Shown: positions 1-64,000 of the stretch, one piece after another | Position numbering within the stretch: position 1 is the first letter of the stretch | Layout: the number at the start of each line of letters is the position of its first letter | Assembly: GCA_030248225.1 (NCBI GenBank) | Contig: JASANE010010009.1 | Span: forward strand, 1 to 64,000 | Origin: Trileptium ribeirensis | Lineage: Eukaryota > Nematoda > Enoplea > Enoplida > Thoracostomopsidae | Direction: 5' to 3' | Length of the DNA: 64,000 nt | The notes under the pieces: generated by a model | What the model was told of the DNA's origin: nothing | What the model saw: only the letters and a program-made list of their open reading frames with translations | Databases searched by the model: none | Position numbers and translations under genes: made by a program

Positions 1-879
1 TATAGATGACAATCTTAGCTATAGGAAGTGAATTACGGATGAGATATTTGAAAATAACTTGGCAATGTTTGTTTTTCTTTAAGATGCGTCACAGCAGTTT
101 ATGCTACTGAGAGAAATGTGTCGTTACCAACTGGAATAAAAATAAATCCCGACTACATGTTTAGAGACGGAAAAATCTAGTCGGTCATGGACCTGTTCTG
201 GAAAATACGCACAACTTGTCTACATCATACTACAACAACAATCGTGCTTAAAACGCAGGGACAGTTTTATATGTTATACTATTTTATTAACCATTGGATA
301 TCATTCATAAGACATCATGATTTAATATTATTGATCCCTGCGCGCTCTGAAAAGATGTCGCAAAAACCTCACAAAGACTAGCAAGTTTGACTAAATAAAT
401 CCGGCTTCTTATGTAGTAACGCTATTTTTATTAATAACCTCAATCATACGAATGTTGTTGCACCATTTTTCACCACCACACTCGTGATTGTCTGACAGTA
501 AACTTTAATTCCTTACCGTTTATTTTCTCAAAACTATATATTTGAGTTTTTCGTAAAGTACTATAAATAAATTAAAGCTGTATTCAAATGGACCCTAATG
601 AATATTAAATGCTAGAATACTAAATATGTATTCAGTATATTTTCAACCAAAACGAAACAGTTGTGACTGCAGAAAGAATTGATCTAGGATTATTTAGATG
701 GACGTTTTAAGCGCCAGCCACAGGACCACGCGATACAGGCAAGGGGCAATTTCTTTTGTACGTGTTAATCATGTGTGTGCGTACACAGTACTAACTGTTT
801 CATAGCACATCTATTCAGCAACGAATACACACAATAGACGCATGTTTTATGTATGCTATGTATAACATTGTAACGTAGT
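1..879. other. No gene seen
   Basis: AT-rich sequence with short open frames only (the longest about 64 codons) and no recognisable protein similarity, repeat or RNA gene. I see nothing I can support here. Confidence 0.5.
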
Positions 880-1103
880 TTGTAACACAGCTTATATTGT
901 TAAAGCCCTGCATCAAAATGACTTCACGCACGTTCAGCTAAATTAGCTGTATTACAAGTCAGTTGTAGCACAGCCACGCGTGTGTTAAGTAATTTGTGTT
1001 GTTTAACTCTTTCAAAACTCGTGCTGACGCACTGGTCTGAACTCGTTACAACCGTGCGTACGAGTCTCTTAACGCACGATGACTGTGCTACAACTATTAC
1101 TTA
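880..1103. repeat. Palindromic MITE-like repeat, copy A
   Basis: The core (956-1103) is a long imperfect inverted repeat. The left end reads AGTTGTAGCACAG and the right end CTGTGCTACAACT, flanked by AAGTC and TTACTT. The inside is also palindromic (a CGTGCGTTAAG-type arm and its complement), around a centre rich in the word AACTCGT. The left flank from 880 is shared with copy B at 55230, so the full repeat is about 220 bp. No coding capacity. It looks like a non-autonomous DNA transposon or foldback element. Confidence 0.75.
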
Positions 1104-1135
1104 TATAATATAAAACTGTTGTACAAATATGTCTC

Positions 1136-1270
1136 AAGTAAGTTGTAGCACAGCTAGCCGTGCATGCAAATATTGTATGCACGGTCGTTCAAACTCGTGC
1201 TATTGAACTCGTTGAAACCGTGCATACCAATCTCTGAATGCCCGGAAAGCTATGCTGCAATTGTTGCTTG
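1136..1270. repeat. Palindromic MITE-like repeat, second adjacent copy
   Basis: Starts about 30 bp after copy A and has the same ends (AGTTGTAGCACAG on the left, a diverged CTATGCTGCAATT on the right) and the same AACTCGT-rich centre, with many substitutions. It is therefore an older or different subfamily member lying in tandem with copy A. Confidence 0.65.
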
Positions 1271-3052
1271 TATAATGTATTAGTGTTAAGTTGTATGTAA
1301 TATATTAATCTTTCATTACATACTTTTAAGCTTGCATTTCGGCGAATCGGTGCAAAGTCAAACGACGTTCTAGAATCTTCCCCTCGTCTCGCATCGCTTG
1401 TCGATCGCCGTTTTTGAAGAAAGATTCGGCGACAACGTCCGAGGTTAAAAATTAGCCCATAATTATGTATTTGAAATGACTTTGACACGTTGAAGTTGGT
1501 ATGTAGCAGCTATACGGCACGATAGAATTCACTATTGTACCATGCACAACGCCCAATACGACAAAAGTAGAAAAGAATGTCACAGCATGACGGCTGTTAA
1601 AAATCAAACTGACGCACAACAAAACTTTACCATAAAATTGAGGAAGTTCGTTTTACATGCGATATATTATAATTTCAGCATCTTGTATTGCCTTCAATGT
1701 GGTCGTGCGAAACCTATACGTTAGCTGCAACCCAATTTTGATTGATTGGCAGGTCCAAATACATCCGTTATAGCCGGCGTAGAATTATGCAAAAAATTTT
1801 GGGCCTGACATATCATAACCTAACAGCTAGGGATGCGTTGGCAAGGGTTGAGTCGTTCTGCCGTAGCGGAAGATAGAAAAGCATTATGTGTGCTATTTGA
1901 GATTAAGTTATATAGCGCTGCGCAACAAAATGGCAGTATCAAAATAATTACCTGTGGCAACAGCAGCAGTAAAAGCAACGATAAAGATCAGCCTAGCAAT
2001 CATAATGATTGTTTAAATACTTGAACTTGATTTAAACAGGAGAGCTGTACAATTGATATTCGTTGTGCTCCAGTACCTGAAATAAAATTAGGATTTTTGA
2101 AAAATAAGGACCGTGTACAGCACTGAAAACTTTAGACAGAAATCAGGGAAGTTCTCACTACTAAATAATATTTCAATCTCTTCTAGTGCGCTTATAGCTT
2201 ATCTCTTCTAGAGCATTATCGTGCCAGTCCGTGTTTATAATCACGATTAAACTCTGGTTTTATCATAACCTGGTGGTTTTATTTAAACGAAAACTAGCTG
2301 AATCGACGACAAGTTCCAATTTTGGCAATTCATGGCAAACAATCAATGTATAATTCGCTACAACTTTATGTTTTATACCTAAAATTTGCAAATGCTACAT
2401 TAAGATTTTTGAAGTTAGCAGATCTAGTCTGCTGTTCTGTTAAAAGACCTTAGTTTCAAAACGTCATGGGTTTGAGAAAGTAAAACGCAGCCTTATCAAC
2501 AAAATTTAGCCCATCGCTGGACTAAATCACGGTAGAATAATAACATATTCTCCATAGTGTTGCTCCGTGTGCAAGGATTACACTCTCTATATTTCATTTA
2601 GCGTCCTGGACTACATCGCGCAATGTAAATTAAACTTGAACGGTTTTAGTGATGTCGCTTTTTGCTTAGACTGAATTAAATGACAATACGCGTACGGTTT
2701 AAACCGTAAAATTTACCAGCAGTTACATTGCGTTAGAGCTCATACTTTTTGAGTTTTTCTCACTGAAACAATTTCAAAATGTGGCCAATATCACGCCAAC
2801 AAGCAAGAAAGCATCTGATACGGATGGCCAAAATCCTGTATTGCAGAGGTTGTAGCTATAAACTGTAAATCTGTTGAGACATTATTTACCCAAACATTCC
2901 AATTCCATCTATATATTCATGTACATTTTGTTATATATTGATATCTATTTATTTATAATAATTACTGTGCATAATAATTATAGCTTATAATAATCAAGAT
3001 TTTATAGTATATCCTATATTTAAAGCCTATTTAAATTTATTATTATACTTAC
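1271..3052. other. No gene seen
   Basis: AT-rich DNA with no frame over about 65 codons and no recognised family. Nothing else supported. Confidence 0.45.
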
Positions 3053-3141
3053 AAAGTTACATCGGCTGAACCGGGCTCCGATGGTGTCAAAGGAATTTGC
3101 GTAATTTTTATAATTATTTTTGCATTTTCAGTACAGCCCAT
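3053..3141 (-). CDS. Candidate initial coding exon (MGCT N-terminus)
   Basis: An ATG at 3141 in good Kozak context (G at -3, G at +4) has an in-frame stop upstream. It opens a 29-codon frame that ends at a GTAAGT donor (splice after 3053, phase 2). The peptide begins MGCTENAK. A Met-Gly-Cys start is the classic site for N-myristoylation plus palmitoylation, so a membrane-attached product would be possible. No downstream partner exon was identified, and a plus-strand candidate exon overlaps its first bases. It could be a chance frame. Confidence 0.25.
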
Positions 3142-3256
3142 GTCAAGCGAGTGATGGCTTATGGTTGAAAAAGAGACCGTTTAGCACGGGGCTGGGAGGA
3201 GAGGCCTTAGGTTTTATGCTTCATGTACGAATCTTAGACTTTAGGCATCGCTACAT
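3131..3256 (+). CDS. Candidate internal exon, competes with the minus-strand exon
   Basis: A strong acceptor (T-rich tract then TTTTCAG, ending at 3130) is followed by a 42-codon open frame that closes at a GTGAGT donor after 3256. The peptide is basic around residues 14-16 (KKR) and has no recognised domain. It overlaps the minus-strand candidate exon at 3053-3141 by 11 bp, so at most one is likely to be real. Confidence 0.2.
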
Positions 3257-5395
3257 GTGAGTATTTAAGCTTAGGACAAAGACATAGTTGTAAGCTTTGA
3301 ATCAGAGTATATAATTTTGCCTGGGTAGTGCTAAATTAATAGTCAATACAACTAACATCTTTTTACCTTAGAGAGTATGTAGCGGTGACACGACGATAGA
3401 TAACTTTATAAAAGCAGCAGAACACAAATGTTGTGAATAATCTAAAAGACGTCAATGTTTTGGACTTTGACAATTAATATTTAAAATATTTAATTTTCAC
3501 AGTAAAGAATAGCTTACAGTAGCTCAAATATGAAATTTTAGAAAGAAGTTTGGATATGAATTTAAAACAAACAATGAATGTGCTTATTGTTAACCTACAA
3601 AACTAAATCGAATATTTTGTCTTCAAAGTGTTATTCATATTTTGTTCGAACCTAATATCGATTCAAATATGGCCTAGGTTTCGTTACATCATGTGAATAT
3701 GTGTTTTGGAAAAAGCCCATTCAACTTTCCGAAATTTTAAACAGGCTAATATATAAAACATATAAAATATTATAAGTATATATATTATGTTACTATATCA
3801 AAAAGACAGATAATTGACAGGCTTTAGCAACACAAACTATAGCAATAAGCGATTACAGACTCATTACCTCCTATTTTACTCCTACTATTTTACTAGATAT
3901 TCCACTCCTCTAAGAAAGTTGCGTTTACCAACATCTCTTCAGGTTTATATGGATACGGGTATATGTCTAGAAATAAATAGTGAAACCAAGATTAAATAAA
4001 CAGTTGATATAATATACCCAAATTAGAGACTTATAGGTTATACAAATATTTAAATTCCTTTGTTACATTGTGCTTGTGCAAGCACTTCAGGATTTAGGCT
4101 ATGTAAAGAGTGATATAAGGATACGTAGTAGTCCTGTTAATAATCTTTAAAAATATCAAAACAGATGTTTGTGATACGGACTTATAGGTATGCCGGTTGA
4201 CAGACAGTCGACAGTCGTCACAGAAGTAAGTAAAAACAAGCCGTGGACACCGGTCAAAAAAACACACTGTCATAGATATCTCAAATAAGATACACCATAA
4301 AATGTTTAAAACCGTAAATACTTTAGTGTTGCAATATAAGTTAGCAAAATTAAATTAATTCGCTAGCATTTTAATGATATAAATTTTAACATGTATATAA
4401 TTCGTATAATTTTATCACAACTCTCCTTACAGGAACTTATAACCATATAACGCCTAAATACACAGTGAGAAGAGTACAGAGCCTACACATAGTAATATAT
4501 AAATAATTGTAAATACCCTTATAACATACCCCTATAATATAATACCCTTATAATAACAGTCGATAAAACATCTCATGTTTCAGCTAGAATCGTCTCGATT
4601 TCGGGTGTCATCGCGTCTAAAACTTAGTTGAATGAGTTGACTCAATTTTTATACTGCATGTACATAATTGTAATCGTCTTGCCTGTTAAAATGATATTTG
4701 CTCCAGAAACGGTGCTACTGTGGAAATACAGTTGTTCGACAAAAGCTAATTAAGTTTCAAAACGTTGTACTAACTATATTCTGCGCGTACTGCACGGTTG
4801 CAAACGTTTAGCCAAACTACAAAGTTCCAGCCAGGGAGTTTCATGTGACAAAAATATTTCGACTCGCCACTCTCAGCAAATTGGGTATATTGGCACGATT
4901 GGTAAATTCTATGACTTGTGGGCGACATAAAAAACTGGTTTGGTCACTCGTCTGTATATATTTTGTAGTTTCAGAGCTTCCCTCGGTACCTTGTTCTGAC
5001 CATTGCCTCTCGACGGGTTGTTCAGTGTGATTGCAAATGCAATTTTTGCAAAGTGCAAATGCAATTTTTGAATGGTATTCCGTCCGTTTCGAGGTGCTAG
5101 TTTGATTGACTAAGACGATAGTAGTTTTTTTGTTTAATCAAATCCATTATTTAGTAAAAAACACTGAGGATCCGGAATACACTCGGAGTAAGACCTCAAA
5201 CAAAGGCATTGTTTTGCTAGGATCGCTGATTTTAACTCACTTTGTCAGGGCGTTTGCAATGTTTGCGTCTCTCCCGCTTAATTCTTGTTGCATGTGTTGA
5301 TTTTGTTTATAAATACAACCTTAATACCCAATCTAACAGACCAGATAAGTGTTATCTTTTGTAAATTAGGTAAAAATAAGTTATTTCGGGTCACT
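3257..5395. other. No gene seen; one short direct repeat
   Basis: AT-rich, with only frames of about 60 codons. A short direct repeat of GCAAATGCAATTTTTG lies at 5033-5066. No recognised gene, RNA or transposon. Confidence 0.4.
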
Positions 5396-5698
5396 CTACG
5401 GACGAACGGGGATGTCAACACCGCCACGATATTTCATGCTATTATTTTTGCACGGCATTTCTAATTTGAATTCAACTAATTCCGTTAGCGGTTTTTTAGT
5501 TTTCCGGTTGGAGTGGGCCGAATGCTCAGAACACAGTCTATACTGATAGCGGTGGGGCTTGAACACTGTGGCCTGTACTGCCATTGAGGGCCTCGGACAC
5601 GGTCCATTGGTCATACTATTGCATTGGGGATGCGGGAGGTGGGGACAGAGAAACGTTGGGGTAGGTTTGAAGTGGCGCTTATGAGAAGATCGAACCAT
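5396..5698 (-). CDS. Unassigned 100-codon open frame
   Basis: Starts with ATG at 5698 after a closely spaced in-frame TAA and ends at 5396. It is more GC-rich than its surroundings, with five Cys and many Pro, His and Lys residues, and a Cys-Pro-rich stretch near residues 18-35. I do not recognise it. A window this size with this base composition is expected to contain several chance frames of 100 codons, so coding status is doubtful. No convincing splice acceptor precedes it. Confidence 0.2.
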   Translation of the reverse strand: MVRSSHKRHFKPTPTFLCPHLPHPQCNSMTNGPCPRPSMAVQATVFKPHRYQYRLCSEHSAHSNRKTKKPLTELVEFKLEMPCKNNSMKYRGGVDIPVRP

Positions 5699-5981
5699 TA
5701 ATTGTTAACGAAAGTTTTTTAAAATAAAGTTGGTAAAAAGAATTTCGCTCTGTGTATACTTTTTGCGACTGAAATTTGTTTACAGTTCTAAATCATAAAG
5801 TAATCAAATTTTAAGAATGATGTTTGTTAATCACAGTCGGCCAGGCAGTAACTTGCCTTACGGAAATCTGGTCAAATATTACATGCATTATATATCTAAA
5901 GTACCAAATATATACTTATGCAGCATTAACATTGATTTGCGTGCATCGACTACACACTGTTCGGAAACTGGCATGACCAAT

Positions 5982-6130
5982 GCACCAAATTGTAGATTCT
6001 GGCCACGCCAGTATCTCAAAATTTATACAAGTGTCATGGTACTTGCACGAGTTTGCAGATTGCGGCATGCAACTTGCACCAATTTGTAGATAGTGGCACG
6101 AAGAGAGCACCAGTTTGTAGAAGGTGGTGT
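5982..6130. repeat. 31-bp imperfect tandem repeat
   Basis: The word GCACCAATTTGTAGA and variants, followed by a GTGGCACG-type tail, occur at 5982, 6045, 6076 and 6107. Spacings are 63, 31 and 31 bp, so it is a 31-bp period with one decayed unit. Confidence 0.6.
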
Positions 6131-8129
6131 GACACTATATACAAGCAGCGAGTAACTGGCATGCCAACATCAACAACTAGGTGTATTTGACGTTCCAGCT
6201 TCCAAACAATGTGTAGTCGATGCACACAAGTTAATGCGAATGGTGGATTACTTAATATATATAATTATATGTAATATTATATATGCGTTCACGGATCTAT
6301 ATGATGAAGACCCTGAACTGTCCAGCATGAACCGGATCCCACTGTGACTAATCTGGCTTCGAAACGCATCTACGATACTTCTAGGAGATGGTCCTTGTCG
6401 AATTTTCCCAAGATCCTGGCAAAGACTAAAATCCATCCGATCCAAGCAGGTTACACACTGCCAAAATTTAATAGCTGATAGCAGTGCTAAATTTTATTAA
6501 GAATCGACTTGTATATTGCCAGAAAATATCAGCGATCGGTAATCATCGCTACTGGCGACCGGCATTACAACACAAGTAAGAAGACAAACTTTACGGGGTA
6601 CCGAAAAAAGTACAGGCTTAGAGGCCTACATATATACGTAAACTGAAATATGGTGGGCCAGATTTACCATTTGTATGTAAACAAGACAGAGCCTGTGTCC
6701 CTATGCGAGATAAGTATGTAACAATATTCAATAGTGAAGGGCATGCCCAAATTTTCCTCAATGTTTTGTTCTGACACTGGTGAACACCAAGTATCCTTCG
6801 CTGCCCAATACCCAGCGTGCCACTACAGGGTAGTGAAATTTCCGTACATCCTGTGTATTTACATGTAAAACTGTAACGCTAGTGTTATTCGTCTGATTCC
6901 CGTCTCGATACTGTTACAAACGCCAAATACAATTTTATGTAACATTTCAGCTTTTGGCTCGGCTTCTGAGCATTTTGCCATATTTGCTATGGAATTCCAT
7001 GTGTTTTGAGTATATTTATCAATTTTCCTCCTAGTACATAGAAACCTTGGCTGTGGTTTTGTTCACAAAAATATAATTTACTACATGTGTTTGCCAAAAT
7101 ACAAAGAAATCGTTAAAAGCGTTGTCAGAGTTAGATTATCAGTAGCTTGATGTGATCTTCCATACTTATGTGATGGAAAGATTTGGTTTTTCCGCAGAAA
7201 AGCATTCTTCCATTTCGTTGCTTTATGGGTAGAAAATTACCCTAACACATCGTGTTGTGTACAAGCTGCGTCGAGTCGGTCCGACCTTTTTTGATAAAGG
7301 TTGCCTTGTGACATGGTCACCACGGAGATCGGAAGCTCAGCCTTGCCTCGAAAAAAATATCGGCTCCGGATTCAAACTCCAACGTGTACAACATACTCAC
7401 CCCTATTAACTCGGCGATGGCGAATCTTGAACCCCTATGAGTAAAAATATTTTACTTGTAATTTTGTTAAATCTGGTTGCCATAAACTAAGTTTGGTCTA
7501 CCGTAACAGGTAAGATAAATTCCGCAGTAAAGCATTAACAGTTAGTTTTTCTAGAAACACACCGAAGCATCAATTCATTTCAAGTTTCATTATTGGTACG
7601 TATGTCCGGCAATTCATCTATAAGAGCTAAACTAAAGTTGAAAAGAACAACATTGTGTATATTATACAAAAGTTCAATATATACACAGATTACAATAAAA
7701 AAGAGACTTCCGGCAAGTTACGGTATATTGAATCTGGCATCCTATTTGCCCAATCGGTTTTGCAAAAAAACCACACAACTTTGTTTTATTTCCATGTCAA
7801 TATCAACAAATACCAAACACAAAATATAACCGAATGCAGTGATAACACATTACAGTCTAATTAACCATACAATTCAACAAGAATTAACAAATTAGCATTG
7901 GTATTGAATACCCTCATCTTATGTTTCGCCCTCCAGATAATTTGGAAACATTTTGCGTGCATCATTTAGATTAGGTATATATTAACATGTAATACAAAAC
8001 TTATGAAATTCAATTTTTGAGGGATGAGATTTTAAAAGCTGGGAAAATAAACAAAAACGCTGAAAATATTGTTTCAGTAGTCGTGCCATGACAAATGCTA
8101 TTTGAACTAATTCGTACGCAACCCCGTGT
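6131..8129. other. No gene seen
   Basis: AT-rich non-coding DNA. The only compositionally odd part is 7255-7440, which is somewhat GC-richer and has a weak tRNA B-box-like string (GGATTCAAACTCC), not enough to call a SINE. Confidence 0.4.
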
Positions 8130-8615
8130 ATTACCAAGAGTGCATATGTCAAGAGTATGACACGTCCCTGCACTCTAATGTGCGCCCATGTTGGATGATA
8201 CAGTTGTTTTTAGCTCTAAATCCCTCATTTCTGGGGGTCATCATACATAGGTCACAGCGTTTTGAGGGGGGGGGGGGTGGTTGCTCAAACCCAACTCATT
8301 TTTCAGGGACGGTAGGTCGGACCCTCAGGCTGAAGGGTCGGTTGAAATGCAGCTATCGGTTCAATCTACCCTCACAAGCCTGGGGGTCTGAGCTACCCTC
8401 CGAAGACGGTCTAAGCTACCGTCCCACGAAACGTAAGGGCCTGTGCATGCCACCCCTCCCCCGAATGTGAGGCGTTAGAGACAAAGACATCCGTTTCGTC
8501 CAAGAGGGGATCACATTAGAGTGCAGGAAAGTGAACATCCGTTTCAACCAAGACGGGATCACATTAGAGTGCAGGAAAGTGTCATGCTCTTCTCTTATGC
8601 ACCTTGGTATTGCCA
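8130..8615. repeat. Foldback element with internal 47-bp tandem duplication
   Basis: The left arm (about 8132-8197, containing CCTGCACTCTAATGTG) is the imperfect reverse complement of the right arm (about 8536-8605, containing CACATTAGAGTGCAGG). Similarity extends about 65 bp outward to the ACCAAGAGTGCAT / ATGCACCTTGGTAT words. The right arm is preceded by a diverged duplicate about 47 bp earlier. A run of 11 G lies near 8266-8277. No transposase is seen, so it is a non-autonomous foldback candidate. Confidence 0.6.
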
Positions 8616-8878
8616 AGAGTCCATGATGGGCTGTTGAAGAAGAGTGTCGTGTCACTCATATCACCATATGTTATATACCAAGTGGGATGATGCTGTAGAA
8701 TTTTGTATTTGTCCTAATTTTCGAGACTGGATGGGTTTGACACTACTATACTACGCCATTTCGTCCTCAATGCGCACTTTTATACTGCCTTTTCAAATTT
8801 TGTTCTGTACACCACCAACAACTATTGTACCAAATATGGCCATTAAAACATTTTAATGTCCATAATTTGATACAAAGT

Positions 8879-9386
8879 TGGAGGGGTAGTACAAAAAAGA
8901 GAGAGACAAGCGACAGTTGTGGTTGGTACGTTACAAAAGTAGGAAACTTGTCACTCCCACAGCGTAAATACAACATATCATATCCAAAACTGTTCCGCGT
9001 TATCCCACCCCCGCGAAAATACAAGATAGCGTCACACTCTTAGCGTTTACACAACATAGTGCACGCTTTTTCATGCACCTATCAAGAAATTTTCGTATTT
9101 TAGAACAGTGCCTCGTCATCAAAATATACAGACCTCCAGATAAGAGAGTAGAACAAAAAGAGAGGGACTAGCGACAGTTGAGGTTGGTACATGGCAAAAG
9201 TAGAAAACTTCTCACTCCCGCAGCGTATTATACAACATATCATATCCAAAAATGCACCACGTCATCCCGCTGCGTATATACAACATAGCGTCACACTCAT
9301 ACGTTTATACAACATAGTGTCATGCTCTTGTTGATGGACCTATCAAGAAATTGCCGTATTTTAGAACAGTGCCTCGTCATCAAAAT
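8879..9386. repeat. 261-bp tandem repeat, two units
   Basis: Words such as GCGACAGTTG (8910 and 9171) and AGAACAGTGCCTCGTCATC (9102 and 9363) recur at exactly 261 bp. Each unit contains several sub-repeats of the form TACAACATA...CGTCA. The end of unit 2 shares GTGTCATGCTCTT with the foldback element upstream, so the two repeats are related. Confidence 0.8.
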
Positions 9387-11225
9387 TCTGAGATCTTTAA
9401 CTATAATCTGTCAATGGGCGCGAAAAAGCGAAAGTAGGTATAACAGTTTTTCTAAGCACAGCTAATACACATAATAAAACACGCCAATAAGATAAAAATA
9501 ATACTCGATATTATAACAAATATATTTGGTCATCATAAATGGCAGTGTACATAAGATTGGATCAAGTGAGCGAATATTGATTATAAGTATATACACATTG
9601 AAAATACAATTAAAATTTGTACAGAAAGCTCTATATTGCAGATTCGAAAACAGGTAATAACAAAATAGTACAACAGAAGAGATAAACAAAAACAAAGATT
9701 CGGATGTAAAATTTACAGTAAATTGGAATTTAAACCACACAAAATTATTTCTTTCTGAGCAACTTCAGCACTTCCGAATTTAGTAACAGCCAAAGCAATG
9801 GCCTTCCAAATTTTCTGCTTTTAGCTTCCGCCATCTAGATGAAAGTTTAAGTAATTATTTATGGCTATACTAAATGTATGTACTGTATTCGGATTTGAAA
9901 TTTTTTACATATTATTTTCACTTAAGATGTGGCAAACTAAAATAATGTATTTTCGTTACTAACGAAAATTTCAAACTCAAACACATCTTGAGGAAGGAAT
10001 GCCATGACAAAACAAATCTGAAGGAAGAATAAGCTAAGATGAAACACATGTCGAAGGAAGCTGTTATGTAGCAATTTTTTTATCAGTTTTCACAGCTTTT
10101 ACGTTTTTTCTTTAGATTTTTAGCTCCAAAAACCGTTTATTGTTTTAGTTTTCGCTGCTTTTACACTTTCCCGATAAAAATAACGCATTTCGTGCCCCCT
10201 CCGGTTTTTTTGATAACCACCCCATCGCGAGGGGGAGATATGACAAAACACATCTGGAGAAGGGTATTCTAGTATGAAACACATCTCAAGGGAAGCTAAT
10301 TAATATATAGTAAATCTTGGAGTAAAGTAAGATAAAAGACATCTGGGGTGCCAATTAAGGTAAAAACATGCAATGGTCAACCTAACGATGCGAAAGCTCA
10401 TTTTCATGTAAATAAAAAGCGTTATTTCGTTTTATGAGTTGCAGAATGAAAGGCCTGTCCCAATAGCTTGATTTCAACGGAGACATATGCCGACCCGTTC
10501 CCAGCTTCTCCAAACCCTGGACGCATTTTTGGTTGCCCCTCGTTGAAACTTTTGACACCGCATTTCGATTTTTAGTCCTAAAAATTCTCGAAAAAAGTTC
10601 ATTTTCACAGTTTTCATACCTTTTGCACCTTTCCCTTCGACTGTTAGCGTCATAAATGCTCGAAAAACGTTTATTTTTCCAGTTTTCGCAGCTTTTACTC
10701 ATTTTCGAAAAGCCCCCTCCCATTTTGTTCATCCACACCGGTTTTTGTTCCCGATCCCCTTACGAACGAGGACCCACATTTTATGCCCTCGGTCCGGGAG
10801 GGCCGTCGACGAGCCAATGTTTCCAGCCTTCTGAACAATTGAATTCAGCAACATATCATAAATTGCAAAAACTTAAATTAAGGGACTAAATTTGAGATGT
10901 GATCTCAGAACACCACAATTAGCTAGCAGATGTTTCAGTATTAGATACATCGATATAGTAAATTGATGCATGTCATGTCACTATCGACCTGATCTTCCTG
11001 GTACAATTGAAGTTATGTAACAAACTACAGACCACTTTGATTTCATTATATTACAACTGCTTTTATAAGACTGGTATGTTTGCAAAAATAATAGCAAAAA
11101 GCAGCGTCCCATATATTTGAGCAAAACATAAAAATTACAATTTCAGGTAACAGATAAAAGTTCGCTAAACACCGTAATAATGGAATAAACAAGCTAAAAG
11201 TGAAGGAACAGCAGCAGTAAATAAC
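9387..11225. other. No gene; degenerate T-rich repeat
   Basis: Mostly non-coding. The word TTTTCGCAGCTTTTAC and its relatives recur at 10085-10180 and 10595-10715, each next to CCCCCTCC-type tracts. This composition (A/T words beside short GC-rich tracts) resembles, on the opposite strand, the segment at 60820-61060. A 118-codon minus frame at 10382-10738 lies in this repeat and is probably fortuitous. Confidence 0.4.
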
Positions 11226-11519
11226 TCACTGGCATAACTCTGTATCAACTATTTCACACTTTTCCAGAAATGCCGGACATATGAATTTACAAAACGATGC
11301 GTTCTGTAATCTATGCTGTCTCCGTCTACGCTTCATTGAGCCAATTTTAACAAAGCCCATTGAGCGACACAATTGCCTTATATCACTTTGGTGCAAATTT
11401 ACAAGCATAGACTTGGAGCTTTGTGCACAGCTGAAGGTTGCGTAGATGTCAGGACAACATTGGCAGATACATAGACTCGCCGAATCTTTGGAATAAACTT
11501 CATTAACCGTAGTGATGTT
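11226..11519 (-). CDS. Exon 3 of the candidate membrane-protein gene
   Basis: Acceptor TTTGTTTTAG, then 97 codons and TGA at 11228-11226. Cys-rich: four Cys within six residues near the start (CICQCC), then six more. The stop is embedded in CCAGTGAGTT, so this exon could also splice onward from a GTGAGT donor in phase 2 and would then be internal. Confidence 0.4.
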   Translation of the reverse strand, partial: NITTVNEVYSKDSASLCICQCCPDIYATFSCAQSSKSMLVNLHQSDIRQLCRSMGFVKIGSMKRRRRQHRLQNASFCKFICPAFLEKCEIVDTELCQ

Positions 11520-14500
11520 CTAAAACAAAAAATATTAGGATTTCAACATTACAATGAACCAATTTCATTCCATAAAGTCAATAATAATGCTGAGCATAAA
11601 AGCAACCGCAGGATCACCTCAAGTGTTAATACGGATTAAACTATGAGACACCAACAATTACTACAATTTCAGCATGTTTCTATACGCACCTGTTTAGATT
11701 TTTTTAACATAAACTCTACAATCAAATAAAAATTCATTTTTTACCATTTGGCGTCCACAGTCGTTTTAGTCTGAGCCACAAAATTATTGTTTGCAGCTGT
11801 TGCAAATGAAAGAAACAGACTAGAACACAATTTTATAGACTATGTGCAGTTTACGGCAACAGATGCATGTTGTAGCAGCAATATGTACATGTTATACAAC
11901 CTAGGTTTTATTTGGGTCCACAGGTCGGTCTGGACCCAAATATTTTTCCGTGGACCCAAAAAAATTTTGATGGACCCACGCTGGACCCAAGCCAGTTTCG
12001 GCTTCGGAGACATAGGGTCTGCTTATAAATTATATTACAAAGTGCATGTTTTCAGCCGTTAGTGCTGTCATGTGTATATAATATAGTTGCTTGCTGCTGG
12101 TTTCATGGATGGCCCTCATCCTTTATCCTGGCTTGGGACAAGCACAGAATATTTATGTATTTGTAATAATGTAAAATTGCGTTTCGTAATTACCTTTCTT
12201 TATTGTGCAAAAATTCGTGAAATTATCGAGCCTAAAGTTGTAAATCTAGACCCAGGGTCCGTTTTGAAAAAAACACCCTGTATACAACCGAGGTAGATCT
12301 TCCCTGGCTTTAGTAAAATATTGATTTAAGTTAAACGAACGAAATAATGTCACACTTTCAATGAGATGTAATTTCGCAAAGTACAAAATAATGTCTGGCC
12401 TGTCCATAGAGTGGGGGTGGGATAGTGAGCTGGACATGGGTGGTTTCCAAACCCACTAAGTTCGTGAGATTTTCCCCATGTTCGACCCTCCCATTCGACC
12501 GAAACCACCCATGTCCAGCTAAATTTAAAAATTTTTTATGTCTCAAAATTTACGTTTATTGTATGCAAAATGTTTTAAACGTACATTAATTACCACCATT
12601 CCTAAGACTAAAACGTCGTTTTATAGCTTCAAAATACATGCACGGCAATAAAACTACATGAAAATATGGAAATATTTAGTATTTTTATGTTAAATTATCA
12701 CACTTTGAAATTTTCCCCGAAATGTGCATGCAGACACCCCACGAATTCCCTACTTTTCGGAAGGCTGTGGACAGGCCAGAATGTGCTATGATTACGTCAG
12801 CCTATCATGTCTTAGAGTGCGAGCCGGGGCCCTCTTGTTCCGAACCGGGGGGCACCCAATTTGCTAGGCGGCATTTTACCAAGTGAAAACCGGTTAAAAA
12901 TCGTACTAGACACACTGCCAAATGAGTTCGATGAAGAGAAGAGGCGATTTGGAAGCAAATTTTGATAAAATTCTTCATAACAAAATTTTAGAACAAATTT
13001 TATCAAATAATTATGTACTTTGGGCCTGTTTTGAAAAAATTGGAAGGCGTGAAAAAAAATTTCCAAGAGACGTTGAACAGGGGGTAGCCCAAAATTTTGG
13101 CAGGGGGGCACGAACCGGGGCACTCAGTTTTTTTCCTGAGGGGATTTGAATATGGCAGGCCGCCACCCAGTTTGGAGAGCCCAAAACTTAACATGCACGA
13201 TTATAATTTCGCACTTAACAGAAAGATTGAAATGCAACCTAAATACCTAACGGTATATACTGCTCACTTTAAGCATTTCATTAAAATGATTCATGTACAG
13301 CAATCATGCTTCAGAAAATCATGGGCACAATGAATTATTTGATTATACTGCTGCATTTCCCAAGCGGTTTCCGGTTATATGTAGTCATACTACTATAAGA
13401 TGATAACACTGAAAAAGATGAGTCTCAAAAAATAGAACGCCAAAGACTATACAGAAGCCAAACAAATTCTTATTAAGAACCTGGTCGTAGTTACGTACAA
13501 AAAGGCAAGAGCAATAAACATTAGAGATCACATACGATGAGGGCCAGAAATAATTGATTAAATTTCGGTCGATTTCGATTAAACAAAATTCGGTTGATTT
13601 CGATTTTAGCGCGATTAAATAAATCCAAAATTATAAAACTTTCATTATTTCGATTATTAAACGAAATTTGATCGATTTCGATGGACTGCAAATTGACTGT
13701 ATGTATTGTAGGCTGGGACAGTACGCTGTGTCCGTTTGGTTGACTAAGCCACTATCTAATCAAGAAATTTCAAAACGACAGAGCTACAGTCTACGGGCAA
13801 AAGTACGTGCGCCTATTGCGGACGTAGACGGGCACAATTACGTCCGTCCGTGTCCGAATGAAATTGTGGTCATACGCAACTTCATGCGTCTGCGTTTAGA
13901 TAAATCGACGAAATTGGTTCCCTCAGCGTTTTTGTCCGCCCGAATCAGAGTCCGCCTGTGTCCGCACTTACCTATGTATGTGACTGTACATTTCTGCGCT
14001 CAATATCCCTCTTAGAATATAGCTATCATTTACCTATCGGTTATTTCTGGATACCCAACCCTATTTTGAAGCTTGTTTATATCCTGGAGTAATATCAGAT
14101 AAAAAATGACACCTTCGTATTCACGTGCGCAGTATATAAGCACTAGAGATGACAACTTCGGACGCAGCCCGGTCCAACCCGGCCCGCGAACCGAGCGGCC
14201 GACACCTGATTACGAACGGGCCGTCTGGAAACTGTTGTAGATCCGTGTCGAGCAGCACCCCAACGGGCGGGGCCGGGTCGGGTCGAATTTTACAACTCGG
14301 GACCGGACCGACCTCGATTTCTAGCGGGCCAAGCCGGGCCGGGCGCTTGAAATATCGGCCCATTCCCACATCCAATAAAAGCTAACAAAATTAGTCAAGT
14401 CTGCAGTGAATAGGTTTTTCCGATGGTAGCCCGGTAACGAAATTTTTCTCGCATTTTCTTGCTTCTTATATTTTAGCATCAATTGTTATATCTCGAATTA

Positions 14501-17500
14501 CCATCAATCAATACGCATAAAACAATAAGGTACACAGAAAAATTCCCTGCCTTTGACGCACCAACCTCCATCCGTATGTGATTATTGAGGATATCAACAT
14601 TATTAAATCCTGCAGTAACGGCGATTACTCGAATGCAAAATCCACATAATTACGACTCAGCATTGGAAAGCAAGAATGCTAATCAATTGTTTTTATTGCT
14701 TTATAGCACACTCGTGAGGCTCGATAGCATATAGCAACACTACATGTTCCGCCCTACATGACACCTCAAATTCCTCTGACTTCGAAACTTCGTCATCTAC
14801 ATAAATTTACTACATAAAAAAATTCTAGAATCATTATCGAATAGATTGCTGAAGATTGTTTTAGCACCCTGTCGCATTTGTTATCGTCCCAGTATTTGGG
14901 TATACAAACTCGCGGGAATCATTAACAGTCCCATATGCTTATGCATGAGTAAACTTAAGCTGCGCCCCTTACCATCCTCTTTTGACAAAAGCGATTGCCA
15001 TTCACTTGTACACTGAACACAAATTTCATTTTTGCGTTAAAGAACAGAAATTAGTCCGTTTCATATTCCACACATTATAATTTGGAAATGTTCGCGAACA
15101 CACTGGTGTTAAAGTACAGGGACCGAATTGCAGTCGCTAATGGCGTTATGGAACAGAAAAATGTCGAAATTGGATACGGCTGTTGAAATTCGAGTTTTGT
15201 TCGCTAACAACGTTTTGTACATGGTGTCAAAAGAGGATGGTTGGGGGCGCATCTTAAGTTTACTCTTGCATTATGGAGGGTTCACTTTGTAATTCCAGCT
15301 AATACCTGAAGCAAATTGATCAATGCTAATTATGGCACACAATTTTTGATTGCATTTAAGACCATCAGTCAACTAGCAGCTCTGTCGAGAATACAAAACG
15401 TAGTGAAGATGTGGGTACACCAACATCTTTTGTCAATCAGCTTTCGGTAGCATACGTAGATACGCTATGTGTGGATATAATACAATGCCGCACAAGTCAG
15501 AACAAAACTAACACCGGCAATAAGTTTCCCATACCAAAAAACCCCCAAGTGCAAGCTATCAGCCTCAAAGGGCATAACAGTAAAATTAGGAATTTTGGGT
15601 CGATGAACCATGGGGGCGCCATACCCACGTACCCATAGAACCACGGATCGTAGAGCAAAATTAACGGCTGCAATGAGTTTTCCTTGCCCGAAAACATTGA
15701 AGTAAAACTTTTCAGCCGCCCAGGACGTCAAAACAAATTTTCGAATTTTGGGTCGAGGAACCTCGTGGGTGCCGTACCTCAAACCCCATGAACCGGAGCC
15801 TTAATCGAAAAACAAAAAATAGGCATCGGTATTTATCATTTTAATATGAAATAAAACCAAGCAGAGAAATAAATTCGAAAGTTAAGGTAAAAATAACCTT
15901 GCTCCCGTGAAGGGTACTAACATGGAGTGAAAAACCCTCATTTTTACCTCTGACCCCGAACCATGGGGCGTCATAACCCCGTAATCACGGAACATGTCAC
16001 AGAGCAAAACCAGCACCGTCAATGAGTTTTCCATGATTGAAAACCCCCTGGCGTGAATTATGAGCCACCCAAGACGTCAGAACAAATTTTCAAATTTTAT
16101 GGTCGAGGAACCATTGGGAGGCCATGATACCGTACCTCAAACCCCATAAATCTAGAACAGGAATGTTAATCTAAAAACAAAAAGGGACTTCGGCATTTAT
16201 CATTTTACTATGAAATAAAACCAACCAGAGGGAAAAAATACAAAGTTAAGATAAAAATAACATTGCTTCCGTGAAGGGTACTAAAATGGGTAAGAAACCC
16301 ACATTTTCACCACTGCCCCCGCAACCAGATACCAAATCAAAAATGCTCGATTTACAATGATTTACTCTTATTTTTTACAAAATTTACTCAATTTTTACAA
16401 AAACGCTACGATTAACTCGAATGTACAATCGATTACACCGGTTCGAATGAGCCCAAGATCATGAAAATCGGTTAAGTCGTTCTCGAGTTATGGCCGATCA
16501 CACACACACAGACGGAATTTAAAAGATTTCACCCCTGCAACAAACAATCTCCACTATGTTTCACTACGTTCTGAAAACTTGGAATTATGCTAAACACGTG
16601 CGCTTCGATTGTCCACACAGGAATGCGGCGTGGAACGCTTTACCAACTCAAAAATTAGCTGTTATAAAACCTAAAGCAAAACTGTCAGTGCTTATACTGC
16701 ATATGTCAACTTTAAGCCACGATATCTTATAATTTACGGCTCCGACCTGAAAGCAAAAATTCCCTAACCATTGAGTTCATCGGCCCAAACATAACAAATA
16801 TATAAATTACAGCCATTTCCAATGAACGCCACACATCGTACTTGCATAATCCCTAGCTATATGATTTATTACCCATTGTTCCTTAGGTTCCTCATCACAA
16901 TTTTCCCCATTTCTCTTTATAATTCAGTAACTTTAGTATAGTGTGACCTATGTAGGATATTATGGGCTCCAACTGCGGAGTATCATTCTAAGCGGACCCG
17001 AATGCGGTGATATAACAAGTGCGTAGCTGACGAATTAATATTTGATGTGTACGTGAGTTTCCAATTCAACGGTTATAATCTATATTGTTTACCTCCAATA
17101 TTTCAGGTGCATACCGTTTGTCGCGGTTCGTCACAGAATCAAGTCGATTTCGAAAATGAAGAGCATACAAAATAGCTGAAAAAAGTAGCAATAACACAAG
17201 TGTTGATGTACCACAGACAACACAGTCCCTTAGTATATTTCGCCTCGGAGTTCGATCAGGCACATCACTGCAACGTCTGCGACCAAATTCAAGTTGACCA
17301 TCTTTATCATCCACCGAATTAGGAACAGATGTTGATGGCTAGAAAACAAAAACACATGCATTATGGAGAATGAAAAAACTAGACAAACATAATGCACAAA
17401 CGCTCGCGAGAACCATAGCACGTGGCGGAAATGGCTGTCGCATGAAAACGAGCCAAGATTTAAAAGAAAGTGAACAAAATTTACCAAACCGCGCGCAACC

Positions 17501-20500
17501 TGGGAACAAACGTCGAAAATCTTTCAAACAAATTTAAGGAAACCTTGCGAACAGTTTCGACCAGATCCGAACAATATTCGAATAAATAATTTTTCGAACA
17601 AACATTACACGAACGTTGGGCGAGCCACACCTATTTTTGGCGACTATATACTGTATTTTCCCAGAACTTGAAAGTTCTAAACATTTGCATTTATTTTACC
17701 ATTTTAGCAAAACTAAAACTGGTTTACAAAACGTAAAACATGTTATAACCATATGGTAAGAAAAAATGCTAACAGTTCGTGAAGAGATCACAATTCTCGA
17801 AAATTTTGTTGTACGTAAGTGAACTCGATCAAACTTTATTTAAACCATGTCCACTATATAAAAGACCAAAGATCAAGCTACTTAAATGTATATAACAATA
17901 TATTAAGCGGAACAAGTTACAGCAGGACACGATCGCCACTACTAAATTCCACTAAACTACGGCGACCCTATAAACCACGACCCCTTAAATTTTGTTCCCG
18001 TTGGAGATTTGTATGTGCAGCGTTTCGCAAGCAGGCCAGACGAAGATATGCATTCAGCGGTAACTTACCAATTTACTCTGTTGCGGATATCCAATTCCGA
18101 TGTTTCAATTATAAAATTATACACTATTGCGCAGAAGTGTGAATTTTGGACCATTGCCGGAAACAGCCTGAAGTGCCTGCCCGGTTCAGTTCAAAAAATT
18201 TAGAGTCAAGCAATGCAATGCTTGTATGTATGTAATGCATGTGCTGACCTGTGTGCTACATACCATAAGATATTCACTACAGAACCTTACTACTTAGATA
18301 TTTAACTTCAAAAAATGAATAATAATAAAGTAAATTACCTTAAAATGAAAAATAGCATTAGCACTCACAACTGAAGAATTGAGGCCAGCTAGTCTGAGTT
18401 TTCCGTTTTATTTTTTTGGAATGGTTGACATATGCAATGCCCAAACATACTTGGCATTTTTTATATTTCGCTGGCAGATATATACCAATTTTACGATGTA
18501 GCTCGAAAACACATGGTTTGTGTTAAGAATTTTGCTTCGCGATCATTTCACGTATATGTTTATACTTTAATACCACCTGTTAAATTAGACCCACGCGGCT
18601 TTCGACATTCATCAACACATTCATGCTTTGGAAAGCAGATGATATTACAGAAAACACTAAGCGCAATAAACCTGTTACCCTCTACGTAGCTGCCGGATTC
18701 CACGGGCTCAAAAGTGCCTATTCGCTGAATGTACATATTGCACAGATACAATCAGCATTAAGTGCTCCGAAATCGAATGAAGTTTCGTTCCATAAACGTG
18801 AAAATTTTGGCTGAGGCGCAATCCTCGAGGCTGGACGGTCCGGTCGTGCCGAATTTAATTTCGAACGGGACGTGCCGGGCCTAAAACTTTCGACCCATTC
18901 TCACTTCATTACTTCACCCATCAGCAATGACCGATGCTCGCTCTCTGGTAGAGACGTCATGTGCAACATTGCTCGCTCAAAGACAACGGTCATTTCTGGC
19001 TCCTACTGTATACAAATCTAGTCACACCCGAACTAGAGGAACGTGCCACAGCTAAAATCTCAACACACAAACCCCAGAGATATGCGTCCAAAACTCGCCG
19101 TTGTTAACATAAATACTAATAGGGACTTGTATCGTGGCCAAGAAAGTGAATTCTGAACGTGTATAACAGTTAGGAAAATACTTGCATTTCCAGTTACATG
19201 ACAAATCACAATTACATTGAGGCGTACAACAAATATTACAGGTATAGCTTTGCAGCCTCATCAGTTTAATTCTTATATACTTGTATTAGTTCTTCTTATA
19301 TTAATTATATTCATCCAAACATACTATATAGAAGAGTAGAGCACCACATGATATAGCTATATAGAGCTTTCTTCTCTGAACAAAATGAGCCCGATCGCGG
19401 ATGAATTGCTCTAGTCGTTGAGGAGATATGGTCAATTTGTTGTTTTCTGAGTCCCAAGGATCCATTTACAAACCATCTTAACCCAACCCTGCTCGACAGG
19501 TGCAGTAAATATAAACGCACGTATCAAGCTGTATACCCGACTCGCTCCAGCGGCTAAGGTGATATGATCAATTTGGCGTTTTCGCGGGTCCCAAGGTTCG
19601 ATGTGAAAACCCATTTTGACCCAAGCCTGGAGCGCAGGTGACCTCGGCAATAACAACATTTACAAAGCTTATAGAGCTAAACTTTCTGAAAATCATGACG
19701 CCCAATGCCGCCAGATCACATGACCACCGTGGTTGTTGAGATATAACTCATAACGTGTTTTTCGTGGGATCCCTAGGGACCCTACTTGGGCCCTTTCGGT
19801 CCCCATTTTGAGGCAGGAGTTGGAATTGATTTTTGCGCATAGCTAAAGGGCACAATTAGAGATTTCAAGCTTTCGAATGAGGTATCGCACGACCTGACCT
19901 GCCCATCAGAAGTTGAGTTATGCGTGTCACCCGAAAAACCCACAACCAGAAGTTGCCAAATTTCACACTCCTGGCTAGTAAAAATTCTTCGCTTCGCTCC
20001 TTTCACTTGCTCACTCAGAATTCAATTAAATCCATTCGAGCAAGTATCGAGCCAGGAGTTGCTACATTTTCTGGAATTTCCGAGATTGGACTATATTCGC
20101 AACACAACAATCGAATCATCGGAATGTACGGGGATACTCAAAAGTTATTATATTTAATTACATCCTGATATTATTTCCGAGAGCAGCCAAATATATTGTT
20201 CCCGAGATAGGCGGCAACATAGTTAAAATTTTGCATGAGTTATTAAGTAAAAGTGGCTTTTGTAATTATGACAATCTTTTATTATAGATTAACAACACTG
20301 AATGCGATTGAGGTAATAAAGCAGCCAGATGAAATTTCTTCACTGTGCTCAATAAGCAGAAACGAAAATGTAAACAGTTTGCTCAAATGACATTCATCAA
20401 AATTCGAACAAAATCTGAATACGATGCGAAAACATCTGCGTGGAGTGTATAATTTTGACTTTATCATTTTCAATCTTCTCTTAATGAAGTAAATAATTAC

Positions 20501-20643
20501 ATTAGATGATATTAGGCAAAAGTTAAAAAAAAAGAGTTTTGACATTCGCAGCGACTTACGTTCGTGTAACGTCCAACGTGACGTTCGGGAGAATATGTAA
20601 AATATCCAGGCATGTTCTCGCGCATTGTTGTAACAATCGTCAT
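11226..20643 (-). CDS. Candidate host gene: type II membrane protein with Cys-rich C-terminus
   Basis: Three exons, all joined in phase 0, give a predicted 207-residue protein. Exon 1 (20643-20560) starts at an ATG in the context TTACCATGA, has an in-frame TAG upstream and ends at a GTAAGT donor. Exon 2 (17338-17093) follows a pyrimidine-rich TTTTCTAG acceptor and ends GAG/GTAAAC. Exon 3 (11519-11226) follows TTTGTTTTAG and ends in TGA. The first ~75 residues are polar and basic. A single membrane segment of about 20 residues (TLVLLLLFSAILYAL core) sits in exon 2. The C-terminal exon has 10 Cys in 97 residues, an NIT site and a KRRRR basic cluster. With a basic N-terminus and no signal peptide, a type II orientation is inferred. 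Family not recognised. Further exons may exist: the stop of exon 3 overlaps a GTGAGT donor. Confidence 0.42.
12428..12520. repeat. Perfect 20-bp inverted repeat with 53-bp loop
   Basis: AGCTGGACATGGGTGGTTTC at 12428-12447 is exactly complementary to 12501-12520. The arms could form a stable hairpin in DNA or RNA. The loop is not recognised as any gene. The segment sits in an intron of the candidate minus-strand gene. Confidence 0.85.
12521..14144. other. No gene; minor low-complexity repeats
   Basis: Contains a patch at 12815-13160 with two similar GC-rich words (CGAACCGGGG...GGGCAC) and a simple-sequence patch at 13560-13690 built of CGATTTCGATTAAA-type words. No coding sequence recognised. 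Confidence 0.4.
14145..14371. repeat. GC-rich dispersed repeat, copy 1
   Basis: Begins near GATGACAACTTCGG, is dominated by CGGGCC/GGCCCG words, contains TCGATTTCTAGCGGGCC and ends with TCGGCCCATTCCCAC. Similar blocks with the same order of words and the same CCCATTCTCAC-like end lie at 18820-18904 and 21037-21192. It is strikingly GC-rich against an AT-rich background and has no coding similarity. Confidence 0.6.
14372..15499. other. No gene seen
   Basis: AT-rich, no recognised feature. Confidence 0.4.
15500..16330. repeat. 350-bp tandem repeat, about 2.4 units
   Basis: GGTCGAGGAACC occurs at 15751 and 16101, and GAACCATGGGG at 15605 and 15957, both spaced about 350 bp. A partial leading unit starts near 15500 (CAATAAGTTTCC versus CAATGAGTTTTCC in the full units). 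Within a unit, sub-blocks beginning GGTCGA(G/T)GAACC suggest an older 150-200 bp monomer. Units have diverged by many substitutions and small indels. Confidence 0.7.
16331..17092. other. No gene; probable old retroposon tail
   Basis: 16440-16515 reads as a degenerate block ending CGAGTTATGGCCGATCACACACACACA, a style seen at LINE or SINE 3' ends in invertebrates. Identification is weak. The rest is unremarkable. Confidence 0.3.
17093..17338 (-). CDS. Exon 2 of the candidate membrane-protein gene (transmembrane segment)
   Basis: 82 codons, phase 0 at both ends. The acceptor has a long T-rich tract ending TTTTCTAG and the donor is GAG/GTAAAC. It encodes an acidic/polar stretch, an Arg-rich juxtamembrane stretch (RRR, then TPRR), a hydrophobic span of roughly 20 residues near residues 46-63 of the exon, and then a basic, polar stretch. 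If unspliced, the frame continues only eight more codons to a stop. Confidence 0.42.
18820..18904. repeat. GC-rich dispersed repeat, copy 2 (short)
   Basis: Shares CGAATTTAATTTCGAACGGG, GTGCCGGGCC and the terminal TTTCGACCCATTCTCAC with the copies at 14145 and 21037. It is shorter and more diverged. Confidence 0.5.
19330..19800. repeat. Degenerate direct repeats (three blocks)
   Basis: The motif GGTGATATGATCAATTTGGC with GGGTCCCAAGG following occurs in diverged form near 19417, 19551 and 19732. Each block is followed by a GACCC-rich stretch. Spacing is irregular (134 and 181 bp). No coding recognised; probably an old transposon tail. Confidence 0.45.
20560..20643 (-). CDS. Exon 1 of the candidate membrane-protein gene
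   Basis: 28 codons from ATG at 20643 to a consensus GTAAGT donor, phase 0. The start is the first in-frame ATG after a TAG. The peptide is polar (residues 11-28 rich in Tyr, Arg and Pro) with no signal peptide. Confidence 0.4.
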
Positions 20644-21036
20644 GGTAACAAATGGTCGATCAGCTGGTAATTGAATAAAACGACCGCACTACGCGTTGGG
20701 GTAATTTGTTATTTGAATAATTATACAGTTAAAATATGCACTGCAAGTGTGTATGTCCAGCGCTGTGTGCTACTATACAATACTAAAACTTAAAATATAG
20801 CATTTTCATTAAAAAGCTTTGATGATTTACCAATAAAATAAAACAATGTATTACCTTTAACCTGATTAGCACTTTCAGATTTTTAACATGCAGGCATTTT
20901 TAAATTAGCTGGTAGATACCAGTTTATGATACAGTTCTAAAACCTTAGCTTTGTTTTACCAATTCTTCGTCGCGGTGGTTTAACGTCAACTTAGAAATTT
21001 TTAGTATTAAACCAGCTTTCTACGTGTATTCTACAG

Positions 21037-21192
21037 GTGAGAATTCGGGCTGCGGGCCGGCCGGCCGAGTCTTGAAAGCCCCAAAGCGTTCCTCCGGTCC
21101 GAATTTTGAAATCGCCTGATCGGCTGGTGTGCCAACATCGATTTCGAGCAGGCTAAGTCGGCTTGACAATGTTAGGCTCATTCTCTAGCAAC
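21037..21192. repeat. GC-rich dispersed repeat, copy 3
   Basis: Begins GAGAATTCGGGCTGCGGGCC, contains GGTCCGAATTTTGAAATCG and ATCGATTTCGAGC, and ends GGCTCATTCTCTAGC, in the same order as copies 1 and 2. Confidence 0.6.
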
Positions 21193-21555
21193 TAATACCT
21201 CTTACATCTTACAATATGTAATATTATTTAGAATACTTATATTATATAGACAGATCGCAAGTCCAAAATCAACCGGAACCGAAACAAAGATTTATTTGCA
21301 AAAAATTAGCAGCTGCTCAACATAAAGCAATTATTATTAAAATGGCACATAAATCAATTAAGAATAATTAAAGACGCGACTTTTGTTTTCAAAGATTTTC
21401 TCAGGCGGCTAAAACTATTTCCACCGAACGACTCAATAAATAGCCGTACTTAGCCAGCTACGAATGAACCGGTTTTTGAAATAACCGGTTAATCGGCTGC
21501 TTGGATACTAATTAATTTCGATGATCGCGTTATAATGTTCCCAACGTTTGCAACC

Positions 21556-21723
21556 TACAGTACGCCCCAAAAATGACCGCCGCATTTCAAGTGAGCAAGT
21601 TACAAGCGAGTGGCTCGCTGGAGAATTTGAAACAAGTTAAATAAATAATAAATTTTATTTTTATGACAAATTTATTTCGAGCGAGTCGCGAGCGAGCGAC
21701 AGTCATTTTTGGTGGGTACTGTA
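21556..21723. mobile_element. 164-bp MITE with TA target duplication
   Basis: Terminal inverted repeats of 20 bp (CAGTACGCCCCAAAAATGAC at 21558 and its complement ending at 21721, two mismatches) are flanked on both sides by TA. The length, TIR start CAGTAC and TA duplication fit a Tc1/mariner-type non-autonomous element. The interior has two further GAGCGAG-rich stretches. Confidence 0.8.
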
Positions 21724-23586
21724 CACGCAGCACACAATGTCAGACACACCCTCTGCAAAAAAGTGTGCTATATACAACCATGTTTTTCGTAACAATATAT
21801 ATTCAACTGTAGTTAGCTAGGGGTGTTGCCATTTTCCGACGGTGTCATACCGCGTCTGCTTTGTGGTTTTATAGACGATATGCGGTATACCTTCTTGTTA
21901 ACGTGCACTGTTTCCAAATGCAAATATCGAAATTTTCAAACACTATCAATACAATTGAATAATTAACCCCATTAGTTAAAGACAGTATCCGTTACTGTTA
22001 ATTCGCGAAAAAATGGTAACCAAAGTCTAATATATTGGCGAACAAAATATATTGTTGAACATAGCTAGCATGTTGATTCAAGAGGAGAATTTTAGATAGC
22101 TTTAAGATATTTTTCAGGTTTTTCGCGCTTCCATATTTACTAAGGTGTGGCCTAAACGGCCAAGCACAGCACCCGACACAACACAGCCCCCGTCTCCGTC
22201 ACATACATTAGTGTAGTAGATGCGAGACCGGCAGCCCAGTAAATATAGTACCTCAAAAAGTCTGTAGGAGTGTCTTAGATTGATACCAAAAGAGCTTTCC
22301 ACGACTTTACTGAACTAATAGTTAGTGAAATTAGTAATTAATAAAATAATAAGAAACGTTAATTTAATATATTACTTCATAAACAGACTCAAACGGATTA
22401 AATCTTGAATAAAATTTTTTACATTAATTACACAACACTTCTCTGTATTTATATCCCCTTATTGTTAAGATATATTTCTCCAAACCATACAACATAATTA
22501 TTGTTATCCTTACCATTCAGGACAAATTTTTTCATGGAAATAACAATATCCCTACGTTGATAGGCATATTTCCCTACATGCTAAGGTACCATATAATATA
22601 TTTTAGGAAATATTTCCGTAGTTTTTAAATTTAAAAATTAGGAACGATTTCCTTAACAAATACTAAGCATTCATTTCCGTACAGCGCAGGAAAATATTCT
22701 ATAAAGAATATTTACCTTTCTGCCTGGGAAAAGATTCTGGCTTACAGAAATATTTTCCTTTATATATATAGGAAAAATTTCTTTTCTTATTGGTAAAAGG
22801 AAAATATTCCACTGCATCGTTTTAAGGAAATGTGATCTTAATATCAAGGCATAGAAATAACAGTGTTTGAGTCAATAATTGAGATAACAGTTGCTTTGCC
22901 GCTGCAGCATATTGAAATTTTAGCACAGATGCGGATGTGAAAAGAGGTTTTGTCTTGTTTGCCGTAGCATTACGCTCCTCAGAATTAATTTGCTTACATT
23001 TTTTGTAAGCTGCAAAATATTTCTGCAAGAACTGTAGGTTGTCTATATCTTTAGTGTTAACATAAATGTCAAAAATACTGCTAAACGTCGGTTAACCGAA
23101 AACCAACAATTAACCGGTTAGTTAAAAACCGAAAATCGGTTAACCGCTTAGAAGATTTACTATCCGTGCCCATCACTAATTTTAACCATCTTGGTAGGCG
23201 CATCTTGCAGTGCATTCGCATTATTGCATTTCAAGTATATATATATATATACTATTTCCCTGATATAAATATCGCTATGCTTAAGACACTATGTGCTAAC
23301 ATCTGAACGTACCTGGGCCCAATCTGGGCAGTATTTTGCTCCTAAATATTTCGTTAAAATCGGTAGAATTTGCCTTATTAACTCGTACCACTTTGACAAA
23401 ATAGCGTGGTCTTTTCCGATATAACGATTTGTGGAAGCTAAATTATAACATGGAATTTAATTGCAATAGAGTAGGAAAAATGAATTCTTAGATGCATCCA
23501 AGAAATTGAGGATTACATGAAAAAAATCTCATCAGAAGTTGCGAGACATGCGCTTGCTATATTTTGAAGACACTTTGTCCCACAAC
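21724..23586. other. No gene; AT-rich with short inverted words
   Basis: 22540-22820 is rich in GGAAATATTTCC-like words. 23085-23160 is built of CGGTTAACCG words, and (TA)n lies at about 23237-23252. No coding sequence recognised. Confidence 0.4.
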
Positions 23587-23812
23587 GTGTTTTTGTGCAA
23601 ACTGTATTAGCTCAAAACGTCTCCGACAGTGTGTTGTCTGCACGCAATAAACAAACAAACGGCCAGAAAACAACCACAAACACGTGAAAAACAAACGGCC
23701 GAACAGCCACACCCGGGCACAACCGGCCATCCATAGGAAACACAACGGCCCGAGAACAACCGCAGCACCCGGCAAACAACGGATTGTGGATCACAACACA
23801 CAAAAACATATA
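23587..23812. other. A/C-rich flank of element 1
   Basis: Repeated AAACGGCC/CAACGGCC words on a strongly strand-biased A/C background. It ends directly at the element 1 LTR with no duplication of the right-hand flank (left ends CATATA, right starts GCTGCC). Confidence 0.45.
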
Positions 23813-24158
23813 TGTGTGACCGAATGTAACTTTAAATCTCGACTACCCAAACCGGGTAGCCGATAAGTGAATAAGCTACTGTCCCACATCAATATGTTGA
23901 ATTGTTCTGAACCTTGACCGTCTGAGCCGGGCAGCCAAGACAACAGGCCAACTTCATATACTAGTGCAATGAACATTATCATCATAAGCAACAGTCCTAA
24001 CATTGTATATATTATTTTTATTAAAAAATAAATGAAAACAAACTGAACGGAACTATATCGACAACTTCCACTGTACACACAGACAATTCCAAGAAAAGAA
24101 AAATATGAAAAACAAACATTTTACAAATTCTTATTTGGAATGTGAAAGAGCCACTACA
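23813..24158 (-). repeat. Element 1 3' LTR
   Basis: 346 bp, near-identical to 29618-29962. Minus strand begins TGTAGTGGCTC and ends GGTCACACA. It holds an AATAAA-type signal near 24013-24030 and the last ~45 codons plus stop of pol. It also carries a short open frame with a hydrophobic N-terminus that is present in the other LTR. Confidence 0.93.
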
Positions 24159-27100
24159 CCACCCCCTCGCAAGTCGAGGAGCGGCCTGTTCTCCCGGTGT
24201 GTCGCAGACAAACCTCACAGTTAAACGTTTCCTCTCTAAATTTTGTCTGAAGTTTAATTTTGAATTATTTTTAATTTCAGATTCTGCTAAAACTGCAGCT
24301 CTGTTAAAGCTGTACTTCTTGCATCTTACATTATGAACAAATTCCGAAATTCCTGTTGTTGGAACATATGCAAATCTATTTGTGTGAAAAAATTGAACTG
24401 GACATGTATTTCGAGGTTGTTTGGTAGTCTTTAAAACTGTTTTTGTAGTGTCTATAACCTTTGCGGGCCAAGGCTGAAAACCTTTAAATTTTGCAAAAAT
24501 GATCGTACCTGTTAAAAGGTTGGACGGATTAAAGGTCTCAACTCTTGTTGGAAGAGTTTTAATTATGCCTTTTCTTGTATTTGTATAATTTGAGTTTGTT
24601 AATGATCTTGTACTTTCAGAACTGTCATTTTCCATAAATGCTGGCTTTACGCGATCAATTGAAATTTTTTGATTTTTATCATCAATTTCAATTGTAATTG
24701 TTTTTGAATCTCTACAAATCACTTTGAAAGGTCCCATATACCGTGGCTGAAGACTTGTTTTTGGAAACAAATCCCGTAACCAAACAAATTTTGCATGTTT
24801 TAATTCCTTCGGCACAAAATACGGAACTTTATGATGTCGTTCCGGTGCCGAAAATTTTCGAACTCCAGCAAATAATTTTTGAATAAATTCAGAGTTGGGT
24901 TCCGGATACAATGGTTCGTCCGGTACAAAATACTGAATCGGTAGGTCTAAATTTGTACCATACACCAATTTTGCTGGTGATGTTTCTTGTTTATTTAATG
25001 CAGTCCGTAGTCCTAACAAAATTAATGGTAATGCCTTAGACCATTCTTTATTTCTACAATGTACTCGTAGGGAGCTTTTTAACGTGCGATGGAAACGTTC
25101 TATAGCTCCATTACATGCAGGGTGATATGCAGTTGTTCGCTTACGAGTTATGCCTAACTGTTGCATAAGCTCAGCCCAAATTGCTGATTCAAATTGCGCC
25201 CCTCGATCTGATATGAGAATTCGAGGAACACCGACACGGCTGACCCATGAATTAATTAATGCTGAAGCTACAGTTTCGGTGCTTATATCAGAAACCGGAG
25301 AAACTTCAGCCCATCGTGTGAATCTGTCAATTATTGTTACAAGATACATGTGGCCTTGTGAAGGAGGTAATGGACCTACAATATCTACATGTATCGTGTG
25401 AAATCGCGCACTTGTTGGGATTTCCCCAACGGGGCTTTTTGTGTGGCGCGTAATTTTAGCACTTTGGCATTTTTGACAGTTTTTAGCCCAAACGCGAATT
25501 TCTTTATTCATATAGGGCCAAATGTATTTTTCTGTAATAGCGCGTATTGTTGCTTTAATTCCTATATGAGCCAAATTGTGAACCTGTTCAAACAACTTTC
25601 GTCTCATGCATGTTGGTACATATGGACGTACTGTCTCTGATTTACCATCACAAACTATTTCAGCTGACCCGGTCTTGTGAATTTTGAGTGGTAATGAAGT
25701 TGTTTTAAAGAAATGTTGTAAATCATTATCAGTTTGTTGAGCATTTGCCCACGTTTCGTCAATCTGATCGGAAATGGCTGAAATAGATCGTGACAGTGCA
25801 TCAGCAACAATATTGTCCGCACCTGACACGTGTTGAATATTGCAGTTAAATTCCGAAATGTACGATAACCAACGTGCTTGTTGTGGTGTTGGTGTTTTCA
25901 TATTTAAAGCATTTATTAATGGCTTGTGATCAGTTTTAATTACAAACTTTAGACCCAAAAGCCATGAAAAATGTTTGAGGGACTGATATACGGCTAAAAG
26001 TTCTCGATCGAATGCAGATTTTTTGTTTTCCAATGTGGTGAATTTTTTTGAAAAGAATGCAAGCGGTTGTCGTTTGCTGTTGATAATTTGATGAAGCACT
26101 GCGCCTGAGGCGGTTTGAGATGCGTCTGTGGTTAACTCTAACTTTGCGGACTTACTCGGAAATGCAAGTGTTAGGCATTTTTCAAGTGCATTTTTGAGTT
26201 TGACAAAAGCCTGCGTTGCATTTTCATTCCACTCTAGGGGTGTTTTTGAGTTTATTTTCATGTTACGCGTCATATCAGTGAGTGGTGCAGCAATATCAGA
26301 AAAATGAGGCACAAAGCGATGATAAAATCCGGCCATGCCCAGAAAACGTTTCAGTTGTCTGACCGTTTGAGGGGTCTCAAAATCCTGAATTGCTTTAATT
26401 TTGCTATTTAATGGTTTAAAACCATCTGCGCCTAATTCAATGCCAATGAAAGATGCCTGTGTTACAAAAAATTTACATTTTTCACGTTTAAGGCGCAAGC
26501 CATTGGCCTTTAAACGATCCAAAACAGCAATTAAATGTTTTCGATGTTGTTCAATGTTTTCGCTTGCTATTAAAATATCATCAATATATGCCTTAGCAAA
26601 TGGCAAACCTTGCAATACTGAGTCTATCAAACGTTGAAACGTTTGGGCGGCGTTGCGTAATCCAAATGGCATGCGTCGATAAATGAATAAACCAAATGGT
26701 GTTGTAATGGCTGTTTTAAGCTGATCATTTTTTGCTACAGGAATTTGATGGTACGCCATGACAAGATCAAGTTTTGAAAATATTTTACAATTTTGAAGAT
26801 CATTTGTGATATCGACATGATTTGGCATTGGGTACCTATCCGGAATTGTGATATGGTTTAGTGCCCGATAGTCACCGCATGGTCTCCACGGATTTTTTGC
26901 GTCGTTTTTGGGTGCCATGTGAAGAGGAGTAGCCCATGGCGATTCACCACGGTAGACTACTCCTTGTTTCTCTAATTGAAGAAAATTATTTTTAGCAATG
27001 GAGAGTTTTTCTCCAAAAATGCGGCGTGGACGTGCAAAAACCGGGGGACCAGCCGTGACTATATGATGCTCTACCGAGTGTAATACGCTATCATTGCCTG

Positions 27101-27575
27101 CAACGCTTTTAAATAGTTCGCTATAATCAGTAACAATTTTGTCTATTTCTTTGTTAATGTCATTAGTTGGCTGTAAAGAACATAACACGCCTATGCCTTT
27201 TTTGCTTGAGTCTTGGGCATTATTGCTTTTGCAATGATCATGAAAATAGCGATGTTTAAGCTGATGAGTGCAACAGTCGATTACGAGATTATATTTGCTC
27301 AAAAAATCATAACCCAAAATAGGTTGTGTGACATCAGCAACAATGAATTTCCAAGTAAATGATTGCTTCAATTCTTTAATATCAAAATTTAATGTTGCTG
27401 TACCATACGTTTTAACTGGCGTTCCATTGGCCGCTACAAAATTGTCTTTGGACTGATTACTAATTTGCCGTTCAAAATTTTTTGGCAAAAAGCTTTGCGA
27501 GGCGCCACTGTCGACTAAAAAACTTCCAACAGCAGTTGCGGCAACATTAGTCCCCCCCCGGGGGTCTTTTCCCAA
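24021..27575 (-). CDS. pol: Element 1 Pol polyprotein (PR-RT-RNase H-IN-PWWP)
   Basis: Makes the enzymes for reverse transcription and integration. Domains by residue, numbered from the TTG at 27575: aspartic protease with VDSGAS at 21-26; RT about 170-380 with YIDD at 330-333; RNase H about 475-595 (TTDAS, DREL, TDH, ADALSR); integrase zinc site H666, H670, C700, C703 and catalytic D731, D790, E826 with 35 residues between the last two; a GPF module at 948-950; then a PWWP domain at about 1022-1095. The frame has no ATG near its start and stays open upstream over ORF1's end, so it is expected to be reached by a +1 shift from ORF1. It reads through the polypurine tract and stops inside the 3' LTR. 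Confidence 0.93.
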   Translation of the reverse strand: MGKDPRGGTNVAATAVGSFLVDSGASQSFLPKNFERQISNQSKDNFVAANGTPVKTYGTATLNFDIKELKQSFTWKFIVADVTQPILGYDFLSKYNLVIDCCTHQLKHRYFHDHCKSNNAQDSSKKGIGVLCSLQPTNDINKEIDKIVTDYSELFKSVAGNDSVLHSVEHHIVTAGPPVFARPRRIFGEKLSIAKNNFLQLEKQGVVYRGESPWATPLHMAPKNDAKNPWRPCGDYRALNHITIPDRYPMPNHVDITNDLQNCKIFSKLDLVMAYHQIPVAKNDQLKTAITTPFGLFIYRRMPFGLRNAAQTFQRLIDSVLQGLPFAKAYIDDILIASENIEQHRKHLIAVLDRLKANGLRLKREKCKFFVTQASFIGIELGADGFKPLNSKIKAIQDFETPQTVRQLKRFLGMAGFYHRFVPHFSDIAAPLTDMTRNMKINSKTPLEWNENATQAFVKLKNALEKCLTLAFPSKSAKLELTTDASQTASGAVLHQIINSKRQPLAFFSKKFTTLENKKSAFDRELLAVYQSLKHFSWLLGLKFVIKTDHKPLINALNMKTPTPQQARWLSYISEFNCNIQHVSGADNIVADALSRSISAISDQIDETWANAQQTDNDLQHFFKTTSLPLKIHKTGSAEIVCDGKSETVRPYVPTCMRRKLFEQVHNLAHIGIKATIRAITEKYIWPYMNKEIRVWAKNCQKCQSAKITRHTKSPVGEIPTSARFHTIHVDIVGPLPPSQGHMYLVTIIDRFTRWAEVSPVSDISTETVASALINSWVSRVGVPRILISDRGAQFESAIWAELMQQLGITRKRTTAYHPACNGAIERFHRTLKSSLRVHCRNKEWSKALPLILLGLRTALNKQETSPAKLVYGTNLDLPIQYFVPDEPLYPEPNSEFIQKLFAGVRKFSAPERHHKVPYFVPKELKHAKFVWLRDLFPKTSLQPRYMGPFKVICRDSKTITIEIDDKNQKISIDRVKPAFMENDSSESTRSLTNSNYTNTRKGIIKTLPTRVETFNPSNLLTGTIIFAKFKGFQPWPAKVIDTTKTVLKTTKQPRNTCPVQFFHTNRFAYVPTTGISEFVHNVRCKKYSFNRAAVLAESEIKNNSKLNFRQNLERKRLTVRFVCDTPGEQAAPRLARGWCSGSFTFQIRICKMFVFHIFLFLELSVCTVEVVDIVPFSLFSFIF
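24159..24170 (-). other. Element 1 polypurine tract
   Basis: Minus strand GCGAGGGGGTGG lies directly against the TG of the 3' LTR, the expected place for plus-strand priming. Confidence 0.75.
24291..24512 (-). other. PWWP domain appended to integrase
   Basis: Residues ~1022-1095 of pol match the PWWP fold signature: the GxIxFAKFKGF lead-in, the core PWP (1035-1037) followed by AKV, and the second-half signature VQFFHTNRFAYV with a conserved FF and aromatic. PWWP domains bind nucleosomal DNA and methylated H3K36. Here it follows the GPY/F part of integrase, where chromoviruses carry a chromodomain. A tethering role is inferred by analogy. Confidence 0.85.
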
Positions 27576-27640
27576 AATGCGGCGGGGGAGGGGCCACCAC
27601 CCGACGGGGCACCCAAGGGCGCAAAAAAAAGAATTCAGGT
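27547..27640 (-). promoter_or_regulatory. ORF1/pol overlap, +1 frameshift region
   Basis: ORF1 and pol frames overlap here and pol lies in the +1 frame. The segment contains homopolymers (T8, C5, G8) and a GC-rich block quite unlike the rest of the element. ORF1 ends right after the G8 run (GGG GAC TAA), so shifting on G8 would enter pol. It could instead mark a deletion that removed a normal gag C-terminus, or a length error in G8. Confidence 0.55.
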
Positions 27641-29397
27641 AAATTAGACAAATGTTCGTGTGATGTTAACGCGTGATTTGTTTCATCTTGAGCCGGTGCT
27701 TGAACTAGCTTAAGAGCCATTTTAACAACACTTTTAGCTTGGGCGTTCAAAGCGTCGATAATGAGGCGTTTTGTGCCTGGCATGACAAAATCAAAATCAT
27801 CTTCGTTTATAATCTGAAGTGCTTTTGTTAAAGTTTCCCTATCGATATTTTCCAAATCTGCCAGTGGACCCGGGTGGGGCTCTACTCCCCCTATTATAAG
27901 CAAAATTCGCAAATTAGTGAGATGACGTTGGCTAAGCGTTGATATGTTAATATTTGAAACTTGTGAATGAAGAATGAATGAATTATTATTAACCAAAGGT
28001 TTTTCATAGTTTGTTTCACCGGATTGCGCAGCACTGTATTCAAAACACAAAGCTAATACGATAAACACAATTATTAGTGCGAGACAAAGCGAACGGACTA
28101 AAGCATGGCGTCTAATTGTAGCTTTAGAAGCATCACTACCAAAACCTGGTAGCAACGACGACCAACAACCTGCCGTTTTTGTTATATGCGATTTGCTCAT
28201 TTCAATTTGCTTCCTACAACGCTTATGGTTTTTAACTCTAGGTACAACCTGATGCGTAAATATTTCATTGAAATTTTGTTTCTTAGTTATTTTCAGATCG
28301 GTTATTTCAAAGTTATCTAATTTGGACAGTTTGCCTTGTTTTTTTTTAAAAATTTTTGATGTTACTTGATTATTTGGCGAAGCTAAATGTGTTGTCGAAA
28401 AACATTTTGGTTTATTAGGTTTTATTTTAGGTCTCTTGCATTTAAGATTACTCACCGCTGAACTTGTGGCCTGCTTACTACATATGAAGTTGTGATCCTG
28501 CAAGATTTTCGTCGCGGCTGTGTTGATATGACGGAATCTAGCGGAACCCAGATGGATGCCACCGTACCACCGGGTGACGATGACCATGACATTTTCGGCT
28601 TTTGACGCATGTAGCAGGTGTAGCAACCTTGAGCCGGCACCATATTCACCGTCGTCGTCGAAGTCTGCATCTGTAACCTCGTTTTCCTGTAAAATTCTAT
28701 AAGCAAAAATGTTATGAGTTGCAACCGCTATTTTCCGATTTCGTTTTAACTGGCAAAGTACAGCTTTGGCATTCTCCGAACGGAAAACAGCGACTGCATG
28801 CGCTTGAAACGAACTTTTCCGGTCCGAAAAAGTGTTGCCGGAGAATATTTTGAATGCGGAACCGGTATCAGTTCCGGGAGTGTGCAAAATTTCCGGTTTG
28901 TTGTTATTTTTGTTGATAATTAAAGTCGGACCGGGATTCGGTTCCACATCTCCAGCCACAAGTAAAAGGAGCTTTAGTGATTTTGAATGCTGCTCACCTA
29001 GTGTTAAAACATTGAATTTCACCCTATGTTTCTGTGCATACACAAATAGTGTATGTTTGGCGGTGGTCTGTGCCGAAGTGACAGAAACGGATATGAATTG
29101 AGTTAATTCCGAATTATTTGTAGATCCAAAAACAAACACAATTGTAACAAATAGTCTTGTCATATCAAACTTGTGTTTTTGCATTTGTTTTTGCATTATT
29201 ACCCATTTCCGACAGTTTACTTCAGTTTTCAGCTTTGTGCACGTCACCATTTCTATCAGTGTCCAGAGCATTGTTGTCATGCCGGCAATTGTCCAACATA
29301 TAGCTGATTTTCGCCATTTTCGATGTCCGGAACTGTTTTCGTTGTTTTTATTCCCGACGTTATTGTGGTTTGTTGGTCTTTGGTAGAACCATTCCAA
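27547..29397 (-). CDS. Element 1 ORF1: 2A - IMPACT domain - TM - 2A-like
   Basis: 616 codons from a TTG at 29397; the first ATG is residue 40 (29280). Residues 79-93 are hydrophobic. A canonical 2A (GDVEPNPGP) lies at 149-157, where the ribosome is expected to release and restart before Pro157. Residues ~192-306 are a complete IMPACT/YIH1 N-terminal (UPF0029) domain. 310-405 is Lys-rich and 436-452 is a membrane segment after a basic flank. A second 2A-like motif (GGVEPHPGP, 503-511) has lost the Asp and Asn. 512-570 is an acidic helical stretch with a faint SAM-like pattern. The last ~25 residues come from GC-rich low-complexity DNA. There is no capsid or CCHC signature, so how this element packages its RNA is unclear. 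Confidence 0.9.
   Translation of the reverse strand: MEWFYQRPTNHNNVGNKNNENSSGHRKWRKSAICWTIAGMTTMLWTLIEMVTCTKLKTEVNCRKWVIMQKQMQKHKFDMTRLFVTIVFVFGSTNNSELTQFISVSVTSAQTTAKHTLFVYAQKHRVKFNVLTLGEQHSKSLKLLLLVAGDVEPNPGPTLIINKNNNKPEILHTPGTDTGSAFKIFSGNTFSDRKSSFQAHAVAVFRSENAKAVLCQLKRNRKIAVATHNIFAYRILQENEVTDADFDDDGEYGAGSRLLHLLHASKAENVMVIVTRWYGGIHLGSARFRHINTAATKILQDHNFICSKQATSSAVSNLKCKRPKIKPNKPKCFSTTHLASPNNQVTSKIFKKKQGKLSKLDNFEITDLKITKKQNFNEIFTHQVVPRVKNHKRCRKQIEMSKSHITKTAGCWSSLLPGFGSDASKATIRRHALVRSLCLALIIVFIVLALCFEYSAAQSGETNYEKPLVNNNSFILHSQVSNINISTLSQRHLTNLRILLIIGGVEPHPGPLADLENIDRETLTKALQIINEDDFDFVMPGTKRLIIDALNAQAKSVVKMALKLVQAPAQDETNHALTSHEHLSNLPEFFFLRPWVPRRVVAPPPPHFGKRPPGGD
27865..27912 (-). other. Decayed second 2A-like motif
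   Basis: LRILLIIGGVEPHPGP at ORF1 residues 496-511 keeps the hydrophobic lead, V-E-P and PGP, but has Gly for Asp and His for Asn. The Asn is a near-invariant residue of active 2A peptides, so efficient separation is unlikely. Confidence 0.7.
28480..28824 (-). other. IMPACT/YIH1 (UPF0029) domain captured in ORF1
   Basis: Residues ~192-306. Diagnostic strings are ATHNIFAYRI, DDDGEYGAGSRLLHLL and VMVIVTRWYGGIHLG followed by ARFRHIN. All landmarks of the family are present and uninterrupted. In cells, IMPACT/YIH1 binds GCN1 and blocks GCN2, the kinase that shuts translation under amino-acid stress. The RWD domain that normally precedes it is absent. No introns are present, consistent with capture from an mRNA. 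Confidence 0.93.
28927..28977 (-). other. 2A ribosome-skipping peptide
   Basis: LKLLLLVAGDVEPNPGP at ORF1 residues 141-157 fits the D-[VI]-E-x-N-P-G-P consensus with the usual Leu-rich lead. It should free the N-terminal ~156 residues from the IMPACT-bearing product. Confidence 0.9.
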
Positions 29398-29481
29398 GGC
29401 TGGTAAACACCTGGTTATGATGTGTTTCTTGGTTAATTTGCTCGATTTGATTTCGCAGGTGCGAATATGTCTGCGGTGTCT

Positions 29482-29808
29482 TTATCTGTGTTGTCTTTGT
29501 TCGCGTTTCTGCTGCTTTTGCCCTTGTTGCGGTTGCTGTTGTTGGTTTTGTTGTTGGTGCTGTTGTTGTTGCAGTGGTTGCTGTGTTCGTAACAAACACT
29601 TGTCGGGTTCACCATTATGTGTGACCAAATGTAACTTTAAATCTCGACTACCCAAACCGGGTAGCCGATAAGTGAATAAGCTACTGTCCCACATCAATAT
29701 GTTGAATTGTTCTGAACCTTGACCGTCTGAGCCGGGCAGCCAAGACAACAGGCCAACTTCATATACTAGTGCAATGAATATTTTTATCATAAGCAACAGT
29801 TCTGACAT
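29482..29808 (-). CDS. LTR-initiated open frame with signal-like N-terminus
   Basis: Opens inside the 5' LTR and runs 108 codons through the primer site into the Gln-rich leader. The first ~20 residues are hydrophobic (LLLMIKIFIALVYEV), followed by about 45 residues that are nearly identical in the 3' LTR frame. Preservation in both LTRs despite about ten substitutions is suggestive but weak. It could simply be a chance frame. Confidence 0.3.
   Translation of the reverse strand: MSELLLMIKIFIALVYEVGLLSWLPGSDGQGSEQFNILMWDSSLFTYRLPGLGSRDLKLHLVTHNGEPDKCLLRTQQPLQQQQHQQQNQQQQPQQGQKQQKREQRQHR
29597..29614 (-). other. Element 1 primer-binding site, tRNA-Trp-like
   Basis: Three bases after the LTR, the minus strand reads TGGTGAACCCGACAAGTG. 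It matches the animal tRNA-Trp 3'-end complement at 13 of the first 16 positions. The start TGG pairs with the CCA tail. Primer identity is tentative. Confidence 0.55.
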
Positions 29809-29962
29809 TGTCTATATTATTTTTATTAAAAATAAATGAAAACAAACTGAACGGAACTATATCGACAACTTCCACTGTACATACAGACAATTCCAAGAAA
29901 AGAAAAACATGAAAAACAAACATTTTACAAATTCTTATTTTGAATGTGAAAGAGCCACTACA
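29618..29962 (-). repeat. Element 1 5' LTR
   Basis: 345 bp, TG...CA, about 97% identical to 23813-24158 by eye. It ends at a 3-bp spacer before the primer site. The right-hand flank (GCTGCC) does not repeat the left flank of the element. Confidence 0.93.
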
Positions 29963-29988
29963 GCTGCCAAGTGGCACACTCGCGTGCC

Positions 29989-30125
29989 GCTGCTGTTGCT
30001 GTAACGAACGCAAACGTCGGTCGATGTAGCTGCTGTTGCTGTAACCAACGTAAACGTCGGTCGAGATAGCTGCTGTTGTTGTAGCGAACACAAACGTCGG
30101 TCGATGTAAAGCTGTTGCTGATGTA
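29989..30125. repeat. 40-bp tandem repeat between the two retrotransposons
   Basis: Three 40-bp units start at 29989, 30029 and 30069 (GCTGCTGTTGCTGTAACGAA...GTCGGTCGATGTA), plus a partial fourth. They fill the junction between element 1's 5' LTR and element 2's polypurine tract. Confidence 0.85.
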
Positions 30126-30158
30126 AAGAGCCGGAGCGTCCTGAAATAAGATAATATT

Positions 30159-30170
30159 GCCCCTCCCTAA
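30159..30170 (-). other. Element 2 candidate polypurine tract
   Basis: Minus strand TTAGGGAGGGGC about 55 bp after the stop of the polyprotein. No TG-starting LTR follows it, so the 3' LTR is absent or replaced. Confidence 0.45.
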
Positions 30171-30225
30171 AAATCTCATCTTGCTCTTATTTTATAAGTA
30201 GGCTGCCGAAGCAAAAGGAGAAAAA

Positions 30226-33200
30226 CTAGGCCGACCTTTTTCTAGACCTAAGGTTATAATTATGGGTCTTAGATCGCTCGGTTGTGGGCTCATTTTCCTC
30301 TTGTGGGTCCTCAAGGGCAATCTTAGGTTGCTCCTGAGGTATTTTGCCATCGGTAAATATAACATTACCAGTAATATTAGGATCTTTGTCATTTAATTGC
30401 TGATGTGGCTCTTCATCTTCTATAGGCTTTCCCTCTAGCTGAAGTTGCGGAACATGGGGTCCATGAAACGGTTTTATGCGATCCACATGAACCCTTATTT
30501 TGCCTTGCTTTGAATTACTTACAGAATTCAGTATTACGTCAGGCAGCACTAGTTCAGAAATTTCATAAAGCCCTTGCCATAACTTGGCAAGCTTTTTCGT
30601 TTTCCCTTGTTTCTGAAATGGGGTGTGGAGGAGAACCTTCTGACCAACCCAATATCTTGGTTCGGCAGCCTTTCGATCATAATAATATTTCATGTGTTCC
30701 TGTGAGCGAAGAATATTTTCGCGAGCTAATTCCCACGCTGATTTCAGCATTAACGGTAGGTCGCGAAAATAGTCTTCCTCGTCCAGGTAATTAATATTTG
30801 AAATTGGCAACGCCCTATCGATTGGCAATCGCGGTTGCCTTCCATAGACCATTTCAAAAGGACTCAGAGAAGTGGTATCATTGACACTTACCCTATACGC
30901 GAAACACGCAAAAGGGACAAATTCGTCCCAGGTTCTTTGTGCTGTGTCTACATACTGTGAGACCATACTCAAAAACGTGCGATTAATACGCTCGACGATA
31001 CCATTGCTCTGAGGCCTATAAGGCGTTGTAAACACTTTTCGTGTGCCTGTTAGTTTGCATATTTGATCGACCAGTTCACTACGAAAGTTTGGAGCATTGT
31101 CGCTCACCAGCTGGTGCGGCGCTGAGTGGCGACATACAATCTCAGTCATAAAAAGCTTTGCGATAGTAGTAGCTTTCTGATCTGGGGTGCATATGGCTTC
31201 AGGATACTTAGTGAAGCGGTCGATAAATATTATTACATATTTATTTCCATTATATGTTTGCGGTAGCGGACCTAATACATCCACATGATACGAATAATTC
31301 GGCTGGGTAGCCGGTATCGGGTTGAGTGGTGCCTTCGCTCTATGTGGACCGGGCTTCTTTTTATTACAATCCAAGCAGCTTCTACACCAGTTGCTTACAT
31401 CTCTATATATTCCTTCCCAATAGTATTTGTGGAGTAGTTTTTGATAAGTCTTAGCTATTCCTAGATGACCACCACCGACGACATCGTCGTGGTGAGCAGA
31501 AATTAGCTCGTCTCTCATAGAGAAAGGCACCACCAGCTGTTCCCATATGAGGCCTGCTCTATTCTTAGGTATTGGATAGTGATGGTAAAGTAATCCATCT
31601 TTCACTAAATACCTAGGCTGTACTAATGCAAAATGCGACGCGAGCCTTGAATCATCGGGTAGTTCATTTTTGTCGATATAATTTCTTAATGTCTTAATCT
31701 CAGGATCCTGCTCTTGTTTTTGTACGAATTCACTATTACTCTCAGTATGTATATCATCTCTGTTTTCCGTGGTTATTATAAATGCGAACTTTATCTCATC
31801 TTCATATATGTCTGAATCATTAACAGTTTTCAAATTAAAATCAGCTCTAAATAGCGCATCAACATGTCCCATCTTTTTACCTGCGCGATGTTCAACCGTA
31901 AAGTCGTATTCAGTCAACGACAAGGCCCAGCGCTGGAGGCGTCCTGAAGCGTTTTTATTAGTCAAAAGCCATTTTAAAGCAGAATGATCTGTGATTATGG
32001 TTACTTTTTGACCATAAATATAATTTCGAAAGTATTTCATAAAATATACAACTGCTAACGCCTCCAGTTCTGTGACCGTGTAGTTTCTCTCCGCCTTTTG
32101 GAGTAATCTACTGCCATAAGCGAGCGGATGTAGTTTATTGTTATCATCTGTTTGCGAAAGAACTCCGCCTATTGCTTTACCACTAGCATCAGTTTCCAAA
32201 TAGTACGGCTTCGATGGATCGGCTATGTGCAAAATTGGAGGGTTCATTAATTTATCGCATAAGAGTTCGAACGCTTTTTGTGCTTCTTCGTTCCACTTAA
32301 ATGGTTTCAAGGTGCTAGTTAGCTGACTCAAGGGTTTTGCTATTGCTGCAAAATCTCTTATAAAGCGGCGATAGTAACTGCAAAAACCGAGAAAACTTCT
32401 CACCGAAGTTATATCAGTTGGGACTGGATAAAATTTTACCACTTCAATTTTTGCTGGGTCAGGCCTGAGGCCATCCGCTGAAATAATATGCCCCAAATAA
32501 GGGACTTCACTTCGCAAAAATTGGCATTTTCTGGGTTTAATTTTCAACCCCACTTGTTTAAGCCGATCAAAAACTTGTCGAAGCCGATTTAAGTGTTCCT
32601 GAAACGTCTCAGAATAAACGCATATATCGTCAATATATATCAAACAGATCCTTTCAACCAATCCATGAAGTGTAGCTTCAAGTGTACGTTGGAAGGTAGC
32701 AGGCGCATTACATAATCCGAAAGGCATTTTTCTAAACTGATATAAACCTGCAGGTGTTACAAACGCCGTCTTTTCTACCGAAGCATTAGCCATTGGTATT
32801 TGCCAAAATCCAGACAACAAATCCATCACGCTAAAATATCTTGCTTTGCCAACACATTCAAGCAAATCATTTATGTTAGGTAGTGGATAGCAGTCTTTCT
32901 TAGTAACTGCATTGAGTTTCCTATAGTCAACACACAAACGCAATGATTCACCATCTTTCTTACCCACCAAAACAAGAGGACTTGCCCAAGGACTGGTCGA
33001 AGGCTCGATGATTCCGTGATGAAGCATATGCGAGATCTCTTTGTCGACCTTTGCTTTTCTTTGAAACGGTATTCGGTATGGTCTTTGCTTGATAGGAATT
33101 GAATCACCAGTATCGATTGAATGTTGAATGATCGTTATGTCGCCATAATCGTAGTCATGCTTTGCAAACACCTCTGAATATTCTACAATTAACTTAATCA

Positions 33201-36200
33201 ATTGTGCCTTTTCATCCTCAGTGGCATTACATTCGTCCAGCTTTAACTCACCTAGAAAGTCCGGATCTCCGTCCGAGCTAGCACTAATGAATAATGAAGC
33301 TCGGTCAAGAGGTATAAGTTCAACAATGCCTAAGTTGGTATGCTGATACAATTTAACTGAATAACAAGACATATTCAATAGTCTCACCGGTACATTTATT
33401 ACGGGACTGTTCAACAGTAACATACTGGCAGCTGTCAAATCGTAGTCATGTTCCAGCCTTTCGCTGGGCTCGAATAAGACTTCTCCCGGCTCGTCAAATC
33501 CAGGAACCGGACAAGGAATGATCACCTCCGATCGTGGTGGAAGAACCGTTGTTGTAGGCAAATGTACAGATTTAGTGACAGGTTCACCCATCAATAACGT
33601 GGTACCATCAATCGTAATTTGACGCTGTTGGTAGTTAATGGATACTGTTCCGAGTCGTTGGAGGATGTCGACTCCGATGATGACTGAATGTGTAGAGTCA
33701 TCCGACACGTAAATGTGACACTCGAGAGACGATTTCCCTATCTGTAGATTCACTTTAACAGCACCTCTTATATCTAAGCTATGTCCTGTTATGCCAATAA
33801 TGTTTGCTCGAGGCGCAGAAACTAAGCTATCTGAATTCTGGCCCAAATCTGTAAACACGTCCGATGACATAACACTTATATTACTCCCTGTATCTAAAAC
33901 TGCAGTAAATGGTTTATTATTTATGGTAACACTTATTTCCGATCTAGCTCTGCCTATTGAGAACACTGTTTCCGCGGATCGTATAACACCATATTCTGTT
34001 CTCGGTCGAGGTTTTTGATGAATGCGCCCGCGGCAGAATGGTAGATCACAAATTTCGATTGTATTGTCACTCTCAACGACTAGCGGTCGCGATCTTAGCC
34101 TAACGGGCTCGCTGAGTTTTATTGAGTTTGCTGCTAAACGATAATCCTGCTCAATAGGAAATGACGCCGAATTTTCTTTCAGTTCAATATCATTGCTCCT
34201 TTGGTTTTGAGAGTTGCATTTGCAACATCGACAAAATAATTGTTTCAGTTTCTTGCGAAAATAATATTGCACACAAACGATAAGAAAGATCAATGCTATT
34301 ACGATTATTATTAAAGTAATTTCTGATGGAAGTTCTATTCCGGTTTCATCAGGCATGAAAAATGATAACTCCCGTTTTAACCGTTCCTGCGTTAGTGCCG
34401 CATGGTATTTGACATCATTTAATTTACTCCATGCAGGAGGAGCTATATCAGAAAAGTTAAGCTGAAAATTTTCGACTTTTTGTACAAGTACCTCAAAATC
34501 TTGAGCTGGCCTTAGACTCGAGGTTAGAACTTGATCACCAACAATAATCATGGAAAAATCAGAATGTGCAAAAAACATTACACCATGTTCTGGTACTGCA
34601 ATCTTCTCCGCCTTGGTAACCTGTCCACCAGGTTGAACACGGGTGACGTATATATATTCCTGAGATGTGCGGACTAAAATGCCTACGCGCGTGCTCTCAA
34701 TTATCGTTTCTGGGGAATACTGTTTAACATCGAACATGCATGACTTATTTGTAACTGATGAGTTGCGCAAGTCCTGAAGACATGTGTCACTATTGCTGGT
34801 CGGTAAGGATTCACGCGCGCAGTACCAAAGTCCTGTGCGCCTGCGACAATGCTCCGAGATTACTTCATGAAAATATCCCTTATTCAACGTTGTGTCGTAT
34901 GTAATGAAATTAGGCAAAGATAAGCGAACAGTGGTGTTTGAACTAGGTTCGTTAAACCCTACATTTACAACCCGCATCAAAGGCAAAATATTCTTAACTC
35001 TTATCCTAGGAATTTCAAGTATATAACCGAAACGTGTATTCATAATATCCATCATCACCGGATATACGGTGACAAAATGATAAAATAATTCCGGATCATG
35101 TACGTATACTGTGTCGGCTAAAGAATATTCCCTCTGAACCAATAATCTTATCTGTGCCGCGGTCAAAATATCGGCCGACAATGTTCCATCATTACTAGCC
35201 GTGACCGTAGCTTTAATTAAGTTTCGAACATCATTTATAAATAAGTTAGTTTGAGACATGAAGTGTGTATATACAACATACTGACTCAATGTACATTCAA
35301 TAGATACAGTTGCTTGTTTCATGTATCTTACTATATCATGTGTTACTGCATATATACGTTCTTGATTAATGGATAGTTGCTTAATTTGTTCAGATTCCTC
35401 GATTAAATGTCGTTCCAATAAAGGAACAGCCTTTTGGAGTGCGATCACCTTAGGTTCAAGCCTTGACATCTTAACGGTATTGGCAATGCCAACCCCAAGT
35501 CCTAACACAGACATTGCACCTGCAATTGCCACGCCAACAAATCGTTTCTCCCTAGGATGTTGATTAAACGAGCATGTAAAAGGTTTATCAGTGCAAATAG
35601 TTTGAAGTAGGGCTTCATAAAACTCTGGATCTACAGATCCATCGAAATTTTTGTCTAACTGGTAAAGTGCCTTTTGAGTTTCACTATACAAAAATTTATG
35701 GCCAGTGCAGTTACAATCTTTTGAATTATTATCTATGTTGAATGTATTTTTTAACATAGTTTTACATTGCTCATGTTTTTCGTGCTTAGTGTGAACTAGT
35801 ATTGGGACATAAACTGAATCGGCTGCCGTAACAACAAGGCCTTCTGGGACAAACCCAACTCCAAATGAAGGGAATAAATGCGGGTGTAACTTATTTAAAG
35901 TACGAACAAATGTGGTATCAGCAGGTATAGTCATTGTACAAAACAGCAGCATTGAAAATATAAGCATAATATATTTAGGGGTCGACCACCCCTTTTTGGC
36001 CCGTTTCAAAGGCGTCTTTTCAATTTTTCTTTCAGGGTTATTCCCTGGGACCATTGTTTGCGTTTCTTTATCAACGGTTTGTACCATTGCTTTTGGTACA
36101 ACAGTGATGGCTCCAGCGAACTGCGGATAAGCCTTCTCAACCAGAAGCGCGTTTTGTTTAGTCAAAGCCTCGATTTCCCGCTTTAGTTCCTCTAGCTCAA

Positions 36201-37575
36201 TATTATTTCTGGGTGCGGGTGGCTCACTTTTAATTGGATCAAGTTCAGCCATGGTGGCTGCAGCAACCACATTTCGTGTTACTGGTTTGACTGCCATTGG
36301 TCCAACGTTAGGTATATTTGGACGTGTTGGTTGTTGAAGTGGATCGTTTGACGATGGGAAGCTATTTCTGGTAGTATTAAACCATGGTCTTGATTGGTTC
36401 CTAGTATTAGGTTGTTGCGGGCCACGAAGAAGACAGCTCATAGCCATGTGACCCAGTTTTCCACAGTTATAACACCTGGGACCCCTTGGGGTAAATTCTG
36501 CAGGGGAATTAAATCTATTTCGGTTGATCATTTGGTTTTGTGGCCGATTGTTATTTGGTCGGTATCCTGTATCGGGACGCCTTGGCGGGGAAGGCCTAAT
36601 CGTTCCACGGTGGTCCTCACGGGGTCGCTCTATTTTAGAAGCCAATACTTTTTGATTTTCGGTCAAAAGTTCTATTCCGCGTGTAATTTGTTCCAATCTT
36701 TTATCCGAAATGGTCGAAGATGATACAACTCCAACCGTAGAGACGGTGGGTGTGCACAATATACTTTGCATATCTAATCGTTGGGCCAAGTCCTCAGCCT
36801 CTCTTAAAGATTTGGGCATATCACGAAATACTTGTGACTTTAATTCAGGTGAACGGAGCCCACTGAAAAATCGACTAATTATTTTTCGCTCCAAATTCGC
36901 GTCATTCTCAGCCGGATATATATTTTTACACGCGCGCTTAATTACTTTAAGGTATGCTGTAACATTTTCACCGACATGTTGTTGACGTTGCTCTAACGCC
37001 GCCTCATGATACATTGACCATTCGGGGGTAGCTAACCCATTTCTCAACGAACGCACCAAGTCATTATAATGTCTTTTAGAGGCGTCAGGAAGACGATCAT
37101 AAACATCTTTGGCCCGATCTTTTAAATACGCTGGCAATACTCTCAATCTTAATGCTTCACCGATCAATTTGGCTTCACAGACTGTGTTAAAATTTTCAAT
37201 CCAAGTGTTAAAATCTTGGCCGGTCAAATCCCCTTTATACGGTTTTATTGTAAGGTCAAGTTGGTTTGCTAAGCTAGCGCGATGTGATAATTCACCAAAT
37301 TCATCTGATAAATTCTGTAAACCAGTATCTAGTCTTGTGGCTAGGTCTTTCACGACATGGTCTAATTGACCAATATTCTTGGACAGCGAATCTACCATTT
37401 TCACCTTCTCCTGACTTGGCACAGAGTAGACAAAACTATCCGATTCTAAGTACGAACTATTATTTGGTTCGTCGTCACTAGATTCTAATCTTGCCCCACT
37501 CCTACTTCTCAAATTATATTCAGCCGTATTTGTCCGCAAACCCGAAGTTTCAGAAAACGGCACGATTGAATGCAA
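30226..37575 (-). CDS. Element 2 Gag-Env-Pol polyprotein
   Basis: 2449 codons, numbered from a TTG with TGA two codons upstream; the first ATG is residue 60 (37398). Gag about 1-515: capsid-like region 105-270 and one CCHC zinc knuckle 368-381, then a coiled coil 457-482. Envelope 535-1120: signal segment, furin-type site, fusion peptide, heptad region, anchor. Protease DTGS 1228-1231. RT about 1500-1700 with YIDD 1647-1650. RNase H about 1790-1910 (ETDAS, ELEAL, TDHSALK). Integrase zinc site H2029, H2037 with C2064, C2067, C2070; catalytic D2099, D2159, E2195. YNLRSR occurs at 20-25 and again at 2440-2445. Membrane topology would leave both Gag and Pol cytosolic. Separate Env could come from the polyprotein by proteolysis or from a spliced mRNA; neither is shown. 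Confidence 0.93.
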   Translation of the reverse strand: MHSIVPFSETSGLRTNTAEYNLRSRSGARLESSDDEPNNSSYLESDSFVYSVPSQEKVKMVDSLSKNIGQLDHVVKDLATRLDTGLQNLSDEFGELSHRASLANQLDLTIKPYKGDLTGQDFNTWIENFNTVCEAKLIGEALRLRVLPAYLKDRAKDVYDRLPDASKRHYNDLVRSLRNGLATPEWSMYHEAALEQRQQHVGENVTAYLKVIKRACKNIYPAENDANLERKIISRFFSGLRSPELKSQVFRDMPKSLREAEDLAQRLDMQSILCTPTVSTVGVVSSSTISDKRLEQITRGIELLTENQKVLASKIERPREDHRGTIRPSPPRRPDTGYRPNNNRPQNQMINRNRFNSPAEFTPRGPRCYNCGKLGHMAMSCLLRGPQQPNTRNQSRPWFNTTRNSFPSSNDPLQQPTRPNIPNVGPMAVKPVTRNVVAAATMAELDPIKSEPPAPRNNIELEELKREIEALTKQNALLVEKAYPQFAGAITVVPKAMVQTVDKETQTMVPGNNPERKIEKTPLKRAKKGWSTPKYIMLIFSMLLFCTMTIPADTTFVRTLNKLHPHLFPSFGVGFVPEGLVVTAADSVYVPILVHTKHEKHEQCKTMLKNTFNIDNNSKDCNCTGHKFLYSETQKALYQLDKNFDGSVDPEFYEALLQTICTDKPFTCSFNQHPREKRFVGVAIAGAMSVLGLGVGIANTVKMSRLEPKVIALQKAVPLLERHLIEESEQIKQLSINQERIYAVTHDIVRYMKQATVSIECTLSQYVVYTHFMSQTNLFINDVRNLIKATVTASNDGTLSADILTAAQIRLLVQREYSLADTVYVHDPELFYHFVTVYPVMMDIMNTRFGYILEIPRIRVKNILPLMRVVNVGFNEPSSNTTVRLSLPNFITYDTTLNKGYFHEVISEHCRRRTGLWYCARESLPTSNSDTCLQDLRNSSVTNKSCMFDVKQYSPETIIESTRVGILVRTSQEYIYVTRVQPGGQVTKAEKIAVPEHGVMFFAHSDFSMIIVGDQVLTSSLRPAQDFEVLVQKVENFQLNFSDIAPPAWSKLNDVKYHAALTQERLKRELSFFMPDETGIELPSEITLIIIVIALIFLIVCVQYYFRKKLKQLFCRCCKCNSQNQRSNDIELKENSASFPIEQDYRLAANSIKLSEPVRLRSRPLVVESDNTIEICDLPFCRGRIHQKPRPRTEYGVIRSAETVFSIGRARSEISVTINNKPFTAVLDTGSNISVMSSDVFTDLGQNSDSLVSAPRANIIGITGHSLDIRGAVKVNLQIGKSSLECHIYVSDDSTHSVIIGVDILQRLGTVSINYQQRQITIDGTTLLMGEPVTKSVHLPTTTVLPPRSEVIIPCPVPGFDEPGEVLFEPSERLEHDYDLTAASMLLLNSPVINVPVRLLNMSCYSVKLYQHTNLGIVELIPLDRASLFISASSDGDPDFLGELKLDECNATEDEKAQLIKLIVEYSEVFAKHDYDYGDITIIQHSIDTGDSIPIKQRPYRIPFQRKAKVDKEISHMLHHGIIEPSTSPWASPLVLVGKKDGESLRLCVDYRKLNAVTKKDCYPLPNINDLLECVGKARYFSVMDLLSGFWQIPMANASVEKTAFVTPAGLYQFRKMPFGLCNAPATFQRTLEATLHGLVERICLIYIDDICVYSETFQEHLNRLRQVFDRLKQVGLKIKPRKCQFLRSEVPYLGHIISADGLRPDPAKIEVVKFYPVPTDITSVRSFLGFCSYYRRFIRDFAAIAKPLSQLTSTLKPFKWNEEAQKAFELLCDKLMNPPILHIADPSKPYYLETDASGKAIGGVLSQTDDNNKLHPLAYGSRLLQKAERNYTVTELEALAVVYFMKYFRNYIYGQKVTIITDHSALKWLLTNKNASGRLQRWALSLTEYDFTVEHRAGKKMGHVDALFRADFNLKTVNDSDIYEDEIKFAFIITTENRDDIHTESNSEFVQKQEQDPEIKTLRNYIDKNELPDDSRLASHFALVQPRYLVKDGLLYHHYPIPKNRAGLIWEQLVVPFSMRDELISAHHDDVVGGGHLGIAKTYQKLLHKYYWEGIYRDVSNWCRSCLDCNKKKPGPHRAKAPLNPIPATQPNYSYHVDVLGPLPQTYNGNKYVIIFIDRFTKYPEAICTPDQKATTIAKLFMTEIVCRHSAPHQLVSDNAPNFRSELVDQICKLTGTRKVFTTPYRPQSNGIVERINRTFLSMVSQYVDTAQRTWDEFVPFACFAYRVSVNDTTSLSPFEMVYGRQPRLPIDRALPISNINYLDEEDYFRDLPLMLKSAWELARENILRSQEHMKYYYDRKAAEPRYWVGQKVLLHTPFQKQGKTKKLAKLWQGLYEISELVLPDVILNSVSNSKQGKIRVHVDRIKPFHGPHVPQLQLEGKPIEDEEPHQQLNDKDPNITGNVIFTDGKIPQEQPKIALEDPQEENEPTTERSKTHNYNLRSRKRSA
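34216..35973 (-). other. Envelope (class I fusion glycoprotein-like) domain inside the polyprotein
   Basis: Residues 535-1120. A hydrophobic signal segment (~535-550) is followed by a Cys-containing N-terminal subunit. A furin-type site REKR (675-678; 35553-35542) lies directly before a Gly/Ala-rich fusion peptide (~679-700), then a heptad-type helix (~704-745), Cys pairs (C910, C919, C932, C946), N-glycosylation sites and a membrane anchor (~1086-1103) with a Cys-rich tail (CRCCKC). This layout fits the errantivirus Env/baculovirus F group. It is complete, with no stop or frameshift. Confidence 0.85.
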
Positions 37576-37611
37576 CGATCAAAGTTCACCAGACTCGGCT
37601 ATGAAGAACCG

Positions 37612-37630
37612 AATCTCGGTGGGACCTCCA
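37612..37630 (-). other. Element 2 primer-binding site, tRNA-Gln
   Basis: Minus strand TGGAGGTCCCACCGAGATT is the exact complement of the 19-nt 3' end (with CCA) of animal tRNA-Gln. It is separated from the LTR end by two bases. Confidence 0.85.
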
Positions 37631-37632
37631 AA

Positions 37633-38639
37633 TGTAACGAAGAACAATCGAACGTGGGTTTTTATAGTGAATTCAGCACTCCGGACATTTGGGAGTGTCC
37701 GACTGTCGTTACGAAAACGATGAACTCTGATGCTTAATTCAATGTACATCTTAAACTAAATGAATGCTCCAAAATACTCAACTTAAACTCTGAGCCTGGC
37801 CTCTAGGCTATAATACTATTACTCTCTATGCGCGCATACACAAACAATTCCACTCTACTTATTCTCAGCGAAAGAAATAAACACAGTTTCAATCAAAGCA
37901 ATCACTGTATAAGTATATACTGCGGAACAAAACAAGCAACTCCAATTGAAATGATGAGCAAAGTACGCACGTACAAAATCCCCAGCACAAAATTCACCAA
38001 CTGACCAATCAGTAAAATCTCCAAACACAAAAGAGATGAAAATTTGTTAAAATATCGCAAAGGTGAGCACATGCTCTTTAACACTCATCATCATGCCACA
38101 GTGTCTCTATCTTTAATTCTTCACAGGAAATCTTTATACCGCTTTAATATCCACGAGCCGCTTGACTGTCCACAATAATCGCCCAATACTAGAATACTGA
38201 GATGCCACTCGCGCAAATAACCGTTAAGTAGGGATGCCTCTACACCGTAAAGCAAGTGTGCTAATGTCCAAACTCTTTAAGCCGCTAGCGAGTAGAAGTA
38301 ACCTGGTAATACCACCACAGATCCGCACCAAAATATAAGACTGACTTACAATAACCGCAGAAGAAAATCACTAGAGAACGTCCAACCAACGTACAAAAAC
38401 TCTAAACTATCGCGCAACAACTAACGATTAAGACCGATGAACAACTGAAGTGCGGCTAAGCAACAACCGTAGAACTCTCTGACGGTCGAACTAAAGTGAG
38501 GCAGAGCAATAACTGTGGAACTCTATGACGGTAGAACTGAAGTGAGGCCTCGAGCAGAACGAGTGCAGGCTTAAATACTCTAAGCTTCGACTAAGTAAAA
38601 ATGTTATCTCCAAGCAATTTTTGAAACCCATGTAACATT
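37633..38639 (-). repeat. Element 2 candidate 5' LTR
   Basis: The inner end is fixed by the primer site (LTR ends ...CGTTACA). The outer end is not proven because there is no second LTR to compare; TGTTACATGGG at 38639 is a candidate. A TATTTAAG box near 38570 lies upstream of tandem 46-bp repeats and could be the promoter. A TATAAAA near 37660 would put the start site in the primer site and is less likely. Confidence 0.45.
38446..38562. repeat. 46-bp tandem repeat in the element 2 5' region
   Basis: Units at 38446-38491 and 38492-38537 (TGAAGTGCGGCTAAGC.../TAAAGTGAGGCAGAGC...) plus a partial third. They could be transcription-factor or leader repeats of the LTR. Confidence 0.75.
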
Positions 38640-38799
38640 TTAAAGAATATATCGAAGAAAAGCTGAAGCTATTATTAGGAAGATGTTTTGACTAAACCCG
38701 CCCTAAAAGCAACGAAAAGGTAATAGCGCAAGCGTGGGGCAACCAGAGGAAAACCGGCCAGAAACAAAAACAACTGGGAAGAAAAATAATTTCTAAAAA

Positions 38800-39010
38800 A
38801 ATACAAAATAATCCTAAGGAAAAAAAATAAAAACCCCACCCCAAATAAAACCCACCCCCCCCACCCAAATTTAATTGGACAAGCACAACAAGCTAAAAAA
38901 AAAAAAAAAACCTAAATAAAAACAAAAGCAAAGAAAAGAAAAGAAAATGTGCCTGGGAAAAAAAAAGAAAAAAAAAACACACAAAAAACAAAAAACACAA
39001 AACAAATGCT
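38800..39010. repeat. A-rich low-complexity tract
   Basis: Long A runs with interspersed C and G (AAAAGAAAAG, poly-A of about 16 near 38895-38910, C-runs near 38855). No gene. Confidence 0.8.
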
Positions 39011-42000
39011 CTTTTTAAAAATATCACAAAAGTGCTCACGCGAGCTAACAAATTCCGAGAAATTGCCAGTGTATATAAGTACATACTTAGCCGCAACAAT
39101 ATCAACTCATATATGATTAGAAAAGTAATGAAAAGATAAATACATATATTTTTGCAACGCAAAACGGTCCGGTTATCACGCACAGTTAGAGCAGATTCCA
39201 TTATAAAGCATTGAGAATTATATAACATATACGTAGTCAAAATTTGCTAACAAATAGTCAAAGCAACTTCTGTAATTCCATACCATTTCATTGCACGGTT
39301 TCCAAATGAGCACGCTTATAACATTGCATGTGTAACATCAATACTCATGTATAAGTTTTTTTACTATAGCGTTCTGAAGAAGTGATTAATACTACACCAC
39401 CATCTATTCAAACTTTAGAAAAAAATCCATTAATGCAGAATAAAGTAAACTCCATAAATATGTTGTACGCAATCATAGCGCAGTCACAACGAAGAACATA
39501 AAAAGACTTTTTTTTACTACTGTAAAACGAAAAATTTTTTTACTGATCTGAAGAGCAGGTTCACAATCACCATAAGTATAGTGTATCGTTTATTCGGCCA
39601 AGAAATGAGCAATAAAAACTGAAACCGCCCAATGACTATGTAAATCACAATCACAGTGCTAACAAGTTATTGCTAGACTGAGACTGAGATTGATCAAAGC
39701 TTAAACTTGAAACAAGTAAATCTTCAAGGAAATTAACATGAATCTTAGGCAAATTCCTTCAACATAAGCTTCACGAAACAATTTTTTATAAATAAAAAAA
39801 CATGTATACTATACTTAAATTATTCCATCAACAACAGATTGATAGTACACATATAGCAAGTCTATGAAGGCCGATAATAAAAATTGTCTAAGTTTCCGTT
39901 TATAACGTCGTGTAATTACCTTCACCAGGGGCTGTTGAAGTTCAATTACTTTACTTTGATTAAAGAAATAGCCATTTAATTTACATTCTATAGCGGCCAC
40001 CATTTTAATAACTCGATCGTTTTTAAGACTGATCCTATAATAACCTTGGAGTATTATCGCTGCTTAGCCCTTTTGGCAACCGTAAGAGTATAGTAGTGAT
40101 CGTACAAACATTTCAGTGAGCCGAAAGTCGGACTCAACACCACTGCAGCAGCACAACACCATATTTTTTTTAAAAAACATCAAACGGTATTAGCGCGATA
40201 AATTGCATAGCTTTTCTAGCCTTCCGAGTTAATTCATTCAGCTTATAAGTAAATTTCAAATATTCTCTAAAAATATATCATTTCGAAATGGGTTTGGCAC
40301 GTGTGGATGTTTTTTTTGTTAGATTTTTTAGGTGGATTCAGGGTATTTTGTGCAGCACTACTCAGCATTCATTTATTAAAAAAAATAGTCTACACCTTAT
40401 TCCGAAACTTTGGTTATTTTGACAACACAACGATCTCAGCGGAGCATCTGGTTGTCTTTCAATATACATTGACGGTATAATATGAAGCGAACCTGTTGAC
40501 CATCATTAGACTGAGCAGATATACAAGATGTTTGGTTCCCTAGGCAAAGTTATTCAGTCATAACCAGCATAACTGAACGAGTATATATATTCGTTAAATT
40601 AAACCAAATTCATACTTACTATGCCACGATTTGACGCAAAATCAACAGCTGCAGATAGAATGACTCGTCGGCAGATGATCGCTCGAATAATATCGAATTT
40701 GCGACAATTAGAAGTATTGCTATTAGAGTTTATCTAAGCATAGAACTAAATCATTTCGTATGACGCAATTGCTACATATCTCTCTAATGCTGAACGTTTT
40801 AGTTCTTTAGGCAAAACACCGCTCCAAAGAAAAACAAAGATTGTAGTGTTATAATGTCTTGACGCAATATACGACATATATTCATCATATGACTATGTCG
40901 TTAAGCAGCTAAAGTGAACCCTAGGCCTGTTTACGAAAGCCTTAGCAGTTACATTTATGGCAGAAGTATGACTGTTTCAAGATCTGTTTTAAAATTTTAT
41001 CAATATGATAATCGAATAACAGAAATATTTTGGGTTACGGCGAAAACTTAATTTCATCAGTGCCGTTGTGCCAAAAGTATATCATAATAAAGGATTGATT
41101 TTTAAAGGTAGGAGTTGTTTTTCAAGACAAAATCACCGAAGCTCATACAAAGCATGAAAATAATAAAATAGAATAAAAAAATTGAAACAAAAAAATTTTT
41201 AACTTTTCCAAAGCAGGGTGAGTATAATAATAATTCGGCCGAAGCTATGTAATGAAACAGTAAATGACGTTTTATACCGCTCGACATAGTGATCAAGTCG
41301 CTACAGACACTAAGACTGCTCTTGATCACCTGCAATATTCTTCCAGAAAAATCAATGTCTCATAAAGCCTACATGCATGTTTTTTCTGATATACAGAACA
41401 CCCGGTCTCTATTCGTGACGTGGGCCAGCCGGGAGATTAAAACAGCAATAAAAGTCGTTGGTGATCGCCATTTCCCCTTCAATCTTACTGGATATTGGCG
41501 ACCTAGCTGATGCCTTCTAAGAAACCTTAGTAATTGCCATCATCTCCACACAGAACCTAAATGGTACTTCCGGTAATTTTCGGTATGTAGGCTGAAACGC
41601 GACCAGGGATAGAACACACATAAATACGACCGCGCGTTTTTGAGTATTTATGATCGGCAAAATTTTGTTCATGGACTCTCAGTATTTTTAATAAAAATTT
41701 AGATCTATCAACTATGTTTTGTTCGACAGAATGGAAGCATATTAAATTAACTAGGTGGCAAGTGGGATTGCAAGTGGCAAGCAAGTATTTTGTATAAAAT
41801 TTTCCACATTTCTGCTTCACCTCTGATCCGAACATACATATTACAATGATCAAGTTCCAATTCAACCATTCAAAACGAAAGATTAACTAAGCTATTTGTC
41901 GCGTGAGCACATAATTTCAGTAGAAATTTTTATTAATACCCTACAGGAGTTTGTTAACAAATCAAAGCCAGGTCGATGCTTGTAGCAGCTATTTTACACA

Positions 42001-44995
42001 TTCAGGAGTCTTCGGGTTACGTTCGAATTAAGCCGGTCCAACTGGGTAACAGTGTATGGCTTACGTAGAAGTACTTAAAGTATGGTTGGCTAACAAATTG
42101 CGTCAAACACCAGCCAGTGCGCTTGCAAACTTTGTGAATCAGGCTAAATTGAAGTAGAGTAACGTTATCTGAACGTAGCCTGAAACTCTTTTCTTGCCAA
42201 TGAACCGTATTTATTGAAACTGTGCGAGCAGCATCTAAATTTACAAGTCTTCCCAGTGAAAAATCTTCGCTACGCTAATTTCAATCACTACAATCACAAT
42301 TCATCCCATGTTCGCTTTGTTCGAAACTGTACTAAACACGGTCGACGAAATAGTTTCGCTGCTAAACAATCTCTTATAAATGTTCGCTGTGAGAACGAAT
42401 TTTATTCGCTCGCAGAACGAAGTCTTTTCACGCAGATGCCGTTTAGCAGCTGTAACCTTCTAAGGACAGTCACAAAAGTTTTTGTTTAGGTTCAAGCTTA
42501 CATCAATTGTTTAGACACGTGACTGCATAATATGAAGCCGGGATAACATTAGAATTGCAAAGTGACAACTTAGAATAACTATGTAGCAAAACTAATTCGG
42601 GAGTCACGAAGAATCGGGACTTAACAAGAAACATATGACAGAAATAGCGATGTTTCGAATATTGATAAGGCCGTAATTATCTGGGAAACAAGAAGTTTGA
42701 CAAAAGATAGATACCGAATCTCGGCTATAATATCTTTGATGAGCTCAAAAACACATTTAATACTGATGAAAACAACATCAACACCTGAATAGGCTCACAA
42801 ACTTCAATGCTGGTTATCAATTAACGGGACATACCTAGAATTCCGAAAAACTAACTTTTTATGTTTTCTGAGCCTTTCCATGATTTGTTAGGATAGACAA
42901 ACGATAACCTAGGAGCATGCAATATCCTGGTTTAATTACGCATTGGTGACCAAAATTGGGCGTTTTTAAAGCATACTTATTAGTGTAGCTACAGACGTAG
43001 TATCGCGGCGTACGTGTTTAATGTGATATGATCCCAAGTGATACTACAGTCACGTACAAAAAAACGTGCACAAGTTCATATTACAGAGCGAACTTTATTG
43101 CGTCCACTTAGGAGCGATTATAAACACGAACGACCGTTTCAACGTTTGTTTATACGTTTTGTGCACTTATTGCTATCTGTGCCAGTAATATTCTGAGCTA
43201 CCCGTGAAATCCAAAGCTAACTTGGAGTGATTGATGTACATTTTCCGGCTCACCCAAACGAAATTATTTCAGCTTAAGGGTTCACTTATTCAACATTACA
43301 CCTGTGACATATTATACAAAAAATGCATCTTTCAAAAACACAGTAACTATTCGCAGAATTGATACAGGTGACAATTTTGGTTTTAAACATTTGTACTGAA
43401 GCCTAATTTCCAGCTTCAGCTGGTAGTGCTTCTTCAACGTACCTGAATTTGTTAAACCACAAAAATTTACAGTCGCGGACAGAAATACGCTCACAAAACC
43501 GAACGCACCAATCTTAGCTTATAAACTAATGGTACCGACGTTCGTTTGCGTTTACTCTCGGTTATAACCGAATGCAAAAATTCGTTCTACAATACAAAAA
43601 TGTTTTAACGTTCGTTTTATGCTGTTATTTTGCGAGACTGTATTTATTAACCTTACAAAAATGTTCTGATCTCAAACAAGAATTTTCTATTGCTACAAAA
43701 TTGAATTTTGACCGATTTATTACGCAAAAAAATGGCACAATAAAAGGGACGAGAACCAATATAGAACTTTTATAAAACCAGGAAATTGTAGGTATAATAA
43801 TATGTGGTGCCTGGACTTAGGATAAGAAAGTTAAATTTGGTTGGATTCATTTTATATCAGTTTTGCCAAAATTAGGCGCAGGCAACACCCCCATGACCAT
43901 AGCTAAAAACATATCCACGGTATAAATATGTCATACCAATAGTGGAGTTTCCTATTGCGGCCAAAATTACCGAAATCAATGTTAACTAAACACATAGCTC
44001 ACCCGAGGTCATAAAGGTCGGGTCAGTGTCAAGCTAAGTGTCTAAGCTATATGTATCCCATACCCTTGTCCATATGCTAAGCGTGAGTCCGGGGCTTGCT
44101 TTTGGCTAAGAACCTTCTGTGAGGCATATATTATGCCTAAAACCAAGTCGGGACCAAAGTCCAAAACATGATCAGACCAAATCAACTATGAAATTATGTT
44201 TAAATATAATTAGAAAAATAAATAAAAAAATTACAGCACCGCAATTTGCGCGATATAAAGTCAGAGCACACTAGCTGCAAAAATTGCAAACACCCGTACT
44301 GGTAACATTAAGATAAGAGTGAGCTCAACCGTTAGCAAGCTTTAACTCGAGAAACTAGTAGACATAACAGGGGCGGCGTAGTTTAACACGGATTATTGTA
44401 AGTTATCTGAGACTGCCGAATACAATGTTGCAAATGCTAGTTCCAATGTGAATATTATAAGAAAACAACCAAAATTTTGTTGTGACTAAAACCCCATTAT
44501 AATAAAACACAAGATGAACATTTCATTACAATTTATTATTAAAACTGGGTATTTTTTTATCTCAGAATACCCCAAGTTTTAGGCAGTGAAGACACTAAGG
44601 CAAATATCAAAGACTTTGCTGCAGTCATAACAAGTGGCGTTATTTTTGATAGAGGCACATAGTACACATGGCATTTCAAATAGAATAAGCCTGGCTCATC
44701 GAATTAATTTAGATTTATTGGGTTACTCGAACAGTCAAAACAAAATACAAAACTAATCCATTTGTAAATAGTGCTCTTCCCATTGGATTATTAATCATAT
44801 GTTCTATTATACCTCATATTGGTCCGCCGAAGGAGAAGTGTTTATGATATGAATGAGTAACTAATGATCTATAAATGTACTCGGTACGTACATACAAGCT
44901 TTCTCACGCTTTTTTTAACAATGATAAGAAGTTATGCCGCCGATTTTTTTATAAAATGAGACTGATAGCTTAAAACACAGTAGAATTATACTCAC
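39011..44995. other. No gene confirmed
   Basis: AT-rich throughout. A 102-codon minus frame (41557-41865) has four Cys and a hydrophobic start but no convincing splice sites or known domain. Nothing else stands out. Confidence 0.35.
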
Positions 44996-45109
44996 ATTCC
45001 TGGTTGAACCTGGCGTCGAGTTATATCCGGCACAGTAATCCAAAAAAATGATTCCGAGATGAACAGATATCATCAGCGCAATGGTCCAGGTGATAGCTAA
45101 AATCAACAT
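44996..45109 (-). CDS. Candidate initial exon with signal peptide
   Basis: ATG at 45109 opens 38 codons ending at a GTGAGT donor, phase 0. Residues 2-23 form a strong hydrophobic signal or anchor (LILAITWTIALMISV core), followed by a polar stretch with an NST site. A good first coding exon for a secreted or membrane protein. The next exon is not identified. Confidence 0.3.
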
Positions 45110-45246
45110 GGATATATAATTTATCAATCAACCTAACCGAGCGGATCATGTTCTTTACAAAAAGATTTCGTTTATATATATGTAAATTTGCATGCATGCT
45201 TCAATTTATATATATGTGTAAATTTGCATAGATGCTCATAAGTGGT

Positions 45247-45490
45247 AGGGGTTACCCCCGAGGACGGATCCTTCCTCCCACCCGGACGCTACGCCTTTTC
45301 CTATCATGTCGCCCGGCCAGAACCCCCTGAAGTCGCCGCAGGCGCCGACCTCATAGGTGCATTTCGTCATACCGATGGCGCTCCCCGTCTACCGCCTCTC
45401 CAATCGCCAGGACCCCCCCCCTGGAAGGTCGAATATCTCCCCAGTGAACACCTGCGAAACCCTTTAGGACCTGGGACCCTGAGCATGTAC
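45247..45490 (+). other. GC-rich island with open frame
   Basis: About 245 bp of strongly GC-rich sequence with sharp borders to AT-rich DNA. The plus strand has a 95-codon frame (45242-45529, Pro/Ala-rich) and the minus strand is also open. A C9 run lies near 45410. Product not recognised. It may be a fragment of a foreign or mobile sequence. Confidence 0.35.
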
Positions 45491-45529
45491 GATAAATTTG
45501 AAACAATTTTGGCTGACATCCGATTATAA

Positions 45530-48500
45530 CAACTTTGTATTGGTATATAATGCCTCCACGAATATGAATAAAAGTTTTCGTGTATATAAAATATTCTGAG
45601 ATTGTTTGTTTCCCGTATATTAAGGGTATTAATTTTGTATTGAACGAAAATGCTAGGGTACATTTGGACTTTTTAAAGAACGCCAAAACCATTCTTAGAG
45701 TTGCTAAAAATTACATGCAATCGACTCGGAAATGTTTGTTGACCGCAAGACTTTTACGTCCATACAAAAAAGAAACACACAAAGGGATACAGAGATATGG
45801 ACATCGATGACACCTATTACTCCTTATAAATATGATGAAGGTATTTTACATGTGCAGATACAAAAATGGAGTATTGCTGGTAAAAGAATAGACAATCCGC
45901 ACAGAATCGAATTTCCTACGTTTACATAAATTTGGTTCAAGCTACTCACTTTACTTGCAATTAACGGAACAAATTTAATCGGAGTATTGAGATACGATCT
46001 AACTATTACGTTTATATGTCCTGTTTCACTCCAGATCAATACACAGCTTACTCCTGCATTGCCATATGAAACAACAACTTTGACTCAATGTATGTTCTTG
46101 CGGATTTATTTTTTATATTTGTTTACCAAGTTTAGGAACATGTTTTACGGCACTTTATTGACATGACTTTGCATGTTGGATTTTCTGTATTTTTCAAAGC
46201 GAAAATTTCAAAGTTTGATTTTGTAAATATATGCACGGTATAAATTCACATTAGATTGCTTTGTTTCCGTTCTTCGCTTTGCCTAAGCGAAAACGCACAC
46301 TGATCAATCTAAACTAGTGGAACCAGACAAAAATATACTAAATTAATATACCGAAGATATTTATTTAATGAATGTTTATAATTTTTGATGAATGTTTCAA
46401 AGGCCAAGATGCCGACAACGTCAAATTAGAATAAAGGAACACCATAACCTATTGACCTGTACGGGGAATTTTGTGGGAATATACACAGTAAGCTTTCTAC
46501 TCAAAAACACTGAAAAATTTGCATGTATTCGTATAGACTAAACTATCTCACGGTGTGAATGGCAGCAACCATACCTGCAGTATTTCGGCCGATAATTGGT
46601 GTTTATTTACCTTTTAGTTTTGTAACAACAACTGTTGCAATTTAACCCATTCATGCCGGAATTAATTTGTATATCGTGCAATGTTTGACAAATTCAAGCC
46701 TGCGCCGGGGATTGAATCCGGGACGTTTGGGGCGAAACTTGAGTACGCAAACCACTGAAATATCTGAAAGCTATTGTTCGGTTTTTTAAGGAACCTCACA
46801 ACGCGAGCGAATAACGGCGCACGTTCAAACGTATGATATACGACAAACTCAATAAACGCAACGACTCGCAACGTGATTTAGGTCCATTTGGATCTAGTAG
46901 CCATGAAAGGATTAATCATTATTATAAGTAATTAAATAATATAGTGAATACTATGTGCCACTAATGTTGGTTCGTCTTCCATATGTATTTTCAATACACA
47001 TAATACAATCCAAGAACATCCACATTATCATATGTTTTACGTTTGATTAGTTTTTGTACACCTATAATCTTTAACGGTCTTCAAAGTATAAAGCGTCGAA
47101 CAGCCTGTTTATTCATATCTGCCTATTTAGCAAGTGGCACTGTTGGCACTGCCTTAGGTCCTTGCCTTAATTTCAAAATTACAAATCTCCGATTTTTTGG
47201 TGTTTGCAAAATACAAGTACTTGTGACGTAAGTTAGTCGTAATTAGGTTTATAGCCGCCATGTAGATTCTTATGTAGGTTTCAAAACGTTGCACTCTCCT
47301 CGATAGTTACTTGGGCCTGCCGGCTCTGTGAATGTCATCAAAGGAATATTACAGGCTACATATCATCGTGATCAATTAAGGCATCAGGTAAAGCTCGGAA
47401 AGCAATATACCATAGAGAAGATCATATAAGAGGCGAGTTTAGAGCGACTGGCCTGTGCGACATCAATAATTAATTTTATTACATACGTGTGTGAGTTAAA
47501 TCTTTAGAAACAACACAAGCAAATTAAATCACTTTCATTTCCGTTCTCAAGTTTCATGGTTGTAAGCTTCTCATGTAAATACAGCAATCAATTTCTTAAA
47601 CTTGGTTTTAATTTCAGACAACCGATTGTAACGTTGGTTTTGAATTTTAGTTGGTTAAGTGGTTTTCTGATTTGACGCCAGATGTTTGATGTAGACCAAC
47701 TTCCAAGTGCTAGTTAACAACGACAAATAGAAAACGTCAGAATTGGTTTCCAGCAATTGTCATGCACGTAGTTTGTCAAAAAATCTGGCTGATGATGATA
47801 TTTGGTTATGGCTCAGATTGCTCTCAGATTGGGAGACATTTTCAATTCTAGCATTAAATGCGCCTGTAACTAACGTTGAAACTGGATATTGTGCTGTGTA
47901 AATTCGAATTTTTCGGATGCGCACACGCACACGTTAATTATCCATTCAAGGTTGGTTAAGCACAATATTATTTGCTTAACAGCCAGAATGTTATGCATAA
48001 GTCACAAATATATAAGGTCAGATTTATTACCATTTTGTTAAGCTTGTCAGTAAATCCAAACATTATTGCGATCCTACAACAATTGCAGATCGCAAGCCTG
48101 TTGCAAGTCGGAAAAATTTTCACAGCATACAGAACACTTTTGTGTTTACTCAACAAGTACATATTCTTGTTCTGAAAAAAGTCCAGGCCCGATAGAAGCT
48201 GTAAAATCCGATTATTTCCATATCACAACATGTTCATAATCAATAAGCCAAATTGGATTAAGATCCAGCAACCACTGGTTTTCATCCGTTCAGCGTGTAT
48301 TAATCACTCGATGCTCAAAGTCATACTTTTAGATTTTTAATGGTTTGAACTGATCAGCTGACAAAAACTATGTTCATAAACCCAACACTCACAGCGTGGC
48401 ATCTAGCTATTTGCACTTAGCGCGTCGTGTAAATGTTGTGTTATTTGTACTATATTATATTATGCTGCAATATCATTGTTACGCATACGCGACAACTTAG

Positions 48501-49086
48501 AACCATTGTAATTTGGATATTTCAAAAATTTGATCATCTGGAATCGCGGCATCATTTCTCGAACATATTTTTTTATCTCAACTTTGACGTTACAAAAACA
48601 TTCAAGGAAAAAATTATCTGAAACTGTATATGTGCAGCGCTACTCGCGAAAAAACGTATGGTAAAATTCAGCTTAGACAACGCGCGTGAATTTATGAAAC
48701 TTATAAAATTTATGCATGTAATATGGAAACTTAATATAAATCTGGGCAAAAATTTTAAACGCTTATGGTCAATGGATAACTTATACTGGTTTTAACCCAA
48801 AATTTCTTGTCGGTTATTGAAACGTTGTATCGGTACGACGAACATGGTGGTTTCAAGATACTGGTAAATTGAAATTTTGAACCAAATCGCATAAACCTAA
48901 CGGCAAGAAGTTACATGTCATAGTAGAAAATTCTGCGCGTTTTAATTCAAAGAATATTAGTTTTGACAGCCGTACGGTTTTGTGAAAGTTAATTTTTATG
49001 TTATCAGCGAGCAAGCCGTTGCTACGTACCCCGAAGGCATTAGAACAAAATACTTTAGCACCCAAATTACATTAAGTTAGCTCTAA
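45530..49086. other. No gene seen
   Basis: AT-rich with short frames only. No recognised repeat or RNA. Confidence 0.4.
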
Positions 49087-49275
49087 CTAAGTGCGTTGCA
49101 CACAACCTTTATTCAAGCGAGGAGCATATACAAAGATGAGTATACCTGTATCTCCCCGTTTTAAATTCTCGCATGAAAAATCATATGTCCGCGATTTCGT
49201 TACAGATTTATAGGTAGCGCGAAGTTCTACATTAGGATCGAATATATACGATGACCTGTCTCCAGAACGGTTAGT
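49087..49275 (-). CDS. Candidate exon (possibly terminal)
   Basis: An open frame with protein-like composition (alternating charged and aliphatic residues, one CENLKRG stretch). It can either end at a donor after 49146 (ACAG/GTATAC, phase 1) or continue to a stop at 49087. Possible acceptors lie just after TTCTGGAG or GGAGACAG near 49260. Its phase does not match the exon at 49524 directly. Family unknown. Confidence 0.22.
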   Translation of the reverse strand, partial: TNRSGDRSSYIFDPNVELRATYKSVTKSRTYDFSCENLKRGDTGILIFVYAPRLNKGCVQRT

Positions 49276-49523
49276 CAAATTAAAAACAGTGGCCAATTTT
49301 ATTCAGCAATAATCAGGAACGAGCTTTTGATAAATTCTCTATGCTTAACAATTACTCCTTGCCCATTATAATTGCGATCGATAGCCACTTATGTAGCCCG
49401 TTTTTACAGTCATCAAAGCTGCGTTATCACTTCATGTACCGGTAAGAACCGATTACATTTTTTATGCAGAAGGTATAAAACACAATTGTTATAAAAGATT
49501 TTAATTATGAAATGCCTACTCAC

Positions 49524-49584
49524 TTTATATGCATCAGATTCCCATATCGAAGTATACATATCGAACTTGTCCAGATTGGCAACG
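49524..49584 (-). CDS. Candidate short internal exon
   Basis: 61 bp bounded by a strong acceptor (TTGATTTTGTTTAG) and a consensus donor (AAA/GTGAGT). One partial codon then 20 codons, ending in phase 0. The encoded segment (VANLDKFDMYTSIWESDAYK) has no recognised domain. Short enough to be chance, but both splice sites are good. Confidence 0.28.
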
Positions 49585-49944
49585 CTAAACAAAATCAAGC
49601 TGATTTAAGTTTATAAATTAATCAATTATACGAAACGAAGTGTGTGAGGCGTCAGTATTCATTGGTCCTTGCATTAAATGCACCAAACTAACCTACACCA
49701 CTTAAACTTCGGTGGTTTTAGATTTGCGATTTTGTTTGAAAAGGACTTCGTATTAATTCAATAAATCAACAATAATTTACGAATGCCATATGCTAGAACT
49801 ACCTATCCTAAGAAGAAAGCTTATACAAAAGTAAAAGGCTTCAGAAATATCTTGCTGTGGCGAAGATAAAATCGTTAATAAGCTCGTGCAATGTTTTTAC
49901 ATGAATTTAACTCTTTGTTAGTTCTTCTGCGCTGCTATATGATT

Positions 49945-50080
49945 TTTGCGCTAGGACTAGTTCTAGCCCTAAAGGACCCCAGCAGCACCATTTATCCCGT
50001 TACGGTGTCCTTTTGATCTTGAATTCCTCGACTCCCCAGTAAGGCTAAAAGGTTGACCTAAGGAAAGCAGTTAGCCTAGC
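49945..50080. repeat. Diverged dispersed repeat, copy 1
   Basis: Starts AGGACTAGTTCTAGCCCTAA followed by GGACCCCAGCAGCACC. It matches 51768-51890, which starts AGGACCAGCTCTGGCCCTAA. GC-rich, non-coding, probably part of an old retroelement. 50081-50400 continues GC-richer but unrecognised. Confidence 0.5.
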
Positions 50081-51767
50081 ATTCCGCAGACGGGCGTAGC
50101 GTAGTGTTTGGTCTGGCCTATATATTGGCCCACTCTCTGGCGATATGAAATTCCCCCAAAGAGGGTCATCCCTTAGGCCTACTCACAGGTAGTAAGGCTG
50201 ACCCACCTTACCCTCACTTGTCTCCCGTGAATTCAACGAGCAGGGCAACCATTTCATCAGGAATTTTTGCAAACGACCCGTATTCCAGGGTCCTGTGGTT
50301 TCGTACTGCATCGGCGAGTGAATTATTTGTGGTTGATCCCTGTGGAAAACTCGTACTGACAATGCTTAATAGCACTCATATTTTTCATCTTTGAGCGTAG
50401 GGAGTTTTGAAGCGCACCCGCGTTTTGAATGATCACTGGTAGGATTTAAATTCAAAAATAGTGCCGCTTTTTAAGTGGTTCAAATTATTGATAGCCGCTA
50501 AGCGTTCATATGCTGTAGTCGTTGCGATAATAATAATCTGCATTAATCCAGTTACCTACAAAGAGGATGATCTATCTTCAGCAAAAAAAGTTAAACCTAT
50601 TCGTAATTTGGCACGGTATTGTATGCTGCATTCTGTTCATGATTCATACAATCAACATTGCCTGCAACTTAAGAAAAGATTTATGTGTTCGTCTTTCAGT
50701 TCAGATCAGAGATTTTTAGCGTATATCTGACGCTTGAGAACACTCCAAAGGAAAAAATTAAATGCAGCTAAATCGGCTGAGCAAGCAGACGACCAAGAGC
50801 TCACCAGGGAATGTTTCATCCAAAAAACCGAAACGTTCTTGCTGTAATGGGGCGGAGCGACTGCGTCATAATTGGCGAGAATAATAAACTATAATATTGG
50901 TCTCAAACATAAACAAAACAGTTTACAATTTATCTGACTTGGTTATTACATACGAACACTCTAATATCTTATACTTACTTATGGGACACCTCATATATGT
51001 CGCAACTCGTTGGTGATTTCTAGTGGCGGTTATGCTTGCCTACAAGTGGGAACGATAGGTGGATTTGTCCATCTTTGGTTTCAGGAACTGGAATAGTCAA
51101 ACCTACTTTTTTACCGAATTAATGTTTGGTATTACATAGAGTTGGCCCAGCGGTAATAATTTTTATTTGGTAAATATATCTATCATTGCACACAATATTT
51201 TGTCAAGCTAGTATTTCTTATATAAGAGTGCGTGTTTAACAAAGTTTTTTATATGCTAATTGTACCAAATACTGTATTAATAAACTAAATAAATTAATGC
51301 ATGCAGTATATAGCAATGCCTGAGCGGCAGCGGTCGATTAATAGAATATCCACTACATTTCAATGTCACAAATGTCACTGCTCCACCATGCTGGTGTAAT
51401 ACATATATCACAAAACGTTTTAAAATTATGTGCACAGGTTGAATAAATTGGTTAGGTGAATAGATGTATAAAGCGATAATCCAGACAAATAAATGTTTTG
51501 ATAATTGGTAAACCGCGTCACAAAGTTAGCTGATAGCTAAAATTGTCATCGAAGAATTATTAATTAATAACAGTGACGTTTCAGCTTACTTCTAATTTTC
51601 TTCGAAATTTGGACACTCTTATTTGTCTCTTAGCATAGATATAACATTACAAATTATTTAAATTTATACGCTCCTTCGTTGGGTTTGTCTTATGTTCTTT
51701 TCTTTTGGTGTACTTGTGAAAAAAATTTTAAGAACATAACCTTGGGAAGTTTCAATATATTAAAGTT

Positions 51768-51890
51768 TGTACTAGGACCAGCTCTGGCCCTAAGGGATCC
51801 CAGCTACACCACTATTCTCCGCTGTTGTGCCCGGACAACCCCGACTTCCCCGCCACTCCACGCGGTGAACCGCTAGTTGATCTACGGTGC
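51768..51890. repeat. Diverged dispersed repeat, copy 2
   Basis: Related to 49945-50080 over its first ~40 bp, then diverges. It continues into a GC-rich segment to about 51945. Confidence 0.5.
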
Positions 51891-52344
51891 CCGGTTAGCG
51901 TAGCAGGCTGTCGGCGGGTTTACCAGGGTGTCCGCACGTCAACTTTTTAGTTGATTAAGCCCAAACTTCTTCGCACAAAATTTCGCATAATACAGAGTTG
52001 TAGTAATCAACGCCAACAAGTATCGCGCAGGATACTTAACCTAGGACAGTGGTGTCACCAATGATGTAATCCTCCGTTACCTGTATCAAATATCAAGAGT
52101 GCCCGACCACGCAACCTTCTAGTTCATTTTTTCCAGCATTCTAGCGGAGTCTGGAGCCAGCTGCGAATATCCCAACACAATTTGTAGGCTTATAGGTTCA
52201 GGTTTCATTCCTTAGTAAAGAAAATAATTGACACGATGATTGAGGGAAGAGCGAAATGGGGCGCATAATCCGAAAGCTAATGTCGGGTTCATCTGAACAG
52301 AAGGCGACGTTGCCAACCCTATTTAAAATCCTGTGTTAAAAGAC

Positions 52345-52910
52345 GAGTTTCGACGAAGACCCCTACCATAGCTGCACGGCTTCGGTATTCACGTCTTAGT
52401 TTTGAGTAAGTTTTGGAGGCGTGCTCCTTTAAAGATCTCACGAGGACAGGGGAGCGGTCTCAGTTATCTTTTTGACTGAAGCAAGTTTCTCGGGTCGCAG
52501 CTAACTCCACCTCTTTCTCCTTTCGGGTGCTTGTCCAAAATATCTGAGCGATGCTACTTCTGCGCCAGATCCGTTGTCATTTGCACAACCCAAGGCTGTT
52601 ACGATATTGTCATCTCGATTTTCAAACTGACATTTTTAGAGAAAAGATTTTGCTTGCAATTTGCACTTACCAATTACTAAAAACCAGTTGAAGCCCAGCT
52701 GAGGAGCTGGGGGAGTAACATCCGAGGCGGCTACGACACGGCACTCCGCATTGAAGCGGGGGGCCTGCCCAATAGTAATGTATGTCCAAAATAGACGAGG
52801 CTCCTTACCGTGGCTACATGGCGTGAGAGTCCCCGTATAAGTTTTGTGGAATAGAACGTGCTCAGCGATAAGAAAAACTCACAAGGTCACGAACTCGAAA
52901 TTGAAGGGTA
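52345..52910. repeat. Pair of diverged GC-rich repeats
   Basis: Blocks at 52345-52460 and 52785-52910 share the order GACGA, CC(C)TACCRTRGCTRCAYGGC, TAAGTTTTG, CGTGCTC, CTCAC. They are about 440 bp apart with many changes. No reading frame. Probably remnants of the same retroelement leader. Confidence 0.45.
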
Positions 52911-54189
52911 GCTCCAACGGAGCCCCCTCCTTTCTTAAACTGTTAAATGGTTGGTCCTCTACGGGGTTTGCAAAAGACCACATCTAATTTTCTAACTAAT
53001 TTGTTCACAACTCTCCACATATCTGCGCGCCGTTTTCCATAAATGAGAGACTATCTGTCATACCTAGAGCCACTCGCGCGCACCTAATCAAAATTACTAC
53101 CCACTGGGTGATTGTAATGCAAAAATGTTCCCATGAGTATGGGAACCAGTCGAGTATGGGGAAGGATACATTTTAAGAGCAAATTTCTTTTTATTTTTTG
53201 AACACGTACAATTATGGGCGCTGAACATCCTCCTTACATCGTAACTGACTATCTAAATACTAATTTTGACGAGAATTTTGATCGGTGCACCGGACCCGTC
53301 CTGACACGCTCCATACATATTGTACAACATACACTTGAGATATCGCATTTTTAATTGATAATTATGTGTACGGGTATCATCCGTTCGGCATCGAAATCGT
53401 GGAAGCGGAAGAATGGTGGATAAAAGTATTCTGACTACTGTTCCTGGCCATCCGGATGCACATACTACGTGTCAGTAACGTACTATGATATTACCGCACA
53501 TGTGACCATTTCAAATTCAACGGACACATACAATTTGGGGGTCATAAAATCGCCATTACAGAGCAAAAATCATCCCGCGCACCTCGGGCGCGTGGAGCAT
53601 GATTGTACATAGACGTTATACAGAGGAAATAGTTTATTTTACAACAATGAGTTAATCGCAAATCAACACCAGAATCACGCTCCACCGGTGTCCGGCCATC
53701 CATCAGGGTAAAATCTTCTCCCCCTGTATCCCTAGTTTTAGCTGTCCCTTAAAATTTCCTAAAAATGTCCAGCTGCCACAGTTTGCATAGCAGTTATATT
53801 ATGAATCAATAAGCTTGGTTTGCCATTGCATCTTTTCCCTAGCCGTGAACGGGTAGTAAACAATACATTTCTCGCATCCGCATGGTGATAACATTATATG
53901 TATTTACTGAATAGAAGAAGATCATCTAAACAAAGGAGAAGGTTTGAAAAACAAATACGACCTTAAATTTCGACTGATTTTACAACGAAAGCTTTACAGT
54001 TAATTGTGATACTACCATCTTTTAAAATTCTGACTCTTTCTTAATAGTAACAGGCGAGGTATCATAATTTTACTGTTCCCCGCTAGCATTAAAAAACGGT
54101 TTGGTATTATAGATATGGGTATACATATGCACACATTGTCTTAGTAAATATATACTTCCACATACATTGATGGTACATATATATCGTAC
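52911..54189. other. No gene seen
   Basis: Unremarkable non-coding sequence. Confidence 0.4.
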
Positions 54190-54490
54190 ATTCCGATGCA
54201 GGAGTTCAGATGGGACTACACCCCCTGACACTTCGGACCAACCCACCTCCCCCAACGACATCACGGTCTAATCCCTTCCCCGCCGCGTCGATGGCGACGA
54301 GAAAATTCTGGCATAATTTGGTAAATATAAGGTGGAAATTTGCAAAATGGGAGTAAAATAGCAGAAACGGGTCGTCAAACGGGAGGGAGCGGGTGGGTCG
54401 TCGTCAACATTTTTCAGGACCTCTCCCCTGAAGACCTCCCCGCGAGGGCATCTACATCCCCCTGAGGACCTTCACCGCCACCAACCCGGC
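54190..54490. other. GC-rich patches around an A/T-rich core
   Basis: Two C-rich blocks (54215-54300 and 54400-54490) flank an A/T-rich core with GGAAATTTGCAAAATGGG. The same layout occurs at 60820-61150, so this may be one repeat family. Confidence 0.35.
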
Positions 54491-55229
54491 TAATTATATC
54501 AGTGGTGCTAAATGTATACTAGATCATCGCAAGAGTTCGAACAATAGCAATGAGATATTTGTTACATAATCATATTCAATCCTGACCAATTTTGCCTTAT
54601 CTCAAACGCAAAGGATAGTGTTGAAGAAAAAGAACCACATAACCGCTTTGTTTTAAATCAATCTTTTCTATTAGATAGAAGGTACTTGGTTGTACATTGC
54701 GCATCAAGAACTAAAATATACAAAAATATTAACAGTTAAAAGTTAGGTAGTCAACGTAGATCGAATAGCTTGATTTTTAGTAATATAAGAACAATAATTA
54801 GGTGTGAAAATCCAGTAAATTTAATCAGAAATGCGGATGAATCTCTCGGGGTTGGTTCTGTGTTTGAGTTCAGGAACGCCTAAATCTTTTTACAAAATTC
54901 CTGCAATGAATTTACTAATTTTTTAATTTCATGCTTTTAATTTCGTAACTTCTTATATATTTGGCTGTTATAATTTGTGGCTTTGGAATACTTGGTTTTG
55001 CTATGCTATAGGTTGTATCTCTGCAACGAATATTAATACTATATACATTAAACTCAGTTTATTAGTTAACCGCTTCGTTCGATTATAGATATTATTCTAA
55101 TCGCTAGATCTGGCTTGTGTTATGACGTAGATACAGTGGATAGGGAAGTTGCGGGATGCATTGTTCAAAAGCAAAAATAACCTGAAGCGATCAACTCTCG
55201 AAATAGGCATGCCAGATTCAATATCCTAA
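54491..55229. other. No gene seen
   Basis: AT-rich, nothing recognised. Confidence 0.4.
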
Positions 55230-55463
55230 GTTGTAACAAAGCTTATATAGTTAAAGCCGTGCATCAAAATGACCTAATGCACGTTTAGAAGAATTAGCTG
55301 GATTACAAGTCAGTTGCAGCACAGCCGGGCGTGCGTCAAGTGATTTGTACGCACGGTTGTGTTGTTTAACTCGTCCAAACTCGTGCTGAAACACTCGTCT
55401 GAACTCGTCACAACCGTGCGTACAAATCACTTAACGCACGATGACTGTGCTACAACTATTACT
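55230..55463. repeat. Palindromic MITE-like repeat, copy B
   Basis: The best-preserved copy. It has the same left flank as copy A (TTGTAACA, then AAGCTTATATAGTTAAAGCC), and the palindromic core 55306-55463 has long arms (TGCGTCAAGTGATTTGTACG with its near-complement). It ends CTGTGCTACAACTATTACTT. Confidence 0.8.
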
Positions 55464-58145
55464 TAAATAATATTTATTTCCTGTCGCTCTACTTCCAACA
55501 ATATACATACAGCTTCGTGCTATAAATCATATGTTTGCCTCTATTCCAATTATACATTTATCAAATCTCACACGTGCAGAGTAACTTTTGCAGTGAGTAG
55601 TAAACTTACGTAAAATTTAGGAGGTATGTGCGCCACTGCTGACTAGCCTATATTTAAAAACAGTGGCGCTAAACCCACTGAGTTTTGTGCAGCAACTAGT
55701 TAAGGTTCCCATCTACCTTAAAGCATTCAACACAGATATGTCATCGAACACATTTTATGCTTCACTCGGGGATTGCAATTCCTTAAAAACTGGTGGCAAT
55801 ATCAAAACAATCATGTGTTGGGTGTAGATCTTGATTGAGTTGCTGTACGAAAGCCTTGATTACGACCCTGGTGCGATGCATACCTCCACATATTCACCGC
55901 TCAAACTCCAAACAGGTTTTAGCTCAATTGCATTAAGTTCTAGGTGGTGAGACAATTAAGAATAGTTATGCTGCTGCTTTAAAGCAGGAATAAGGCGCTA
56001 CTATACATATATCGGTTGTATTCGTGCTTTGAAACTCCAAATAACCACGACGGACACCTTGCATTAAAGAACCAACGAATTTTAGTCTTTCAAGTAGCAC
56101 TGAACAAAGTCAATAATACAAAACGATATAAGTAACCTCAGTCGTTCCAACAATCACATCTGACACTACGATTATCATATAATCTCCCGCGCGATAGAAC
56201 AAAAACTGAATAATGTTCGTAATGTGGAAAGAAATGTTAGGCGATTGTTTCAATCAAATGTAACCTATGCGGCAATTGGATTTAGGTTTCATGTAACCTG
56301 CATTCAGGAAAAAGGAGGCCATTCGATACAAGCTATATCGAAATTCATACAGCGATTGGTTTTCCAAAATTTTGTTTCAAATATGAACGCTTCCACCTGC
56401 AATAGACAAATTTATTATATTAATAGAACATGTACGTAAGTAGACGCCGGATCGTTGGGGTGCAACCATCGTAACGTTAGCTACTAAGCCATATAGCAGC
56501 TGTTGCTGGGATCTTTAAGGAACATAGCAAGGGAGCGGACAACAGGCGTGCAAAAGTGCAGTAATTGTTTGCGTAATGCTGGATTTGCGTTGGGTCCATT
56601 TGGACCTGTTATGCATTAAGGGGTTAAACACACCTTTGCTGATAAATCTATATATATGGAACCAGTTATCCCAAGTAGTAGAAACAGAACCTACACTATA
56701 AGCTAAAAAGAGTAGCGCATTCTGCTATTCTGATCAAGCGGTGTACACTGCCTTTCAAAATTACTAAGCTGTTAAGCAAAGACCAAGACAAGATATTATG
56801 GTAATATTGCCATATCGTCATATTTTTTGTGTTTAATAAGCGTTAGACTGTTCCATTTTAATTATATAGCTCACATTCTTATTTTAGTCTTGTTCCCTTA
56901 AAACAAATCAAACATATTTAATCTGAGCATCCAGACATATCGAGGTGTATAAATATCGTATCATACATATCTTATATCGCTATACATTTTATCAAATCTC
57001 AAATCATTACTGTCACATGAAGCTACATGGCGCACCACTACCCAGGCGAGCAAATCGAAACTAATAGATTTCAAATTAGTAGCAGTAGTAGCTTTTAAAT
57101 TAGCCGTTCAACTGCTAATAAATAAGAATAACAATCACGATAAATAACAATGGTAAAGAGACAACGCTCTATTGCTGCAAATCAGAAGCAGTCACGTATT
57201 TTATAATAGACATTCGCCAGTCGTTGAATTATCGTTGATGTATCGAAGATGTAATTATTGCAAAGCGAGATTTAATATCGAGAATCGAACCAAACAAAAA
57301 CACGGGAAATTAATAGATAATAATGTCTAACATTTCAAATTTCCGACACAATATAGATAGATTGATAGATATAAGCATTTAAACGTCCTCGTGTACCAAC
57401 AGCACAACACAGCATGCCATAAACGAACGTATGAACAAAATGCAATTTACAAAGAAACGAAGCTATAAATTCGAAGAACATCTCTGGGTAAATACATCAT
57501 TTAACACAAGTATAGTCCGATTACTAACGATATATTCTCGGAAATGGCGATAACGCGAAAATATGACATGACTTATTGCAATGCGTAGTTTTGTTCTTTC
57601 AAACTACCGCTGGCTATTTCGTGCACTACATTCTTGAATAAACGCTATCTTTGGCATAGTTCACATGCTTTATAGAAAACAAGGCTAACACAATGTAGTA
57701 TTTTACAGGATACGCGTAGTCCCCTAATTATGCCTTTTACAGGTTTGGGCTATCTCCAAGCTAAAGTCGTGACGCCGACTTTTCAAACGAATTTTGATCC
57801 GTTTCTGAATCATGTCTTGTGGCAGTTAAGATTTTGCATTTTTATTAGATATCTATGCTTTCAAACTTAGATTTTGTTGTTTGGGGTTTTTTGTTTTCAA
57901 ATAATATTTTCAAATATTGATTAAAGTCCAATTTTCGCTGTATATTTGGGAATTCGCAGATCATGGAACCTAATACAGTTTAAATCGATAGCGATACTGT
58001 AACAGCAGCATATAAGATATATATAACTATTTAAATATGGAACATACAATAAATTAACCGTTTAGTTCTCATATTAACGCGCTAACTGTAGTACATTAAC
58101 CTACTACTAATGCTGTACAGAAGTGAATTATTAACTAGAGTTTGA
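55464..58145. other. No gene seen
   Basis: AT-rich non-coding DNA with only a 71-codon frame (56224-56439) and no splice or domain support. Confidence 0.4.
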
Positions 58146-58300
58146 CAATTAATAGTTATAGCATAGGCAGTAGTGCGTTCAAATACTTGTACGCATGGTT
58201 TGTAACGAGTTCAAACGAGTGCGATATCACGAGATTGAACGAGTTACCGTGCGTACAAATCTTTGAACGCAATGCTTCCTATGCTACAACCGACTTGTTA
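58146..58300. repeat. Palindromic MITE-like repeat, copy C
   Basis: A diverged member: TTATAGCATAGG...CCTATGCTACAAC ends, TGCGTTCAAATA/CAAATCTTTGAACGCA arms and AACGAGTT words in the centre. A further half-palindrome (CCGTGCATTC...TGCACGG) follows to about 58340. Confidence 0.65.
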
Positions 58301-60819
58301 TAAGGCTAACCGTGCATTCAGACATTTGTATGCACGGATTTCACTATAAATACTATATTACAATTATAGATATCCCAACGCAAAGTTTTACAGTTTCAAC
58401 TCTACTTTAAACCGTTCCGTTTTAGTAACCAACGTGTTACATTTACACAGTGCGAACATCTGATAAAGTTGCTGTTCTAATTTCTTTATGGTCGATTTAC
58501 ACACACTGTCGAGGATTTTTCAGTTTGGCATATTTTTCAGTCACAGCGTAGAGATATCGTGAACGATGGCGATCTGATTAGAGTCTATTATAGTCATCTG
58601 GTGTTTAGGCTTTGCTGATTTTGAATTTTTGTAAGCTCCGCTTGGCTAGTTTACTAAATGGCACCCGCTGATCTCCGTTTGTTGTAATCAAGCAAAAAGT
58701 TCCGCTGGAATTGTTTGCGATAAATCTTTTTGTCGTTCTCGATCAGATCAAATAATTCGCTCAAAATTAACATGAGACTGTTCAACGTTGTTAAAACACC
58801 GTATTCTGGTCTTTATCGAATTTTAAAGAGTGTATGCAGTACTGTGTCTAATAGCACGTACACTTAACGAAAACGAACTGTAAAAATATTTTACCTAAAC
58901 TACTGCGGAATAACCCATGTTGAACATATCGTGCAGAAACTTTACAAATACTTTGTTCGAAAATGAATAGTTTCAAGCCTTTTGTTTACACGTGGAAGAT
59001 GATGTTATCACCGTTGAATAGTATACATAACTTCATATTCCGAACTAACTAATTATATTTACTTGTTGTTGCCGGAAATTTTAACCTGTAATTGTTGCAT
59101 ACAAAATTCATGTGCATGGATATACGGACTCTTGAATGCATCCATAAAAATTTAGAGCCAATTTCACCCATATAATCACCAGTTATGCGGATTGCAATAA
59201 AATGTTGCTTGCTAACACACAGATGGTAAATGACTAAGCGACTGTAACCACACAATTTGAAATAAATGAAAAACTAAAATTTTTATTTCTCATTTTGAAG
59301 ATTCTTGTGTGTGCCTATCTTACATAATACGGTATTGTCTGTGTGATAATTCTATGATACCTCGTATCCCCGGATAGAATGGAACATACATGGTCATATG
59401 GCATGTTCTGCACGATATACACTCAAATTGTTTTACATTTATCTCTAACAGTTTCCACAGTCAGACTTTGGGCCAAGTCAACCTGACGCCGTAGCGTTTT
59501 ATGTCCTTAAACAGAATAACATAATGTGGGAGGTAGAGAAGCGGCAGCCCCATCTCGCAACCTAGTCATAAACTGAGCACAAGGCTCAAATAAGGACCTT
59601 TCCATAAACTAAGCAGTTTAGGCTTAGTATAACGAGGACACAATATAATAGCTTGAGCTCCTCGCTTGCTTTAAACCGGAATCACATTGCGTTAAACTCT
59701 GTCCTTTTGTGAAAACCGACAACGGCAATTGTATGAAGTCACCAGTGCACATGACACCCTCTATTCTCGCCTCTACTGCGCATCCATAATTACAAAAACG
59801 GTAATTACTAACAGCTTTCTAACGGAGCTATTTAGAGTTGATATAATCATTTAATACGACGATAATGGTGGTCGATCTATTTTATATTTACCAAGAAAGT
59901 CTCGTTTCAATTTGGCTTGCGAACTATAAAACGTGCGGTGAATAATGTGGCATTCGCTTAATATACATGGACAGCATTAACTACTACGTAACTATCCACG
60001 TGTTTAAGATAAACATACATCTGTATTAGGAAAAGGATTACACGTTTTAAACACATACGATTGAATTACACAATTACACGGGTATTTCAGCTAATCATTA
60101 TATTGAATATATATTGTTGCTGCTTATTTCATTTTGCTACTTGGCTGTAACATTACTTGCTTTGCTAACGGTTATTAATGGTTGCCTTTGTGTGTACAAT
60201 ATACCTCAAGTTGATGTAAAAACAGTGATTTAAATTGATGCTAAATGCAATAATAACATTTTGATTTGAAGTCATTAATTGTATTATTTACTGGTTACCA
60301 TTGCTTTTCGTTTGTATAGTAAGTGATAGCAAACTAATGAATAAAATTCGCTGGGTGCATCTTTCGATAGGTCTCAGATGCGTCACTCTAGAATTTTATT
60401 TCTGGCCGCTATTAAGTATATGTTAATGATTCTAGAGAAACAAATAGCAATACGATATTAAGGAAATGTAATAGTAATATCTGGACCCAGTCACAGGTGC
60501 ACGTGCAATGGTGATAACATAACTGTATGGTGGCAAGCATGCAGTCAACGTATAGCAACAATGAACTAGTAATTCCGCCGTTTGAGCCAAATCGGCCCGA
60601 TAAATCTTGAGTTACAGATGATACCAGCAGTTTTACATTCACGTTATAGGGCGTGGCTTTGAGACTTGACATAAATTTGTTGGTTATGACCCATTTTTTA
60701 GTTTGTGGAATGGCACAATAGTATTGAATATATCATTTGCATGCTTTATATACGCTCCCTAAAATAATAAGCATATATTCGCATAGGAACTGCATGGTGT
60801 TATCCCCTCTAAGATGTTG
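58301..60819. other. No gene seen
   Basis: AT-rich with short frames only. Confidence 0.4.
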
Positions 60820-61430
60820 CATCACCGTCGGCGCGTAACGCCGACCTCTCCCACCCCCACCCCGGCAGGTTATTCAATCCCGGACCCTCCCTGGAGCCGT
60901 GAAATTTCGCAAAAAATTGCAAAAATGCAAAAATTAAGGAAAATAGGCACAAACTCGCTAACCGTAAGGAACATTTTAGACAAAATTGGGAAAGTTAGCA
61001 AAAATGGAAAAAATTGAGTAAAATTACGGAGAACTTGCACCTTCAAAACTAAAAATCCTGGTCACCACGCACGCACACCCCCCACCCTCGCGGGCCGTTG
61101 GCCCTCCCACCGCGCTATCCGCCACCCGCGGGAACTCGGATGTTGAGATTGTATGGTAATAACCACTCTGACAATCTGTGCCAAACTAGTGTGAACAGTA
61201 TGTATAAACTTCCAGACGATAAATAGATAATTCAGATGAATTTTGGTCTGTGACAATGTCATTCAATCTCACATCCCTCCGTCCTCCGCGTTTACCCTCC
61301 ACCACTCCACCCCGCACTCCGCGGCAATTCCCTCCACGCGGCGGCTAGCTGATACCCCTGTGAGGCCGAAGGCCGACTTCTCGCGGCACCTGCTAACTTC
61401 GCTGGACCTCGGACCTCGACCACAATGACA
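60820..61430. repeat. GC-rich / A-rich composite repeat
   Basis: C-rich blocks (60830-60895, 61070-61140, 61270-61420) alternate with A-rich words such as GCAAAAAATTGCAAAAATGC. The layout resembles 54190-54490 and, inverted, 10080-10720. No coding recognised. Confidence 0.4.
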
Positions 61431-61461
61431 ATATGAGCCAAAATAGTTGTTAAACTTGCAG

Positions 61462-61817
61462 ATGATAACTGCAAGGTTCAAGGTTATCAGGGAAATCAGG
61501 GAAATGTGGTGTAAAACGTTGCCGTTGCGTCCCGGACTATCCACATACTTCCTTGCATGAGAAAATACGTGGCCAAGATAAATCCAAAGCCGAATCAGTC
61601 CCAACGGATCATCGATACGGCTAAAGCGTTTGGCTCCAAGATGATAACTGCGCGGTTTCCGGTGATCAGGGAAATCAGGCAAATTGGGTGGAAAACGTTT
61701 CCGTTGCGTCCCGGATTATCCACATACTTCCTTGCATGAGAAAATACGTGGCCAAGGTGAATCCAAAGCGGAATCAGTCCCAACGGGTCATCGATCCGGC
61801 TAAAGCGTTTTGCTCCA
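61462..61817. repeat. 178-bp tandem duplication
   Basis: GATGATAACTGC, TATCCACATACTTCCTTGCA and AATCAGTCCCAACGG recur 178 bp apart. The two units are about 90% alike by eye. The second unit runs directly into the hAT-like relic. Confidence 0.85.
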
Positions 61818-62186
61818 ACTCAGCCGGCCTTGATCAGTTATACTTCACCGTGTTGTCAAAGGACGGCGACAAAAAAGGCTTGTAGGAGGTAGTTAAGGTC
61901 CTTTTGCTCTTATCTCCTGGAAACGCGGTTGTTGAAAGTGGATTTTCCGTGAATAAAGATCTTCTTGTCGAGAATCGTCAGGAACAGCACTGGTGGCTCA
62001 ACGGATTGTTCATGACGCAATTAAGGTTGCGGGGGATTCGAAGTAATGGAGGTCGGGACTAACATGATAAAGTTTTCCCATCAATCCAACAATCGCTATT
62101 GGGAAGCTCTGCAGCAGCATAGGGCGGATAGTGCTGCTGAGCGAGAGAAAAAGGAGCGGGCAAAGCGAGTTGAGAACGAGCTGTAA
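61818..62186 (+). pseudogene. hAT-like transposase C-terminal relic
   Basis: Pieces in different frames match the hAT-family C-terminal (dimerisation) region: the signature GNAVVESGFSVNKDLLVEN, then a frameshifted LVAQRIVHDAIK, then a further frameshifted basic tail rich in Glu, Lys and Arg ending at TAA near 62186. An in-frame TAG lies at 61883 and at least two frameshifts are present, so it is dead. The N-terminal and catalytic parts are not seen. A domesticated hAT/ZBED gene relic is the alternative. Confidence 0.65.
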
Positions 62187-62399
62187 GACTTAAATGTATA
62201 ATAGTTTTGGCGTGGTAGTATAATTGTATTCTCCCATCAGGCAATTTTTTGAGCAATATGGGAGAAAATTATATTTCATCAGGAAAATCAGGGAAATTTT
62301 TCCGCTACATATTTATACAGGTGTGTGCAATACTTTTCATTAGCCCAAAAATTTCTTATTAGCAAAGTAGTAAATTGTACTTACGACTTACAAATCCGG
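62187..62399. other. Nothing recognised
   Basis: Contains GGGAAAATTATATTTCATCAGGAAAATCAGGGAAA-type simple words only. Confidence 0.3.
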
Positions 62400-64000
62400 T
62401 AACCCGCGGCTGGGTCGACGGGTCACCACTTGGGATGTTCGTCGGAACACCTCCCTCAAGCCTCCGTCGGTTTCTGGTTTGTACTTGCGTCGACGCGAAA
62501 TCGCTCTCCGTCCACTCCTTCACATTATCGCTCAATGTTTTCTTCTGTCAAACATTTTTCCTCTTCCTCTCTACTACGCCTTGGCAGACAGACAGTCTTA
62601 GCGACGTCGTCACATCGCAAGACTTAGCCATACCACTATAGTTTCCTGCGTTTGACAGTTGTTAGCAGTGTTTCATAGGGTGCTGAGTTCTGTATGATCC
62701 TTCTGCGCATCTCTTCGTTTGTAAAGTGGTCTTTATAGCTGAAAGAAAGGATCTTGCAGGAAGCATCGTATTTATATAGCTAGGATTTTCTTCTCAAGCT
62801 CGGCTGTCAAAGTCCATGTCTCACATGCAAACAAAAAGATGCAGATAACGAGAGCATCTATAAGCCTTAGCTTGGTCTGCAGAGTCCCGTTTTTGTCTTG
62901 CCAGATAGGTTTTAATCTGGCTAGAGCTACTCTCGTCTTTGCTATGTCGGCAAATACTTCTGGTCTGGAACCTTCATGTGTGATGCACGTTCTCAGGTAT
63001 TTGAAATGGCTTATTGGCTCCAGTTTTTCTTGTTGATCTCGACGTGTGCCGTTATTCTATTGGGGCTGGTTGTCATGAACTTTGTTTTCTCCCCACTAAT
63101 TTCCATGCCATATTTGGATGAAGGTGCGTCTAAGTGGTTTACCATGACTTTGAGCTCAGCTTCGGGACCTGCCGGGCCATCGATATCGTTCGCAAAACGG
63201 AGGTGATGTTAGTGCGGCCTCCGATATTGCTTGTACCAACGAAGTTTTCGGTTGCATCTGTCACGATTATCTCAAGAAAACTGTACAATGTTGGTGAGAG
63301 TAACCACTTTTGTCGAACTCCAGCTCTTGTCTTGAACAACTCTCCGACTATGCTATTCGCTACGAATGCGTTGCTGGCAGTTACGGAGAGTTGCTGGATG
63401 ACGTTGACAGGTTTGCAGCCCTCGTTATACTTCTCCATGGTGTCCCAGAGAACAGCGTGCATTACTAGTTCGAACGCTTTCTTGAAATCTATAAATATAT
63501 GGTACAGTATTTCTCTTGTTGATGGAACTTTTTGTACAGGAGGTTGAGATTTAATATCTCCTCGACTGTGTCATTCGTCCTTCCCGATAACTTGCGTGTT
63601 TATCGGCGATGATGTTCCCATGCTGACGATGATGACAAATGTTTAATTCCACTGAGTATGCTTTTGAGCATCACATTGTTGTAGTGACGGACGAGGCTGA
63701 TGGTCCGGTAATTTTGGTTCTGCTGGAGATTACCTTCTTGTGTATTGTTATCACCAGCGACTGATTCCAGGATGACGGCCATTGATCTGTTCGCCAGACT
63801 TTGTTGCAGATCTTGGTCAGTACCTTTATTGTGATGTTGCCACCATTCTTCAAGAGTTGCGATTGGACTTTGTCAATTCCGACAGCTTTCTCGCGCTTCA
63901 GTGGTCTACCTGGTGTTTGGATTTCTTATTCCAGAATGGGAAAATCATCGTCTTATTCTGGTATGTGTTGTTGATTACTACGCTGAACTGGACGATTATA
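62400..64000 (-). pseudogene. Decayed non-LTR retrotransposon (LINE) reverse transcriptase
   Basis: Minus strand; enters from the right edge of the window. Order: finger/palm region (WPSSWNQSLVITIHKK; 63853-63671, then frameshifted), a palm segment with AGVRQ and LLSP (63462-63139), the catalytic box in another frame as FAND near 63186-63200 where FADD is expected, GMEISGEKTKFM, and a C-terminal block ending around 62640-62450 (HFTNEEMRRRI; then SREEEE). Several frameshifts and stops occur, and one catalytic Asp is replaced by Asn. Domain order and motifs fit a LINE-type RT; the exact clade is not determined. Confidence 0.8.

Follow-up and report, generated by a model that had tools for sequence, protein, structure and literature searches.

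An IMPACT domain between two predicted StopGo sites in a CsRn1-like retrotransposon family of Trileptium ribeirensis

Introduction

Peptides of the 2A (StopGo) type are reportedly present in non-LTR retrotransposons such as L1Tc and APE-type elements, and StopGo within a retroelement polyprotein is what those elements have in common with the family described here. Ours, in contrast, are LTR elements, in which two sites flank a captured domain and are placed to split IMPACT from Gag. Among retroelements, the consulted parts of the literature named 2A only in non-LTR elements, and our search returned no description of a retroelement with an IMPACT domain (UPF0029 together with retrotransposon), nor of such an element architecture.

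Other described systems share single traits with the family. The N-terminal 2A of sea-urchin NLRs likewise combines 2A with a secretory signal, the downstream protein being cytosolic upon skipping; unlike the family here, these are reported as cellular genes with one 2A and no retroelement (PMC4981915). Bdelloid rotifer LTR retrotransposons have also captured extra ORFs (DEDDy, GDSL), but there the extra gene forms a third ORF, and the consulted sections of that paper make no mention of IMPACT, UPF0029, PWWP, '2A peptide' or 'ribosomal skipping' (PMC5408684). The CsRn1 clade (CsRn1, PwRn1, AgCR), for which a tRNA-Trp primer-binding site (PBS) is reported, has in common with our elements the CHCC Gag motif and the PR-RT-RH-IN order; TGGTGAACC, which follows the LTR in several of our copies, is a candidate counterpart of that PBS. 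The family adds a leader, two predicted StopGo sites, IMPACT and PWWP, none of them present in the consulted sections of PMC2582038. With the IMPACT/Yih1/YigZ proteins the element shares the UPF0029 ancient domain; it differs from them in that no RWD was found, that a membrane segment follows the domain and that it is borne by a retroelement.

Results

The window, a 64,000-nucleotide stretch of Trileptium ribeirensis DNA, carries on its minus strand an LTR retrotransposon copy that is damaged and that we identify as CsRn1-like Ty3/Gypsy (Table 1). Paired LTRs, a PBS and a polypurine tract enclose PR-RT-RH-IN, the arrangement that marks a Ty3/Gypsy LTR element. No target-site duplication was seen at this copy, with CAGC before it and TATA or TATG after it; the copy at L017 has a 5-base flanking repeat, GTCGA. 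The original prediction had placed a 2A motif (GDVEPNPGP) inside the two LTRs and a complete UPF0029 domain about 35 residues beyond it, and both were confirmed. The landmarks ATHNI, DDDGE and RWYGGIHLG are all there, and the profile search aligned ORF1 residues 221–327 with the whole profile (1–107 of 107) at 106 bits, against a cut-off of 27. The best PDB sequence match is 6bqi, 'Protein IMPACT homolog' (E 9.9e-24).

A second 2A-like site and the damage to the window copy had both gone unmentioned in that prediction. The leader is interrupted by an in-frame stop at 29482–29484, and 105 residues follow 2A-2, as compared with 334–356 in six sampled copies in which the frame runs to the end of Gag. 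Because most of Gag has been lost between 2A-2 and the protease and the leader carries a stop, ORF1 of the window is not an intact Gag ORF, and its description as Gag with IMPACT was rejected for the missing part of Gag.

Table 1. Features of the element copy in the window.
Feature	Position	Strand	Remarks
5' LTR	29616..29962	-	96.6% identical to 3' LTR; begins TGTAGTGG
3' LTR	23811..24158	-	96.6% identical to 5' LTR
PBS-like TGGTGAACCCGAC	29602..29614	-	after 5' LTR; GEPD when read in leader frame
Polypurine tract GAGGGGGTGG	24159..24168	-	precedes 3' LTR
Leader part of ORF1	29482..29811	-	opens within LTR, crosses PBS
ORF1 frame, 644 codons, stop to stop	27547..29481	-	
2A-1 core octapeptide DVEPNPGP	28927..28950	-	upstream context LKLLLLVAG
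IMPACT ancient domain (UPF0029, PF01205)	28501..28821	-	Pfam E 1.2e-30; model pLDDT 84.7; structural matches
Predicted membrane-spanning segment LVRSLCLALIIVFIVLALC	28045..28101	-	52 residues ahead of 2A-2
2A-2 core GVEPHPGP	27865..27888	-	LRILLIIG upstream; full site GGVEPHPGP
Leftover N-terminal part of Gag, to LPEF	27631..27864	-	remainder of Gag lost in window copy
Rearranged junction, site of missing Gag	27547..27630	-	
Pol frame, 1214 codons	24021..27665	-	
Aspartic protease	27297..27524	-	PF13975 E 3.4e-5 (fails its cut-off); PF08284 E 1.5e-4 (narrowly passes its cut-off)
Reverse transcriptase	26433..26912	-	PF00078 E 2.4e-32
RNase H	25848..26150	-	PF17917 E 4.2e-23
Integrase, zinc-binding and core	25119..25619	-	PF17921 E 2e-15, PF00665 E 3.5e-14
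PWWP domain, after integrase	24330..24509	-	PF00855 E 2.7e-11; relatives have PWWP too

The window element belongs to a family that is represented by 123 matching pieces at about 100 loci of this genome; of the other copies, the one with the best score is 63% identical to it. With so many matching pieces, the feature is neither due to chance nor a chimeric assembly artefact, and the sampled copies keep IMPACT; neither the chimera nor the lack of the domain in other copies, both raised by the original prediction, was borne out. The sample comprises 28 copies, namely the window and 27 others chosen from the roughly 100 loci on the strength of a high score, full coverage or a long frame, and proportions within it are therefore not genome-wide. 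Its layout runs from leader, 2A, IMPACT, membrane segment and second 2A to Gag, frameshift, protease, RT, RNase H, integrase and PWWP; it is seen in nine copies, each with one open frame spanning both 2As, and it is shared by two well separated subfamilies. The ORF1 frame opens within the 5' LTR repeat also at L010, L019 and L024, and several other copies have TGGTGAACC, which we take to resemble a tRNA-Trp primer-binding site, after the 5' LTR repeat; this survey did not score the repeat pairs of L012 and L026 as LTRs. Scans of viral contigs found no relative, and a scan of genome contigs gave seven loci at 40% identity or less, none of which showed an IMPACT match or a 2A pattern.

An exact D(V/I)ExNPGP core was found at 2A-1 in 24 of the 28 copies and the 2A-2 core in 22, the H variant of the window included; in the other copies 2A-2 reads G(I/V)ExNPGP. 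Both sites combine the (D/G/C/N)(V/I)ExNPGP core with a supportive upstream motif in most of the sample, and core and L-rich context match the motif classes reported in PMC12846837. The window 2A-2 differs from D(V/I)ExNPGP at two positions. G at the first position is described as a functional form and the H-for-N variant as about 90% active or more, as are the rare single variants assayed, with no G+H double in the consulted sections (PMC12846837). Identities of the two 2As among the nine open copies (75% and 70%) are biased upward, since these copies were chosen by motif. StopGo activity is predicted at both sites. For the claim that the element uses 2A to release the module, the sites are indeed so placed, and the release itself is something we infer.

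A membrane segment is predicted in all nine copies with one open frame through both 2As, 40–53 residues upstream of 2A-2, with a net charge that is positive before the segment in 9/9 and negative after it in 8/9; the predicted topology has the C-terminal end lumenal. None of 500 shuffles was as hydrophobic as the window segment, the corresponding numbers being 31 and 18 of 500 for L031 and L032.

The Gag zinc motif of CsRn1-clade type, CX2HX9CX3C (CHCC), is found in 18 of the 28 copies and is absent from the window, whose Gag is lost. The protease lies in the -1 frame relative to Gag in 11 of the 13 copies in which both frames were seen (+1 in L009, no change in L030). An in-frame G_GGA_AAN occurs in 14 of the 18 copies retaining the zinc motif, with a stem downstream of the slippery site in L024 (z -2.7), and -1 Gag-Pol frameshifting is predicted. 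Named Pol matches among the best 120 of 3939 include Sparganum, Trichuris, Trichinella and Manduca.

In the IMPACT tree all 28 sampled domains form one clade (support 99/98), and so do the IMPACT carriers in a Gag tree of 19 copies (100/99), within which nests L050, a copy with two 2As that has lost IMPACT. Together with the purifying selection described below, the capture of an IMPACT domain is borne out at sequence level as a single gain in the sampled copies that was then kept. Gag and IMPACT matches were paired using 102 positions from 123 IMPACT rows, further pieces of the same locus being omitted. IMPACT lies within 3.5 kb upstream of the Gag match in 28/31 cases at 72% identity or more, in 25/36 at 53–71% and in 0/83 at 52% or less. 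Since 14 of the 67 Gag matches at 53% or more have no IMPACT upstream, the module can be lost; these 14 include a deletion (L050), an outgroup (L048) and at least two at contig starts. The seven Gag relatives that were retrieved carry a single 2A and lack IMPACT, so IMPACT entered an element already having 2A; the idea of 2A plus IMPACT as a primary pair was not upheld, and their capture in one event was rejected.

No IMPACT gene of the host itself came to light, which leaves donor and host copy unplaced: of the 133 matches to a spider IMPACT query, most were element copies. An RWD query against the genome gave no match. Besides, IMPACT lies between protease and RT in a related pol, P0128, as sister to the family's IMPACT with weak support (97/51) and on a long branch; the two may share an origin. 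IMPACT is also found in P0005 and P0115, which group in the tree, both on long branches. We assume that the two resemble other retroelement ORF1s, P0005 being LINE-like; compared with solved structures, P0005 gave no match at E<0.1 except an IMPACT homolog. P0061, although selected, has no row in the 28-domain tree, and P0114 and P0117 were omitted from the P0128 tree.

The neutral decay that the original prediction had allowed for was not seen. Over pairs with 0.2<dS<2.5, median dN/dS is 0.193 for IMPACT (36 of 378 pairs), higher than for Gag (0.111; 40 of 495 pairs, from rows that include relatives without IMPACT) and RT (0.122; 35 of 148 pairs). Recent pairs are less constrained in IMPACT (L024/L025 0.285, L012/L019 0.307, L009/L015 0.358), and L020/L034, one of which has a stop, reaches 0.927 on few changes. 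Median identity over the 36 pairs of the nine open copies is 50% for IMPACT (range 41–68%), 19% for the linker, 24% for the leader and 38% for the Gag N-terminus; it is 64% for Gag CA over 6 pairs.

RWD (PF05773) gave no match in the three ORF1s searched, those of the window element, of L011 and of L029, and the structural match to Yih1 covers Yih1 residues 133–258 only. An exon-by-exon search of the genome gave at least three RWD family matches, on contigs without an IMPACT match, and the same family search gave no match in 14 control genomes. Substituting residues of helix H3 in the RWD of Yih1 is reported to reduce Gcn1 binding and to abolish Gcn2 inhibition, and even in cellular IMPACT the ancient domain's partner is termed elusive (PMC4503747).

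Discussion

The architecture, the single gain, the long purifying selection and the conservation of both 2A motifs are established from sequence, and the IMPACT domain probably helps the element. We consider it likely that two StopGo sites and a -1 frameshift yield a membrane-anchored IMPACT protein alongside Gag, with a translation or ribosome-associated factor as its likeliest partner. ORF1 would begin, within the 5' LTR, as a hydrophobic leader, which 2A-1 would release as the IMPACT-domain protein starts; this protein would bear a basic linker and a segment that spans the membrane, with the C-terminal end lumenal, and would be released at 2A-2, leaving Gag a separate cytosolic protein and Gag-Pol to arise by the -1 frameshift. 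The element would thus make this membrane-anchored protein beside each Gag. The most likely benefit is that the ancient domain (YigZ fold) would bind a host translation or ribosome-associated factor and favour translation of the element RNA, the translation machinery being the likeliest target of the released protein. A more elaborate form appears rather doubtful: a dedicated, StopGo-released and ER-anchored IMPACT effector with every Gag, by which element mRNA would be translated under stress or in a membrane-coupled manner without RWD-GCN1 contact, in an element that recodes a single mRNA three times and has a PWWP chromatin reader of its own.

That IMPACT serves instead as an RNA- or Gag-interacting accessory in the replication cycle, in packaging or membrane-linked assembly rather than against stress control, is unlikely, and is consistent with its position next to Gag in one frame with a basic linker and membrane segment. 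The arrangement in P0128 and the presence of IMPACT in P0005 and P0115, which we presume to be retroelement-ORF1-like, point the same way. The original prediction had the module compete with GCN2 for GCN1 and so block eIF2-alpha phosphorylation during replication. Full-length Yih1, when overexpressed, is reported to inhibit Gcn2 in this manner (PMC4503747), GCN1 is bound by IMPACT (PMC10931611), and those parts of Yih1 that suffice to bind Gcn1 and ribosomes reportedly overlap a determinant to which the linker toward the ancient domain belongs. GCN1 is however reported to bind IMPACT through its RWD (PMC10931611), whose residues Yih1 needs for both Gcn1 binding and Gcn2 inhibition (PMC4503747). 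Since this domain is absent from the ORF1s searched and the structural match is confined to the ancient domain, competition for GCN1 is unsupported, and we hold it to be improbable.

Inactive 2A motifs, with the ORF1 polyprotein cut by the element protease or signal peptidase, have a small probability: on inspection, some copies have alanines behind the membrane segment that look like a signal-peptidase site, but both cores recur across the sample as linker and leader diverge, and the high activity reported for rare single variants (PMC12846837) also speaks against it. The damaged window copy, with its Gag loss and leader stop, might raise the suspicion of a neutral passenger, of a single insertion or of an artefact of assembly; this was rejected as hardly credible, given the 123 pieces, the two subfamilies of the same layout and the low dN/dS. 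Recent duplication of one locus is likewise excluded by the divergence of IMPACT among the nine open copies.

The favoured reading, a probably self-released and conserved module beside Gag, makes the family a natural experiment in which the ancient IMPACT domain has been kept without RWD. With so compact an RWD-less module, the question of the ancient domain's binding partner becomes testable, and the family is also a source of natural 2A sites that work next to secretory signals, if the predictions are right. If the proposed mechanism is true, it would be a case in which an LTR element directly confronts the translation control of its host.

Results

The window copy is a damaged family member, since the bulk of its Gag is absent from about 27630 to the protease and its leader is broken by an in-frame stop, and the family must therefore be read from other copies. 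A 2A plus IMPACT query against the genome (687 Mb, 20,229 contigs) returned 123 matching pieces, which represent about 100 loci; apart from the window copy itself, the highest-scoring one is 63% identical. We fetched 27 more copies, selecting those that scored high, were fully covered or had long frames, and proportions within this sample are therefore not genome-wide. Among the 28 rows, the exact core of the 2A preceding IMPACT (2A-1) is present in 24, and a core of the following 2A (2A-2) in 22, including the window variant GVEPHPGP, which the original prediction had not noticed; other copies read G(I/V)ExNPGP here. At the first 2A position, G occurs as often as D and is an established functional variant, and an H-for-N change left about 90% activity or more in an assay (PMC12846837, excerpt), the window site combining this change with the first-position G. 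A single open frame spans both 2As in nine rows, all of which display a hydrophobic segment 40-53 residues upstream of 2A-2 (Kyte-Doolittle 1.8-2.9 over 19 residues) with net positive charge ahead of it; when this stretch was shuffled 500 times, 0 to 31 of the shuffled versions were equally hydrophobic. The ORF1 frame is open from within the 5' LTR repeat in the window, L010, L019 and L024. LTR-like repeat pairs were observed in 10 of 21 long rows with 86.8-99.3% identity, and because identity reaches 99.3% (L024) some members probably moved recently.

The Gag of 18/28 rows carries the CX2HX9CX3C zinc motif, the CsRn1-clade signature (PMC2582038, excerpt), and weak DUF7041 matches below the cut-off were obtained in L011 (E 1.4e-5) and L029 (E 6.6e-5). 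The protease lies in the -1 frame relative to Gag in 11 of the 13 rows where both were seen (exceptions: L009, +1; L030, same frame). G_GGA_AAN is found in the Gag frame of 14/18 rows, followed in L024 by a stable stem that 2 of 200 shuffles equalled. When 20 loci were compared with the window pol, 16 gave matches on the same strand as the IMPACT match (29-79% identity per piece, mostly >50%), and L012, L015, L016 and L023 had no pol match of their own.

The original prediction had proposed following the IMPACT frame and its dN/dS across copies, and the domain indeed proved conserved, with a median dN/dS of 0.193 (maximum 0.379, 36 pairs), alongside 0.111 for Gag CA (maximum 0.667, 40 pairs) and 0.122 for RT (maximum 0.281, 35 pairs), medians being taken over pairs with dS between 0.2 and 2.5. 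Recent pairs displayed weaker constraint on IMPACT, as expected after insertion (L024/L025, 0.285; L012/L019, 0.307; L009/L015, 0.358; L020/L034, 0.927). Over the nine open rows, median identity is 50% for IMPACT, 19% for the adjoining linker and 24% for the leader; the corresponding figures for the two 2As, 75% and 70%, are inflated by the use of motifs to select the rows.

The 28 family IMPACT domains group as a single clade in a tree with 36 further rows (99/98; recovered in 98% of bootstraps), and in a tree of 19 Gags those of the IMPACT carriers are also a single clade (100/99). Eight relatives were fetched through Gag similarity (L043-L050). In seven of them (L043-L049) the leader is followed by one 2A and then Gag, and IMPACT is absent. 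The eighth, L050, also lacks the domain, which we read as a loss because both 2As are kept and its Gag falls inside the carrier clade. When 150 of 950 candidate Gag matches were scored for IMPACT within 3.5 kb upstream, the domain was found in 28/31 at >=72% identity, 25/36 at 53-71% and 0/83 at <=52%. PWWP is present in all three IMPACT-less relatives whose pol end was fetched, and in 8 of the best 11 public-protein pol matches (P0118-P0128). As both clades are single and IMPACT-less relatives keep 2A and PWWP, 2A and PWWP are probably older in the element, and the IMPACT cassette with the second 2A was gained once. Public protein P0128, a pol from another source that also has PWWP, carries an IMPACT inside Pol, between protease and RT; its placement beside the present family has weak support in the tree (97/51).

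L043 and L044, almost identical to each other, have a repetitive leader of great length, about 650 residues, ahead of the single 2A and Gag. In L051, a relative without IMPACT, an ORF behind pol matches NADAR (PF08719, E 1.5e-27) and, below the cut-off, GDSL esterase (E 1.7e-5); it may be a third ORF of the element, because it is followed by a purine tract and by 22 bases that repeat the likely start of the LTR, and a full LTR pair was sought at this locus and not found. Among public proteins, P0005 is a coiled-coil protein that ends in IMPACT and presumably resembles a LINE-type ORF1, and P0115 (1059 residues) combines IMPACT with a below-cut-off GDSL esterase; the two group together in the IMPACT tree, both on long branches. 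P0001 has three UPF0029 stretches within 569 residues.

PWWP was also seen behind the integrase in the window, the L024 pol, L051-L053, P0119, P0121-P0125, P0127 and P0128; its position is comparable to that of chromodomains, and it could possibly read histone marks for integration targeting. The second LTR-type frame of the window places its Env-like part between Gag and Pol, not at the end; this label is by inspection, Pfam giving no envelope family on the frame.

Coordinates of features in the window, a relative and a public protein
Feature	Location	Strand	Details
2A-2-like site	window 27865-27888	minus	GVEPHPGP
PWWP	window 24330-24509		behind integrase
Hairpin CTACCnGGTTTnGGTAG	window 23843-23859, 28136-28152, 29648-29664	minus	both LTRs and once in ORF1; 3 matches versus 0.08 expected
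Second LTR-type element frame	window 30226-37578	minus	2450 codons; Gag (zinc knuckle), envelope-like stretch (REKR/FVG furin-like site, C-terminal membrane segment), protease, RT, RNase H, integrase
Tandem repeat pair	window 61460-61817		179 bases each, 90% alike
L051 ORF	1423-2502 (G000:C16256, 34022-35101)		360 residues
Purine tract and LTR-start copy	G000:C16256, 35647		downstream of L051 ORF
P0128 IMPACT	residues 104-217		inside Pol

Discussion

CsRn1-like elements, 2As and captured domains are kinds already known; their combination, with its conservation, is new as far as could be seen. Among the titles and abstract beginnings of the open-access matches listed, we found no description of a 2A or a PWWP in an LTR element, nor of an IMPACT domain in any retroelement (subscription papers and preprints lying outside), and of two reviews (excerpts), one names 2A among retroelements for non-LTR elements and the other names no retroelement 2A.

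The leader would open in the LTR, read across the PBS (GEPD in the window) and be set free at 2A-1, as with sea-urchin NLR signal-2A sequences, where after skipping the downstream protein stays in the cytosol (PMC4981915, excerpt). The IMPACT protein would come next, held by its predicted membrane segment and freed at 2A-2, after which Gag would be produced as a free protein; these predicted steps are based on the sequence and on what assays of other 2As have shown. Competition for GCN1, the route originally put forward, is weak, because GCN1 binding depends on RWD residues (PMC4503747, PMC10931611; excerpts) and a search for RWD in the element (ORF1 of the window, L011 and L029) found none. 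The ancient domain's own partner was termed elusive in 2015 (PMC4503747, excerpt), and we favour a benefit in which this domain would touch a translation-related partner of the host.
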